Part shown: one piece after another, positions 1-58,330 of the stretch
Layout: each line of letters begins with the position of its first letter
Numbering within the stretch: position 1 is the first letter of the stretch
NCBI GenBank assembly: GCA_002733715.2
Contig: NVWQ02000072.1
Coordinates: 1-58,330, forward strand
Reading direction: 5' to 3'
Origin: Methylophaga sp.
GTDB taxonomy: Bacteria > Pseudomonadota > Gammaproteobacteria > Nitrosococcales > Methylophagaceae
Length of the DNA stretch: 58,330 nucleotides
Translations under genes and position numbers: made by a program
The notes under the pieces: generated by a model
Database searches by the model: none
What the model was told of the DNA's origin: nothing
The model's input: only the letters and a program-made list of their open reading frames with translations

Positions 1-161
1 TGTAATTTTTCACCTTTTTGAAAAGAAAATACGCCGTTATAATTAAGCTGTTTTGCCGCTAAGTCACTGCGTTCAAGTAATGCCAGTGCATCATCAGCTT
101 GCGCTGCTATACTCAGTGAAAATAAGCAAAAACTTAAAATAGCTTTTATTAAAATTGGCAT
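1..161 (-). CDS. rseB: Sigma-E regulatory protein RseB/MucB, N-terminal fragment
   Basis: Partial gene cut by the left edge of the window; only the first 53 codons are present. The ATG is 7 nt past the rseA stop. The translation begins with a short basic n-region and a hydrophobic stretch ending in SIAAQA, a good signal peptide, followed by the mature start DDALALLERS and the run NYNGVFSFQKGEKL, which matches the conserved opening of RseB/MucB (the NYxGxF motif). RseB is a periplasmic protein that binds the periplasmic domain of RseA and protects it from DegS cleavage until lipoprotein or LPS signals release it. Third gene of an rpoE-rseA-rseB operon. Identification rests on the motif and the position; the rest of the protein lies outside. 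Confidence 0.85.
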   Translation of the reverse strand, partial: MPILIKAILSFCLFSLSIAAQADDALALLERSDLAAKQLNYNGVFSFQKGEKL

Positions 162-168
162 TAAGCTA

Positions 169-729
169 TTACTCCGCACCATAAGATACAACTCGTGCAT
201 AAGAAAACACACCCGATGTACCTGTCTGTTCGTTGTGATCTAATAAATAGCTATTGAGCCTATTTTCTATTTCAGGTTCATTCACTGTCCAACGAGTTCC
301 TGTTTGTGCCACCGTTATCACTTCAGTGGGTGCATCAATGGCTGCCATGGATGTGTTAGTAAGTAAATCATTTTGGGGTTGTGTCATTACGCCAACCACG
401 GCTAAAGCCCCAACCGATGCTGCTACCGCCAAGCCTGTCATTTGCTTCCAGAATGGTGTTGGTAAAGCAATAACTTCAGCTTTGTGTTGCGTTGCTTGCT
501 GTGAATAAACAGCTTCATTTTCTACTGCCACCGATATCCTGTTAGCCAAATTATGACTCAGGCCTCGCTCGCCATAGCCTTTTAATACATCTTTTGTTTG
601 CTGATAGCGCTGAAATTGTGCTGTTGCCAATTCATCTGTAGCTAAAACTTGCAAAACTTGATCTAATTCAGCACTTTGCAGTTCACCATCAACTAACGCA
701 GACAATAGTTCGTTTTGATTAATTGTCAT
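169..729 (-). CDS. rseA: Anti-sigma-E factor RseA/MucA
   Basis: 186-residue membrane-spanning anti-sigma factor. The N-terminal cytoplasmic domain (residues 1-85, beginning NQNELLSALVDGEL) has the typical RseA/MucA fold signature in which LSALVDGEL precedes a helix that packs on the sigma factor. One transmembrane helix lies near residues 97-117 (TGLAVAASVGALAVVGVM), followed by a periplasmic tail of about 70 residues. The start codon overlaps the rpoE stop by 4 nt, so translation is coupled and the sigma factor and its inhibitor are made together. In known systems DegS and RseP cleave RseA stepwise to free sigma-E. E. coli RseA is 216 residues, so this one has a somewhat shorter periplasmic part. 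Confidence 0.9.
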   Translation of the reverse strand: MTINQNELLSALVDGELQSAELDQVLQVLATDELATAQFQRYQQTKDVLKGYGERGLSHNLANRISVAVENEAVYSQQATQHKAEVIALPTPFWKQMTGLAVAASVGALAVVGVMTQPQNDLLTNTSMAAIDAPTEVITVAQTGTRWTVNEPEIENRLNSYLLDHNEQTGTSGVFSYARVVSYGAE

Positions 730-1307
730 TGTTGCTCCCCTTCACCCATTATTTCTTGTATTTGTAACTCTATTGCTTCGCGTGCACGAAAAATTCTCGA
801 TCGAACAGTACCTATTGGGCACTCCATCGCCTCTGCGATTTCTTCATAACTCATACCCTCAAATTCCCGCAACTTAATCGCCGTTGCCGTATCTTCTGGT
901 AATGCCTGAATAGCCTGATGAATACCCTGTTCGAGATCGTCGCTCATCATCCGCGTTTCAGGCGTCTCAAATTCTTTAAGCTCGGGGGCATCATAATAAT
1001 TAGTTGCATCCATCGCATCAACGTCACTCGCAGGAGGTCGTCGAGAGCGTGCCGTTAAATAATTTTTTGCGGTGTTGATCGCAATGCGATAGAGCCACGT
1101 GTAAAACGCACTATCCCCACGAAAATTTGGAATCGCACGATATGCTTTGATAAATGCTTCTTGTGCCACATCTAATGCCTCGACGGGATCATGCACAAAA
1201 CCAGTAATAACATGTACAATTCGCTGTTGATATTTAATAATCAACACATCAAATGCTTTTTTATCACCTGCTTGCACACGTTGTACTAGCTCTAAATCCA
1301 CGTTCAT
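726..1307 (-). CDS. rpoE: RNA polymerase sigma factor RpoE (AlgU/sigma-E)
   Basis: 193-residue ECF sigma factor of group RpoE. Region 2 contains DVAQEAFIKAYRAI and FRGDSAFYTWLYRIA (about residues 45-75); the RRPP linker follows; region 4 holds the helix-turn-helix MSYEEIAEAMECPIGTVRSR (about residues 150-172). These runs are almost identical to E. coli RpoE. It directs transcription of outer-membrane and periplasmic stress genes. It is the first gene of the rpoE-rseA-rseB operon and is divergent from nadB, the classical gammaproteobacterial arrangement. A candidate sigma-E promoter lies upstream, which would make the operon autoregulated. No truncation or missing key residue is visible. Confidence 0.96.
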   Translation of the reverse strand: MNVDLELVQRVQAGDKKAFDVLIIKYQQRIVHVITGFVHDPVEALDVAQEAFIKAYRAIPNFRGDSAFYTWLYRIAINTAKNYLTARSRRPPASDVDAMDATNYYDAPELKEFETPETRMMSDDLEQGIHQAIQALPEDTATAIKLREFEGMSYEEIAEAMECPIGTVRSRIFRAREAIELQIQEIMGEGEQQ

Positions 1308-1360
1308 CCTATATTCCGGCTCGCTCCGAACTGCCGGAGATTATATTTATCTGTTGACTG

Positions 1361-1388
1361 ATTGACCATAATGATTTAACTTTGTTCC
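1361..1388 (-). promoter_or_regulatory. Candidate sigma-E autoregulatory promoter of rpoE
   Basis: On the minus strand the element reads GGAACAA, then a spacer, then GGTCAAT. Taking GAACAA as the -35 and TCAA as the -10, the spacer is 16 nt, which fits the ECF sigma-E/AlgU pattern (GAACTT, 16-17 nt, TCtgA). The transcript would start about 45 nt before the rpoE ATG. The -35 differs from consensus at its last two bases. The call is motif-based and inferred from the known autoregulation of rpoE operons. Confidence 0.55.
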
Positions 1389-1444
1389 ATAAACAGTGCA
1401 AAATAACACTTAAATTAATTTATCTTTAATTACGACTATTTTAA

Positions 1445-3046
1445 ATGACTTCAACTTATCACTTTGATGTACTTATTATCGGCAGCGGCGTAGCAGGGCT
1501 TTCTCATGCCCTACATTTAGCTGACCATGCTCGAGTAGCCGTGTTATCCAAAACCCAATTACAAGAAGGTGCGTCATTATACGCACAGGGCGGTATCTCT
1601 GTCGTGCTTGACCAAGCAGATTCAGTGCAGTCACATATTGATGACACCTTACTTTCTGGTGCAGGTTTATGCAATGAAGAAGCGGTTCGTTTTACAGTTG
1701 AGCAAGCACGTGAAAATATTGAGTGGTTGATTGAACAAGGTGTTTCATTCACCAAAGATGGCATCACATCTGAAACATATCATCTCACTCAGGAAGGTGG
1801 CCATAGTCATCGTAGAGTTATTCATGCAGCGGATGCTACTGGCCGAGAGGTTGAAACCTCCTTGCTTGCTAAAGCACAAGCTCATCCTAATATTGAATTA
1901 TTCCCCTATCATATAAGCATTGATCTTATTACCAGCCGTAAACAATTGGGACAAGATAATAATCAATGTTTAGGCGCTTATGCGCTTGATATTAAAACGG
2001 ATACTCCCGTTAGCTTTATAGCACCGATAACAGTCTTAGCAACCGGCGGTGCCGGTAAAGTTTATCTTTATACCAGTAATCCTGATGTCTCTACAGGTGA
2101 TGGTATTGCCATGGGCTGGCGTGCGGGTTGCCGCGTAGCTAACATGGAATTTATTCAATTTCACCCCACTTGTTTATATCACCCTAAAGCTAAATCCTTT
2201 TTGATTAGTGAAGCTTTGCGCGGTGAAGGCGCCAAATTATTATTGGCTGACGGCACGCAATTTATGGGTGAATTTCATCCACAAGCTGAGCTTGCACCCA
2301 GAGATATTGTTGCTCGCGCCATTGACCATGAAATGAAGCGTTTAGGTGATGATTGTGTTTATCTTGATATCAGCCATCAATCCAAAGAATTTATTGAAGA
2401 ACACTTCCCTACCATCCACCAGCGCTGCCTTGATTTTGGCATTGACATGACACAACAGCCAATTCCTGTTGTGCCAGCCGCACATTACACCTGTGGAGGA
2501 TTAATTACCGATCTGCACGGTCAGACCGACATTGCCGGACTCTATGCCATTGGTGAAACAGCACACACCGGCCTGCATGGTGCGAACCGTATGGCCAGCA
2601 ATTCATTATTAGAATGTATCGTCTTTGCCCGATCAGCTGCAGATCATATTAAACAACAATTACCATTATCTACTGCTATACCCGTTATTCCAGCTTGGGA
2701 TGCTAGCCGTGTTCGCCCCGCACGCGAAGCAATATCGGTCAGCCATAACTGGGATGAGTTACGCCGATTTATGTGGGATTATGTAGGCATTGTACGCAGT
2801 GATGAACGACTTTATAAAGCACAGCGACGGTTGCAGTTGTTACAACAAGAAATTGCTGATTATTACACCCAATACCGCATTAGCAGTGATTTATTAGAAT
2901 TGCGTAACCTGGCTGAAATCGCCGAATTAATTATTAGCTCGGCATTAACACGAAAAGAAAGCCGTGGCTTACATTACACGCTGGATTATCCCGATCTCGA
3001 TGAGTCACAGCCACCGCAAGATACGATCATTGCAGGAAAGTCTTAG
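1445..3046 (+). CDS. nadB: L-aspartate oxidase NadB
   Basis: 533-residue flavoprotein that oxidises L-aspartate to iminoaspartate, the first step of de novo NAD synthesis (NadA then makes quinolinate). The N-terminal FAD-binding dinucleotide fold shows IIGSGVAGLSHALHLA (residues 11-26) and the second flavin signature YAQGGISVV near residue 46. The capping domain carries APRDIVARAI with the catalytic arginine, followed by HYTCGGL and the FAD-contacting GANRMASNSLLECIVFARSA near residue 385. Length agrees with E. coli NadB (540). It lies divergent from rpoE as in many gammaproteobacteria. Its last 20 nt overlap the 3' end of the convergent ygfX-like gene. nadA and nadC are not in the window. 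Confidence 0.96.
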   Translation: MTSTYHFDVLIIGSGVAGLSHALHLADHARVAVLSKTQLQEGASLYAQGGISVVLDQADSVQSHIDDTLLSGAGLCNEEAVRFTVEQARENIEWLIEQGVSFTKDGITSETYHLTQEGGHSHRRVIHAADATGREVETSLLAKAQAHPNIELFPYHISIDLITSRKQLGQDNNQCLGAYALDIKTDTPVSFIAPITVLATGGAGKVYLYTSNPDVSTGDGIAMGWRAGCRVANMEFIQFHPTCLYHPKAKSFLISEALRGEGAKLLLADGTQFMGEFHPQAELAPRDIVARAIDHEMKRLGDDCVYLDISHQSKEFIEEHFPTIHQRCLDFGIDMTQQPIPVVPAAHYTCGGLITDLHGQTDIAGLYAIGETAHTGLHGANRMASNSLLECIVFARSAADHIKQQLPLSTAIPVIPAWDASRVRPAREAISVSHNWDELRRFMWDYVGIVRSDERLYKAQRRLQLLQQEIADYYTQYRISSDLLELRNLAEIAELIISSALTRKESRGLHYTLDYPDLDESQPPQDTIIAGKS

Positions 3047-3467
3047 GATCGCGTAAATATACTCTCAACTGACGAAATAGCTCGACATCTACAGCATCCT
3101 CTAGGATGGTGATAGATGTATCCCTCCAATGAGACGATTTTGAAAAATATAATATTATTAATTTTGATGTAACAACACAGTGTTTTAAAACCTGCTTGCC
3201 TTGTGAGGTGTTATCAGAATAGAAAAGCGTCCATTGCTGCTTAGCATTTCGTTCAATTTTAGTTATTGCTCGACCATTTTTTAGCCACTGGTATCGGCCA
3301 CAATAATAAATAAAACTGGTCGATATTATTGCCACAGCAATAAAGGATGACCAAATATTGGGTAGTAATATCACCATCATTGCTAGCATTAAGCTATGAA
3401 TAATAATCAAATAGTTCAGCAGCCATTTGGAACGACAAAGCACAGTACTAAAATGCTTTTCTATCAT
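3027..3467 (-). CDS. YgfX/CptA-like inner-membrane protein
   Basis: 146-residue protein with two adjacent N-terminal transmembrane helices (about residues 15-36 and 38-56), a short cytoplasmic beta-rich part, and the C-terminal run DAVDVELFRQLRVYLRDP, the most conserved signature of the YgfX (CptA) family. E. coli YgfX is a membrane protein encoded beside SdhE and YgfZ and was described as a toxin acting on cytoskeletal proteins. That role has been disputed and cannot be read from sequence. It is divergent from ygfZ and convergent with nadB (20 nt overlap). The sdhE gene that separates ygfX from ygfZ in enterobacteria is absent here. Confidence 0.7.
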   Translation of the reverse strand: MIEKHFSTVLCRSKWLLNYLIIIHSLMLAMMVILLPNIWSSFIAVAIISTSFIYYCGRYQWLKNGRAITKIERNAKQQWTLFYSDNTSQGKQVLKHCVVTSKLIILYFSKSSHWRDTSITILEDAVDVELFRQLRVYLRDPKTFLQ

Positions 3468-3538
3468 TTATAGATTCCTTTCTTCGCTGGGTCAGCTACA
3501 ATAGCGTAATTCACATTTGAGCTCTACCCAAAATAATA

Positions 3539-4429
3539 ATGACTAATTCTGATACGCTTAACTTACAAACAAACAACTACTTTACACCATTAGAAGAAAT
3601 GGGCGTATTACAAGTAACCGGGGAGGATGCTACTTCTTTTTTACAAAACCTGTTGACTAACGACGTCGCCGCTCTTGATATTAATCAAGCCCAACACAGT
3701 GGTTTTTGTAATGCCAAAGGCCGTTTGTTTGCCATATTCCTGCTTATTCGCAACGAACAAGGCTATCGACTTATCCTCCCCAAGAATATGTGCGATTTAT
3801 TGCTACAGCGCCTTAGCATGTATATCTTGCGTTCAAAAGTAAGTCTTAGCAATGAAAGTGAGCATTTATCATGTGTAGGCTTAATTACCACCAATATACC
3901 TAGTTCATCAAATATCATAAACCACCCAAACGATACTGAACGGTTTCTATTTATCTGTAATTACGACTCACTTGAAGAACGCCTCAGCGAATTCAAACAA
4001 CAAGGCTTAGCGTTGGCCCCAGAATATTTCTGGGCACAACGAGATATTGAATCTGGCTTAGCTATGATCTGGCCTGAAAGCAAAGAAAAGTTTACACCTC
4101 AACAAGTTAATCTTGATCTGGTTAACGGCGTTAGTTTTAGCAAAGGCTGTTACCCAGGGCAAGAGGTTGTGGCAAGGTTACATTATCTTGGCAAACCCAG
4201 TCGTAGATTGTTTATTGCCGAAGCAAAGACACATCTTCTTCCTAACATTACCGATGAAGTGACTACAACTGATGACAGTATTGCCGGTCATATAGTCTCA
4301 GCTCAACTCATAGACGAGTCAGTGAAACTATTGCTTAGCCTTAAATTAACATCAAGCACTAGCTCGCTGTTACTGAAAGATGGTAGTTCTATTAAGCTTC
4401 AGCCTTCAACTGCATATGATGTTCAATAA
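3539..4429 (+). CDS. ygfZ: Folate-binding YgfZ/GcvT-like protein
   Basis: 296-residue member of the YgfZ/CAF17/IBA57 family, related to the T-protein of glycine cleavage. It binds tetrahydrofolate and assists assembly or repair of a subset of Fe-S enzymes such as MiaB. The hallmark is the motif KGCYPGQE at about residues 202-209, within SFSKGCYPGQEVVARLHYLG, which contains the functional cysteine. The N-terminal part (GVLQVTGEDATSFLQNLLTND) matches the family opening. It is monocistronic and divergent from the ygfX-like gene with a 71-nt gap. E. coli YgfZ is 326 residues; this one is slightly short in the C-terminal barrel. Confidence 0.9.
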   Translation: MTNSDTLNLQTNNYFTPLEEMGVLQVTGEDATSFLQNLLTNDVAALDINQAQHSGFCNAKGRLFAIFLLIRNEQGYRLILPKNMCDLLLQRLSMYILRSKVSLSNESEHLSCVGLITTNIPSSSNIINHPNDTERFLFICNYDSLEERLSEFKQQGLALAPEYFWAQRDIESGLAMIWPESKEKFTPQQVNLDLVNGVSFSKGCYPGQEVVARLHYLGKPSRRLFIAEAKTHLLPNITDEVTTTDDSIAGHIVSAQLIDESVKLLLSLKLTSSTSSLLLKDGSSIKLQPSTAYDVQ

Positions 4430-4478
4430 TCGCATTTTTTATTTTTGAAGTTAAACGTATCTGCTTAAATAAGTTGAA

Positions 4479-5009
4479 CTAAAACAGCTCAATATCATCC
4501 TCATTATCTTCATTTTGCTGCATTTGTTTTAATACATCTTTTATCGACATGCCACCCATCATTAACTCAAACATATTATGTTCGGCAGGCATGGTGTATC
4601 TGGACTTTATTTTTTCTTGCAATATTGACCACTCAGTTGGATTAAATAAACGAGAATTATCACCAACAAGATCAACTAATGATTCTAATGAATGTGAAAC
4701 ATGGCTTAGCCGCTGCGTTAACTTATCATAAAACTGAAAAGCCATAATAGCATGCTGCATTTCAGATGAAATAGCATTGCATTGCTCTGCAACTTGCTGA
4801 TATTCATCTCCATCTTTATCTTTAACTACGGACTCAATCGTTCGAACTCTGCCAGCCATTGTGGTAAATGCATTAGTCAATGTATCAACCGAATCATCAC
4901 CTTCTGTCATCGACATCTCAATTTGAGCTACAGCCAAATTCATCATACGTACAGTCTCACGTACTTGACTCCAATCTAAATCAGGATTTTGTGCATTTGA
5001 TATTGTCAT
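4479..5009 (-). CDS. CheZ-like four-helix protein beside pilSR (candidate CheY-type phosphatase)
   Basis: 176-residue, mostly helical soluble protein of unassigned family. Around residues 90-110 it has IMAFQFYDKLTQRLSHV. Within it DKLTQ reproduces the D-x-x-x-Q spacing of the CheZ active site (Asp and the attacking-water Gln four residues later). The C terminus, NEDNEDDIELF, is acidic and ends in hydrophobic residues plus Phe, like the CheY-binding tail of CheZ. What is seen is the motif and helical character; that it dephosphorylates a response regulator is inference. It lies 16 nt downstream of pilR on the same strand and so probably belongs to the pilS-pilR transcript. No chemotaxis genes are in the window. 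Alternative: a structural helical protein with a chance motif. Confidence 0.5.
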   Translation of the reverse strand: MTISNAQNPDLDWSQVRETVRMMNLAVAQIEMSMTEGDDSVDTLTNAFTTMAGRVRTIESVVKDKDGDEYQQVAEQCNAISSEMQHAIMAFQFYDKLTQRLSHVSHSLESLVDLVGDNSRLFNPTEWSILQEKIKSRYTMPAEHNMFELMMGGMSIKDVLKQMQQNEDNEDDIELF

Positions 5010-5025
5010 CGTGTTCTCATTTGAG

Positions 5026-6390
5026 TTATTCCAAATTTAGTTTTTTCAACTTATATCGCAACGCACGAAAAGTAATTCCTAATTTTTTTGCTGCAGCCGT
5101 TTTGTTCCAGCGTGTAGATTCTAATGCTTGAGTAATCAGTTGTCGCTCTTGATCTTCAAGCTGACCACCAAGATCCATTTCTGATGTTGATGTTTTCGGC
5201 TCTTCCATTGTCGTTGCAGGCTCTTTCGATACCGCTGTTGTTTCCGTTAAAACAAGATCATCTGTAGCAATCTCATCACCCTCCATCCAAGTCATTGCTC
5301 GCTCTAATACATTTTCAAGCTCTCGAACATTACCCGGAAATGAGTGCTGGCTTAAAATGGCCAGTGCGTCATTAGATATTGAAGGAACTTCTCGTTGGTG
5401 CCGCTCTGCCATTTGGGTAATAATATGGCGCGCCAAAATAGCAATGTCTTCTTTACGTTCTCGCAGTGGCGGCACGTTAAGCTCAATTACATTGACGCGA
5501 TAATAAAGATCTTCTCTAAATTGGCCTTGCCTTACTTTTTCAGCCAGATTGTTATGCGTTGCACATAAAATTCGTACATTAACTGCAATCTCTTCATTGC
5601 CACCAACAGGACGTACTGCCTTTTCTTGTATGGCACGTAATAGTTTAACTTGCATTGCCAAGGGTAAATCGGCAATTTCATCTAAAAATAACGTACCCCC
5701 ATTGGCTGCTTGGAATAAACCTTCCTTATCTGCTACCGCACCGGTAAATGTTCCTTTTTTATGGCCAAAAAATTCACTTTCGACTAAATCAGTAGGAATA
5801 GCGCCACAGTTCACGGGGATGAACGGTGATTCTGATCGTGCACTTTGCTCATGGATAAGTCTAGCGACCAACTCCTTACCTGTGCCCGATTCACCACTGA
5901 TATAAACAGGAGCCTGACTTCGTGCTAGTTTTGCAATTTTACTTTTCACATCTTGAATGGCCGCAGTTTCACCTAGTAATTTTTTATCTGAAGCAGTTTG
6001 CTCTACCGCTATACCTTCATTCTTTTTTGATAACCGTATTGCAGTATCAACTAAATCTCTTAATACTTTTAACTTAAGCGGTTTAGATACAAAATCAAAA
6101 GCGCCTGCCTTTAATGCTTCAACAGCAAGCTCCATATTGCCATGAGCAGTGATCACAGCAACGGGGGTTTGAGGGTAATCTTGCTGCATCGTTTTAACTA
6201 AATCGATACCGTCACCATCAGGTAGGCGCATATCCGTCAAACAAATATCAAAAACTTGTTCTTTCAGTGCTTTATGTGCCTGAGTAATATTTTCAGCGGT
6301 ACGACAATCAACGCCCATTGTTTCCAATGTCATCAGCAATAAATCTAAAATATCAGGCTCATCATCAATAATAAGTGCTTGGGGACGCAT
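5026..6390 (-). CDS. pilR: Sigma-54-dependent response regulator PilR
   Basis: 454-residue NtrC-family regulator. The receiver domain (1-120) has the acidic pair near residue 10 (IDDEPD), the phospho-acceptor Asp in LTDMRLPDGDG near residue 54, and the SKPLK lysine. The AAA+ domain contains Walker A GESGTGKE, the sigma-54 contact loop GTFTGA (the GAFTGA loop with Thr, as PilR-type proteins vary here) and Walker B GGTLFLDEIADL. A Fis-type helix-turn-helix (NKTAAAKKLGITFRALRYKL) ends the protein. PilR activates pilA and other type IV pilus genes with sigma-54. Its ATG overlaps the pilS stop by 1 nt. pilA is not in the window. Confidence 0.9.
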   Translation of the reverse strand: MRPQALIIDDEPDILDLLLMTLETMGVDCRTAENITQAHKALKEQVFDICLTDMRLPDGDGIDLVKTMQQDYPQTPVAVITAHGNMELAVEALKAGAFDFVSKPLKLKVLRDLVDTAIRLSKKNEGIAVEQTASDKKLLGETAAIQDVKSKIAKLARSQAPVYISGESGTGKELVARLIHEQSARSESPFIPVNCGAIPTDLVESEFFGHKKGTFTGAVADKEGLFQAANGGTLFLDEIADLPLAMQVKLLRAIQEKAVRPVGGNEEIAVNVRILCATHNNLAEKVRQGQFREDLYYRVNVIELNVPPLRERKEDIAILARHIITQMAERHQREVPSISNDALAILSQHSFPGNVRELENVLERAMTWMEGDEIATDDLVLTETTAVSKEPATTMEEPKTSTSEMDLGGQLEDQERQLITQALESTRWNKTAAAKKLGITFRALRYKLKKLNLE

Positions 6391-7988
6391 TACATTTTTC
6401 CTTCTAATTTAGAATTAAACGTCACTCTAAAGTATCCGCCATATTTATCTTCTGTTGTTAAATATTCCAATCTTATTCCATTTGCTAATGCCATTTCGCG
6501 TGCAAGAAATAAACCTAGACCAATTCCACCTGTACGCTCTGAATGAAAAGGTTCAAATAACTGAGATAATGCAGTTTCAGAAACGCCGGAGCCATTATCT
6601 AGTACATCAATCATGATTTCATTGTTCATTGTCTGCATGCGCACCCACACTTGTGGCATTTCTTCCGTTACCGAAGAAGCATCAGAATAATGCCAAGCAT
6701 TAGTACATAAGTTAACCATGATCTGTCTTAATTGTTCTTGATCTACTCGAACTTGTGTAAGCACAGAGGCAAGTTTTAAATATACTGTAGCTGCTGGAAT
6801 ACTTTCATTGTGCTTAAATTCTTCTATAAACTGTTCCAACCAGGGCGCCAGTATAAAGGTCGATTTATTCAGGATTTTACGCCTACCTAGCTGTAATACC
6901 GCATCAATAATACCATTTACCCTCTGACTTTGCCGCTGTATTATTGTTAATAACTTCTGATCTTTTTCTGCAACCTCGGCTTCAGATAATAATTCAGCTG
7001 CATGATTAATAGCACCTAATGGATTCCGAACTTCATGAGCGATACTCGCCGCCATATGTCCCAGTGACGCTAATTTCATTTGTTGGGCTTGCTGTGTAAG
7101 CTCCGTAGTATCTGTCAAGAAGACAAGTGTATCTCCGTCTTCTAACCCGATCATTTCCGGCAAAACTTCCGCAAACCCAACCTTTGGCTGAAACTCGCCT
7201 ACAACACCGGTTCTACCGTGCCTCCAATTTCCTAGCTGACCAAACAATTCAGGTAGTTGTTCCGACAAATGTTCACCATTGATCGCATCTGTCACCCCTA
7301 ATAAGACTTGAGCTGATTTATTTGTTGAATACACAATATTATCTTTATCAACAATCATAACACCAACATGTAATCTCTCAATAATATGCTGGTTTAATCG
7401 ACTTAATTTAGTCACATCACCAACATGTTGTCGCTGTAGCTGCTGCGTCTTTTTACCTAATGCTTGTGCTAATAAGGCAGTGATGAAAAATGTAGTACCC
7501 AGCATACCTGCTAGGCTATATTCAATCAGTGCACCGTCAAACACTCGACTCACCGTAACTTCCGCCAAAATTGAAACGGTAGCAATAGCAGCAATAAATA
7601 AGGCTAGTCGCCCAGGAACCAAAGCTCCTCCTGTTACTACAACCACCACGAGTAGGATACCCAGCCCCGTACTCAGGCCGCCACTGCTATAAAGAATGAG
7701 TGTTAAAACAACAATATCAACTACTAATTGGATTGTTGTCTGGAATTCAAATATGCCTTTTTTCTGAAAGGTTGATACCAAAAATATAATCGCTATAACA
7801 AGATATAACTGGCTTACACTTTGGTATAAATTAGGTGAGGTTTTTCCTAAAAACTCTGGCGGTAATTCATAGAAAAATACTATAAATAAAGCAATGGCTA
7901 AAAAAAGCCTGTAAATAGCAAAAGCGGCCAGTTCTCGCCACGAAACAAGACTTTCGCTTATTATTGCTTCAGTATCAACAAATTTCAT
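6390..7988 (-). CDS. pilS: Sensor histidine kinase PilS
   Basis: About 532 residues from the chosen ATG. A hydrophobic N-terminal region with about six transmembrane helices is followed by a PAS-like domain (NQHIIERLHVGVMIVDKDNI), the HisKA box with HMAASIAHEVRNPLGAINHA containing the phosphorylated His, and an HATPase domain with N-box CTNAWHYS, DNGSGV and GIGLGLFLA. This matches PilS, which in Pseudomonas senses pilin levels through its membrane helices and controls PilR. The frame is open 17 codons further upstream, but that would overlap the previous gene. The ATG at 7988 lies one base after that gene's stop and gives the usual short N terminus, so it is preferred. Confidence 0.9.
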   Translation of the reverse strand: MKFVDTEAIISESLVSWRELAAFAIYRLFLAIALFIVFFYELPPEFLGKTSPNLYQSVSQLYLVIAIIFLVSTFQKKGIFEFQTTIQLVVDIVVLTLILYSSGGLSTGLGILLVVVVVTGGALVPGRLALFIAAIATVSILAEVTVSRVFDGALIEYSLAGMLGTTFFITALLAQALGKKTQQLQRQHVGDVTKLSRLNQHIIERLHVGVMIVDKDNIVYSTNKSAQVLLGVTDAINGEHLSEQLPELFGQLGNWRHGRTGVVGEFQPKVGFAEVLPEMIGLEDGDTLVFLTDTTELTQQAQQMKLASLGHMAASIAHEVRNPLGAINHAAELLSEAEVAEKDQKLLTIIQRQSQRVNGIIDAVLQLGRRKILNKSTFILAPWLEQFIEEFKHNESIPAATVYLKLASVLTQVRVDQEQLRQIMVNLCTNAWHYSDASSVTEEMPQVWVRMQTMNNEIMIDVLDNGSGVSETALSQLFEPFHSERTGGIGLGLFLAREMALANGIRLEYLTTEDKYGGYFRVTFNSKLEGKM

Positions 7989-7989
7989 T

Positions 7990-8205
7990 TTATTTTTTTT
8001 GTTCGGATTCAAGGTGCTCTTGTGAGCAAAAGTAATCATCCCCTGAACGAACCGCCTCTTGCTCTAGAATATGTAAATCACAATGCAAACAGCGTACCAT
8101 TTTTCCTAATTCATCTTGAGATTTTGAAGTAGTCCTTTTTCTAAAAAGATTACCTACAATTATATAAAGTAGAAGGCCAATTACAATTAAAACCAATATG
8201 CGCAT
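7990..8205 (-). CDS. PP0621-like small membrane-anchored zinc-finger protein
   Basis: 71-residue protein with one N-terminal transmembrane helix (residues 2-20) and a compact cysteine-rich domain: CLHC near residues 39-42 and FCSQEH near residues 59-64, a pattern able to hold one metal ion. Proteins of this layout are found immediately upstream of pilS in pseudomonads and relatives (the PP0621 group) and have no established function. The stop codon is one base before the pilS start, so the genes are probably translated together. A role in pilus gene control is suggested only by position. Confidence 0.65.
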   Translation of the reverse strand: MRILVLIVIGLLLYIIVGNLFRKRTTSKSQDELGKMVRCLHCDLHILEQEAVRSGDDYFCSQEHLESEQKK

Positions 8206-8223
8206 TTTATTAATCTCTTGAAA

Positions 8224-8260
8224 TAAAAAAGGGTATCCTTAAAAGAATACCCTTTTTATC
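8224..8260 (-). terminator. Rho-independent terminator of typA
   Basis: A 10-bp stem (AAAAGGGTAT pairing with ATACCCTTTT; arms 8227-8236 and 8247-8256, loop of 10 nt) lies 23 nt beyond the typA stop. On the minus strand it is followed by a T-rich tract, the orientation needed to end typA transcription before the pilSR operon. Confidence 0.85.
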
Positions 8261-8282
8261 TTTAGTTGTACTGTTTGTTACC

Positions 8283-10112
8283 TTATTTTTTCTTGCGAGA
8301 AGCACTCTTACGTTCATGCTCAAGCAATAAACGCTTACGAATACGCAATGATTCAGGCGTGACTTCTAATAATTCATCTTCACCAATAAATTCTAGCGCT
8401 TGTTCCAAGCTCATTCTGATAGGCGGTGTTAAATTAATTGCCTCATCTGTACCAGACGCACGTACGTTAGTTAACTGTTTACCTTTAAGTGGATTGACAA
8501 CCAAGTCATTATCTCGCGAGTGAATACCGATAACCATGCCTTCATAGACATCATCGTTATGGCCGATAAACATACGACCGCGTTCTTGTAAGTTGAAGAT
8601 AGAGAAAGCTACAGCCTTACCTAGACCATTAGCAATCAATACACCATTGCTACGCTCGCCAAATTTGCCTGGCTTAACAGGTGCATAATGATCAAATACG
8701 CTAAAGATCAGACCTGTACCTTGAGTGGCTGTTAAAAATTCAGTACGGAAGCCAATTAATCCACGTGAAGGAATAATAAAGTCTAAACGAACACGACCTT
8801 TACCATCGGGCACCATATCTTGTAATTGCGCACCACGTTCACCCAACTTTTCCATTATTGAACCTTGATGCTCAGCTTCAACATCAGCCGTTACCGCTTC
8901 ATAAGGTTCTTCTTTAACGCCATCCACTTCACGAATAATTACTTCTGGACGAGATACGCCCATTTCGAAACCTTCACGGCGCATATTTTCAATCAAAACA
9001 GATAAATGCAATTCACCTCGTCCCGATACACGGAATTTATCTGGATCTGTTGGGATTTGTTCAACCTTTAATGCTACGTTATGAATCAATTCACGATCTA
9101 GACGTTCTTTAATTTGGCGCGTGGTTACAAACTTACCTTCTTGACCCGCCATTGGCGAATTATTCACTTGGAATGTCATTGTTACCGTAGGCTCGTCTAC
9201 TGATAACGGCGGTAACGCTTCAACAGCTGTTGGATCACATAATGTATCTGAGATATTAAGCGGATCTAAACCGGTGAAGGCAATAATGTCGCCCGCTTCA
9301 GCCGTTTCCACTTCTTCACGTTTTAAGCCCATAAAGCCCATTACAGTTAAGACTCGACCGTTACGTGTTTTACCTTCCGTATCAACTATTGTCACAGGTG
9401 TGTTTGTTTTAACTTTACCGCGTTCAATACGTCCAACGCCGATAACACCTACATAACTATTGTAATCTAACGATGATACTTGCATGCGGAAAGGACCTTC
9501 AGTATCAACATCAGGTGCAGATACCTTATCCACAATCATTTGGAATAATGGTGTCATATCACCATCACGGACACTGTCATCTAAGCCAGCAAAACCATTC
9601 AAACCCGAAGCATAAATCACTTCAAAATCTAATTGCTCGTCGGTAGCATCAAGGTTAGCAAATAAATCAAAGGTTTGATCTAGTACCCACGATGGACGCG
9701 CGCTTGGTTTATCAATTTTATTGATAACAACAATTGGTTTTAAACCTAAAGCTAGCGCTTTTTGCGTAACAAATCGTGTTTGAGGCATTGGGCCTTCAGA
9801 AGAATCAACCAATAGCAATACAGAATCAACCATCGATAAAACACGCTCTACTTCACCACCAAAATCGGCATGGCCCGGCGTATCTACAATATTAATATGG
9901 TAATCATTCCATTTCACGGCTGTATTTTTAGACAAGATAGTAATACCACGCTCTTTTTCAAGATCGTTTGAGTCCATTACTCGTTCTTGTAATTCTTCAT
10001 GCTCACTGAAGGTGCCTGACTGGCGTAATAGTTCGTCAACCAAAGTTGTTTTCCCATGATCGACATGAGCAATAATAGCGATGTTGCGTAATTTTCTAGT
10101 AGTAATTGTCAT
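8283..10112 (-). CDS. typA: Ribosome-associated GTPase TypA/BipA
   Basis: 609-residue translational GTPase of the EF-G superfamily that acts in 50S subunit assembly at low temperature and in stress adaptation. The G domain shows [10 protein letters not shown] (G1), the switch-I region [17 protein letters not shown] (G3) and NKIDKP (G4), all intact. Domain II, the G-like domain III/V and the BipA-specific C-terminal domain follow, ending in a lysine-rich tail SRKKK typical of the family. Length equals E. coli BipA (607). It lies 54 nt downstream of suhB and has its own terminator. Confidence 0.97.
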
Positions 10113-10166
10113 TTTTTATAAGTTCTGTAATTATGAATGCTGTTCGCATATAAATTCGTAAAAAGG

Positions 10167-10964
10167 TTATTTTTTTAATTCGTCTGTTAAATGTGGCGTA
10201 ATACTATCCAAAATTTGCTGATGGAGCGGCAAATTTCCTACCACAATATTTCCGTTGTTGTAGTAATCATCACCACCTACAAAATCGCTCACTACCCCAC
10301 CCGCTTCTTCAATCAATAAGGCACCTGCCGCTAAGTCCCACTTTTCTAGACCGATTTCCCAATAACCATCTAATCGCCCTGCGGCAACATAGGCTAAATC
10401 TAAAGCAGCAGATCCTGTTCGGCGAATATCTGCTACTTGAGGGAAAACGGCATTAAATGTTTGCAAATAAGAGGCAAAATGTTGGGGGTATTTAAAAGGA
10501 AAACCAGTTGCTAATAATCCGCCCTCTAACTCTTTGCGTTTAGTCACGCGTAAACGCCGATCATTCAGTTTGGCACCGGCACCTCGACTTGCAGTAAACA
10601 GTTCATCACGCAAAGGGTCATAAATCACGCCATGTTCTATTTTCCCCTTCACCATAATGGCAATTGAGACACAGTAATGAGGAAAACCATGTAAGAAGTT
10701 TTTAGTTCCATCCAATGGGTCAATCACCCAAACCACTTCATTATCACCATGCAAACCCGACTCTTCCGCTAAAATGGCATGTTCAGGATAAGACTTTTGA
10801 ATAGCATTGATAATTTCTTGCTCTGCAAGTCTATCAACATCTGAAACAAAATCATTGCGACCCTTTGTTGTCACTTCAAGATGTTCAACGTGTTGTAACG
10901 AGCGAATAATAAGATTACCCGCACTACGTGCTGCCCGAATGGCAATATTCAGCATAGGATGCAT
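10167..10964 (-). CDS. suhB: Inositol monophosphatase family protein SuhB
   Basis: 265-residue Mg-dependent phosphatase. The opening MHPMLNIAIRAARSAGNLI is nearly the same as E. coli SuhB. Metal-binding motifs are intact: the ILAEESG glutamate near residue 68, WVIDPLDGTKNF near residues 84-95, and the C-terminal WDLAAGALLIEEAGG. SuhB hydrolyses inositol-1-phosphate in vitro and in E. coli also joins the rRNA antitermination complex. It is on the same strand as typA with a 54-nt gap. Which role dominates here cannot be told from sequence. Confidence 0.93.
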   Translation of the reverse strand: MHPMLNIAIRAARSAGNLIIRSLQHVEHLEVTTKGRNDFVSDVDRLAEQEIINAIQKSYPEHAILAEESGLHGDNEVVWVIDPLDGTKNFLHGFPHYCVSIAIMVKGKIEHGVIYDPLRDELFTASRGAGAKLNDRRLRVTKRKELEGGLLATGFPFKYPQHFASYLQTFNAVFPQVADIRRTGSAALDLAYVAAGRLDGYWEIGLEKWDLAAGALLIEEAGGVVSDFVGGDDYYNNGNIVVGNLPLHQQILDSITPHLTDELKK

Positions 10965-11272
10965 AGACTAATTTTTCCAGAGCAATGTAAAAGCCCTATT
11001 TACAAAGGCTTCTATTAAATTAATTCTTTATTACGGCCTAAGCAGTCAGAATTAAAGGTTATATAAGAAGCCGAGTATTATAACAAATTTTCCCATCTAG
11101 TCCCAAACAACTTAACAGTCATGTTCAATCGTTAATCTACAGGCATGCAGTATCTTGTTTAAGTATAGTGTTGGACAGCATAATTAATTCCTGATAGCCT
11201 CACTCTGTATGTTGCTTTTGGCAATATCATTGAACCTTAAAAATTCAACACAATAACTTCATGGAGAATGAA
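10965..11272. other. 308-bp divergent intergenic region, no gene seen
   Basis: This gap separates suhB (leftward) from the OprI-like lipoprotein gene (rightward). It must hold promoters for both. I found no ORF, tRNA or strong terminator; a short AAGCC/GGCTT inverted repeat sits at about 10990-11015. A good Shine-Dalgarno GGAG lies 6 nt before the ATG at 11273, which decides the lipoprotein start. No -10/-35 pair is convincing by eye. Confidence 0.6.
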
Positions 11273-11578
11273 ATGAAATCATTAACAAAATTAGCTGCCG
11301 TTATTCTACCTTTAACACTGATGACCGCATGTGCAAACACAAATATGGCTGAAATGACGGCCCTTAAAGCATCTGTAGAGTCTGCTCAATCAGCAGCAGA
11401 TACTGCATTATCTGCTGCAAAATCAGCTCAAAGCTCTGCTGACACAGCACTTCGCACTGCTAACGATGCCGAAGCTACTGCAAACTCGGCTCGAAGTACT
11501 GCTGACTCAGCTCAAAGTTCTGTTGATGAATGTTGCGCAAAAATTGATCGTATGTTCGAAAAAGCAATGAGCAAATAA
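11273..11578 (+). CDS. OprI/Lpp-like alanine-zipper outer-membrane lipoprotein
   Basis: About 101 residues. A signal peptide ends in a lipobox, LMTAC, so the mature protein would start at a lipidated Cys near residue 19. The mature part is a long coiled coil in which Ala and Ser recur with heptad spacing (SAADTALSAAKSAQSSADTA), the alanine-zipper pattern of Pseudomonas OprI. The end, KIDRMFEKAMSK, matches the OprI C terminus, which carries the terminal Lys used for peptidoglycan attachment in Lpp. The ATG at 11273 is preferred over one 12 nt upstream because GGAG precedes it at ideal distance. Two adjacent Cys near the end are unusual. Possibly linked to peptidoglycan by the neighbouring L,D-transpeptidase (inference). 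Confidence 0.8.
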   Translation: MKSLTKLAAVILPLTLMTACANTNMAEMTALKASVESAQSAADTALSAAKSAQSSADTALRTANDAEATANSARSTADSAQSSVDECCAKIDRMFEKAMSK

Positions 11579-11595
11579 GAAATTTGCACTTAAAC

Positions 11596-11621
11596 AGCCG
11601 GGACTTGTTCCCGGCTTTTTT
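11596..11621 (+). terminator. Rho-independent terminator of the lipoprotein gene
   Basis: A perfect 7-bp G+C-rich stem (AGCCGGG with CCCGGCT, 7-nt loop) followed by a run of T lies 17 nt past the lipoprotein stop codon. Strong termination suits a small, highly expressed lipoprotein. Confidence 0.92.
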
Positions 11622-11628
11622 ATGCCTG

Positions 11629-12783
11629 TTATAAGGCATCACTTGACACGAGAGTGACCCAAACCGATATACCTGCCAATCGCGAGACTTCTTTTTTCAT
11701 TTGATTAGCTTGCTCCTGGCTATCAAATGGCCCAATTAACACCTCACCTTCCGCAGCATCTTGCAATGGCCAGAAATCCACATTAAGACTCACTAATGCA
11801 TGTGCCAATTTTGTTTTAGCATCTCGTGTTAAACCAGAATGAACAAACCATACCTCTTCAACAACATCTAGAACAGTTTGATTTACTGGGCGCACAATAC
11901 CATCGTGATTACGGACTATAGCCTCAGCAAAGGGCCAATCGTCATCTGCTAAAATTTTATCTTGTGCCTTTAATATGGCAGAAACCATTGGCGTCATATT
12001 GTTACCGTCTCGCACATCCATATCATTTTGTATCGCATGTGCTTCGAGATAAAGCTTATTTTCATGCAATGCTGCTTTATAAGGTTGATATAAAATTTCT
12101 ACAGGCGTGTTCACTGAAACTATTCCAAATAAATGTTCAATATCTTCAGGAAATAGACGAATACATCCATGGCTCACTCGCATCCCCACACCAAAAGGTC
12201 TATTTGTTCCGTGTAATAAATACCCCGGGATACCTAATCTCATAGCATAAGCACCCAGGGGGTTATCTGGCCCTGCTGGTACTACTTTTGGTAGCGGATC
12301 ACCTTTTGCTAAATGTTCCGCTAATATCGATGCCGGTGGTGTCCAAGTAGGATCTTTCTTTTTTTGAATGATTCGCGTCTTGCCAAGTGGTGTTGTCCAA
12401 CCTTCACGCCCTATTCCTAATGGATGGGTTATCACTTGCTGACGCTGACCTTTTTGTGGTTTTGGGTAATAATACAACCGCATCTCAGCTAAGTTAATCA
12501 CAATGCCTTTATGGGGTGCATCAGGTAAAATAAATTGGTTTGGAACAAGTACCCGCTTATTACCACCAGGTATCCAAGGATCTAAGTCTGGATTTGCATC
12601 CACTATTTCGCTATAGCCAATATCAAACCGGCGCGCAATATCAAGCAGCGTATCTTCTTTGTGGCTGATAACGATTAGGTTGTGACCCACTACACGCGTT
12701 GTATCATCAGCCAAATAAAATGTCGTTGCATTTGCAGATAAAAACCAGAAACCACTAATAATACTTGCTAAAAAACGAATCAT
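11629..12783 (-). CDS. Periplasmic L,D-transpeptidase (ErfK/YbiS/YcfS type) with LysM
   Basis: 384-residue exported enzyme. Signal peptide (residues 1-19, ending SANAT), a LysM-like segment near residues 33-80 (DTLLDIARRFDIGYSEIVDANP), then a YkuD catalytic domain near residues 92-235 with HGTNRPFGVGMRVSHGCIR containing the catalytic Cys of the SHGC motif. The last 60 residues (EVLIGPFDSQEQANQMKK) resemble a SPOR peptidoglycan-binding repeat, which is not usual for this class. Such enzymes attach Lpp-type lipoproteins to meso-diaminopimelate or make 3-3 cross-links. Being convergent with an OprI-like lipoprotein gene fits the attachment role, but this is inference. Confidence 0.88.
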   Translation of the reverse strand: MIRFLASIISGFWFLSANATTFYLADDTTRVVGHNLIVISHKEDTLLDIARRFDIGYSEIVDANPDLDPWIPGGNKRVLVPNQFILPDAPHKGIVINLAEMRLYYYPKPQKGQRQQVITHPLGIGREGWTTPLGKTRIIQKKKDPTWTPPASILAEHLAKGDPLPKVVPAGPDNPLGAYAMRLGIPGYLLHGTNRPFGVGMRVSHGCIRLFPEDIEHLFGIVSVNTPVEILYQPYKAALHENKLYLEAHAIQNDMDVRDGNNMTPMVSAILKAQDKILADDDWPFAEAIVRNHDGIVRPVNQTVLDVVEEVWFVHSGLTRDAKTKLAHALVSLNVDFWPLQDAAEGEVLIGPFDSQEQANQMKKEVSRLAGISVWVTLVSSDAL

Positions 12784-12909
12784 CCTTCTCCTATATTTAG
12801 TAGATTTACTACTATATTGGTATTATTCAAATATTTAATCGAGAATTTTATCATATCAACAATAAAATCTATTTTGCCATCTAATCACAGCTAGCGTAAC
12901 CTACCTGCC

Positions 12910-13695
12910 ATGAAAATATATTATTTACTTCTTACCCTTAGTTTTTCTTTTCTTTCGGGCTGCTCTTTTTTCTCAGAAAAAGAAGAGGTTGTCGCTGAAA
13001 GAAGTTGGACCGTAGAGCGCGTCTATTCAGAAGCTAAGGCAGCACTTAATGCTGGCGACTATACTACTGCATTGCAATATTATAGTCAGCTGGAAGCACG
13101 TTTTCCTTTCGGTAGTTATGCGCAACAGTCACTTCTAGAGTCAGCCTACGCCCATTATAAGGGTGATGATCCTGAAGCTGCAATCGCGACACTTGATCGT
13201 TTTATGCGCGTATATCCACTGAACCCTAATATGGATTATGCCTTTTACTTACGCGGTTTAATTAACTTCAATCGCGACATTGGTTTATTTGAAAAATATA
13301 TCCCTCGTGATGAATCACAGCGCGACCCCGGTTCTGCTCGATTTGCACTCAAAGACTTTACCACTTTGGTTAATCGTTTTCCCAAAAGCCTCTACAGTGA
13401 AGATGCCGCCCAGCGTATTGTCTACTTACGTAACCGTTTAGCCCGACACGAAATTAATGTTGCAGACTATTATATGCGTCGTGGATCGTATATTGCTGCC
13501 GCTAACAGAGGAAAATATGTGATTGAAAATTATCCTCGCACACCTGCAATGCCTGACGCATTAGTTGTTATGGCAAAAGCATACAAGATCCTTGGCTTAA
13601 ATGACTTATCTGATGATGCACTTCGAGTGTTAAAGTTAAACTATCCCGGCCACCCTGGTGTTGCAGAAGTACACCAAACAAAGATAGTGAAATAG
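12910..13695 (+). CDS. bamD: Outer-membrane assembly lipoprotein BamD
   Basis: 261-residue lipoprotein of the BAM complex that inserts beta-barrel proteins into the outer membrane. The signal peptide ends in FLSGC, with the lipidated Cys at about residue 18. Five TPR-like repeats follow: YSEAKAALNAGDYTTALQYY, the conserved RFPFGSYAQQSLLESAYAHY, YPLNPNMDYAFYLRGL, the FALKDFTTLVNRFPKS helix, and IENYPRTPAMPDALVVM. Slightly longer than E. coli BamD (245). Monocistronic, divergent from the L,D-transpeptidase and convergent with glnB. The 126-bp divergent region contains a perfect TAGTAG/CTACTA inverted repeat at 12798-12814 of unknown role. Confidence 0.95.
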   Translation: MKIYYLLLTLSFSFLSGCSFFSEKEEVVAERSWTVERVYSEAKAALNAGDYTTALQYYSQLEARFPFGSYAQQSLLESAYAHYKGDDPEAAIATLDRFMRVYPLNPNMDYAFYLRGLINFNRDIGLFEKYIPRDESQRDPGSARFALKDFTTLVNRFPKSLYSEDAAQRIVYLRNRLARHEINVADYYMRRGSYIAAANRGKYVIENYPRTPAMPDALVVMAKAYKILGLNDLSDDALRVLKLNYPGHPGVAEVHQTKIVK

Positions 13696-13742
13696 TACAA
13701 CAATAGTCAGCCCGTATATAGCTGTCTATTCATTGTTAATAT

Positions 13743-14084
<342 letters not shown>

Positions 14085-14090
14085 TTATCC

Positions 14091-15734
14091 CTATTCTATT
14101 ATTGCTTTAACCGTGTAGCCCGATGTTATTGGATAACGCCTATCTCGACCAAATGCACGATCTGTAATGCGTATTCCTGGCGGCGCTTGGCGGCGTTTAT
14201 ATTCATTACGATCCACCATGCTAATTATTTTTGCAACTAACTCAGCATCATTACCTGCTGCCACCAAATCTTCAAAACACCAATCTTCAGATATATATCG
14301 TTCTAATATTTCATCAAGGATATCATAAGCAGGCAAACTATCTTGATCAAGTTGATCCGGGGCTAGTTCTGCGGATGGCGGCCGCGTGATAATTCGAGGA
14401 GGAATTATCTCTATTATTTTATTACGATAGTCTGCTAATTGATAGACTAAGGTTTTGTATACATCCTTAAGCGGTGAAAAGCCTCCCGCCATATCGCCAT
14501 ATAATGTGGAATATCCTACTGCCATTTCACTTTTATTTCCTGTAGAAAGCACCATTGCACCGCTTTTGTTTGAAATAGCCATCAAGATCACGCCACGAAT
14601 ACGCGCTTGAATATTCTCTTCGGTACTGTCAACAGGCTTACCTTCAAACGGATCTGACAACACATCAATAAAGTGTTCAAATAAAGAGTCTATGGCAATG
14701 ACACTGTGTTCAACACCTAAGCGCTTGGCCATATCATTTGCATCATCAAGACTTATTTGTGCCGTGTATCGTGAAGGCATCATGATTGTTTTTACTTTTT
14801 CAGCTCCCAATGCATCAACAGCTAATGCTAAGGTCAATGCCGAATCAATGCCACCCGACAAACCAAGAATGACACTAGAGAAATGGTTTTTATTTACGTA
14901 GTCACGCAAGCCACACACTAATGCTTGATAAACCATTTCCAAATCACCTTGCGGTGCTGCCATATCACCTTGTAGAGACAAAATCTGACTTGATTCTCGG
15001 TGTATTTTAATAGGAAATAGCCCTGCTTGCCATTTAGGTGCATGCGCAACTTTCTCACCATTGGCATCCAATGCAAACGAGCCGCCATCAAACACCAATT
15101 CATCTTGCCCTCCTACTTGATTAACATAGACAATAGGCAATCCGGTCTCGCCAACGCGTTGTTGTAACTCTGTTTCTCGCAGCTGCCATTTTCCTTGCCG
15201 GAAAGGCGATGCATTAAGGTTAAGGAGAACTTCTGCCCCAGCTTCGGCTGATTGGGCTGCTGGTGCTGTGAACCAAATATCTTCACAAATGGTAATGCCA
15301 AATTTAACATTTTTATATTCCACTACACAGGGTTCTACCCCTTCTATAAAGTAACGTTTTTCATCGAACACACTGTAATTAGGGAGAATCTGCTTGTAAT
15401 AGGTAGCCAAACATTGACCATCAGCAATTAAAGAGGCTGCATTATATAATTCTTTTCCAGCTGTACCCGCCGGATGACCAACAAGTACGGCAACTGAATT
15501 GATTTTCTTTTTTAGTTTTTTTAAGCCTTTATTTACACGCTTAATTAATCCAGGCCTGAGTAACAAATCTTCTGGCGGATAGCCCGTTAATGTCAATTCA
15601 GGAAAAACGATTAAATCAGCATTAAATTCAATTTTTGCTTGCTCGGCCGCTTTAATAATTTTTCTCACATTACCGGCCACATCACCCACTATTGGGTTTA
15701 TTTGTCCCATAATAAGGCAAAAATTATTAGCCAT
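14091..15734 (-). CDS. nadE: Glutamine-dependent NAD+ synthetase
   Basis: 547-residue two-domain enzyme. The N-terminal nitrilase-type glutaminase (residues 1-250) holds the Glu-Lys-Cys triad in FPELTLTGYPPEDL (about residue 45), the YYKQILPNYSVFDEKRYF lysine (about residue 112) and FGITICEDIWF (about residue 148). The C-terminal synthetase has the PP-loop LGLSGGIDSALTLALAVDALG (about residue 290) and STGNKSEMAVGYSTLYGDMAGGF. It converts nicotinate adenine dinucleotide, ATP and glutamine to NAD+. It is 3 nt downstream of sucD and 9 nt upstream of glnB in one operon. With nadB earlier in the window, the organism appears to make NAD de novo. Confidence 0.96.
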   Translation of the reverse strand: MANNFCLIMGQINPIVGDVAGNVRKIIKAAEQAKIEFNADLIVFPELTLTGYPPEDLLLRPGLIKRVNKGLKKLKKKINSVAVLVGHPAGTAGKELYNAASLIADGQCLATYYKQILPNYSVFDEKRYFIEGVEPCVVEYKNVKFGITICEDIWFTAPAAQSAEAGAEVLLNLNASPFRQGKWQLRETELQQRVGETGLPIVYVNQVGGQDELVFDGGSFALDANGEKVAHAPKWQAGLFPIKIHRESSQILSLQGDMAAPQGDLEMVYQALVCGLRDYVNKNHFSSVILGLSGGIDSALTLALAVDALGAEKVKTIMMPSRYTAQISLDDANDMAKRLGVEHSVIAIDSLFEHFIDVLSDPFEGKPVDSTEENIQARIRGVILMAISNKSGAMVLSTGNKSEMAVGYSTLYGDMAGGFSPLKDVYKTLVYQLADYRNKIIEIIPPRIITRPPSAELAPDQLDQDSLPAYDILDEILERYISEDWCFEDLVAAGNDAELVAKIISMVDRNEYKRRQAPPGIRITDRAFGRDRRYPITSGYTVKAIIE

Positions 15735-15737
15735 TAG

Positions 15738-16610
15738 CTATAAGTCCATCGCTTCAAGAATTCGATCGCCCATTTCGGCAGGTGATCGGGCGATATGCAC
15801 CCCAGCATCAGCTAAAGCGGCTAATTTTGCTTCAGCTGTACCTTGTCCACCACTGATAATGGCACCTGCATGCCCCATTCTCTTCCCTTTTGGTGCGGTT
15901 AATCCAGCAATATAGGCGACAACAGGTTTACTGACATGGTTGCGAATATACTCAGCAGCATCTTCTTCAGCTTGCCCGCCAATTTCGCCGACCATCACAA
16001 TACCTTCTGTCTGCGGATCATTTTCAAACATTTCTAAACAATCAATAAAGTTCATACCGTGAATTGGATCGCCGCCAATACCCACACAAGTACTTTGCCC
16101 CAAGCCATTAAGTGTTGTTTGATGAACCGCTTCATAAGTGAGCGTGCCTGATCGCGACACAATACCAATCTTGCCTGGCAAATGAATTGAGCCAGGCATG
16201 ATGCCCATTTTACACTCACCTGGTGTAATAATTCCAGGACAGTTAGGTCCGATCAAATAGGAGTCAGAATGCTTTAAAGCATGCTTTACTCGCAGCATAT
16301 CTTGTACAGGAATACCCTCCGTAATGCAGGCGATCACCTTGATTCCGGCATCAGCTGCCTCAAGGATAGCATCTGCTGCAAAGGCGGCTGGCACATAAAT
16401 CATGGTCGCATTAGCGCCTGTTTCTTCCACCGCATAATGAACGGTATTAAAAACGGGTAAGTCTAGATGTAATTGCCCCCCTTTACCCGGTGTAACCCCA
16501 CCAACAAAATGGGTGCCATAAGCAATTGCTTGTTCCGAATGAAACGTGCCTTGCTTGCCGGTAAAACCCTGACAGATAACACGTGTTTTTTTGTTCACTA
16601 AAATACTCAT
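15738..16610 (-). CDS. sucD: Succinyl-CoA synthetase alpha subunit
   Basis: 290 residues. The CoA-binding Rossmann domain starts [20 protein letters not shown] and has GGVTPGKGG. The ligase domain contains [21 protein letters not shown] and [13 protein letters not shown], and the phosphorylated active-site His lies in [15 protein letters not shown] near residue 246. It couples succinyl-CoA hydrolysis to nucleotide triphosphate synthesis in the TCA cycle. The start overlaps the sucC stop by 4 nt. Malate thiokinase (mtkB) of serine-cycle methylotrophs is homologous, but the motif wording is SucD-like and no serine-cycle gene is adjacent. Confidence 0.94.
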
Positions 16611-17779
16611 AGCGAACCCTTCTTAGCCGCTAACACTGCTTTTTTAGCAGCATCGGTTAAGTCTTGGGCCGCATATAAGTTCATGCCGCTTTCTTCTAAT
16701 AATTCTCGCCCTCTTTGCGCATTAGTTCCTTCTAAGCGTACAATTACAGGCAGTGATAAGCCAACATCTTTTGCTGCTTGAATAATGCCTTCAGCAATTA
16801 AATCACAGCGCACGATTCCACCAAAAATATTAACTAAAATAGATTTTACTTTTTTATCAGAGAGTATTAATTTAAAAGCTTCAGCTACGCGATCTGGCGT
16901 GGTACCGCCACCTACATCTAAAAAGTTAGCTGGTTGACCACCTTGGCTTTGAATTAAATCCATTGTCGCCATAGCAAGGCCTGCACCATTAACCATGCAA
17001 GCTACTTCACCATCAAGTGAAATATAATTCAAGCCATATTGCTGCGCCACCACTTCTGCTTCATCTTCTTGCGCAGGATCAAACATGGCTGATAGTTCGG
17101 CATGCCTAAATAGCGCATTATCATCTAAATTCAATTTTGCATCGACTGCGATTAACTCATTTTCGTCTGTTACCACTAAAGGATTTATTTCAACCAAGCT
17201 GGCATCATTTTCAGTAAACAAACGATACAAACCTTGCATCACGCTTTCTAATTGCTTAAATGCACTCCCTGTTAAGCCAAGGAAAAATCCTACACGCCGG
17301 CATTGATATGATTTTAACCCGACGACAGGATCAACATATACATTAAGAATTTCTTCAGGTGTATCTTGCGCCACGGCTTCAATATCCATACCACCTTGCG
17401 CTGAAACCATAAATACAACTTGCTGGCTAACACGATCAACTAATACCGCTAAATAGAGTTCTCGTTGAATATCGGTAGGTTGCTCAACTAATATTTGATT
17501 AATCGGCAAACCTTCTGCTGTGGTTTGGTGTGTTACAAGACGCTTACCTAATAAATCATAGGCCTCATTTTCAACGTCATCTAATGTATCAACTACTTTT
17601 ACGCCGCCCGCTTTACCTCGACCACCCGCATGCACTTGCGCCTTTACTACCCAACGCGTTCCACCCAATTGTTCTGCAGCCTGTCTAGCTTGTGAACCAC
17701 TAGTGACCACCTGACCTTGCGGTGTAGGTATGTCGTAGCGATTAAAAAGCTGTTTTGCCTGAAATTCGTGCAAATTCAT
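16607..17779 (-). CDS. sucC: Succinyl-CoA synthetase beta subunit
   Basis: 390 residues, ATP-grasp subunit that binds nucleotide and succinate. Conserved elements include [20 protein letters not shown] at the start, [17 protein letters not shown] near residue 46, the Mg site [21 protein letters not shown] near residue 197, the succinate loop [10 protein letters not shown] and the [19 protein letters not shown] run. First gene of the sucC-sucD-nadE-glnB operon, away from sucAB, which is not in the window. A 52-bp near-perfect palindrome occupies its upstream region. Confidence 0.95.
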
Positions 17780-17807
17780 TGTATTTTATGCCTTAAAGTT
17801 ATGCTTT

Positions 17808-17859
17808 AGAGACCTTTGTATAAATATGGGTGATTAGCAATATTTATGCAAAGGTCTCT
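17808..17859. repeat. 52-bp palindrome upstream of sucC
   Basis: Arms of 20 nt (17808-17827 and 17840-17859) pair at 19 of 20 positions around a 12-nt loop; the one mismatch could pair as G-U in RNA. The outer ends read AGAGACCTTTG and CAAAGGTCTCT. It lies between the divergent sucC and pip genes, 29 nt before the sucC ATG. It could be a miniature element whose ends resemble insertion-sequence termini, a transcript hairpin, or a binding site. No second copy was seen in the window. Confidence 0.7.
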
Positions 17860-17922
17860 TTTAGTGTATATTTTCTCGCAATAACACCATAATTTCCATT
17901 ATTGTTTTAACCTGAAGTTTAA

Positions 17923-18921
17923 ATGAGTCTAAATATGTTTTCATTATATCCTGATATAGAGCCATACCAAACACATCAAATTTCGATGGAAACATTGGAA
18001 AATGGGCAACATCATCAAATTTATATTGAAGAATGTGGCAACCCAAATGGACTTCCCATTATTTTTTTGCATGGTGGGCCTGGGTCTGGCTGCCGCACAC
18101 AGCATCGCCGTTATTTCGATCCTGACACCTACCGTATTATTTTATTTGATCAACGAGGCTGTGGACGCTCATTACCCCATGGTGAATTAGAAAATAATAC
18201 TACTCAATTTTTAATTAACGATATGGAGACTATTCGTCACTCATTGAAGATCGAACGTTGGCTAATTTTTGGGGGATCATGGGGTGCAACATTGGCTTTA
18301 TGTTATGCGCAACAACATCCTAATAATATACTTGCGATGATTCTAAGAGGCGTATTTCTTGGCCGTCAGCAAGACATTGATTGGGTCTATGCCGAGGGAG
18401 GCGCGTCAAGATTATTTCCTGATGCATGGCAAAGTTTAGTTCAACATTTGCCCGAATCAGATCAACAAGCACCATTAAAAGCCTACTATCAACAATTAAC
18501 GGCTGTTGATGAACTGCACCAAATGGCTGCGGCAAAATTATTACAAGCATGGGAAGGCGCAATTGTCACCCTACGCGATCATGAATATAAACCCGACCCT
18601 TCGCAGGAGATTGGCCCTTTAGCGCATTCCCGCATCCAGTTGCACTTTGCACTCAATGCCTGTTTTATTGCTGACAATCCCATCCTAACTAATATCGACC
18701 GTATCCGATCTATACCTACTATGATTATCCATGGCCGTTATGACATCGTATGTCCGATGCAGCAATCATGGCAGCTATATCAATCATGGCCAGAGGCTGA
18801 ACTGAAAATTATACCAATGGCTGGACATGCCGCAGGCGAACCCGCACTCATCAATGCTTTAGTAAAAGCAACACGCACCATGGCCAATCGATTTGAGCCT
18901 AATAATACATCACGAGCATGA
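17923..18921 (+). CDS. pip: Proline iminopeptidase
   Basis: 332-residue alpha/beta hydrolase of peptidase family S33 that releases N-terminal proline from peptides. The oxyanion motif LHGGPGSGC (about residue 49), DQRGCGRS (about residue 85), the nucleophile elbow [14 protein letters not shown] (Ser near residue 120), the acid in HGRYDIVCP and the catalytic His in GHAAGEP are all present. The N-terminal [10 protein letters not shown] and the [10 protein letters not shown] strand are typical of bacterial Pip. An ATG 4 codons downstream is an alternative start. The stop overlaps the dtd start by 4 nt (ATGA). Confidence 0.94.
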
Positions 18922-19358
18922 TAGGCTTACTCCAACGAGTACAACATGCAAGTGTTGTTATAGAAAACACTGAAATAGCCTCTATCGGTCAGGGATTATT
19001 AGTGCTAATCGGCATAGAACGGGAGGATACTCAAATACAAGCTGATAAACTATTAAAACGACTGTTAGGCTATCGCGTTTTTAGTGATGAAAATGATAAA
19101 ATGAATTTATCTTTGCAAGATATCAACGGTGGTCTACTACTTGTTCCCCAGTTTACCTTACCCGCAGACACACAAAAAGGAATGAGACCCAGTTTTACAC
19201 CTGCAGCTTCGCCTGATTTAGGTTTGCAATTATTTACTTATTTCTGCGAACAAGCGCATCAATTACATACTCCGATACAATCGGGCCAATTCGGTGCGGA
19301 TATGCAAGTTTCATTGACCAATGATGGTCCTGTCACCTTCTGGTTACAAACAAAATAA
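18918..19358 (+). CDS. dtd: D-aminoacyl-tRNA deacylase
   Basis: 146 residues, the standard DTD length. It hydrolyses D-aminoacyl-tRNA (and Gly-tRNA-Ala) and so proofreads chirality. Conserved motifs are visible: [14 protein letters not shown] at the start, VPQFTLPAD (the SQFTL-type motif with Pro-Gln), [13 protein letters not shown], and [11 protein letters not shown], which supplies the cross-subunit Gly-Pro motif. It is translationally coupled to pip by the ATGA overlap. Confidence 0.94.
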
Positions 19359-19377
19359 ATTCAGGCAATTTAATAAT

Positions 19378-20001
19378 ATGACAAAATTTCTTATCGGACT
19401 TATTCTCACAATTGTTGGGATCGCTGCACTTACTCTTATCCCGTCTAAACAAGAACCTGCACCCATGCCTTGGGAAATAACTGTTATGCCGGATGGACAG
19501 ATTAGTGTATTTAATATTCATCTTGGCACTTCAAATTATCACCAAGCACAGGAATCTCTACATATACATGGCCAAACATCAATCTTCTCTCAGCAAGGAA
19601 AGAAAACAACCGTTGAAGCTTTTTTTAATAGCATTAACATGGGCGGTTTATCCGCTAAATTAGTTCTAAATTTGGTAGTAGATGCAGATGAAATAGAAAA
19701 GATGAAATCACGCGCTACTGAGGCTAGATTACAGCCTAGTGGTGCACATCGATATCAACTTGGGAATAAGGATAACGCAACTCTTATTAATGCCCCCGTC
19801 AGCGCTATAACCTATATTCCTTCTGTAAGATTAAATGAGGAGATGGTGCTTCATCGCTTCGGTTTTACAGATTTAGTCACCCAAGATCCCGAAAACAGCA
19901 ATACTGAAATATGGCAATACCCTGCATTAGGACTCATTATTTATTTAAATGATAGTGAAAAAACAATTATGCAATATCAGCTAATTTCACCGCGTGAATA
20001 A
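19378..20001 (+). CDS. Membrane-anchored conserved protein of unknown function
   Basis: 207 residues from the ATG at 19378. I do not recognise the family. One N-terminal transmembrane or signal-anchor helix (FLIGLILTIVGIAALTLI, residues 4-21) is followed by a soluble domain of about 180 residues, predicted outside the membrane. A Pro-rich linker comes first (PAPMPWEI), then a segment that reads like a small beta-sheet domain, with INMGGLSAKLVLNLVVDADE and IWQYPALGLIIYLND. It has no Cys. The frame opens 19 codons earlier inside dtd, but the chosen start gives a proper anchor and lies 19 nt after dtd. The 3' end overlaps the convergent GGDEF-EAL gene by 25 nt. Confidence 0.6.
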   Translation: MTKFLIGLILTIVGIAALTLIPSKQEPAPMPWEITVMPDGQISVFNIHLGTSNYHQAQESLHIHGQTSIFSQQGKKTTVEAFFNSINMGGLSAKLVLNLVVDADEIEKMKSRATEARLQPSGAHRYQLGNKDNATLINAPVSAITYIPSVRLNEEMVLHRFGFTDLVTQDPENSNTEIWQYPALGLIIYLNDSEKTIMQYQLISPRE

Positions 20002-23000
20002 GCATGCAATGCTCTTTTAGGTATTTTCTCTGTAATATCTTGCCTTATAAATACTCTAAAATCGTCTATTGAAAGCGGTTTACTAAAATAATAGCCTTGC
20101 ACTCGCGGGCAATTATGTGTTTGCAAGAAATTTAATTGTTCCACCGTTTCAACACCTTCAGCCACCACATCTAAATTCAATCTTCGTGACATTGCCAGTA
20201 TCGCATCAACAATCGCAGCATCATCAGCATCTTCAGTTATATCTCGTACAAAACTACGATCGATTTTTAACACATCTAATGGGAATAGTTTTAAATAAGA
20301 TAATGAAGAATAGCCCGTTCCAAAATCATCAATGGCTAAACTAACCCCTAAATCACTTAACTCCATTAATGTCGAAGTGGCTAAATTGGTATCATCCATT
20401 AAAATATTTTCTGTGATCTCTAATTCAAGATGTTTGGCTGGCATACCTAGTTCTTCTAATAAATTGCTAACAAATGATGCTAATTGTCCTCCGCTAAATT
20501 GCCTGCCTGATAAATTAACCGCTATTTGAAAGTCAGGCTCTAGCTCATCTTTTAGCTCAAGAAAAGTCTCACATGCTCGCCTTAACACCATTTCTCCTAC
20601 ACTATTTATTAGTCCAGTATCTTCTAAAATAGGGATAAACTGGAAAGGTGATACTTGTCCCCATTCTGCACTGTTCCAACGCAATAATGCTTCTGCCCCC
20701 GATATCTTTCCTGTTGTTAAATTTATTTGCGGTTGAAAATCAAGATAAAATTCATTTTGTTCAACCGCTCTACGCAAACTTGTCTGCATCGCAAGGCGTT
20801 CAGCTGCTTGGGCATTCATTTCTGCTGAATAGAATTGAAAATTGTTTCGACCACTCTCTTTTGCATGATACATAGCCGCATCAGCATTTCGTAATAACAC
20901 ATCTGAACTTTGGCCATCGGCAGGATAAAGACTAATACCAATACTTGGGCTAATACTTATTTCTGTTCCATCGATAATATAGCTCTGTGAAATAACCTCT
21001 AATACTTTATCGGCAACCTTGGCAACAAATTGGATCGAACGAATATCTTCTAAAATTAAAGTGAATTCATCACCACCCAAGCGTGCAACAGTATCACCTT
21101 CTCTCACACATTTTTTCAACCTATTGGCAACTTCACAAAGCAAAATGTCACCTGCCTTATGACCCAATGAATCATTAATATGCTTAAAGCGGTCTAAATC
21201 AAGGAAGAAAACCGCTAGACGTACCGCTTTTCGATGAGATTGATGAATAGCATGTTCCAAACGATCATTAAACACACTGCGATTAGGTAGACCTGTCAAT
21301 GAGTCAATACTGGCAAGCTTAAGTAGCTTTTCATCTTTTTCTCGCTGCTGAGTTATATCTTCAAACAACCAAATTGTTCCGGCTTGGGGGTCATTAGCAT
21401 CAATAGCTTTACCCGACATCATTCCCCAAAATAGACTACCATCTTGTCTTAAAAGGCGGAGCTCACTTATATAGTTCTCTCCTTTAGCTAATACTTCATA
21501 ACCTTCATCACCTAGAGTTTGATAGATGTCATCCGTTGGGTATAACTTACGAGAAGAATGCCCTTCAATGTCGGCTCGGTCACACCTGAAGATCGCTTCA
21601 AATTTGTTATTAACTCTAATAACAACTCTATCCTTAATTAGAGCAATACCTACCATCGCATTTTCTAATATTGCATCAAGCTCAGAACTTGTTGTTTTTA
21701 AATTCTCTTCAGCGCGCTTCCATGCAGTGATATCTGAAATAACACACACCCATAAATTTTCTTTTTCATTCGAAATTGAATTTAATGATAACCACATTGA
21801 AAAAGCTTGATTATTATAATCTCGCCCATCAAACTCATGACTATGCTGTGATTTTCGTTGCAGATCTGCCAAGCTAAATATAGACTGTTCCTCTGCAAAA
21901 AAGCGCATCAATTTCAAGCCGATTAAAGAGTCATTACTGGCTTTTAGAACGTGCTCTGCTGCCGGGTTAGACGATTGAATTTCACCATTTGATGACAAGG
22001 TCAAAATTGCTTCAGGTACACCACTCAAAATAGTGCTTATATGTTGTTCTCGGCATTGTATAGAATCCTTTGCTTTGGCTAGATCTTCTATTAACAATTG
22101 ATTATTATTAGCAAACTTATTGAAATCTTCGGCTAGCACCGAAAATTCATTGTTACCTGCGTTCACCTCTAAACGTGTATCAAATTTCTTTGACGATAGT
22201 GCGTGCATTGCACTTCGAACATCCGTTAATGAGGAATTAATCCCTTTTGACATTGCACGAATAAAGCTAAACATGCCCACAATAAGCATTAAGCCTAATA
22301 AAAGTATTGACCAACGGGCCGTTTCCGCCACTTGGGCTGATCGTGTGACGGCCATTAAACTTTGATCACTCACCAATAGAGAAAGCTGCTCAAGCTTAGC
22401 CATGATGACTTCTAGCACTAATATTGATTTTTTCTGGCCTGCGGCGAGTAGCTGATTATTTTGTAATTGGTTAGAACGAAGATGATAAATAGAATATTGA
22501 TCTTCAATGACCGTGGCAAATAAGCTATTGACATCCCCTTCTAAATCCAATGTCATTAACAATAAATCCGGCTGTTCAGGAATGTTTTTCCTTAGTTGTG
22601 CAAGATTAAGAGAAAGTATTGATTTATATTGTTGAATATCATTACCACGAATACTCACTAAACTATCGGTATTGTTTGCCTGTATGATTTTCTGGGCAAG
22701 ATTTATGACCCTTAACGTATTTATACCCAAAGCATAACTTAATTTTTGTACTGAATCTTTGTCGTCAATCACCCTACTGTTTTCAGAGCTATCTTCATCT
22801 AAAATAGCTAATCGAGTCTCACGCTTAGCTCTACTTAGTTGTAAATTAATACGACCTGATATAAATTCAACATGATTCTGAATTTCTTGCCCTAGTTCTT
22901 CAGCCACTACAACCTGCTTTTCCATTTGGTTCTGCGTACGATGGTGATGCTTAACAAGCTCTAATAGCTGGTCATCAATATCTAAGAATTGTTTATAATA

Positions 23001-23357
23001 TTCTTGTAAAGAATTTGTTATTGTTGTGCCTTGTTCACTGTCACTCACTGATACAGTTATTTGTTGCCAGTTTTGATCAAAGTAGACTTCTAACGGTTTT
23101 CTGGAATCTACATGTTCGAGTGAATCTAATGATGTTGATGACATCATTTCCTCTTGCCGAGCAATGAATGAAACTACCGCACCATTAATTTGCCGGCTTG
23201 CACTTTCTATTGGCAAAATATGCTCAGTTAAGTGTTTCTGGGTAGAGGCAAAAAATTCATTACTGTATATTGCTAATGATGCGATCAAAATAATCGCCAC
23301 TATTGTAACTACCGACCACAATTGGAGTAAGTGTTTAATACTCCATGTGTTATACAT
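19977..23357 (-). CDS. Membrane sensor with HAMP, two PAS, GGDEF and EAL domains
   Basis: 1126 residues. TM helix near residues 13-34, a long helical periplasmic sensor (35-345), TM near 348-367, HAMP (about 367-425), PAS domains near 440 and 556, GGDEF (about 680-850) and EAL (about 870-1110). The cyclase signature RLGGDEF is intact, with REGD five residues before it, the product-inhibition I-site. The phosphodiesterase has EALLRW, the ITENILM glutamate, DDFGTGYSS and KIDRSFV, so both activities look possible for cyclic di-GMP. It starts 18 nt after the periplasmic binding protein gene, suggesting that a ligand-bound binding protein presents to its sensor domain. Net direction of activity cannot be predicted. 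Confidence 0.93.
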   Translation of the reverse strand: MYNTWSIKHLLQLWSVVTIVAIILIASLAIYSNEFFASTQKHLTEHILPIESASRQINGAVVSFIARQEEMMSSTSLDSLEHVDSRKPLEVYFDQNWQQITVSVSDSEQGTTITNSLQEYYKQFLDIDDQLLELVKHHHRTQNQMEKQVVVAEELGQEIQNHVEFISGRINLQLSRAKRETRLAILDEDSSENSRVIDDKDSVQKLSYALGINTLRVINLAQKIIQANNTDSLVSIRGNDIQQYKSILSLNLAQLRKNIPEQPDLLLMTLDLEGDVNSLFATVIEDQYSIYHLRSNQLQNNQLLAAGQKKSILVLEVIMAKLEQLSLLVSDQSLMAVTRSAQVAETARWSILLLGLMLIVGMFSFIRAMSKGINSSLTDVRSAMHALSSKKFDTRLEVNAGNNEFSVLAEDFNKFANNNQLLIEDLAKAKDSIQCREQHISTILSGVPEAILTLSSNGEIQSSNPAAEHVLKASNDSLIGLKLMRFFAEEQSIFSLADLQRKSQHSHEFDGRDYNNQAFSMWLSLNSISNEKENLWVCVISDITAWKRAEENLKTTSSELDAILENAMVGIALIKDRVVIRVNNKFEAIFRCDRADIEGHSSRKLYPTDDIYQTLGDEGYEVLAKGENYISELRLLRQDGSLFWGMMSGKAIDANDPQAGTIWLFEDITQQREKDEKLLKLASIDSLTGLPNRSVFNDRLEHAIHQSHRKAVRLAVFFLDLDRFKHINDSLGHKAGDILLCEVANRLKKCVREGDTVARLGGDEFTLILEDIRSIQFVAKVADKVLEVISQSYIIDGTEISISPSIGISLYPADGQSSDVLLRNADAAMYHAKESGRNNFQFYSAEMNAQAAERLAMQTSLRRAVEQNEFYLDFQPQINLTTGKISGAEALLRWNSAEWGQVSPFQFIPILEDTGLINSVGEMVLRRACETFLELKDELEPDFQIAVNLSGRQFSGGQLASFVSNLLEELGMPAKHLELEITENILMDDTNLATSTLMELSDLGVSLAIDDFGTGYSSLSYLKLFPLDVLKIDRSFVRDITEDADDAAIVDAILAMSRRLNLDVVAEGVETVEQLNFLQTHNCPRVQGYYFSKPLSIDDFRVFIRQDITEKIPKRALHAYSRGEIS

Positions 23358-23375
23358 ATTTATCCTTGTTTTTCA

Positions 23376-24569
23376 CTATTCTACATCCATCATTTCTTGT
23401 AACGTTCTCCAATCAAACTGGTTAAGTTTTCCTCCACAAAAACAGGTGAGCCACAATTTATTTATTGCTTGGTGATCTTGCTGATCGTAATAAACGTGTT
23501 CGCCCAAACCAATATCAATACCGCTTATAGCTTCTATACCATCAATGATGCTTTCTTTAGTGATATCTTGTTCGATATTAAGCAATCCCGTGTGGAATAT
23601 CTTTGCCACAATAAAGCCTTCTAACGATACAAAATTAGCACCTAAATTTGGATCATACTGTTTCAATGCCTCTAAGTATTCTTCGACGATAGGTAATGTT
23701 GAATCTAAACTAGGTACAACTTGCGTGATAATGACATTATCAGCATTACCACCAAGCGCTTCTCTCAATGCATAACTTCCCACAAACGAAAGATTAAGAA
23801 ATAACATATCCGGTATTTCTCGTTTTAATAATGTAATAAATTTAGCTGAAGCTTTATAATCCGCTGCCAGAATAATCACTTTAGGCTCAATCGATGTATC
23901 GAGCACCGCTGCAACCGCATTTTCAACATTCAATGTATTTCGTGTATAGCGTCCATGAGTTAATTGTTCTGTGCCCTTGAAGCCTGCGTTTTTGAGTGCT
24001 TTTATTGCACCGTGGTAAGCGGTATCACCATAACCATCGGCTTGAGTGAAAAAAGCTATTTGCTGCGGCTTAATTCCGCTGCTTAATAAACCGCCGACCA
24101 TTTCTGCCGTTTCTTCATCGTAACTTGCTCGATAATTTATAATATAACGACTGGCTGGCTCGGGCCTCAGGATGCTGCCACCTGAAAACGCACCAAAAAG
24201 CAGTATTTTCTTTTCTTGTGCAATAGGTACGGTAACAATAGCGGTAGGTGTACCCACATTTCCAATGACGGCTAACACATTATCTTGATCGATTAATGCA
24301 CGCATATTCTTTGCAGCACGTTCTGGCTCATAACCGTCGTCTTTGACTATTAACTCAATGAACCTGCCCTTTACGCCGCCTTGTTCATTAACCATAGAGA
24401 AATAGCTCTCCATACCTGCGCGCATATTCAAGCCAAGCTCTGCAGCTGAACCGGTCAATGCAGCTGTCATTCCCACTTTTATCAGTTGTTCTGACTGTGC
24501 AAGCGATGAAAAAAGCATTAATGCTACAAGAAGAAATCTGTTATTTTTCATCGTCATTGTTACTTTCAT
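23376..24569 (-). CDS. Orphan periplasmic binding protein (LivK/type I fold)
   Basis: 397 residues. Signal peptide FLLVALMLFSSLAQS, then a type I periplasmic binding fold: IKVGMTAALTGSAAELGLNM, VKDDGYEPERAAKNMRALI, VIGNVGTPTA, FFTQADGYGDTAYHGA. This is the branched-chain amino acid (LivJ/K, HAAT) family, but no permease or ATPase genes are nearby, so a transport role is unlikely. It is followed after 18 nt by the GGDEF-EAL sensor, pointing to a sensory role. The frame overlaps the end of ccoS by 29 nt; ATGs at 24557 and 24551 are alternative starts, the latter giving a shorter signal peptide. The ligand is unknown; the C-terminal CFCGG (two Cys) is unusual for the family. Confidence 0.85.
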   Translation of the reverse strand: MKVTMTMKNNRFLLVALMLFSSLAQSEQLIKVGMTAALTGSAAELGLNMRAGMESYFSMVNEQGGVKGRFIELIVKDDGYEPERAAKNMRALIDQDNVLAVIGNVGTPTAIVTVPIAQEKKILLFGAFSGGSILRPEPASRYIINYRASYDEETAEMVGGLLSSGIKPQQIAFFTQADGYGDTAYHGAIKALKNAGFKGTEQLTHGRYTRNTLNVENAVAAVLDTSIEPKVIILAADYKASAKFITLLKREIPDMLFLNLSFVGSYALREALGGNADNVIITQVVPSLDSTLPIVEEYLEALKQYDPNLGANFVSLEGFIVAKIFHTGLLNIEQDITKESIIDGIEAISGIDIGLGEHVYYDQQDHQAINKLWLTCFCGGKLNQFDWRTLQEMMDVE

Positions 24570-24717
24570 CTTTTTTTTGGTCCGATTCCATCAAAATTCG
24601 ATTTGCAGCCCCATCCATATCATCATATTGACCATTTTTTACTGCCCAAAAAAAGATAACCACAGCAATAATACCTAGTAATAACATTCCTGGTAATAAA
24701 CCGTATATAACATCCAT
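24541..24717 (-). CDS. ccoS: cbb3 oxidase maturation protein CcoS
   Basis: 58-residue small membrane protein. It begins MDVIYGLLPGMLLLGIIAV, one transmembrane helix, then FFWAVKNGQYDDMDGAANRI, which is the CcoS signature (a W-A-V-K-x-G-Q-Y-D-D-x-D run), and an acidic tail. CcoS is needed to insert heme and copper into the CcoN subunit of cbb3-type cytochrome oxidase. It stands 149 nt downstream of ccoI, its usual partner, and its end overlaps the start of the binding-protein gene. Confidence 0.9.
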   Translation of the reverse strand: MDVIYGLLPGMLLLGIIAVVIFFWAVKNGQYDDMDGAANRILMESDQKKDESNNDDEK

Positions 24718-24866
24718 TTAAATTCTCCAATATTTAGAAATTATGGCTTAAATTATATGCTAAATTTATACCAAAACAATCGAAAATTGATGGTTTTTAA
24801 TATTTAGTTATTTGAAAGGTATTTTTGGTAGCTGCGGCTAGCAAGAAAAAACATTTTCACAACATA

Positions 24867-27299
24867 CTATTTGGATTTTACGCGATGCTTAATTCTAACA
24901 GCATTGCCAATCACTAACAGTGAACTAATTGGCATAGTTAACGCTGCTACTAGCGGGCTCACCAATGCCATCATCGCCATCGGCACCATAATAATATTGT
25001 AGGCTATCGAAATAGCAATATTTTGCTTAATCGTACGCAGTGTTCGGTCGGCTAAATTTTTAGCCTCAGCTACTTTATAAAGCTCATTATGGCTTAGTAT
25101 GATTTCCGCACTTTCAATAGATACATCAGTACCCGATGCTAATGCAATGGCAACATCGGCCTGAATTAAGGCCGGTGCATCATTTACCCCATCACCGACC
25201 ATTGCAACAATATTTTCTTGTTGTAAGTTTCTGACTAATTGAGATTTATCGGCTGGCAAGACCTCAGCATAACGCGTAATATTTCCCAACTCTGCTGTTA
25301 CTGCATTCACAACGGTTTCTTTATCACCGCTTATTACTGTGATAGCTATACCTTGCTGTTGCAATGATGTGACTGTTTTCATTGCATCCTTACGTAACTG
25401 ATCTGCAAGTCCAATTATTCCTAATACTTTTCCTTGATCAGCAACCAATACACAGCTAATACCTTCACCTTCAAATAGGTCTTGTTTCTGCTGCCACTGC
25501 TCTTCAATCGTTATGTTTTGCGCCTTTAACCAACGATGAGTGCCGACAAAAAACTGTTTTTGCTTAATAGAAGCCTGCACACCTTGGCCAGGTGAGGACA
25601 GAAAGCCAGTAATTGTCGATAACGTTAATTTTCTAGTCTCAGCTTCATCCACTATTGCTTTAGCTACACCATGTTCCGAATGGCTTTCTATCGAAGCTGC
25701 AAGTATCAATAACTCATCCTCAGTCATCACAGCTATTGTTTTGACTGCTACAACACGCAATATTCCTTGGGTAAGTGTGCCTGTCTTATCAAAAACAAAC
25801 TGCGTTACTTTTGATAAAGATTCCAAAGCTGAACCTTGTTTAATAAGGATGCCATTTTGAGCACCAACACCAGTAGCAACGGCAATAGACATCGGCGTAG
25901 CCAAACCAAATGCACACGGGCAAGTAATAATAAGTACAGATGTTGCCGCTAATAATGCCTTTTCAAAATCAAACTGAAGCCAATAGAAAAAGGTAATACA
26001 AGCAAGCGATAAGGTCACGACCACAAACCAAGGAACAATTTTGTCGGCCGTACATTGAATTGGCGCTTTAGATGCTTGCGCATCTTCCATTAAGCTTACT
26101 ATTTTAGCAAGTGCTGTATTGCGTAATACCTGCTGTGTTTCAATGGTGAACGCACCTTCACCATTAATACTACCCGCAACCACTTTATCATCAATTGTTT
26201 TGACAACAGGTATCGATTCACCCGTTAACATAGATTCATCTACGGCACTTTGTCCATCGACTAAGACGCCATCAACTGGAATTTTTTCACCGGGCTTAAC
26301 GAGCACTAAATCCCCGACGATTACCGATCGAATGGGTATGACTTTAGATCCATCTTCAGTGACAATTGTTGCCAGTTTTGGTTGTAATTCTAATAATCGT
26401 GTCGTAGCTGATAGTGCTTCACGTTTTGATATCGCCTCAAGATAACGTCCAACTAAAATAACAAATAAAAAATTTACTACCGTATCAAAATAAACATCAC
26501 CATAAAGTGAACCTGTAAAGGTAATATAGCTTGAGTAAGCATAGGTTGCTGTAGCACCAATCGCAATAGGGAGATCCATTGTTAAATAGCGGTGTCTTAA
26601 GCCTAATAAAGCATTACGTAGAAATGGATAACCAGCGTAAAATAATGTCGGTGTGGCAATTAAAAAACCTATCCAATGAAACCAGTTCCTGAACTCACCT
26701 TGATCTGCACCAGAATACAATGCAATTGAGATCCATAATAAATTCATCATTGCAAAGCCAGCGAAAGCCATACGATAGAGCAATCCGCGATGCTTTCTAG
26801 CTAAAACACCTTCTGCTGTTTCGGGATCAAAAGGAATGGCAGCATAACCAATATTTCCCAAAACGTGTAATACAGAAGAGAGCGATGTCTTACTATTATC
26901 CCAAGTTAATCGCAATCGTTTTGCTGTTAAATTGGCCTCTGCAGTAATGATACCCGTTTGTTTAGTAAGCGCATTTTCAATCAACCAAACACAGGCAGCA
27001 CAATGAATACCTTCAACTAATAAATGAATCGTGCGAATGTTTGAATTGATATCTACGTAATCTGCTTGAACATCATCCAAATCATAGGATGACAGTTCTG
27101 CTGGAATTGCTGGTGGGGGAGCTAGGACAATATCTTCTGTTGTTTTTTGATAAAAGCCTTCTAAGCCGGCATTGTAAATTGTTTTGCAGACAGTTTGACA
27201 ACCAAAACAGCAAAACTCACGTTTTTCCTCAGCTATTTCTGCTGAAAAGCTACCTTCTATCTCTACTGGTAATCCACAGTGATAACAGCTTATAGACAA
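24867..27299 (-). CDS. ccoI: Copper-exporting P1B-type ATPase for cbb3 oxidase assembly
   Basis: 810 residues. An N-terminal Cys-rich segment (SCYHCG, then CCFGCQTVC) and a heavy-metal domain with GIHCAACVW near residue 99 are followed by the P1B core: CPC in [12 protein letters not shown] near residue 462, the phosphorylation motif [10 protein letters not shown] near residue 503, TGES in the actuator and [18 protein letters not shown] near residue 703. The extra N-terminal cysteine segment and the position in ccoGHIS mark it as CcoI/FixI, which supplies copper for the CcoN binuclear centre, rather than a detoxifying CopA. 58 nt downstream of ccoH. Confidence 0.94.
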
Positions 27300-27357
27300 T
27301 ATTACGGTTGCTCAGATAATGGAAAAATAATTTTATTAGTTAACAGATGAGTTTCAT

Positions 27358-27861
27358 TTAAGGTTTAATGCTAACGCGCTTAGTCACCACAAATTCTTTG
27401 TCACCTTGTTTAGCCTCTACAACAAGATCCCATGTTCCCGGCAAATTGAAGCTCATTTCAGCTGTATAAACTCCAGGTTTTGTTTTTAACATTTCTGCCG
27501 AAAAATCTGCAGTTGCATCAGATGGCCGATAGGCTTTCATCACTACAGAATCCAAGTCAATAGCTGCAGCATTTTTACCTTGTATTAACACATCATAAGT
27601 CTGTATTTGATTAACCCTAGTTTGTGCAGGAATCAGGAATAGTCCTGTCCATCCTAAGGCTTTTTGCGCATCGATTTGTTCTTGGATCTGTTTATAATTT
27701 TTACCACTTTCATAAAAATCCTGATCAACTAAACTAGGTGGCGATTCAAATGCTAGATAAATAAAAATCGCATTTGCTGTTAAAAAGGTCATCACAAATA
27801 ATATGATCCCCAACACCCACGGGTTTTTTAAAGCTTCTTTATTACTTTGTGAAATACTCAT
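27358..27861 (-). CDS. ccoH: cbb3 oxidase assembly protein CcoH/FixH
   Basis: 167 residues. A transmembrane helix near residues 15-35 (VLGIILFVMTFLTANAIFIYLA) is followed by a periplasmic FixH domain with the conserved FYESGKNYKQ near residue 50, GWTGLF near residue 70 and the C-terminal PGTWDLVVEAKQGD, which is the immunoglobulin-like FixH end. CcoH is a membrane assembly factor that contacts the cbb3 complex. It lies between ccoG (16 nt) and ccoI. Confidence 0.88.
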   Translation of the reverse strand: MSISQSNKEALKNPWVLGIILFVMTFLTANAIFIYLAFESPPSLVDQDFYESGKNYKQIQEQIDAQKALGWTGLFLIPAQTRVNQIQTYDVLIQGKNAAAIDLDSVVMKAYRPSDATADFSAEMLKTKPGVYTAEMSFNLPGTWDLVVEAKQGDKEFVVTKRVSIKP

Positions 27862-27877
27862 TTTAGGATGTCTCTAA

Positions 27878-29293
27878 TCATTTCGGCCCCATAAACATGC
27901 TTTTATATTCTACTGTGATGTCAGAATCAACAACTATACCTTTAAACACTATAGGTGAAAGATCAGATATCATATACTTTTCTGGAACTCTAACTAAAGC
28001 AGTGACAGGAATCACTTTACCCGGCTCAACTATCATTTCAGTTAAACCATGTAATGTTGCACCTTCAATGCCTTCAATATTAAAGTTAACAGTTATTGTT
28101 TCTTTTGTTTTATTTAAGATTTTGACGGTGTATTTATTCTGGATAGAACCATCACTTAATTGAACAAATAAAGGTTGGCGTTCATGAACAACTTTAAATT
28201 CTGTAGGCGAAAGCGTCATAAATCCATTAATAATTCCTGCGATGGCACCCAGCATAATTAAGCCATAAACATAAAGCCGAAAACGTTTGTAGAGTGGAAT
28301 TGATCTAGCATTATGATGTAATTCTTTATAGGATGCATAACGAATCAATCCATGTGGTTGGTTAACTTTATCCATAATGCTATCGCAAGCATCAATACAT
28401 AAACCACAGGTTATACAACCTTCTTGTTGACCTTTGCGAATGTCTATCCCTGTGGGGCAAACGGCAACACAAACATTACAATCTATGCAGCTACCTTTTG
28501 AAGATTGTTCTTGCCCTTTTTTAATGCGCCCACGAGGCTCTCCCCGCTCAGCATCATACGCTGGTAAAATAGTATCTTGGTCATACATGACACCCTGTAA
28601 TCGTGCATAAGGACAAAGCCAAAAACACACTTGTTCACGCATAAAGCCGGCAAATACATAAGTTCCACCTATAAATGCACCAATCACGACTAACGCAAAT
28701 AATGGAGCTTGGAAGCTAAACAAGTCTTTCCATAATTGAAAGACATCGGTAAACCACGAAACAAATGTAATTCCTGTTAATGTCGCGATCAATAACCACA
28801 AGCCATGTTTTAAAGCTTTGCGACCCAGTTTATTGGCTGTCCAAGGTGCATTATTAAATTTTAATGCCTTTGGGGGGGTATTTCCTTCGATCTTACCTTC
28901 TATAATTGTGAATATATCTGTCCAGACAGTCTGAAAGCAAAAAAAGCCACAGAATACCCGCCCAGCAACGCTAGTAACCACCGCTAATAAAATCGCAAAG
29001 AAAATCAGAGTGAGCGAGAGCATCCAAATATCTTGTGGGTAGATGGTGATGCTGAAAATATTAAATTGACGATTTGGTAGGTCAAATAGGATAGCTTGTG
29101 ATTCGTTCCAACGCAGATATGGGCCGAGGAAAAAAAGTGACCAAATTGACATTCCTAGCCATTTTAGCGTACGAAAACGACCTGCTAGCCGCTTTGCTAC
29201 AATCTTGATACCACCTACATTTATATGCCATTCAGATACTTCTTCATAGATATCATCAACATTATTTACCGTTTTATCTAATTCTTCATTCAC
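27878..29293 (-). CDS. ccoG: cbb3 oxidase accessory ferredoxin-like protein CcoG
   Basis: 471-residue polytopic membrane protein with about five TM helices and two cytoplasmic [4Fe-4S] clusters: CIDCNVCVAVCPTGIDIRKG and CITCGLCIDACD (about residues 262-300). A further conserved motif, FWLCPYARLQGVM, and an immunoglobulin-like periplasmic C-terminal domain complete the CcoG/RdxA/FixG pattern. CcoG has been shown to reduce Cu(II) for cbb3 assembly. The start is GTG at 29293: an AGGA Shine-Dalgarno stands 7 nt before it and the nearby ATG is out of frame. Confidence 0.93.
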   Translation of the reverse strand: MNEELDKTVNNVDDIYEEVSEWHINVGGIKIVAKRLAGRFRTLKWLGMSIWSLFFLGPYLRWNESQAILFDLPNRQFNIFSITIYPQDIWMLSLTLIFFAILLAVVTSVAGRVFCGFFCFQTVWTDIFTIIEGKIEGNTPPKALKFNNAPWTANKLGRKALKHGLWLLIATLTGITFVSWFTDVFQLWKDLFSFQAPLFALVVIGAFIGGTYVFAGFMREQVCFWLCPYARLQGVMYDQDTILPAYDAERGEPRGRIKKGQEQSSKGSCIDCNVCVAVCPTGIDIRKGQQEGCITCGLCIDACDSIMDKVNQPHGLIRYASYKELHHNARSIPLYKRFRLYVYGLIMLGAIAGIINGFMTLSPTEFKVVHERQPLFVQLSDGSIQNKYTVKILNKTKETITVNFNIEGIEGATLHGLTEMIVEPGKVIPVTALVRVPEKYMISDLSPIVFKGIVVDSDITVEYKSMFMGPK

Positions 29294-29389
29294 AGCTTTT
29301 TCCTGGAAAATGTTTGGTATGGAAGGATTATATCACTCATTATCAATATAAGCATTTACTAATGCTATTGATGTTAAGCATATACCAAC

Positions 29390-29415
29390 AAAAAAAGCCG
29401 GCAACTGCCGGCTTT
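29390..29415 (-). terminator. Terminator closing the ccoNOQP transcript
   Basis: A 10-bp stem with the core GCCGGCA/TGCCGGC (arms 29394-29403 and 29406-29415, 2-nt loop) lies 20 nt beyond the stop of the 39-residue ORF. On the minus strand it is followed by seven T. It separates the structural operon ccoNOQP from the assembly operon ccoGHIS, so ccoG probably has its own promoter in 29294-29389 or depends on readthrough. A loop of 2 nt means the closing pairs must open. Confidence 0.85.
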
Positions 29416-29434
29416 CTCAGATTAATTTAAATAA

Positions 29435-29554
29435 TCAATCTTCTGAGTGATCTTCATTGATATGCTTCAATGCATAACGAACAAAGTAAGCAAGCCCAAC
29501 AATCATCGCAATAACACTTAAAATCACAGAAACTGAAACCCAATCTATATTCAT
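29435..29554 (-). CDS. 39-residue single-helix membrane protein after ccoP (possible extra cbb3 subunit)
   Basis: Small ORF, 40 codons. It starts MNIDWVSVSVILSVIAMIVG and has one transmembrane helix (residues 6-24), then YFVRYALKHINEDHSED, a charged tail. The start is well supported: GGAG lies 6 nt before the ATG. It lies 49 nt after ccoP and 20 nt before a strong terminator, so it is the last gene of the ccoNOQP transcript. Pseudomonas stutzeri cbb3 oxidase has an additional single-helix subunit of 36 residues, CcoM; size and topology here are similar, but homology cannot be judged by eye. It could equally be an unrelated small membrane protein. Confidence 0.7.
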   Translation of the reverse strand: MNIDWVSVSVILSVIAMIVGLAYFVRYALKHINEDHSED

Positions 29555-29603
29555 AATTATCTCCAAACTCAATAAAAATGGTTAGCCATTTCTACAGTTT
29601 ATA

Positions 29604-30563
29604 TTATTGACCACCACCAAATTGGTGAACATAAACAGCTAACTTCTTAATTTCTATTTCCGTCAAGCGTTCTGATTCATCGCCTTCTAATTCATCATCC
29701 CAGTCAATTTCGCTCGGATCTTCATCGTCCTCGATCGCTTCTGCCGTAAGCTCTAAAATAACAGCCCGTTTTTCACTCCATGCAGGCATAACTGCAACTC
29801 GGGTTTTAGAATCACTGCCATCATTTACACCATGCAGAATTGTATAGCGTACTTCTTCTTCAGTACCAGAAAATCGCCAGATTCTATCTGTTAGGTTAGC
29901 CGACCCCATCATCTTAACGCCTTTCGCATCGGCACCATGACAAGCAAAGCAACCTTTGGCAGCATATAAAGCTTTACCCGCTTCTGTTGCCGTTCCATTA
30001 GAGCTGTTCACAACAAATTTCACAAGCTGATCAACTTCCGTCGCGTTAAGTAACTTCGAATGAGCGGGCATTGTTCCTGCTCGGCCTTTAGCAATACTCA
30101 TTTCAATTTCATTAATATCACCGCCATATAACCAATCATCATCAGTCAGGTTAGGATAACCAGCATTTTGTGCTGGCGCACCACCAGTGCCATGACATGC
30201 GGCACAGTTATCACCAAATAGTACTTTGCTTGAGCCTATTGCGTAATTTAGCATTTTCTGGTCTGCTAAAATCTCTTCTACGCTCATCGCTGCCAACGCA
30301 TCTTCAAACGGTGCTCGAATAACTTCCACTTCAGCTAACGCCTCTTTATATTCGTTGATTTGCGTCCAGCCTAACAGCCCTTTCGTACTACCATTTATCA
30401 AAGGTAGTGATGGATATAGGATAAAGTAAACCACAACTACGACACCACTTAACCACAGTGAATTGAGCCACCAACGTGGACACGGATTATCTAGCTCTCT
30501 AATCCCATCCCATACATGGCCAGTGTCTTTTACTTCAGCAGGATTATTCTTTTTATCTGCCAT
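29604..30563 (-). CDS. ccoP: cbb3-type cytochrome c oxidase subunit III (diheme CcoP)
   Basis: 319 residues. The N-terminal conserved motif VWDGIRELDNPCPRWWL (residues 17-33) is the CcoP signature, followed by a TM helix near residues 34-55. The periplasmic part carries two c-type heme sites, CAACHGTGG near residue 99 and CFACHGADAKG near residue 205, each with distal Met candidates in AGTMPAH and VAVMPAW. It passes electrons from soluble cytochrome c to CcoO. An acidic insertion near the C terminus (EDDEDPSEIDWDDELEGDE) is unusual. Follows ccoQ after 1 nt. Confidence 0.95.
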   Translation of the reverse strand: MADKKNNPAEVKDTGHVWDGIRELDNPCPRWWLNSLWLSGVVVVVYFILYPSLPLINGSTKGLLGWTQINEYKEALAEVEVIRAPFEDALAAMSVEEILADQKMLNYAIGSSKVLFGDNCAACHGTGGAPAQNAGYPNLTDDDWLYGGDINEIEMSIAKGRAGTMPAHSKLLNATEVDQLVKFVVNSSNGTATEAGKALYAAKGCFACHGADAKGVKMMGSANLTDRIWRFSGTEEEVRYTILHGVNDGSDSKTRVAVMPAWSEKRAVILELTAEAIEDDEDPSEIDWDDELEGDESERLTEIEIKKLAVYVHQFGGGQ

Positions 30564-30564
30564 C

Positions 30565-30768
30565 TTATTTCTCCGATTTTATATCGTTTTCGTCATCTAA
30601 AAGCATGGTGCGATGTGATTCTAATTCTTCTTTATTTTTAGGGTTATATGTCCAAAAAAAGGCAATAACCAATATAATAAAAACACTCACTGTCAACACC
30701 AGTCCGAACCAGTCTGTTCCAGTCATCGCACTCCAATCAGTGTGAAAATACTCTTGAAGTTTAGTCAC
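30565..30768 (-). CDS. ccoQ: cbb3 oxidase small subunit CcoQ/FixQ
   Basis: 67 residues with one transmembrane helix ([20 protein letters not shown], about residues 22-41), followed by the [20 protein letters not shown] segment typical of the CcoQ/FixQ family. CcoQ stabilises the cbb3 complex. It overlaps the end of ccoO by 8 nt and is followed immediately by ccoP. Confidence 0.9.
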
Positions 30769-31441
30769 GATAGTCTCTGCCTGGTTCGAATTTAATCATT
30801 GTACCTAGCATTTGAAGATAGGCTACCATTGCATCCATCTCAGTTTTACCTTCAACAGACGCTGCCGCACCTTTAATATCTTCATCACTATAAGGTACAC
30901 CTAATACACGCATTGCTTTCACACGTTTCTCCATGCCAACACCATCAATATGGGCACCATCTAACCATACATAATTAGGCATGACTGATTCAGGTACAAC
31001 TGAGCGAGGAGCACGCAAATGCTGCCTATGCCATGCATCAGAATATTTACCACCGACACGCGCTAGATCAGGCCCTGTACGTTTAGAACCCCATTGGAAT
31101 GGATGGTCATATTTAGATTCAACGGCTAATGAATAATGACCATAGCGATCTTTTTCATCACGGAAAGGCCGAATCATTTGTGAATGGCATAAATAACAGC
31201 CCTCACGCTGATAGATATCTCGGCCGGCTAATTCTAGCGCGGTATAAGGCCGAACACCTTTCAACTCCTCAAATTCAGGATGATTAATATCCTCGAATGT
31301 GGTTTTTAAATAGAACAGCGGTACGATTTCAACAATACCACCCACTGACACAATCATGGCTATCGCCAAAACCAAGGCAAATACATTTTTTTCCAGCTTC
31401 TCTTGAAGGGGAACGCGCTTATTTAATTTCTGTTTAGACAT
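30761..31441 (-). CDS. ccoO: cbb3-type cytochrome c oxidase subunit II (monoheme CcoO)
   Basis: 226 residues. N-terminal TM anchor ([24 protein letters not shown], about residues 20-43), then the FixO signature ending in [20 protein letters not shown], where CYLCH binds heme c. Downstream [19 protein letters not shown] and the axial-ligand region [10 protein letters not shown] are conserved. It receives electrons from CcoP and passes them to CcoN. It lies 11 nt after ccoN. Confidence 0.96.
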
Positions 31442-31452
31442 GCCCGTCTCCT

Positions 31453-32880
31453 TTAAATAACAGCGTTAGCTACGGCTGCTGATTTCGCAGACTCGTTAGC
31501 AATAGCTTTACGAATAGTTACAGTAATGTTGAACAACATAATACAGCCACCCAAGAAGAAGATTAGTCCGCCTGCGGCACGCATTGCGTAGTATGGGTGC
31601 ATCTGAGCAACTGACTCAACGAAGGTATAAGCCAAGTTACCATAATCATCATAGGCACGCCACATTAGGCCTTGCATAATACCTGACACCCACATCGAAG
31701 TAATATAAATAGCGGTTCCAATTGTAGCCATCCAGAAATGGAGGTTCACTAACTTAACAGACCAGATAGTTGTACCCCATAGGCGTTCAACCATGTGGTA
31801 AATAGCACCAATAGAAACCATTGCTACCCAACCTAATGCACCTGCATGTACATGACCGATTGTCCAGTCAGTGTAATGAGATAAAGCATTAACAGTTTTT
31901 GCTGCCATTACAGGACCTTCAAATGTAGACATTGCGTAAAATGCTAATGACACAATAAGGAAGCGTAAGATGTAATCTGTACGCAATTTATCCCACGCAC
32001 CACTTAATGTGAACATACCGTTAATCGCACCACCCCATGATGGGATGATCATCGCTAACGAGATAGCAGCACCTAAAGAACCTGTCCAATCTGGTAATGC
32101 AGTGTATTGAAGGTGATGAGCACCTAACCATACATAACCAAAAGTTAAAGCCCAGAAATGAATCACTGATAAACGATATGAATAAATAGGACGATTAGCT
32201 TGCTTAGGAACGAAATAGTACATAATTCCTAAGAAACCAGCGGTTAGGAAGAAACCCACCGCATTATGTCCCCACCACCATTGGATCATTGCATCTTGTA
32301 CACCTGAGAAAATCGAATATGATTTAAACAGCTCTACAGGAATGGCTAAACTGTTCACCACATGTAGATAAGTAATCATAATCATCATCGCTAAGAAAAA
32401 CCAATTGGCAACGTAAATATGTGACACCTTGCGAATAGATAATGTCATGATGAAGTTGAACGAATATGCCAACCAAACAACAGCAATTAAGATATCAATT
32501 GGCCATTCTAATTCAGCATATTCTTTTGATTGTGTATAACCTAATGGCAGGGTAATAATGGCACTAACAATAACTAGGTTCCAGCCCCAGAAGGTGAACC
32601 AAGCTAATTTATCACTCCACAATCGTACAGCAGAGGTACGTTGTACGATGTAATAAGCCGTTGCCATTAATGTTGAGCCACCAAATGCAAATATAACTGC
32701 ATTAGTGTGTAATGGGCGTAAACGACCAAAGCTAATATATGGATTATCGAAATTAAGAACTGGCCATGCCAATTCTGAGGCGATATACACACCTATTCCC
32801 GTACCTACCACCAAGTAGACCACTGCCATATAGGCAAACCACTTGACTATTTGAAAACTATATTGCTGTTCCGCTTGCAT
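31453..32880 (-). CDS. ccoN: cbb3-type cytochrome c oxidase subunit I (CcoN)
   Basis: 475 residues from the ATG at 32880; the frame extends 7 codons to a TTG, but AAGGG lies ten bases before the ATG and family members start near this point. Twelve TM helices of the heme-copper oxidase catalytic subunit. Histidine ligands are visible: [11 protein letters not shown] for low-spin heme b, [20 protein letters not shown] for CuB (with the Tyr of the next helices), [13 protein letters not shown] for the two adjacent CuB His, and [17 protein letters not shown] for the b3 and b hemes. High-affinity terminal oxidase for low oxygen. A perfect FNR box lies upstream. Confidence 0.96.
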
Positions 32881-33017
32881 AGCGATCACACCCTTTTTCA
32901 ATTTAAAAAACCAGAAAAACTTCTTACCTTTATGAGAAGCATCGCCCCATCAATCACACTCAAATAAAGCAATAATAGATTGTACACTAAATGAGCAATT
33001 AGACTTGCCCCCATTAT

Positions 33018-33031
33018 TTGATCTAGATCAA
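33018..33031 (-). promoter_or_regulatory. FNR/ANR box of the ccoNOQP operon
   Basis: The sequence TTGATCTAGATCAA fits the FNR/ANR consensus TTGAT-N4-ATCAA at every defined base and is fully palindromic. Its centre is about 144 nt before the ccoN ATG. If the TACAAT at 32979-32984 is the -10, the site would be centred about 52 nt before the transcript start; for the classical -41.5 position another -10 nearer the box is needed. Oxygen-responsive FNR/ANR activation of cbb3 oxidase operons is well known in proteobacteria. Confidence 0.8.
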
Positions 33032-33204
33032 AATTATAGGTGAAAAGCCATAACGCAAATGTTATTTGCCTTACATTTTTGTCTAATGTTTGTGTAATTG
33101 TGCTGATTTAAGTGCTTCAGGTCAAGCTGGAGAATAGGGTCTATCCAATAATTAGAAACAGAAATCTTGATATATCATTAACTTATAATGTATTTATAAA
33201 ATAT

Positions 33205-33220
33205 TATGATCTGCATCACA
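33205..33220. promoter_or_regulatory. Possible second CRP/FNR-family site upstream of ccoN
   Basis: TATGA-N6-TCACA matches the CRP consensus TGTGA-N6-TCACA at 9 of 10 defined bases. Read as FNR it is ATGAT-N4-ATCAC, with both inner TGAT/ATCA half-sites intact. It is about 190 bp upstream of the perfect FNR box, far from the expected promoter, so its role is uncertain. Confidence 0.3.
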
Positions 33221-33254
33221 AATTTAGTGATCGAAATATAAGCTAGCATTCCGG

Positions 33255-33641
33255 TCAAATAAGGGATATTACCAACATAACTCGCCTGTCTTCTAAGGCC
33301 AATAAGTTATATGTTCTGCATGCTGAACCTAAAGTCATTGATTCCACGCCAATTGATTTTTTTGCCAACCTCGCTATTATTTCAGCTTTTGGTCGAGGGA
33401 TAATAGGGCCTGCCGTAAAAATGATAATTTCTGGTTCTAGTGTGTGTAAATAACTGATATCTTCTTCTGATAGCTTGCTTATATCAGTAATTTTGGCAGG
33501 GCTTATTATTTGGTCTGGGGTGACAATTAAGCTTGAGCCTAATTGGATTGAATAGGTTTGTTTTTCGGGGCTTATAATGACCTGATTATCATCATAAGAA
33601 ATTATCTGGTTTGCATTTGTTGCTTCCAGACTAAACTTCAT
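33255..33641 (-). CDS. Mth938/NDUFAF3-like domain protein
   Basis: 128 residues of the Mth938-domain (DUF498, AAMDC/NDUFAF3-related) family. Typical features are the early ISYDDNQVIIS strand region, SLIVTPDQIISP, EPEIIIFTAGPIIPRPKAEI (usually written as an LLxGTG-type loop) and the end IGVESMTLGSACRTYNLLALEDRRV. The bacterial function is not established; the mitochondrial relative helps complex I assembly. It follows ihfB by 6 nt, a place held by lapA/lapB in enterobacteria, and is probably in the same transcript. Confidence 0.8.
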   Translation of the reverse strand: MKFSLEATNANQIISYDDNQVIISPEKQTYSIQLGSSLIVTPDQIISPAKITDISKLSEEDISYLHTLEPEIIIFTAGPIIPRPKAEIIARLAKKSIGVESMTLGSACRTYNLLALEDRRVMLVISLI

Positions 33642-33647
33642 CTGTAA

Positions 33648-33938
33648 TTACAAGCCTGCGGCTTCGTTAACACGCTCACGTAGTTCTTTGCCTGGTTTAA
33701 AATGTGGCACATACTTCTCACCTAATTGTACAGATTCGCCGCTTTTAGGATTGCGACCAACACGTGGTGGACGGTGATGCAAAGTAAAACTTCCGAAGCC
33801 TCGGATTTCAATACGCTCTCCACCTGCTAAGCTATTACTCATTTGACTTAGCATTAACTTAACTGCTAATTCAACATCACGATAATTTAACAGTGATTGC
33901 TGCTCAGATAACTTTTCGATTAAATCTGATTTTGTCAT
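33648..33938 (-). CDS. ihfB: Integration host factor beta subunit
   Basis: 96 residues from the ATG at 33938. It begins [18 protein letters not shown], as in E. coli IhfB. The frame continues 8 codons to a GTG, but AAGGA precedes the ATG and the family length supports the shorter form. The DNA-binding arm [26 protein letters not shown] contains the intercalating Pro, and the C-terminal helix [16 protein letters not shown] is intact. IHF bends DNA in recombination and in sigma-54 promoters, which fits the presence of PilR. It lies downstream of rpsA, separated by a terminator hairpin. Confidence 0.96.
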
Positions 33939-34010
33939 ATTTTTAAATTCCTTAGCACTCACATTTTAAGATGTATACCCATAATACATGAATATGCTCT
34001 TAATCTTTAT

Positions 34011-34049
34011 AAAAAATAAGCACCTACATTTCTGCAGATGCTTATTTTT
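34011..34049 (-). terminator. Terminator between rpsA and ihfB
   Basis: An 11-bp stem (AAAATAAGCA pairs with TGCTTATTTT; arms about 34012-34022 and 34039-34049, 16-nt loop) lies 9 nt past the rpsA stop and is followed on the minus strand by a T tract. It probably attenuates rather than blocks ihfB transcription. Confidence 0.75.
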
Positions 34050-34057
34050 ATTTTTTG

Positions 34058-35734
34058 TTAACTATCTTTTTGATCCATTTTCTCTTTAAGTAGGTCGCCT
34101 AATGTAGTGGCACCACCTGATGAAGCATTTGAATACTCTTTAAGCGCTTCCGATTCTTCTTGAGAATCTTTTGCTTTGATAGACAAGGTTAATTTACGAT
34201 CTTTACGTGAAACACCGGTAAATTTCGCTTCAACTTTATCGCCTACTGATAATACTTTACTTGCATCTTCAGTACGCTCTTGAGCAATGTCAGCAACACG
34301 GATGTAACCTTCAACACCGTCAGTTAATTCAATTGTTGCACCACGTGCATCAACTTCCGTTACTTTACCTGTAACAATACTACCTCGTGGGTTTGCAGCC
34401 ATATATTCTGAGAACGGGTCATCTTGCATTTGCTTGATGCCCAAAGAAATACGTTCACGTTCAGGGTCAATAGCCAATACAACCGCTTCAAGGTTATCGC
34501 CTTTCTTATAATCACGAATAAGCTCTTCGTTTTCTTCTTCCCATGAAAGATCAGAAAGATGGATTAAACCATCGATGTCGCCATCAAGACCAATGAACAC
34601 ACCAAAGTCAGTGATTGATTTAATTGAACCAGACACTTTATCGCCCTTGTTATGCGTCATTGCAAACTCTTCCCAAGGATTTGATTTACATTGCTTCATG
34701 CCTAATGAAATACGACGACGTTCCGCATCAATATCTAATACCATTACATCAACTTCATCACCTAGCTGAACAATTTTAGATGGGTGAACATTTTTGTTTG
34801 TCCAATCCATTTCAGACATGTGAACTAAACCTTCAACACCATCTTCAATTTCAACGAAACAACCATAATCAGCAATATTTGTAACTTTACCGCGAATACG
34901 GCTGCTTGCTGGGTAGCTGTTTGCAATTGTTTTCCAAGGATCGTCGCCCATTTGTTTCAGGCCTAAAGAAACGCGTTCACGCTCTTTATCAAATTTCAAT
35001 ACTTGAACTTCAATTTCATCACCAATAGTAACAACTTCTGATGGGTGTTTAATACGCTTCCAAGCCATATCTGTGATGTGTAATAGACCATCAATACCAC
35101 CAAGATCAACAAACGCACCGTAATCAGTAAGGTTCTTAACGATACCTTTAACGATTTTATCTTCTTCAAGCGTTTCTAATAATGCTTCACGTTCAACACT
35201 GTTTTCTGCTTCCATGATGGCACGACGAGAAACAACGATGTTGTTACGAGGGCGATCTAACTTAATAAGTTTAAATTCTAGTTCTTGACCTTCTAGGTGA
35301 GAAGTATCACGTAATGGACGAATATCTACCAATGATCCTGGTAGGAAAGCACGAATATTTTCTAGTTCAACGGTGAAACCACCTTTAACTCGACCAGAAA
35401 TAACACCAGTGATTGTTTCGTTTTCTTCAAATGCATGCTCTAGTGTAATCCACGCTTCAGCTGCTTTCGCTTTTTCACGTGATAACTGAGTTGCACCAAA
35501 ACCATCTTCCAAGGTTTCTAAAGAAACATCGACCAAATCACCTACTTCAACAGTGATTTCACCTTTTTCATTGTAGAATTCTTCTACAGGAATAGCGCCT
35601 TCTGATTTTAAACCAGCATTTACCATAACTACGTCAGAACTAATACTAACTATCATGCCAGATACAATTTTACCTGTTTGCATGGGTGTTGAATTTAAAC
35701 TCTCTTCAAAGAGATCCGCAAAGCTTTCGCTCAT
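34058..35734 (-). CDS. rpsA: 30S ribosomal protein S1
   Basis: 558 residues (E. coli S1: 557) made of six S1 RNA-binding repeats. The N-terminal ribosome-binding helix is [11 protein letters not shown]. The repeats are recognisable by [84 protein letters not shown] and the last one around [14 protein letters not shown]1 brings mRNA to the 30S subunit. The cmk-rpsA-ihfB order is conserved. The 123-bp leader before it could hold the S1 autoregulatory structure; only a weak ACCTAT/ATAGGT hairpin is seen near 35827-35852. Confidence 0.97.
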
Positions 35735-35857
35735 TATTATTTACCTTAATTCCAATACTATTAAAACGTATGAAACCGCTCAAAAATGCCTATCCACCTA
35801 AATAAATGGGCAGGAAGTTAAAAAAACCTATTCTATCTATATAGCATAGGTACCAAA

Positions 35858-36538
35858 TTACATATCACCGCACTTTGCCATAATATGTTTATATACATCT
35901 TCTATACCTAATGCGCTAGAATCTAGCTCTAACGCATCAGTAGCAGGCCGCAATGGAGCTACTTCACGCTGACTATCTCGCACATCTCGTTCTGAGATAT
36001 CAGCAATAAGGGCGGTTAGATTACTCTCAATTCCTTTTTCTTTCAACTGCTTATATCGTCTTTGTGCTCGCACTTCGGCACTTGCCGTTAAATACACCTT
36101 ATGCTCAGCATCAGGAAATACCACGGTTCCCATATCTCGGCCATCAGTAACTAAGCCTGGAGCTTGTCGAAAATTATGTTGGCGATTTAGTAAGGCAGTT
36201 CGCACCAATGGTAGTGCAGCGACCTTTGAGGCAGCATTGCCTGCCTTCTCACTACGAATTATCGTGCTAACATCTTCACCTTCTAATAATACTTTTAAGG
36301 TATCATTATCAAGCGAAAAAACTAAATCTAAGTCTTGGGCAATTTCAGCTAATTTGGGTTCATCAGCCAAATCAACATCATGTTTTATTGCTGCTTGCGC
36401 TAATACTCGGTAGATTGCACCGCTATCTAAATAGTGCCAGCCTAGTTTTTTTGCTACCAACTGTGCGATAGTACCTTTACCTGATCCACTAGGGCCATCG
36501 ATGGTTAATACAGGTATTTTTTTACTCATCGATTTCAT
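35858..36538 (-). CDS. cmk: Cytidylate kinase
   Basis: 226 residues. Phosphorylates CMP and dCMP with ATP. The P-loop is [15 protein letters not shown] near residue 15, the CMP-binding [15 protein letters not shown] follows, and the conserved [23 protein letters not shown] lies in the middle, with the lid arginines in [11 protein letters not shown] and [13 protein letters not shown]. The frame begins 16 nt inside aroA; the ATG three codons later (36529) starts [15 protein letters not shown] and is as likely. The aroA-cmk-rpsA order is common in gammaproteobacteria. Confidence 0.96.
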
Positions 36539-37841
36539 CTATGTCTAAGCCAACTTCATTGGCCAGCTCAACAAAGTTAGGGAATGATGTTGCTACATTG
36601 GCACAATCATTTATTTGAATAGTGCCACCCGCTTGTAAACCAGCAATCGCAAATGACATGGCAATGCGATGATCATCGTGGCTTTCAACTTCACCCGAAC
36701 CAATAACACCGCCATTAATAATAATACCGTCCGTTGTTGATTGAGCATCGACACCCAAAATTTGCAAACCATCAGCCATCGCTTGAATACGATCACTTTC
36801 TTTTACACGTAACTCTTCAGCACCTGTTAGCACGGTTTGGCCTTCAGCACAGGCCGCTGCTACAAATAATGCGGGGAATTCATCAATGGCTAATGGCACT
36901 TGATCTTCAGGAATATTAATTCCTTTTAACGGTGCATACTTAATACGAATATCAGCAACCGGTTCACCACCCGTCATTTTCTCATTTGATAAGCTAATAT
37001 CTGCACCCATCAGCCGTAAAATATTTATTACGCCAATACGTGTTGGATTCACTCCCACATGCGTCAAGGTAAGATCGGAACCTTCAGATATCGCCGCACC
37101 CACCATAAAGAAGGTTGCAGATGAAATGTCTGCTGGCACATCAATATTGGTCGCTGTTAACTTGCCGCCACCTTCGATTGAAACCGTATCACCTTGTACC
37201 TCCACCTGGTATCCCATTCCTGACAACATACGCTCGGTATGATCACGAGTCGGACCAGGTTCGGTAACGGTAGTTGTGCCTTCAGCATACATGCCCGCAA
37301 GCAAAATACATGATTTTACTTGCGCACTTGCCATTGGCAATTTATAGGTAATTGCCGTTAACTTATTGCCGGCCTTGATCAATAGTGGTGGCTTGCCATC
37401 GTTACTATCGATCACCGCACCCATCAGTGCTAACGGATCGGTTACACGACGCATCGGACGGCCAGATAAAGACTTATCGCCTGTTAAAGTACTTGTAAAT
37501 TGTTGACCTGCAAGCAAGCCGCTTAATAAACGAATTGACGTACCCGAGTTACCTAAGTAAACATCTTCTTTAGGGGCTTTTAGACCCTTCATTCCCACAC
37601 CATGAATAGTGACCTTGCCCTCTTTAGGTCCATCAATCTGCACACCCATAGCACGAAATGAAGCTAAAGTGGCTAAGGCGTCTTCACCTTCTAAAAAGCC
37701 AGTTACTTCAGTTACACCTTCAGCCAATGAACCTAACATAATTGATCGGTGTGAAATTGATTTATCACCCGGCACTCGGATCGACCCTTTAAAACTACCG
37801 CCAGGCTGAACTATATAATTCTTTTTAGACTCACTACTCAC
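36522..37841 (-). CDS. aroA: 3-phosphoshikimate 1-carboxyvinyltransferase (EPSP synthase)
   Basis: 439 residues. Sixth step of the shikimate pathway. The PEP and shikimate-phosphate sites are visible in [31 protein letters not shown] and [15 protein letters not shown]. The [14 protein letters not shown] segment is the class II signature (Bacillus/CP4 type) in place of the class I SSQFLTALLM type. The catalytic DEFPAL is near residue 324 and the last motif is [13 protein letters not shown]. The Gly of the NSGTS loop is present, so the Ala change that makes CP4 glyphosate-tolerant is absent. 51 nt after tyrA; in pseudomonads the two are fused. Confidence 0.95.
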
Positions 37842-37892
37842 TGCTAATCAACTCCGCTTTCATAATTTTTGAAGACCTTGACACACTTCGTC

Positions 37893-38753
37893 TTATTCTG
37901 AAAACCGTGTATCGCGGGCTTTTTTTGCTCGTTCAAATACCGATTTCAATGTATCACCATCTTGATTCTCAATTGCCTGCTGCAATTGATTTAAACCATT
38001 CTGATATTCTTTTAACAATTCTAAAATTGCATCTTTATTGGTCAGACAGATGTCTCGCCACATTACCGCATCACTTGAGGCAATGCGTGAAAAATCTTTA
38101 AATCCACCGGCGGCATAGCGAAGCACTTCATCACAATCATCACGCTCAGCCAACATGCCTACTAAATTAAAGGCCAATATATGGGGTAGATGACTGGTTG
38201 CAGCTAAAACATCATCATGATGCTCAACATTCATATCAAATACTTCCGCGCCGGTGTTTTGCCACATTGATCTTACTTTTGCCAAAGCATCGACATTAGT
38301 TTCTGCAACAGGTGTTAAAACCACTCGGTGGTCTTGATATAACTCGGCAAAAGCTGCGCTTGGGCCGCTTTTCTCTGTACCTGCTATAGGATGGCCTGGC
38401 ACAAACTGCCTAAACTTATCGCCTAATACTTTTTTAGCAACGTCAACGACTTGCCCTTTGGCACTACCACCATCAGTGATAATAGCATCTGCTTTTACAT
38501 GTTCTGCGAGTTCAGCTAATACTATTTCCATCGCTGCCATCGGCACTGCAACAAAAATCATATCGGCATCTTTAACCGCATCGGCAATACTTGCTGCGGC
38601 ATGATCAATGACACCTAATTGCAACGCTTCCTTACGCACACTCGGCGTACGTGAATAGCCTGTGACTTCTGAAACCACTCCTGCTTTTTTCAAAGCCAAT
38701 GATAACGATCCACCAATCAAGCCCACACCAATAATAGCTAAACGCTTAATCAT
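37893..38753 (-). CDS. tyrA: Prephenate/arogenate dehydrogenase
   Basis: 286 residues, monofunctional, without the chorismate mutase domain of E. coli TyrA. The NAD(P)-binding fold begins IGVGLIGGSLSLALKKAG (residue 7 on). The catalytic-His segment is FVPGHPIAGTEKSGP and the second conserved part HDDVLAATSHLPHILAFNL. It oxidatively decarboxylates prephenate (or arogenate) toward tyrosine. The start overlaps the hisC stop by 4 nt; with hisC, which can also transaminate aromatic acids, and aroA it forms an aromatic amino acid cluster. Confidence 0.93.
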   Translation of the reverse strand: MIKRLAIIGVGLIGGSLSLALKKAGVVSEVTGYSRTPSVRKEALQLGVIDHAAASIADAVKDADMIFVAVPMAAMEIVLAELAEHVKADAIITDGGSAKGQVVDVAKKVLGDKFRQFVPGHPIAGTEKSGPSAAFAELYQDHRVVLTPVAETNVDALAKVRSMWQNTGAEVFDMNVEHHDDVLAATSHLPHILAFNLVGMLAERDDCDEVLRYAAGGFKDFSRIASSDAVMWRDICLTNKDAILELLKEYQNGLNQLQQAIENQDGDTLKSVFERAKKARDTRFSE

Positions 38754-39835
38754 AAAACCTCTCTAAGAGCATCAAGAAAACGTTGATTTTCAGCTTGCAA
38801 GCCAATACTGACACGGATATGTTTTGGCAATCCATAATTGCTAACAGGACGAACAATGACACCTTGCTGTAATAAATCAGTAAAGACTTGATCACCATTC
38901 TTTTGCACATCAACCGTAATAAAATTACCCTTAGACGGGATATAGCTTAAATTTAACTCATTAAATCCGGCTATTAACTGTTTCATTCCTGCATCATTAG
39001 AGCGTGTTGTTTTTACAATATAGTCATTATCTTGTAATGCAGTTGTGGCTGCTGCCAGAGCGATACTATTGACGTTGAATGGCTGGCGAATACGGTTTAA
39101 TAAATCCGCTACTTCTGGATGAGACAAGGCATACCCTACTCGCAACCCAGCTAAACCATAGGCTTTAGAAAATGTACGGGTAATAATTAAATTAGAATAT
39201 TGTTCTAGCCAATCAATACTATTAACTTGTTGTTCTCCGTACTCAACATAGGCTTCATCCAATACTACTAAGGTAGTTTCAGGGACTTGTGCAATAAAGG
39301 CCTCTAATTCATTGGCCTCAAGGTAAGTGCCTGTTGGATTATTCGGGTTAGCAATAAATATCAGTTTTGTTCGTTCACTGATTAATGTGCTCATCGCCGA
39401 TAAATCATGACCATAATCACGTGCTGGGGCAATCACTTCTTTTGCGCCAATCGCTTGCGTAACAAGTGGGTAGACGGCAAAAGCATACTGTGAAAACATC
39501 ACCTCATCTGCGGGCGTTACAAATGCTCGTGCAACACACTCTAAGACATCATTTGAACCATTGCCCAATGTAATTTGTGCGGTATCAAGATTATATTTTT
39601 CAGCTAAGGCCGCTTTTAATACAAAGCCATTGCCATCAGGATAGCGTGTTACTTCTTTAGCAGCATTTTCTATAGAAGACAATACCTTAGCCGATGGTCC
39701 TAACGGGTTTTCATTCGAAGCAAGTTTAACAATATTGCTAATACCTAACTCCCGCTCTAGCTCTTCAATCGGCTTGCCGGGTACATAAGGCTGTAATTGG
39801 GTCACGCAGTCCAATGCTAAATCACAAAAGCTCAT
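38750..39835 (-). CDS. hisC: Histidinol-phosphate aminotransferase (HisC-type, in an aromatic cluster)
   Basis: 361 residues from the ATG at 39835. PLP enzyme of fold type I with VKLASNENPLGPS near residue 32, FIANPNNPTGTYL, VLDEAYVEY, the Schiff-base Lys in TRTFSKAYGLAGLRVGYAL near residue 220, and the phosphate-binding Arg in RQPFNVNS. The frame is open for 14 more codons, but that extension is read from a palindromic repeat and should not be counted as protein. Located in front of tyrA and aroA, it may act on aromatic keto acids as well as, or in place of, histidinol phosphate; no other his genes are present here. Confidence 0.92.
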   Translation of the reverse strand: MSFCDLALDCVTQLQPYVPGKPIEELERELGISNIVKLASNENPLGPSAKVLSSIENAAKEVTRYPDGNGFVLKAALAEKYNLDTAQITLGNGSNDVLECVARAFVTPADEVMFSQYAFAVYPLVTQAIGAKEVIAPARDYGHDLSAMSTLISERTKLIFIANPNNPTGTYLEANELEAFIAQVPETTLVVLDEAYVEYGEQQVNSIDWLEQYSNLIITRTFSKAYGLAGLRVGYALSHPEVADLLNRIRQPFNVNSIALAAATTALQDNDYIVKTTRSNDAGMKQLIAGFNELNLSYIPSKGNFITVDVQKNGDQVFTDLLQQGVIVRPVSNYGLPKHIRVSIGLQAENQRFLDALREVL

Positions 39836-39850
39836 TTTTGCACCCGTTTC

Positions 39851-39928
39851 GTCATTCTCGCGTACGCGGGAATCCAACGATAGTTAATGCATGTACTGCC
39901 CATGGATCCCCGCGTACGCGAGGATGAC
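39851..39928. repeat. 78-bp palindromic intergenic repeat between lspA and hisC
   Basis: Arms of 26 nt (39851-39876 and 39903-39928) are inverted copies with 24 of 26 matches around a 26-nt loop. Each arm contains the self-complementary core CGCGTACGCG and the outer ends read GTCAT and ATGAC. It is far more G+C-rich than the flanks. The pattern (GTCATTC...GCGGGAATCC) is that of the small palindromic repeats scattered between genes in many proteobacterial genomes. On the minus strand its right-hand reading frame translates as MDSRVREND, a well-known false extension of downstream genes. Confidence 0.9.
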
Positions 39929-39953
39929 AAGCAGTTTGTTGTCAGCAAGCTAG

Positions 39954-40433
39954 TCATGCTGATTTTTGCTCCTGTTCTGGTTTAGAAACAAAACTATCTA
40001 GGATTAACAAGCCAGCACCAACACAAATAGCAGAGTCAGCGATATTAAAGGCTGCAAAATGTGCTGTTCCGTAGTAGAAATCAAGAAAATCGACCACATA
40101 ACCAAAGTAGATACGATCAATTACATTGCCGATGGCACCACCTAAAATTAGGCTGATGGAAATTGCTTCTAATTTAGCATAGCTACTTAACTTTTTAAGC
40201 CAAATAAATAAGGCAATACTAATCACGGTTGTAAGACCAATAAAAAACCAACGTTGCCAGCCACCTGCCCCAGCCAAAAAGCTAAATGCTGCACCATAGT
40301 TATGCGCCATCGTTAAATTGAAAAAAGGCATTACCGCTAACGTATCATGCAAAGACAATAAAGATGACATGATCCATTTAGATGCTTGATCTAAAACAAT
40401 CACTAAACCTGATAACCATAAATATTTCAGCAT
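39954..40433 (-). CDS. lspA: Lipoprotein signal peptidase
   Basis: 159 residues, four TM helices. Aspartyl peptidase that cleaves prolipoproteins after lipidation. The catalytic aspartates lie in GNVIDRIYFGYVVDF (near residue 110) and AFNIADSAICVGAGLL (near residue 132); conserved VLDQASKW and FNLTMAHNYGAAFSFL are also present. Its ATG overlaps the ileS stop by one base (TAATG), the usual ileS-lspA coupling. BamD and the OprI-like protein would be among its substrates. Confidence 0.96.
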   Translation of the reverse strand: MLKYLWLSGLVIVLDQASKWIMSSLLSLHDTLAVMPFFNLTMAHNYGAAFSFLAGAGGWQRWFFIGLTTVISIALFIWLKKLSSYAKLEAISISLILGGAIGNVIDRIYFGYVVDFLDFYYGTAHFAAFNIADSAICVGAGLLILDSFVSKPEQEQKSA

Positions 40434-43231
40434 TAGACGAACTGGCGGCTCTCGCCTTCGCCATCTACATTTTCAATACAACGAACACATAATTCAGGAT
40501 GCGTTTCGTCTTTACCCACAGATTCTGTTTGATGCCAGCAGCGATCACAGCGGTCATTTTCTGAAGGTGCTAATACTAATGATAAGCCGGACACAGAACT
40601 TTCAATTGCATCAGCAGGCTTGTCACTGGCAGGCAATAACACAGCACTCGAAGTGATCAATACAAACTTCAGTTCATTACCAAGTTGTTTTAAGTGTTTA
40701 TACAACTCAGGTTCGACATACAATGTTACTTCAGCCGTTAAACCACCTTTAATTTTGCCTTCAGCCCGTAAGACTTCTAATTCCTTGGAAACGGCATCAC
40801 GAGCAGAAAATATATATTCCCAAGAGTTAAAATCAAGGTGAGCTTCTCCTATTGGCGTTAAACCTTCATACCATGTGTCTAAAAATACAGACTCATTACG
40901 TTCACCCGGCAGATGATCCCACAATTCATCCGCTGTAAAGCTTAAGATCGGCGCCATCCAACGCGTTAATGCTTCGATAATGTGATACATCGCAGTTTGA
41001 CTTGAACGACGACCTAAACTATCTGCTTTCATAGTATATTGGCGATCTTTGGTGATATCTAAGTACAGACTACCCATTTCCTGAGCACAGAAATTATGGA
41101 CCTTCTGATAAATCACATGGAAGCTATACGTTTCATATGCCTCTAAAATATCTTGCTGGCATTGATAAGCACGATCAATCGCCCATAAATCTAGCGGCAA
41201 CAACTCTTTTGCATCAAGCAAATCTGTGGCTGGATTGAAATCATATAAATTCGGTAATAAATAACGTGATGTATTACGAATACGGCGGTAAGAATCTGCT
41301 GAACGTTTTAAGATTTCATCTGATACACTCATCTCACCACTGTAATCTGATGAGGCAGTCCAAAGACGAATAATATCTGCCCCTAGATTGTTCACCACTT
41401 TTTGCGGTGCAACCACATTACCTACTGATTTCGACATTTTCTTGCCGTTCGCATCCACTACAAAACCGTGTGTTAACACCGATTTGTAAGGTGCTTCACC
41501 TGTGGGTGCAATAGAGGTGATTAATGAAGATTGGAACCAGCCACGATGCTGATCACTACCTTCTAAATATAAATCAGCAGGACGGTGTAGATAATCACGA
41601 CGTGCTAACACACAGGCATGGGACACACCTGAATCAAACCATACATCTAAAGTATCAGATACTTTGTCATAATCAGCGGCGTCATCATCTAACCAATCTG
41701 CTGTTTCTGATTCAAACCACGCATCAATACCCTGCCCTTCAACTTTCAGAGCAACTTGCTCCATAATTGCTTGGGTATTTGAATGCAATTCACCTGTTTC
41801 TTTATGAACAAATAATGGGATAGGCACCCCCCAAGTACGTTGACGAGACACACACCAATCAGGACGCCCCTCAACCATACCTTCAATACGTTTCTGACCC
41901 CAGTCAGGCATCCACTCTATTCCAACGATCGCTTGCATAGCCGCATTACGTAGACCGTTTTGATCCATGCTAACAAACCATTGTGGCGTGGCACGGAAAA
42001 TGATTGGGCTCTTATGACGCCAGCAATGTGGGTAGCTATGTTGAATATCAATATGTTTCAACAACGCGCCTTTTTCAGCTAACAATTCAATTACGGCTGG
42101 GTTGGCTTTAAAAACAGATTGACCTGCAAAGATCTCAGTATCAGGTAAGAACACACCGTTAGAGCCGACCGGGTTATAAACTTCTAAGTCATATTTCAAA
42201 CCAACCGTAAAATCGTCTTGACCATGACCTGGCGCAGTATGAACCGCCCCAGTACCAGCTTCAGCTGTAACATGATCCCCAAGAATAATCGGTACTTGTT
42301 TGTCATAGAACGGATGTTGCAATAATAAACCTTCAACATCTTCACCCTTAATACGAGCAACCACTTCACCTGACATGCCATAACGCTCTAATGCTGATTC
42401 ATACAATGCTTCGGCTAATAACAATCGTTCATCAGCCGTTTGTACAACAACATAATCATAAGCTGGATTTAACGATACCGCTTGGTTAGCAGGTAATGTC
42501 CATGGCGTTGTTGTCCAAATTGGCACACTGATTTTGCCTGTGCCTGAAGACTTTGTTGCTGCTTCAAAAGCGGCATTATCAACCACCGTAAAGCGAACAT
42601 CGATTGCGGGAGACGTTTTATCTTCATATTCAACTTCGGCCTCAGCCAAAGCACTGCCACAATCAACACACCAGTGAACAGGCTTCACACCTTTGTGTAA
42701 ATGACCTTGTTTAACAATCTCATTCAATGTGCGGATGATATCTGCTTCAAAGCTAAAATCCATTGTTAGGTAAGGATTATCCCACTCAGCCAATACACCT
42801 AAACGTTTGAAATCTTCGCGCTGACCATCAACTTGTTTTTGAGCATAAACACGACATGCCGCTCTAAACTCAGCCGCTGTTACTTTTTTACCCGGCTTAC
42901 CAATTTTCTTCTCAACATTCAGTTCAATGGGCAAGCCATGACAATCCCAACCCGGCACAAAAGGAGTATCAAACCCACTTAATGTTTTTGATTTAAGAAT
43001 AATATCTTTAAGAATTTTGTTTACTGCATGACCAATATGGATATCACCATTGGCATAAGGAGGGCCATCATGCAAAATAAATGTACCTTTTGGATGCGGC
43101 ATATCGCGCATCTTCTGATACAAGTTATTTTCTTGCCAACGCTTTAACATCAACGGTTCACGATTAGGCAGCCCAGCCTTCATTGGAAATTTAGTTGCAG
43201 GCAAGTTTAGGGTGTGTTTATAGTCAGCCAC
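40433..43231 (-). CDS. ileS: Isoleucyl-tRNA synthetase
   Basis: 932 residues (E. coli: 938). Class I synthetase with the HIGH box in [15 protein letters not shown] near residue 60, the editing domain ([29 protein letters not shown]), the KMSKS loop in [11 protein letters not shown] near residue 604, and a C-terminal zinc finger with CDRCWHQ and CVRCIENV. Charges tRNA-Ile and edits Val-tRNA-Ile. The arrangement is of the bacterial (IleS1) type, normally sensitive to mupirocin. The ribF gene that usually precedes it is absent; a divergent DUF4124 gene lies upstream. Confidence 0.97.
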
Positions 43232-43346
43232 TCAATTACTCTTTATAATATGGAAATTCAAACAGTTAAAAGTTATTTAATCGAATAATTATACGGGGTT
43301 TATAGCTATCTATAAATAGGTTTAATCAGTAAATGGAATATTACTA

Positions 43347-43799
43347 ATGAACAAAACAAAATGGCGTATTATTTATCCAATCATTTTAATTGTTACAACT
43401 GTTCTCTCAACCAACACTGTGATAGCTAATCCCGTTTGGAAGTGCACCTCTGCTTCAGGTCAAATTAAATTTCAAGACTCGCCGTGTTTAGATTCAGATA
43501 AGAAGCAACAACAAGTAGACACGTCAAAGGGAAATACGATAGCTGCAGTCCCCGTTACTCATCCTAATTTGGAACAAGCTGTTAAATTAAAGCCAGCTAA
43601 AACCAAACAACAAACTTCACCACAAAATCAACTTTCTTTATCAACATGTTTAAAATATAAATACGAATTAGAAAAAATTGATGCTGAAATGCGCGCAGGA
43701 TACTCCGTTCGCCGAGGAGAACGACTAAAACTTTCGCCGGAGGCATATCGATTCATTGCTATGGAGGCATTGCAAATAGCCCATAATGTGAAGGTATAA
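43347..43799 (+). CDS. Exported DUF4124-domain protein
   Basis: 150 residues, function unknown. Signal peptide (residues 1-27, ending VIANP), then VWKCTSASGQIKFQDSPC, the DUF4124 pattern in which a short beta-hairpin carries two Cys that probably form a disulphide. A Gln/Lys-rich linker and a charged helical C terminus (CLKYKYELEKIDAEMRAGYS) follow. DUF4124 proteins are common, small, periplasmic and uncharacterised in proteobacteria. Divergent from ileS with a 115-nt gap. Confidence 0.75.
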   Translation: MNKTKWRIIYPIILIVTTVLSTNTVIANPVWKCTSASGQIKFQDSPCLDSDKKQQQVDTSKGNTIAAVPVTHPNLEQAVKLKPAKTKQQTSPQNQLSLSTCLKYKYELEKIDAEMRAGYSVRRGERLKLSPEAYRFIAMEALQIAHNVKV

Positions 43800-43885
43800 G
43801 CACAAACTAGCATTATTTTTCTGAATTATTACGCCAGCAAAGCTAAATTACAGTAAAATAGTCTAATTCAATCGATATTAATTAG

Positions 43886-44194
43886 ATGAGTTCGTTACAC
43901 ATGACAACGTCCGGCAAGGTTATTATTCTAGGTCTTACCAAAGAAGGGGGTAAATTTCGCCCCAGTGATTGGGCTGAACGTCTTTGTGGCGCTGTTGCAA
44001 GTTATGGTCCTGGACGCCGCATTATTTTTCATCCCAATGTGAAATTAGCTTCACACCAAGGCGTAAAATGCGTCGTTATTGATTCTTCTTTAGAAGATGA
44101 TAATGAAATGTTATTTGAATTTTTAATCGATTTTGCGGATGAAAATAATTTGCAGGTACTGCGGACAGATACTTTTCCAATCATAGAAAAATAA
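43886..44194 (+). CDS. DUF3579-family protein
   Basis: 102 residues. The run VIILGLTKEGGKFRPSDWAERLCG matches the start of the DUF3579 family, followed by GRRIIFHPNVKLASHQGVKCVVIDSSLED and FLIDFADENNLQVL, a compact alpha/beta fold. No function is known; the family occurs mainly in beta- and gammaproteobacteria. An ATG five codons downstream is an alternative start. It has its own strong terminator. Confidence 0.8.
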   Translation: MSSLHMTTSGKVIILGLTKEGGKFRPSDWAERLCGAVASYGPGRRIIFHPNVKLASHQGVKCVVIDSSLEDDNEMLFEFLIDFADENNLQVLRTDTFPIIEK

Positions 44195-44214
44195 ACACTT
44201 TCAAAGCATGTAAT

Positions 44215-44243
44215 AAAAAAGGCGATCATTGATCGCCTTTTTT
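44215..44243. terminator. Bidirectional terminator between DUF3579 and CBS genes
   Basis: A perfect inverted repeat GGCGATC-ATT-GATCGCC flanked by six A on the left and six T on the right (arms 44215-44227 and 44231-44243). It serves both convergent genes, ending 21 nt after one stop and 30 nt before the other. Confidence 0.93.
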
Positions 44244-44272
44244 ATATCTATAATGGGAGTGCTGCTATTACT

Positions 44273-44734
44273 CTATGTAGTATCATCAGCGCCTTCTTCT
44301 GCATCAGGCCAATTCTGGATATAATTTTTCAATAATTTATTTTCAAATTCTGCTTTTTTAAGCAACTCTTCAACAATGTCTGTTATTGATAACATACCTT
44401 CTAGCTTGCCACCATATACGACAGGTAAATGGCGTACCTTATGTTCAACCATTATATTCATTACTTCTTCTAATGTGTTGTCAGGTTCACAAGTAAATGG
44501 ATTGGGGGTCATTGCATCCTTTACTGTTAGTGGTGACCACATGGCATGCTTATCATGCAGCACACTTAATAAATCCCGCTCAGACAAAATACCAATCAAT
44601 TTTTTATTTTCAGTTACCACCAAAGATCCGATATGGTTATCCATCATTAAGGTAACAGCACGATCTAGTGAATCCGTAGGCGTTAAACCAATAACAGCCT
44701 TACCTTTATTTTTTGTAACCGATCTGACTTTCAT
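44273..44734 (-). CDS. Two-CBS-domain protein
   Basis: 153 residues consisting of a tandem CBS (Bateman) module. First CBS: LDRAVTLMMDNHIGSLVVTENKKLIGILSERDLL; second: AMTPNPFTCEPDNTLEEVMNIMVEHKVRHLPVVYGGKLEGMLSITDIV. Such modules bind AMP, ATP or other adenosyl ligands and report energy state. No catalytic domain is attached and the partner is unknown. It is convergent with the DUF3579 gene and divergent from the F-family secretion protein. Confidence 0.88.
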   Translation of the reverse strand: MKVRSVTKNKGKAVIGLTPTDSLDRAVTLMMDNHIGSLVVTENKKLIGILSERDLLSVLHDKHAMWSPLTVKDAMTPNPFTCEPDNTLEEVMNIMVEHKVRHLPVVYGGKLEGMLSITDIVEELLKKAEFENKLLKNYIQNWPDAEEGADDTT

Positions 44735-44879
44735 TATGACGCCCTCTTCATTCGAATAATTAATCTAAGACCTATTCTGCTTGAGAATGCACATTAATTG
44801 CAAGCTTAACTGAATAATTTATTAAAAATCCATTTATTCTAAGTCAAATCACTGAGCCAGTGTGATATCGTTAATCATC

Positions 44880-45854
44880 ATGAGAAAAACAAATATGTCA
44901 CTTATCACCATTCAACAGCGCGCAGATCTTTTTCACGATCTTACACTCCTTGAGCGGTCGGGCTTAGCCGCACAACAATCATTTTCTTTGTTAGAAAATC
45001 AAAACCCTCAACTTCAGCAGCTACAAAAGTATCTTAGCTTGGGCAAGCCTATTTCAGAAGCAGGTTTTAAATCAGGTGTATTTAGTGCATTTGATAAAAC
45101 GATGGTTCATGCCGGTGAAAGTAGTGGCAAACTTACTATTATTTACCAACAGCTCGCAGAGTATTATGCTCATAAGGTGAAGAGTTTTCGTCAAATAAGA
45201 TCTAAACTTTATTTGCCTCTAGCCATCGCTATTCTAGCGATTTTCATACATGCAGCACCCTCATTAATTTTAGGCCATATATCAGCTTACCAATACCTAT
45301 TATCGACGGTAGGCTTAATAGTGAAGTTGGCTCTATTGATCTATCTATTTTATAAAATACCGCTCTGGCTCGCTGATAGATTTATGAATCTCGGACGGTT
45401 ATTTGACGCTATAAAAATGCAACTTCCACTAATCTCAAATTGGTTAATAACGCGGCAAGTGAATGAATTTTTATATAGCTTAGGTTTAATGCTATCAGCG
45501 GGTTTGTCGATGTCAGGTGCTATACCCAAGGCAATTAATACACTAACTAATTCCACTATTAAATCTAAATTCAGTCAAGCGCCAAACGCTATTGAGCAAG
45601 GTAATAGTCTAGCCTTATCATTGGAAAATATATCTGTTATCAATAATGAAATATTAGCTCAAATTACCATTGGCGAAAATAGCGGCAGACTCGCTGAAAC
45701 CCTACTCCACTATACAAAGATTAAAACGGAGGAAATTCAGCTTCAGCAAAATATTGTGGCTGAGTGGATCCCAAGAATTATCTACTTAGCTATTATTCTT
45801 TCAATGGCTACATCCATTCTTGGCAGTAATCCATTTCGTATCATAAGTATATAA
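44880..45854 (+). CDS. Orphan type II secretion/type IV pilus F-family membrane protein (PilC/GspF-like)
   Basis: About 324 residues with two T2SF domains. The first covers residues about 10-110 (LFHDLTLLERSGLAAQQSF; FDKTMVHAGESSGKLTIIYQQLAEYY), two TM helices follow (about 115-165), then the second domain (FLYSLGLMLSAGLSMSGAIP; LAQITIGENSGRLAETLLHY) and a last TM helix. The family forms the inner-membrane platform of pilus and secretion machines. It is shorter than PilC (about 400 residues) and has no neighbouring ATPase, pilin or prepilin peptidase gene. Start uncertain: GTG 44862, ATG 44880 or ATG 44895. Ends one base before the convergent prfC stop. Confidence 0.8.
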   Translation: MRKTNMSLITIQQRADLFHDLTLLERSGLAAQQSFSLLENQNPQLQQLQKYLSLGKPISEAGFKSGVFSAFDKTMVHAGESSGKLTIIYQQLAEYYAHKVKSFRQIRSKLYLPLAIAILAIFIHAAPSLILGHISAYQYLLSTVGLIVKLALLIYLFYKIPLWLADRFMNLGRLFDAIKMQLPLISNWLITRQVNEFLYSLGLMLSAGLSMSGAIPKAINTLTNSTIKSKFSQAPNAIEQGNSLALSLENISVINNEILAQITIGENSGRLAETLLHYTKIKTEEIQLQQNIVAEWIPRIIYLAIILSMATSILGSNPFRIISI

Positions 45855-45855
45855 T

Positions 45856-47430
45856 TTATGTATGCTCGCGCGTATCTTTAAACTCTATTTCAGGCCAACG
45901 TTCCATTGTGAGATCTAAATTAACTCGTGTTGGCGCGATATACGTTAAGCCCCCTGCACCGTCTAATGCCAGATTCAGTGCCGCTTTCTTTTTAAACTCA
46001 TTTAGCATTTTCTCATCATCACAATAAATCCATCGTGCCGTATACACTTGAACAGGCTCATAAACACAATCAACCTTATACTCACCTTTAAGACGATGAA
46101 CCACCACATCAAACTGCAACACACCGATGGCACCTAAAATAAGGTCATTATTTTCTAGCGGTCTAAACAGCTGGGTTGCACCCTCTTCACTTAATTGTTG
46201 TAAGCCTTTTAACAAGGCCTTCATTTTAAGTGGATCTTTTAAACGTACTCGACGAAACAATTCAGGGGCAAAATACGGAATGCCGGTAAATTGAATATCT
46301 TCGTCTTGGGTAAAGGTATCACCGATTTGAATTGTGCCGTGGTTATGTAAACCTAAGATATCTCCCGGCCAAGCTTCTTCAGCTTGTGTCCGCGCGGCCG
46401 CCATGAACGTTACGGCGTTGGCAATGACAATATCTTTACCTGTTCGGACATGTCGTAATTTCATACCCTTTTTATATTGCCCAGAACAAACACGTAAAAA
46501 AGCAATGCGGTCACGATGTTTTGGATCCATATTAGCTTGAATTTTAAAGACAAATCCACTAAAGGGTTCTTCATTAGCATCAACCTGACGCGTTTTAGTT
46601 TCGCGGCCTTGTGGTGCGGGTGCAATTTCTACAAAGGAGTCCATCAACTCGGTAACACCAAAATTATTCATCGCTGAGCCAAAAAATACTGGCGATAATT
46701 CACCTGACAAAAAAGCATCGTGATCATATTCATGGCTAGCACCACGAACTAATTCAATCTCTTCACGAAATTCTGTAATCAAGTCACCAAACAGTTCATC
46801 TAAACGTGGATTATCTAAACCTTGAATAATCTCACCAACTTGATCACTATGCGGTTCAAATAGGTGCACACTGTCTTTTTCTAAATGAAAGATGCCTTTA
46901 AAGTTTTTACCCATGCCTATTGGCCAAGTAATTGGCGCGCACTTAATATCTAAAATATCTTCAACTTCATCTAAAATATCTATTGGCTCGCGACCTTCAC
47001 GATCCATTTTATTGATAAACGTTAAAATTGGCGTATCACGCAGACGACAAACTTCCATTAATTTAACCGTCCGTTGCTCAACACCTTTGGCAATATCAAT
47101 GACCATTAACGCTGAATCTACCGCTGTTAATGTGCGATAAGTATCTTCAGAAAAATCGGCATGTCCCGGCGTATCAAGCAAATTAACCACACGACCATTA
47201 TGCTCAAACTGCATAACTGACGAGGTGACTGAGATCCCACGTTCTTTTTCCATCTCCATCCAATCGGAAGTAGCATGGCGATCTGTTTTACGTGACTTAA
47301 CACTACCTGCCGCCTGTATCGTACCACTGAGATACAATAATTTTTCAGTCAGTGTCGTTTTACCTGCATCGGGATGCGAGATAATCGCAAAGGTGCGGCG
47401 TTTATTGATTTGTTCGAGTAGCTCAGCCAT
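45856..47430 (-). CDS. prfC: Peptide chain release factor 3
   Basis: 524 residues. Translational GTPase that recycles RF1 and RF2 after termination. G1 is [19 protein letters not shown] (residue 18 on), with the [20 protein letters not shown] switch region particular to RF3, then [16 protein letters not shown] and [10 protein letters not shown]. Domain II and III features ([53 protein letters not shown]) are intact. Length equals the family norm (529 in E. coli). It is unlinked in function to its neighbours. Confidence 0.97.
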
Positions 47431-47489
47431 GTAGAAAAATATGTGTTTTGAAAAATACGCTATTCTACAGGATTCTTACACTTTAATAA

Positions 47490-48569
47490 TCAATCCTTCA
47501 TTAAATGAATTGCTTCGGCTAGTAATGACACAGCAATTGTTTCACCAAGCTGTAACTGGTTCCGATTAGCAACATGTTCTGGTAAATCCATCTGCAGTTG
47601 TTGGCCGTTGGTGTTTTCTATTTCCATTAAAATTGTCGTTATTCCACGCAAGGTCATCTTATTGTAAATAATGCCTGAGACTGGGTTTTCATGAACGCCT
47701 TTTGAGGGTCTTACGCGTTGATGTAATAGTATTTTAGCAGGTGAAATAGTCCAATGTATTTGTTGGTTTTTTGTGAATCTATCTGCCTCTGCTACCGTAA
47801 ATAGATAATCATGCCACTGTATTTTGAGTTGCCCTTCATGTTCAATCAATATCCCAGAGTGAATATTTCGGGCATCGACCTGTTTGGCAACAGCAGTGTT
47901 ATTAGGATGGTAAAGCACTTGTTCTGGGCTTCCTTGCTGTAATGTTTTGCCCTGATGTATAACGGATATTTGATCGGCCAACATTGCAGCTTCATCTAAA
48001 TCATGCGTCACCAAAATCATTGGCATGGCAAGATCTTGCCTTAAGGAATTCAGCTCCAGATATAATTTACGTCTTGTGACTTTATCTACTGCTGAAAAAG
48101 GTTCATCTAATAATAATACTTCTGGCTGGCGTGCCAACGCTCTCGCAATGGCCACTCGTTGCTGTTGACCGCCCGATAATTGTGAAGGATAGCGCTGCTC
48201 AAAACCCGACAAATTTACCTTTTCTAAGAGCTTTTCTACTGAATATTTATCCCTTTGTTGCTCAACATCGAGCGCAATTTGAATATTGTCACGGACAGAT
48301 AAATGAGGGAAAAGTGCATAGTTTTGAAACACCATACCGACACGACGTTGCTGCGGTGTTCTATTAATTGATTGAATATTATCAAACCATTTTGTGCCGT
48401 GGCACTCTATAAAACCTTGTTGCGGTGATTGTAAGCCTGCAATGCACCGTAATACGGTTGACTTACCTGCGCCGGAGGGCCCAACTAATGCCAATAATTC
48501 ACCTGGCTGACATTCTAGATCCACATTAAGAGTATTGGGCTGGCGTTGTTGTAAATTAAGTTTCAGCAT
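47490..48569 (-). CDS. modC: Molybdate ABC transporter ATP-binding protein
   Basis: 359 residues. ABC ATPase domain with Walker A GPSGAGKST (residue 32 on), Q-loop MVFQNYALFPHLSV, signature LSGGQQQRVAIARAL, Walker B LLLDEPFSAVD, and switch His in VTHDLDEA. The C-terminal 110 residues look like the TOBE/MOP domain of ModC (VSGIIYNKMTLRGITTILME; GETIAVSLLAEAI), which can bind molybdate and trans-inhibit. It is 2 nt after modB. A tungstate or sulphate ATPase is less likely because modA and modB are adjacent. Confidence 0.9.
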   Translation of the reverse strand: MLKLNLQQRQPNTLNVDLECQPGELLALVGPSGAGKSTVLRCIAGLQSPQQGFIECHGTKWFDNIQSINRTPQQRRVGMVFQNYALFPHLSVRDNIQIALDVEQQRDKYSVEKLLEKVNLSGFEQRYPSQLSGGQQQRVAIARALARQPEVLLLDEPFSAVDKVTRRKLYLELNSLRQDLAMPMILVTHDLDEAAMLADQISVIHQGKTLQQGSPEQVLYHPNNTAVAKQVDARNIHSGILIEHEGQLKIQWHDYLFTVAEADRFTKNQQIHWTISPAKILLHQRVRPSKGVHENPVSGIIYNKMTLRGITTILMEIENTNGQQLQMDLPEHVANRNQLQLGETIAVSLLAEAIHLMKD

Positions 48570-48571
48570 AG

Positions 48572-49240
48572 CTACAATACTGACCGTAAATTGCGTCGGT
48601 TAAAGGTGTAAACAATACTAATAGTGACAAATGCTATAGCAAGTAATATCAGTGACATAGCTTGTGCCTGCTGATGATCAAATGCTAATACGCTGTCATA
48701 AATTGAGATAGATACAGTGCGTGTCTCTCCTGCGATATTACCCCCGATCATTAACACAACTCCAAACTCACCCAAAGTATGTGAAAAGCTCAATACCATG
48801 GCGGTAATAACGCCCGGCCAAGCCAGTGGTAATTCAACATTAAAAAAAGTGTTCCATTTTGACAGGCCACTACACCATGCCGCTTCGCGCAGCTCAGGGG
48901 CGATCTGCTCTAGTGAGCGCAAGATAGGCTGCACCGCAAAAGGCAAGCTGTAAATAATAGAGGCGAACCATAAGCCCACAAATGAAAATGCTAAGGTTTC
49001 TCCGGTTAATGACATAAAAGCACCACCCAGAATACTTTTATTATCCATACCTACTAATAAAAAATAACCTAATACCGTGGGAGGCAATACTAGAGGCAAG
49101 GTGATAAATGCTTCAATAACACCTCGTCCCGTAAAGGTAGACTTTGCTAGAAAATATGCGATTGCTAAACCAATGGGCAATAGGCTGAGACTTGTCAATA
49201 ATGCCAGCTTAATAGAAACTTCAAATGCTTGCCAATCCAT
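48572..49240 (-). CDS. modB: Molybdate ABC transporter permease
   Basis: 222 residues, five to six TM helices. Opening DWQAFEVSIKLALLTSLSLLPIGL, then the ModB motif TLPLVLPPTVLGYFLL near residue 48 and the EAA loop REAAWCSGLSKWNTFFNVELPLAWPGV near residue 138, which contacts ModC. Short form typical of ModB. It lies between the AAA ATPase gene (21 nt upstream) and modC. Confidence 0.9.
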   Translation of the reverse strand: MDWQAFEVSIKLALLTSLSLLPIGLAIAYFLAKSTFTGRGVIEAFITLPLVLPPTVLGYFLLVGMDNKSILGGAFMSLTGETLAFSFVGLWFASIIYSLPFAVQPILRSLEQIAPELREAAWCSGLSKWNTFFNVELPLAWPGVITAMVLSFSHTLGEFGVVLMIGGNIAGETRTVSISIYDSVLAFDHQQAQAMSLILLAIAFVTISIVYTFNRRNLRSVL

Positions 49241-49261
49241 TATAACTCTACTTTATTTACG

Positions 49262-50734
49262 TTAATGCGCCGCAACGGTTCGCCCTTTAGCCCATTGACG
49301 TAGTTCACCTATTTTTTCAGACATGACAATAGCGAGTGGCTGTGTTCTAAATAATTCATCAATCACTATTTCAGTATTGGGTATCACATTTTTAGCATCA
49401 GCAGAATAAATAGCACTAATCACCGCTTGTTCAATCTCGGCACCACTAAATTCAGCACTATTGACAGCTAATTTATCCAGATCAAACGTATCTGCATTGA
49501 GTTTTCTTTTAGCTAAATGAATTCTAAAAATTTCTTTTCTGACTGCACGATCAGGTAAATCTACAAAGAAAATTTCATCTAAACGTCCTTTACGAATTAA
49601 TTCAGGAGGCAAGCTTTCAATATCATTTGAAGTGGCAACAATAAAAGAGCCTTCATTAGATTCCGCCATCCACGTTAATAATGTGCCTAATAATCGGGTA
49701 GAGACACCATCATCATTATTATTTTGCGATAAGGCTTTTTCAATTTCATCTATCCAAACAACACATGGCGTCATTACATTGGCAACATCAAGTGCTCGGC
49801 GAAGGTTCTTTTCCGTTTCACCAATATATTTATTATACAAAGCCGCCATATCAAGTCGTAATAAGGGTAATTTGAATTGCCCCGCTACCGCTTTGGCGGC
49901 CAAACTTTTTCCGCTTCCTTGCACACCCAATAATAATATACCCTTCGGTGCATCTTGATCTGGCTTAGTTTCTAATAACGCTTTTTCACGAATTTTTAAC
50001 CATTTCTTCAAATTGGCTAGCCCTGCAACATCAGAAAAACTAGCCGTATCGGCTTCATATTGAATTACACCATCTTTGCTAAACAATTCATATTTGGCTT
50101 CTTGTACTCTTTTCACATCTTTATGGGTAATAGCGCCATCATCAACGATCGCTTGCCGAATCAAGCGACGTGCATCTAGAGTAGTTATGCCTGATAAATT
50201 TGATACCATTTGATTCATTGCTATTTTATCTGTTTTTACCGCTGCACCCGTTTCCATTTGCCACTTACGTGCTTCATCTTGCAAAATAGATTGTAGAATA
50301 TTCTTGTCCGGCAACTGCAAATGGAAACGCATACACCACGGTGCTAATTCTTCTGGTATATCCAGACTATGGGTAATAAAAATAAGCCGTCGAGGTGTTT
50401 TCTCAAAGTTGTAAGCAATTTCTTTAATATAGCGAATAGCGATAGGATCAGATAAATATGGGTGAAAATCCAGTAATAGATAATAACCTACATCTGCACT
50501 AAATTTTATATGCTTAAGCACATCATTGGGTGCATCCGTATATTCAATTGCACCGCTCAGCTTTAGTTGAGCATTTTTCAATCCTTCAGTTGCTGACCAA
50601 CGAAAAATCGCACTATTGAGTTTTATCCCAAAACGGATAAAAAGATCAACAGCTCTTGGCTCTTCTTGTGTTTCAATTACGATAATGGGCGTGGAACTAC
50701 GTAGCGCTATTTCTAAATCTTTAAGTTCTGGCAT
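49262..50734 (-). CDS. Ycf46-like AAA+ ATPase inside the mod operon
   Basis: 490 residues. An N-terminal domain of about 230 residues with a degenerate P-loop-type fold (STPIIVIETQEEPRAVDLFIRF; ADVGYYLLLDFHPYL) is followed by a complete AAA+ module: Walker A LLGVQGSGKSLAAKAVAGQ near residue 270, Walker B CVVWIDEIEKAL, sensor 1 FIVATSNDIE, arginine finger region IRKGRLDEIFFVDLPDR, sensor 2 FSGAEIEQAV. The two-part layout matches the Ycf46 family, known from plastids, cyanobacteria and many proteobacteria; biochemical function is not established. It lies between modA and modB, 77 nt and 21 nt away. A chaperone role for molybdenum cofactor enzymes or transport is only inference. Confidence 0.8.
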   Translation of the reverse strand: MPELKDLEIALRSSTPIIVIETQEEPRAVDLFIRFGIKLNSAIFRWSATEGLKNAQLKLSGAIEYTDAPNDVLKHIKFSADVGYYLLLDFHPYLSDPIAIRYIKEIAYNFEKTPRRLIFITHSLDIPEELAPWCMRFHLQLPDKNILQSILQDEARKWQMETGAAVKTDKIAMNQMVSNLSGITTLDARRLIRQAIVDDGAITHKDVKRVQEAKYELFSKDGVIQYEADTASFSDVAGLANLKKWLKIREKALLETKPDQDAPKGILLLGVQGSGKSLAAKAVAGQFKLPLLRLDMAALYNKYIGETEKNLRRALDVANVMTPCVVWIDEIEKALSQNNNDDGVSTRLLGTLLTWMAESNEGSFIVATSNDIESLPPELIRKGRLDEIFFVDLPDRAVRKEIFRIHLAKRKLNADTFDLDKLAVNSAEFSGAEIEQAVISAIYSADAKNVIPNTEIVIDELFRTQPLAIVMSEKIGELRQWAKGRTVAAH

Positions 50735-50811
50735 AGTTAACTAGCTTTGATTTGTGGTAATTACAGAATCTTAAGTATGCCATAAACTAGTATTAAAAGA
50801 ACTTGAAGAAG

Positions 50812-51564
50812 TTATAAAAATCCATATTCAGAAAAAATAGTTTTGGCTTCTTTTTGCTGAATAAATTTCATCAACTGCATAGCATTGTCAGAGGCTCCCT
50901 GAATTATAATTCCTTGTTGCTGTAGCGTTGCATCTAATTTTATAAATACTCCCTGAGAAGCAAGTTTTGGCTGAATAATATGTCCATAAGGTACCAATCC
51001 CGCATCAACTGTAGATGATAGAGCAAATTGTACTGCTTGCGATGCATTTTCAGCTATGAGTAGATGCGGTTGAATTTCCTGCCAGATCCCTAGGTTTTCC
51101 AATTCTCTTTTAGCAGCCTGACCATAAGGAGCATGGCGAGGGTTTGCAATGGCTATTTTATTAAGCTTACCTTGTTCTAGTGCTATTTTCAGACTGAGTA
51201 AACCCTCTTCAATATTTAATGATGAATGATGTGATGCAAATAAGGCTAATTGCGCCTTCGCATAGTTAACAGGCTCACCTACCGTAAGATCTAATTTTCT
51301 CAGCCTCTGAATATAATAGGGATCAGCAGATAAAAACACATCAAATGGTGCACCATGTTGAATTTGTGTTGTTAGAGTGCCTGATGCCGCATAACTTATT
51401 GCTAGCTTGTGACTTGTACCTTGCTCAAAGACTTTAGCCAGTTCAGGCAAAACATAACGCAGGTTAGCAGCTGCTGCAACGCGAATTTCGTCTGCTTGTA
51501 GCGGCAATGTAAAACACATAAATAAAAGACTTAAAAGGTACTTTGAAATTTTTCTGATCTCCAC
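50812..51564 (-). CDS. modA: Molybdate-binding periplasmic protein
   Basis: 250 residues. Signal peptide ending PLQA, then DEIRVAAAANLRYVLPELAK, ISYAASGTLTTQIQHGAPFDVFLSAD and KIAIANPRHAPYGQAAKREL, the ModA signatures; AENASQAVQFALSSTVDAGLVPYG completes the site that binds the oxyanion. First gene of modA-AAA-modB-modC. The only normal in-frame start that keeps the signal peptide is a GTG at 51564, which abuts the T-run of the pnp terminator and has no Shine-Dalgarno; a GGAG just after it would instead suit an AUU five codons on. The start is therefore uncertain. Confidence 0.88.
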   Translation of the reverse strand: MEIRKISKYLLSLLFMCFTLPLQADEIRVAAAANLRYVLPELAKVFEQGTSHKLAISYAASGTLTTQIQHGAPFDVFLSADPYYIQRLRKLDLTVGEPVNYAKAQLALFASHHSSLNIEEGLLSLKIALEQGKLNKIAIANPRHAPYGQAAKRELENLGIWQEIQPHLLIAENASQAVQFALSSTVDAGLVPYGHIIQPKLASQGVFIKLDATLQQQGIIIQGASDNAMQLMKFIQQKEAKTIFSEYGFL

Positions 51565-51591
51565 AAAAAAGCCCCGATAAACGGGGCTTTT
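51565..51591 (-). terminator. Rho-independent terminator of pnp
   Basis: Perfect 10-bp stem (AAAAGCCCCG with CGGGGCTTTT; arms 51567-51576 and 51582-51591, 5-nt loop) 27 nt past the pnp stop, followed on the minus strand by a T-run that touches the GTG of modA. A modA promoter would have to lie upstream in the 3' end of pnp, or modA relies on readthrough. Confidence 0.9.
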
Positions 51592-51618
51592 AAGTTTACA
51601 GTTTATATTGACTACAAA

Positions 51619-53712
51619 CTAGTCTGAGCTTTCTTCATTCACTGCTTTCATGCTTAAACGAATACGACCTTGACGATCTACTTCAAGTACTTTCACTTGA
51701 ATTGTGTCACCTTCAGATAATTTGTCACTTACATTTTCAACTCGCTCATCCGAGATTTGTGAAATATGAACCAAACCATCTTTACCTGGCAAAATCGTTA
51801 CAAATGCACCGAAGTCCATTAATTTAGCAACGCGGCCTTCGTAGATACGGCCCACTTCAACGTCAGCAGTAATATCTTCGATACGACGTAATGCATCTTG
51901 CCCTGCATTTAAATCTGATGAGAAAATTCTTACCGTACCATCATCATCAATATCAATAACCGCACCTGTTTCTTCAGTCAGTGCACGGATAGTCGCACCA
52001 CCTTTACCAATTACGTCACGAATCTTATCTGAGTTGATTTTGATTGTGATAATACGTGGCGCATATTCTGACATCTCTTCACGGTGTGATGAAAGGTTAG
52101 CGTTCATTGTTTCAAGAATCGTTAATCGACCATCACGTGCTTGTGATAATGCCGTTGTCATGATTTCTTCATTGATGCCTTCAATCTTGATATCCATTTG
52201 AAGTGCTGTGATACCTTTTGCAGTACCGGCTACTTTAAAGTCCATATCGCCTAAGTGATCTTCATCACCTAATATATCAGTCAATACAGCGTAACCGTTG
52301 TCTTCTTTAATCAAACCCATTGCAATGCCAGCAACAGGTGCTTTAATTGGCACACCCGCATCCATTAACGCTAAAGAAGTACCACAAACAGAAGCCATTG
52401 AGCTTGAACCATTTGATTCCGTGATTTCTGATACAACACGAATAACATACGGAAAATCTTCAGCTGAAGGCATTACTGCTTGGATACCTCGTTTTGCTAA
52501 TTTACCATGGCCGATTTCACGACGCTTAGGCGAGCCAACAAAACCTGTTTCACCCACACAGAATGGAGGGAAGTTGTAATGCAACATAAAACGATCACGG
52601 TATTCACCTTCAACCGCATCAATCATCTGTGCATCACGTTCAGCACCTAGTGTTGCCACAACAATCGCTTGTGTTTCACCACGTGTGAACAATGCGCTGC
52701 CATGTACACGAGGCAATACCGTTGTTTCAACAGTTACTTGACGTACTGTTGATGTATCACGACCATCAATACGAGGTTCGCCAGCAATGATTCTGCCACG
52801 CACTAATTCTTTTTCAATTTTTGCAAATGCTGCTGTGATTTCATCAACAGGTAAATCATCATTTTCAAGTGCTAATGCTTCAAGTGTTGCATTGCGCACA
52901 TTGCCTAACTCGTCTTGACGCGCTAATTTATCACTGATTTGGTATGCCGCTTCAATACCTGACAATGCTTTTTCTTTAACCGCATCAAAGATAGCAGGAT
53001 CTTTTTCTGGTGCAGTCCAATCCCATGCTTCTTTACCCACTTCAGCTTTTAACTCCTTCACTAGAGTAATCGCTGCTTGTAATTTTTCATGGCCAAACAT
53101 AACAGAGCCAAGCATTATTTCTTCTGATAATTCAGCAGCTTCTGATTCAACCATTAGAACAGCACTATCAGTACCGGCGACAACCAAATCTAAGTCACTC
53201 GTTAGCAATTGCTCTTTGCTTGGGTTCAGTACATATTCACCATCGATATAACCAACACGTGCACCACCAATCGGGCCATTGAATGGAATACCAGAAATCG
53301 CTAATGCAGCTGAGGCACCAATCATTGCAGGAATATCAGGGTCAATGGCTGGATCTAATGCCATTACTGTTGCGATAACTTGAACTTCATTCAAGAAGCC
53401 TTTAGGGAATAATGGACGCAATGGACGGTCAATTAAACGACATGTTAATGTTTCTTTTTCACTAGGACGACCTTCTCGTTTGAAAAATCCACCTGGAATT
53501 TTACCTGCTGCGTATGTACGTTCTTGGTAGTTAACCGTCAACGGGAAGAAACTTTGACCCGGTTGGACGTTCTTTTTACCAACAACCGTCACCATTACAG
53601 ATGTTTCGCCTAAGCTAGCAATGATTGCCCCGCTTGCTTGACGTGCTACCTTTCCAGTTTCAAGCGTTAAAGTATGATCGCCATATTGAACCGATTTTAT
53701 TACTGATTTCAC
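51619..53712 (-). CDS. pnp: Polynucleotide phosphorylase
   Basis: 697 residues. 3'-5' phosphorolytic exoribonuclease of the degradosome. Two RNase PH-like domains (residues 1-210 and 310-540) with [34 protein letters not shown] and the catalytic Asp region [16 protein letters not shown]; then a KH domain with [20 protein letters not shown] and an S1 domain with [29 protein letters not shown]. Length agrees with E. coli (711). It follows rpsO as usual, with a strong hairpin in its 5' leader. Confidence 0.97.
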
Positions 53713-53775
53713 TTTTCTGTTCCTTATCGTTCATCCGGCCTATTCCGAAATAAACTTATAATTTAATTTCTAAAC

Positions 53776-53815
53776 AAATACGCCCCCGAGGTCATAAGAC
53801 TTCGGGGGCGTATTT
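53776..53815 (-). terminator. Hairpin between rpsO and pnp
   Basis: A perfect 14-bp stem (core CGCCCCCGA with TCGGGGGCG; arms 53776-53789 and 53802-53815, 12-nt loop) lies 64 nt before the pnp ATG. The T-run after it on the minus strand is short and broken, so it may be an rpsO terminator that leaks, or the processing hairpin of the pnp leader. In E. coli both a terminator and an RNase III-cleaved leader stem occupy this gap. Confidence 0.7.
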
Positions 53816-53890
53816 TTAAATACTAACCCTGCAATCGATACATTGCGAAAGCACGGGGTTATACATATTCTTTATTGCTTCTTGCAACGC

Positions 53891-54160
53891 TTAACGACGT
53901 AGGCCAAGGCTTGCAATCAATTCACGGTAACGCGTGATATCTTTCTTTTTCAAGTAATCTAACATTTTACGACGACCACTTACCATTTTAAGTAGACCTT
54001 GACGTGAATGATGATCATGAATGTTTTTTTCGAAGTGACCAGAAAGGTCTGCAATACGTGCTGTTAATAGTGCAACTTGTACTTCAGCAGAACCAGTATC
54101 GCCTTCTGAGCGCTGATATTTACTAATTACTTCTTGTGTTTTTTCTAGTGATAATGACAT
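53891..54160 (-). CDS. rpsO: 30S ribosomal protein S15
   Basis: 89 residues from the ATG at 54160, identical in length to E. coli S15. The frame is open four codons further to a TTG, but GGAG lies 6 nt before the ATG. Conserved [37 protein letters not shown] and the end [15 protein letters not shown]. It binds 16S rRNA early in 30S assembly. Upstream is the inserted M16 peptidase gene where truB would be expected. Confidence 0.97.
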
Positions 54161-54182
54161 TAAAAACTCCAACTTTATTAAT

Positions 54183-54205
54183 GTAGCCTGTTTTAAAAAG
54201 GCTAC
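54183..54205 (-). promoter_or_regulatory. Hairpin in the rpsO leader
   Basis: GTAGCCT pairs with AGGCTAC (arms 54183-54189 and 54199-54205, 9-nt loop), 22 nt before the rpsO ATG. S15 represses its own mRNA in many bacteria by binding structured leaders. Whether this hairpin does that is unknown; it is too weakly T-flanked to be a terminator. Confidence 0.4.
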
Positions 54206-54322
54206 GAGCTAAATTCTGGATTACCTCAGCGCCTAATAGAACAGGGACCAAAATATCCAACCATTTAAAGAGCAGGTATTTTACTGACTTTTTATTGCAT
54301 ATTCAAGCTCTTCCTATTTTTT

Positions 54323-56287
54323 CTAAATAAGGTGCTTTTCTAAATCTTCTTTAAGATGCTGTGCATTATTATTTCTAATGTAAACCTTACTGCCATTAGT
54401 TAAGATTATTTCTAAAAGTGGCTTCCAAAATAAAATAGAAGCCCCGAAACTTTTAAAGGATGTATTTGGCTTCCAGCTGCTTATTTTAATATCTGCAATA
54501 TCTTCATTTTGAATAGTTTTGACACGATGACCGATAAGACATATGCCCTTTTTTGTGACCACTAGCCGGGCATAATAAGAAAATAAATAACGGCAAAGCA
54601 GCAAAAATAACAAAATACCTAAAACCATATCACTTATAGTCCATATATAACTATAAGGCACGTCAATGCTATAAATATAGGCATTGTTACCGACAATATA
54701 AGTCAATACTAAATATTTTATCCATTCCCATAATAATGCCGATAGATAATATATAGCTATAATATAAAGGAATCCTATGAACCTATTGCTGATTCTCCGA
54801 CTCATTATAATATCTCTATATGCACAGGCCACTTTTCGGTCAGTCATATCAAAATAATAAAGTCTGAAATAGATAATAATCATCGCCACGAAAGACAGTA
54901 AACTTAAGACCGATATATCATATGGGAAAAAATGATATTCACGCGATATAACAGAATACTGACGGTTATCTACAAAGGTTTCTTTTAATACATTGCGAAA
55001 GTTTTCATGGTCGATATTTTCAAAAAACTGAAATGAAGAATCCATGCTATCAAACTCTTCTTTTAAGTATTGCGTAGTGCCGATAAGTTTCATCAAGCTG
55101 CCACTGTCGTGCTCAATAGAAGTATAGTGTTTTTTATACTCTCTTAGAGCCTCATCTATTGTCTCATCCGACAAACTTTCTAAATCATCATTGATCGCTT
55201 CGCGCACCGCTATAATATTCGTTTCAAATTCATCATGTAGCCCGTCAAAATAAATATAGGCAAGTCTTGCTTTACCCCGATTTGTACCCGAGGCATAAAT
55301 CGAATAAGTATGGCCTAAATCATTGCGCAGGTTTTGCTGTAACCGAAGAGCAAGGTTATCTAAATATGCATTAATAATTAGGTATTTCATATAATCATCC
55401 ATGATATATTTCACCCCAATATAACCACCATTTTCAGATGTGCCTTCTAGATATAGATGATAGGGTATTTGATTAAGCTGAGGTGTTTCAACAGGCTCAA
55501 CTGCCTTTTCTGTTCCTTCTTTATTTATCGAGCCATAATGCATTTGCACATGCTCTTTCATTTTCAGTACATCAAAATTCCCTGCAACTTTTAATATCAT
55601 ATTAGCTGGGTAATAATAGGCATCATAATGAGCCATTACCTCTTCTAAAGTGAATGTCTGGTTATTGATTTTCTGATTGAAATACGCAGGTTGTGTAGTT
55701 GCATCATCTAAGGAAAAATCATCTTTGTAAATGTCCGGTTGAGGAGGCGCTAGCGCTTCCATGGTTTTTGCAAGATACCACAAGGGTTTATCCAGCCATT
55801 CATACGCACCTATTTCTGTTTGAACAGCTCCTTTTTCACTGACTAAATCTTCGATCTCTACCTGTTTATCAAATAGCATTCTTGCGAATTGTTCAACAAT
55901 CCAAAAGGATTTTTCACTTCTTATAGTAGCGTTATAGCCTGTTTTATAGCGCGTGGTATAACCGTTCATATAGGTCGCACCTTCCTCTTTGATATAATCC
56001 ACGTAGTCGCGATGAGGAATTCTTTTATCACGGAATACTATATGCTCAACCAAATGTGAAAGCCCTAATGTTTTCTCATCTTCAACATCTGTACCCACTG
56101 CAACAGTCAGCTCTACCTGGGTATTTTCGGCTTTATCATCGCTCAGCAGATACACTTGTAAGCCATTATCAAGTTTCAAATAGACAATATCTTTGTAAGG
56201 ATCGTCTTCAATAGCAGCATTGAGCGAAAAACTTATGAAGAAAAATAATAGATAGATAGATTTCATTAGTTTGAAGCTTATTTCCAT
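54323..56287 (-). CDS. Membrane-anchored M16 zinc peptidase fused to a PH-like domain
   Basis: 654 residues, unusual architecture. Signal peptide FFFISFSLNAA; then a full M16 peptidase unit: inverted zinc motif HLVEH at residues 78-82 with the third ligand Glu near residue 158 (VQTEIGAYE), and the M16_C half with LRNDLGHTYSIYASG near residue 340. After about residue 450 come three TM helices (about 455-480, 505-535, 548-572) and a last domain of 80 residues (YARLVVTKKGICLIGHRVKTI; LEIILTNGSKVYIRN) that reads like a bacterial PH domain. Alternative start ATG 56266. It is 23 nt after truB and breaks the usual truB-rpsO adjacency. The catalytic motif is intact; substrate unknown. Confidence 0.8.
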   Translation of the reverse strand: MEISFKLMKSIYLLFFFISFSLNAAIEDDPYKDIVYLKLDNGLQVYLLSDDKAENTQVELTVAVGTDVEDEKTLGLSHLVEHIVFRDKRIPHRDYVDYIKEEGATYMNGYTTRYKTGYNATIRSEKSFWIVEQFARMLFDKQVEIEDLVSEKGAVQTEIGAYEWLDKPLWYLAKTMEALAPPQPDIYKDDFSLDDATTQPAYFNQKINNQTFTLEEVMAHYDAYYYPANMILKVAGNFDVLKMKEHVQMHYGSINKEGTEKAVEPVETPQLNQIPYHLYLEGTSENGGYIGVKYIMDDYMKYLIINAYLDNLALRLQQNLRNDLGHTYSIYASGTNRGKARLAYIYFDGLHDEFETNIIAVREAINDDLESLSDETIDEALREYKKHYTSIEHDSGSLMKLIGTTQYLKEEFDSMDSSFQFFENIDHENFRNVLKETFVDNRQYSVISREYHFFPYDISVLSLLSFVAMIIIYFRLYYFDMTDRKVACAYRDIIMSRRISNRFIGFLYIIAIYYLSALLWEWIKYLVLTYIVGNNAYIYSIDVPYSYIWTISDMVLGILLFLLLCRYLFSYYARLVVTKKGICLIGHRVKTIQNEDIADIKISSWKPNTSFKSFGASILFWKPLLEIILTNGSKVYIRNNNAQHLKEDLEKHLI

Positions 56288-56310
56288 TAACTATAGATTC
56301 ACTGGGGGCA

Positions 56311-57228
56311 CTATACCGCAACAAACACACGTTTGGGCGCGACGATTCCTTGCTCCGTCATTTCACCTAAACCAATAAACTGCTTATTGGCGTCAAATAA
56401 TCGTACCTTTTCGCCGTCAAAATCCTGGTTAACTTTAATTGTTTGGCCATGCCTTAAAGCATCGACCATGTCATCCGTTGCATGAATACTAGGCCAATCT
56501 GGAAGTGCATTTTCTGCTGCTAACAATTCATCATCTAAGTGCTGCAGACCTTGCTCAGCAATTTCTTCTAGCTGTTCAATCGTTATCGCTTGTTCAAGAT
56601 CATACCCTGCGGCAGAAACTCGGCGCAACATGATGACATGTCCACCACTTCCTAGTTTATGGCTGATATCTTCAACCAAGGTGCGAATATACGTGCCTTT
56701 GCTACAGTGCACATCTAAAGTAAAACTTTCAGTTGTTATCGATAACAATTGAATATCATAAATAGTGATTCGACGTGATTTACGTTCGACCTCTATACCT
56801 TGTCGCGCCAGTTTATATAAAGGTTGACCTTGATATTTAAGTGCAGAAAACATGGGGGGTACTTGATCTTGCTCACCCATGAATTCGGGTAATAAATTTG
56901 CAACATCTTGCTCTGAGAAAGTAGGAGTTTCACTGGTATTCAGTACTGCACCGTCAGAATCACCACTGTCTGTTACTACACCAAGTTGACAGGTAACATG
57001 ATAGCGCTTATCAGCATCTAATAAATAGGATGAGACTTTAGTCGCGTCACCTAAACAGATTGGCAACACACCCGTTGCCAATGGATCAAGCGCACCCGTA
57101 TGACCTGCCTTTTTTGCATCAAAGAGGCGCTTAACTTGTTGTAAAACGTGATTTGAACTGCGGCCAGTTGGCTTATCTATAATCACAATACCTGTGATAT
57201 TTCGGCCTTTTTTATTACGTCGTCCCAT
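56311..57228 (-). CDS. truB: tRNA pseudouridine-55 synthase
   Basis: 305 residues. Makes pseudouridine 55 in the T-loop of tRNA. KPTGRSSNHVLQQVKRLF near residue 20 and AGHTGALDPLATGVLPICLG, with the catalytic Asp near residue 49, are the TruB signature; KGTYIRTLVEDI and the C-terminal PUA-like part (RLFDANKQFIGLGEM) follow. Its start codon and its Shine-Dalgarno (GAGG) lie inside one arm of a 166-bp palindromic element that fills the gap to rbfA. Confidence 0.96.
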   Translation of the reverse strand: MGRRNKKGRNITGIVIIDKPTGRSSNHVLQQVKRLFDAKKAGHTGALDPLATGVLPICLGDATKVSSYLLDADKRYHVTCQLGVVTDSGDSDGAVLNTSETPTFSEQDVANLLPEFMGEQDQVPPMFSALKYQGQPLYKLARQGIEVERKSRRITIYDIQLLSITTESFTLDVHCSKGTYIRTLVEDISHKLGSGGHVIMLRRVSAAGYDLEQAITIEQLEEIAEQGLQHLDDELLAAENALPDWPSIHATDDMVDALRHGQTIKVNQDFDGEKVRLFDANKQFIGLGEMTEQGIVAPKRVFVAV

Positions 57229-57391
57229 GGGGCACCTCTATTTATTCTGTTTGAACAGATTTGTACCTGAGAGATTCAAGAACAAGGCGAAGAACGTAAT
57301 CAATAGTGAGCTATTTGTAAGGTTTTCAACGAAGTTATTGGATTTCTCAGGTGCGAAGATGTTAATCATGAATAAATAGAGATGTCCCATG
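57226..57391. repeat. 166-bp imperfect palindrome filling the rbfA-truB gap (MITE-like)
   Basis: The terminal 22 nt (57226-57247 and 57370-57391) are inverted copies with 20 of 22 matches, including a perfect 12-bp CTCTATTTATTC/GAATAAATAGAG. Inside, the arms keep pairing without gaps at 36 of 59 positions by my hand alignment, best around CCTGAGA/TCTCAGG and AATAG/CTATT at the centre. The whole element can fold into one long hairpin. The left terminus contains the truB ATG and its Shine-Dalgarno. It looks like a non-autonomous miniature element; no transposase is present and no second copy was seen in the window. Confidence 0.85.
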
Positions 57392-57404
57392 CTAATTTGG
57401 GCGC

Positions 57405-57779
57405 TTAATCGTCTTTAGGCAGATCTTTGTTTGCCTCAGATATTAGCTCATCCATATGAAAGCCATGTTCAAGCGATTTATCATAATGAAAACGTAGTTC
57501 TGGAATATTGCGTAACTCAACACGACTGGCTAAACGGCGACGTAAAAATCCTGCTGCATTAGTAAGACCAGCAATACATTCTTTGATATCTTCTTCTGAA
57601 TTATCGGTTGTTAGGCGTGTCACTAACACTTTGGCGTATTTCATATCAGCGGTAACGTTAACATGAGATACCGTTACCATGCCTACGCGCGGATCAGATA
57701 CTTCATGTTGAATCATTTGGGCAAGCTCACGCATAATGAGCTCACCAATTCGATTCGATCGACTAAATTCTCTTGCCAT
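57405..57779 (-). CDS. rbfA: 30S ribosome-binding factor A
   Basis: 124 residues from the ATG at 57779, which gives MAREFSRSNRIGELIMREL, the family opening. The frame is open 41 codons further but that part lies within infB. The ATG is one base after the infB stop, so translation is coupled. KH-like fold with DPRVGMVTVSHVNVTADMKYAKV and ELRFHYDKSLEHGFHMDELI. Needed for 16S rRNA 5' end maturation and cold adaptation. Last 14 nt before the palindromic element. Confidence 0.96.
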   Translation of the reverse strand: MAREFSRSNRIGELIMRELAQMIQHEVSDPRVGMVTVSHVNVTADMKYAKVLVTRLTTDNSEEDIKECIAGLTNAAGFLRRRLASRVELRNIPELRFHYDKSLEHGFHMDELISEANKDLPKDD

Positions 57780-57780
57780 T

Positions 57781-58330
57781 TTATAGCTTAGCTTCAACCA
57801 ATACGCGTTCAAATACTTCAATCTGATCGCCAGGCTGAACATCAGTGTAATCTTTAACACCAATACCACATTCAACGCCCGACTTAACTTCATTAACATC
57901 ATCTTTAAATCGGCGAAGTGATTCTAGTTCACCTTCGTAAATAACCACGTTATCGCGCAATACACGGATTGGATTAGCACGCTTAATGGTACCTTCAGTG
58001 ACCAAACAACCAGCAATATCACCAAATTTTGGCGAACTAAAGACTTCATCTACACGTGCAAGACCAATGATCTCATCTTTATAGACATCATCTAACATGC
58101 CTGTCATAGCGCTGGTCACAACATCAATTAAGTCATAGATAATACTGAAATATTGAACATCCAAGCCTTTTTCAGCAATAATTCGACGAGCTGTATTATC
58201 AGCACGAACGTTAAAACCGATTAAGATTGCATCTGAAGCACCTGCCAACTGAGCATCTGTTTCATTAATACCACCTACACCTGAAGCAACAATTCGTACC
58301 TTGACTAGATCTGTTGATAAATTCAACAAA
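57781..58330 (-). CDS. infB: Translation initiation factor IF-2, C-terminal part
   Basis: Partial gene; 182 codons to the stop are present and the 5' part lies beyond the right edge. The sequence [34 protein letters not shown] belongs to domain III, and the end ([52 protein letters not shown]) is the C2 domain that binds fMet-tRNA. IF-2 positions the initiator tRNA on the 30S subunit. It heads infB-rbfA-truB. Confidence 0.97.

Follow-up and report, generated by a model that had tools for sequence, protein, structure and literature searches.

How did a gene for an M16-type peptidase with a membrane and PH-like extension come to lie between truB and rpsO in a Methylophaga genome, and what could its product do there? 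We analyzed the whole 58,330-nucleotide stretch of Methylophaga sp. contig NVWQ02000072.1, here called the window, in which a frame of 654 codons is open and intact at 54323..56287 of the minus strand by ORF analysis. Four genomes encode an orthologue of this protein, out of 57 searched in the family and 63 in the order. The four carriers are the window's own genome (G000), Methylophaga NORP65 (G013), a Methylophaga MAG (G023), and UBA652 (G031). Translation probably starts at codon 8 (window 56266): the ATG that G023 has in place of codon 1 is out of frame, and the UBA652 ORF opens at the codon corresponding to codon 8. See Table 1 for the coordinates of all features.

Table 1. Features of the M16 gene and its surroundings in the window. 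Residues are numbered along the 654-codon frame; the names truB and rpsO are read from the sequences.
Feature	Position	Strand	Basis or remark
Probable coding sequence	54323..56266	(-)	647 aa, starting at codon 8 of the 654-codon frame; range includes the stop codon
Signal-peptide-like N-terminus, residues 8-25 (MKSIYLLFFFISFSLNAA)	56213..56266	(-)	hydropathy and sequence reading
Peptidase_M16 domain, residues 47-163	55799..56149	(-)	Pfam, 56.9 bits
Zinc motif HLVEH, residues 78-82	56042..56056	(-)	alignment
Candidate third zinc ligand E158	55814..55816	(-)	alignment including BHP
Peptidase_M16_C domain, residues 212-384	55136..55654	(-)	Pfam
Candidate R/Y pair R321..Y328 (RNDLGHTY)	55304..55327	(-)	BHP alignment and conservation
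TM1, about residues 457-477, predicted to run from periplasm to cytoplasm	54857..54919	(-)	hydropathy; charges
Probable first PH-like strand, residues 493-498, before TM2	54794..54811	(-)	model and VIA
TM2, about residues 503-526	54710..54781	(-)	hydropathy; charges
TM3, about residues 546-568	54584..54652	(-)	hydropathy; charges
Main part of PH-like domain, residues 574-654	54326..54568	(-)	model, Foldseek, VIA
truB, upstream neighbour, 23 bases before the 654-codon ORF	56311..57228	(-)	
rpsO, downstream neighbour	53891..54172	(-)	
Promoter-like site before rpsO, TTGAAT-17-TAAAAT	54278..54306	(-)	about where empty-site similarity resumes

The M16 unit and its membrane helices

The initial annotation had described an intact M16 unit with an HxxEH motif, and profile searches bear this out. 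Both Pfam domains score well above their cut-offs, Peptidase_M16 with 56.9 bits against 22.3 and Peptidase_M16_C with 55.9 bits against 23. The HLVEH motif and E158, the final residue of EKGAVQTE, are identical in the four alignment rows that cover them and align with BHP. Furthermore, RNDLGHTY aligns with REKRGLCY of BHP from Bacillus halodurans (PDB 3hdi), in a weak second stretch with an i-Evalue of 0.095, and is identical in the four rows covering that stretch. The pattern R-x6-Y is a loose one, with two further instances in the same protein (337 and 449). An R/Y pair completes the M16 active site in the account of a 2025 M16 protease review (PMC12731061). Judged by these motifs, the single chain is a complete M16 unit with HxxEH, a distal glutamate, and a candidate R/Y pair. 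A full-length structure prediction from five alignment rows was poor (pLDDT 37), and its M16 part is not usable.

A hydropathy scan recovered the three helices that had been placed after the M16 unit, along with an N-terminal signal-like segment. Lysine and arginine are absent from the TM2-TM3 loop in all four copies. Across the copies compared, net charges range from +3 to +5 in the TM1-TM2 loop and from +2 to +6 in the PH part. Because the positive-inside rule allows loop charges to be read as topology, the M16 unit is predicted to be periplasmic and the PH-like part cytoplasmic, the side that had been suggested for it. The M16 unit itself is acidic, with net charges of -33, -27, and -24 in the three full-length copies versus -19 and -12 in an ordinary M16 pair resident in the genome. 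This acidity may perhaps be just a trait of a marine exported protein.

The M16 gene is kept by purifying selection. We obtained dN/dS values of 0.090 against G013 and 0.078-0.080 against the two G023 pieces; the value of 0.056 against UBA652 rests on saturated dS. The M16 part alone gives 0.04-0.07. The PH part is less constrained, at 0.25 (G013), 0.17 (G023), and 0.09 (UBA652, saturated dS), over 87 codons only.

The C-terminal module

Residues 447-654 matched no Pfam family above chance. We modelled these 208 C-terminal residues alone from four rows, with a mean pLDDT of 58; most of the PH (beta) part reaches 71-79, its loop 44-55. The model has seven strands, one before TM2 (493-498) and six after TM3 (574-578, 581-585, 589-593, 597-603, 624-629, and 634-638), followed by a C-terminal helix (642-653). 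A Foldseek search with this model gave E-values from 0.003, with none of 467 matches at or below 0.001. The best 50 of the 467 are nearly all domains that we take, by their titles, to be PH, PTB, FERM-type, FACT-type, or bacterial PH domains; an exception among the matches listed is 8xvu_E, a chemokine. VIA gave Z scores up to 10.6, over 95 residues at 3.3 Å for its best match, an unnamed Leishmania protein, and 105 of 996 chains reached Z 8.

In 49 of the best 50 VIA rows, the aligned range, defined by its first and last aligned residue only, starts at or before model residue 48. This suggests that the TM2-TM3 hairpin is inserted in the PH-like domain, which it seems to split in the model. 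We regard the C-terminal module as PH-like with the moderate confidence of that model. An earlier reading of this region, as an 80-residue PH-like domain following the helices, stands for the fold, at moderate confidence; the probable first strand sits before TM2.

Of the bacterial PH domains proposed for comparison, bPH_2 (PF03703) had no match to the protein and matched in none of 24 family genomes. Membership in the YcxB family (PF14317) was also considered and is not supported, as the HMM had no match to the protein and none in its own genome. The hhalign probability of kinship with YcxB was 0.1-0.2%, versus 85-99% between YcxB subsets, in a comparison whose sensitivity is limited by the four close rows on the query side and which used 9 of 14 recovered loci, with ends trimmed by eye and L111, L113, L121, L122, and L123 left out. 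Searches for relatives of the module in sampled genomes returned nothing convincing outside the carriers, either with the single sequence in 369 class genomes (next best E 0.0055, in a frame with two stops) or with a profile in 398 phylum genomes (next best E 0.011). The plasmid collection held no match to it.

Distribution and insertion at the truB-rpsO gap

As had been noted for the window, the gene occupies the gap between truB and rpsO, and it does so in G000, G013, and G023, which belong to one genus; the G023 copy is split over two contig ends. Restricted to the better family assemblies, the orthologue count is 2 of 36. We found truB in 54 of the 57 family genomes and no match to it in UBA652. 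The UBA652 copy of the M16 gene is flanked by what, from the translations, are presumably an Rrf2/IscR-like regulator and suf genes, and an FKBP-type gene. When 30 truB loci were examined, 26 had rpsO 149-192 bases away, measured between alignment ends, three were the carriers, and one was cut by a contig end.

The sister genome G017 lacks the gene and has a truB-rpsO gap of 158 bases. A TruB tree of 29 genomes groups the three carriers as a clade with 96% ultrafast bootstrap and places G017 as their sister, with 100% for the four. Similarity between G017 and the carriers resumes at about the promoter-like site of rpsO. The simplest reading of these sequences is that about 2 kb was inserted once, in an ancestor shared by the three carriers. 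The UBA652 copy is 66% identical and would fit either gene transfer, in either direction, or differential loss. Acquisition had initially been proposed partly from A+T-richness. A late arrival is upheld by the empty site in G017 and the TruB tree, but base composition lends it no evidence, with a third-position GC of 0.318 in the M16 gene versus 0.317 in truB; that of pnp is 0.265.

We also scanned the locus for signals and repeats. Promoter-like sites numbered 11 against a shuffle mean of 13.9, i.e., no excess, and three terminator-like sites were found versus 2.2 expected; the sole one upstream of the M16 gene on its strand lies inside truB. An Rfam scan of 53500-57600 gave no match at the gathering score. 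There were no inverted repeat pairs of at least 14 bases, and none of the six two-copy families of direct repeats of at least 14 bases spans both gene junctions. In G023, the end of truB that precedes the M16 gene holds a palindrome at L025:7326-7358 whose 10-base arms (ACCATTCAAT ... ATTGAATGGT) match perfectly. The G023 TruB ends in different residues, and the palindrome there looks like a small repeat element; among the window and the loci compared, it was found only in G023 loci. After pnp, window positions 49262-51564 encode an AAA ATPase and an extracellular solute-binding protein (SBP_bac_11), the latter of what we take to be the molybdate-binding type. Similar ORFs in the same order occur in G013 and G023.

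A survey of other genomes for the same fusion, as had been suggested, found the combination of M16 unit, membrane helices, and PH-like module in a few close relatives only, among the genomes sampled. At E ≤ 1e-10, the full-protein profile matched the window's genome and 12 others among 369 class genomes, these 12 only within profile positions 1-252. Among 15 loci checked, 14 have a long HxxEH frame and none has the C-terminal helices, several frames being cut by the locus end. Plasmid matches (33 records) cover at most 63% of the protein in the best 20, and phage matches (5 records) at most 37% in the matches listed, in both cases within residues 1-450. No PHROGs family matched at E ≤ 0.01. 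In the open-licence literature, we found no title describing such an M16/PH-like protein, and the word "transmembrane" is absent from the main text of the 2025 review (PMC12731061). The build appears unusual and has so far been seen only in a few close relatives.

Partner, function, and closest known systems

The initial annotation had pointed out that no partner subunit is encoded nearby. This is correct for the neighbourhood, but the genome does encode an ordinary M16 pair elsewhere. In that tandem, the first chain (458 codons) has HQLEH but lacks R-x6-Y, and the second (437 codons) has REKRGLTY, with one further R-x6-Y instance (167), but lacks HxxEH. This tandem with divided motifs lies at L138:5688-8352 (G000 C1), beside genes that presumably correspond to ftsY, ftsE, and ftsX. 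Within its own genome, our protein has a single further match, with 26% identity over query residues 34-153, so its gene did not arise by recent copying of the resident pair.

Since HxxEH and the candidate R/Y pair sit on one chain, this M16 chain need not have a partner, and a homodimer is the natural inference by analogy with BHP, which is described as a stable homodimer (PMC12731061). A homodimer cannot be assumed, however, because TTHA1264 of Thermus is a homodimer in the crystal and yet works with a neighbouring partner, according to the same review. Pairing of the M16 unit with one of the resident chains instead of with itself seems very improbable to us. The ordinary pair is there to offer a chain in all five genomes examined, but one of these is G017, which has the pair without the fusion gene, and the fused chain carries both motifs itself.

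We propose, at a probability of about 0.5, that the protein is an inner-membrane-anchored, periplasm-facing M16 oligopeptidase that works as a homodimeric clamshell and clears short, perhaps basic, peptides. Two M16 chains would close into one periplasmic clamshell, as in BHP. TM1 would carry the chain into the cytoplasm, where the PH-like domain, split by the TM2-TM3 hairpin, would sit on the membrane's cytoplasmic face. The membrane module would serve chiefly to keep the protease at the membrane, and perhaps to pair it. Its acidity would give the M16 unit a preference for short basic peptides close to the membrane, for example antimicrobial peptides or signal-peptide remnants; in mitochondrial processing peptidase, a strongly negative cavity binds positively charged signal peptides, as the review reports (PMC12731061). 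The gene itself would have arrived in the truB-rpsO gap through one event, in the common ancestor of the three same-genus carriers.

A transmembrane sensor would use the same parts differently. Movements of the periplasmic clamshell as it opens and closes on peptides could be relayed via the three helices to a PH-like domain that binds a protein or lipid partner, or the PH-like domain could control the peptidase. Peptidase and PH-like module do stay on one chain in all four carrier genomes with both parts conserved, and in the model the first PH strand and the rest are seemingly joined via the hairpin, which would couple membrane and domain. However, no evident effector gene adjoins the gene in the three genomes with housekeeping neighbours or among the regulator, suf, and FKBP-type neighbours in UBA652, and by dN/dS the PH part is less constrained than the M16 part. 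We consider a sensor unlikely, and prefer the anchor role to sensing by parsimony only. A bolder version, in which the protein would found a new class of transmembrane receptor-peptidase whose homodimeric periplasmic M16 clamshell reports peptide capture or cleavage via the hairpin-split PH-like domain and whose C-terminal module would lack recognisable relatives beyond its lineage, strikes us as quite unlikely.

Self-protection is similarly doubtful; here the anchored peptidase would destroy basic peptide antibiotics or bacteriocins at the membrane. Such a role would suit the patchy distribution (4 of 63 order genomes), the two different genomic places, and the acidic M16 unit, and PH-domain membrane proteins take part in the transport of the bacteriocin enterocin DD14 in the account of PMC8657885. 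Against it, no PADLOC family matched at E ≤ 0.01.

An M16 peptidase linked across the inner membrane to a PH-like module in the cytoplasm, on one chain, would show how such an enzyme can be placed, and perhaps read out, at a membrane. The housekeeping-flanked insertion and the sister's empty site make both the gain and the function testable.

Several known systems share a part of this build. On the C-terminal side, the DUF1696 bacterial PH domains (PDB 3dcx and 3hsa) resemble the module with VIA Z scores of 9.5 and 9.3 over 91 and 95 residues, although identity is 9% and 7% and the comparison involves chains of 103 and 112 residues only. YcxB-type proteins (PF14317) look alike by eye, with an N-terminal segment, a TM hairpin, and a short domain, but have no profile relationship, and the members read are not fused to a peptidase. 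The core proteins of the bc1 complex are M16 relatives whose M16 units are held at a membrane, in the review's description (PMC12731061), but via other subunits, not through helices and a PH-like module of their own, and on the mitochondrial matrix side. Pitrilysin (M16A), which the review gives as periplasmic (PMC12731061), has a similar N-terminal half (NCBIfam pitrilysin, E 7.6e-11), although positions 47-256 of a 961-position model match; assignment to the pitrilysin equivalog NF011681 was rejected at a score of 40.7 versus a cut-off of 765. The best solved relative is BHP (BH2405, a YmxG-type M16B peptidase), with an E-value of 4.3e-9 for the single sequence and 4.7e-11 for the profile, in a strong alignment over about 128 N-terminal positions only. 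The 421-residue chain in its PDB entry lacks a counterpart of the helices and PH-like module, but like our protein, BHP combines HxxEH and R/Y in the one M16 unit of a single chain.
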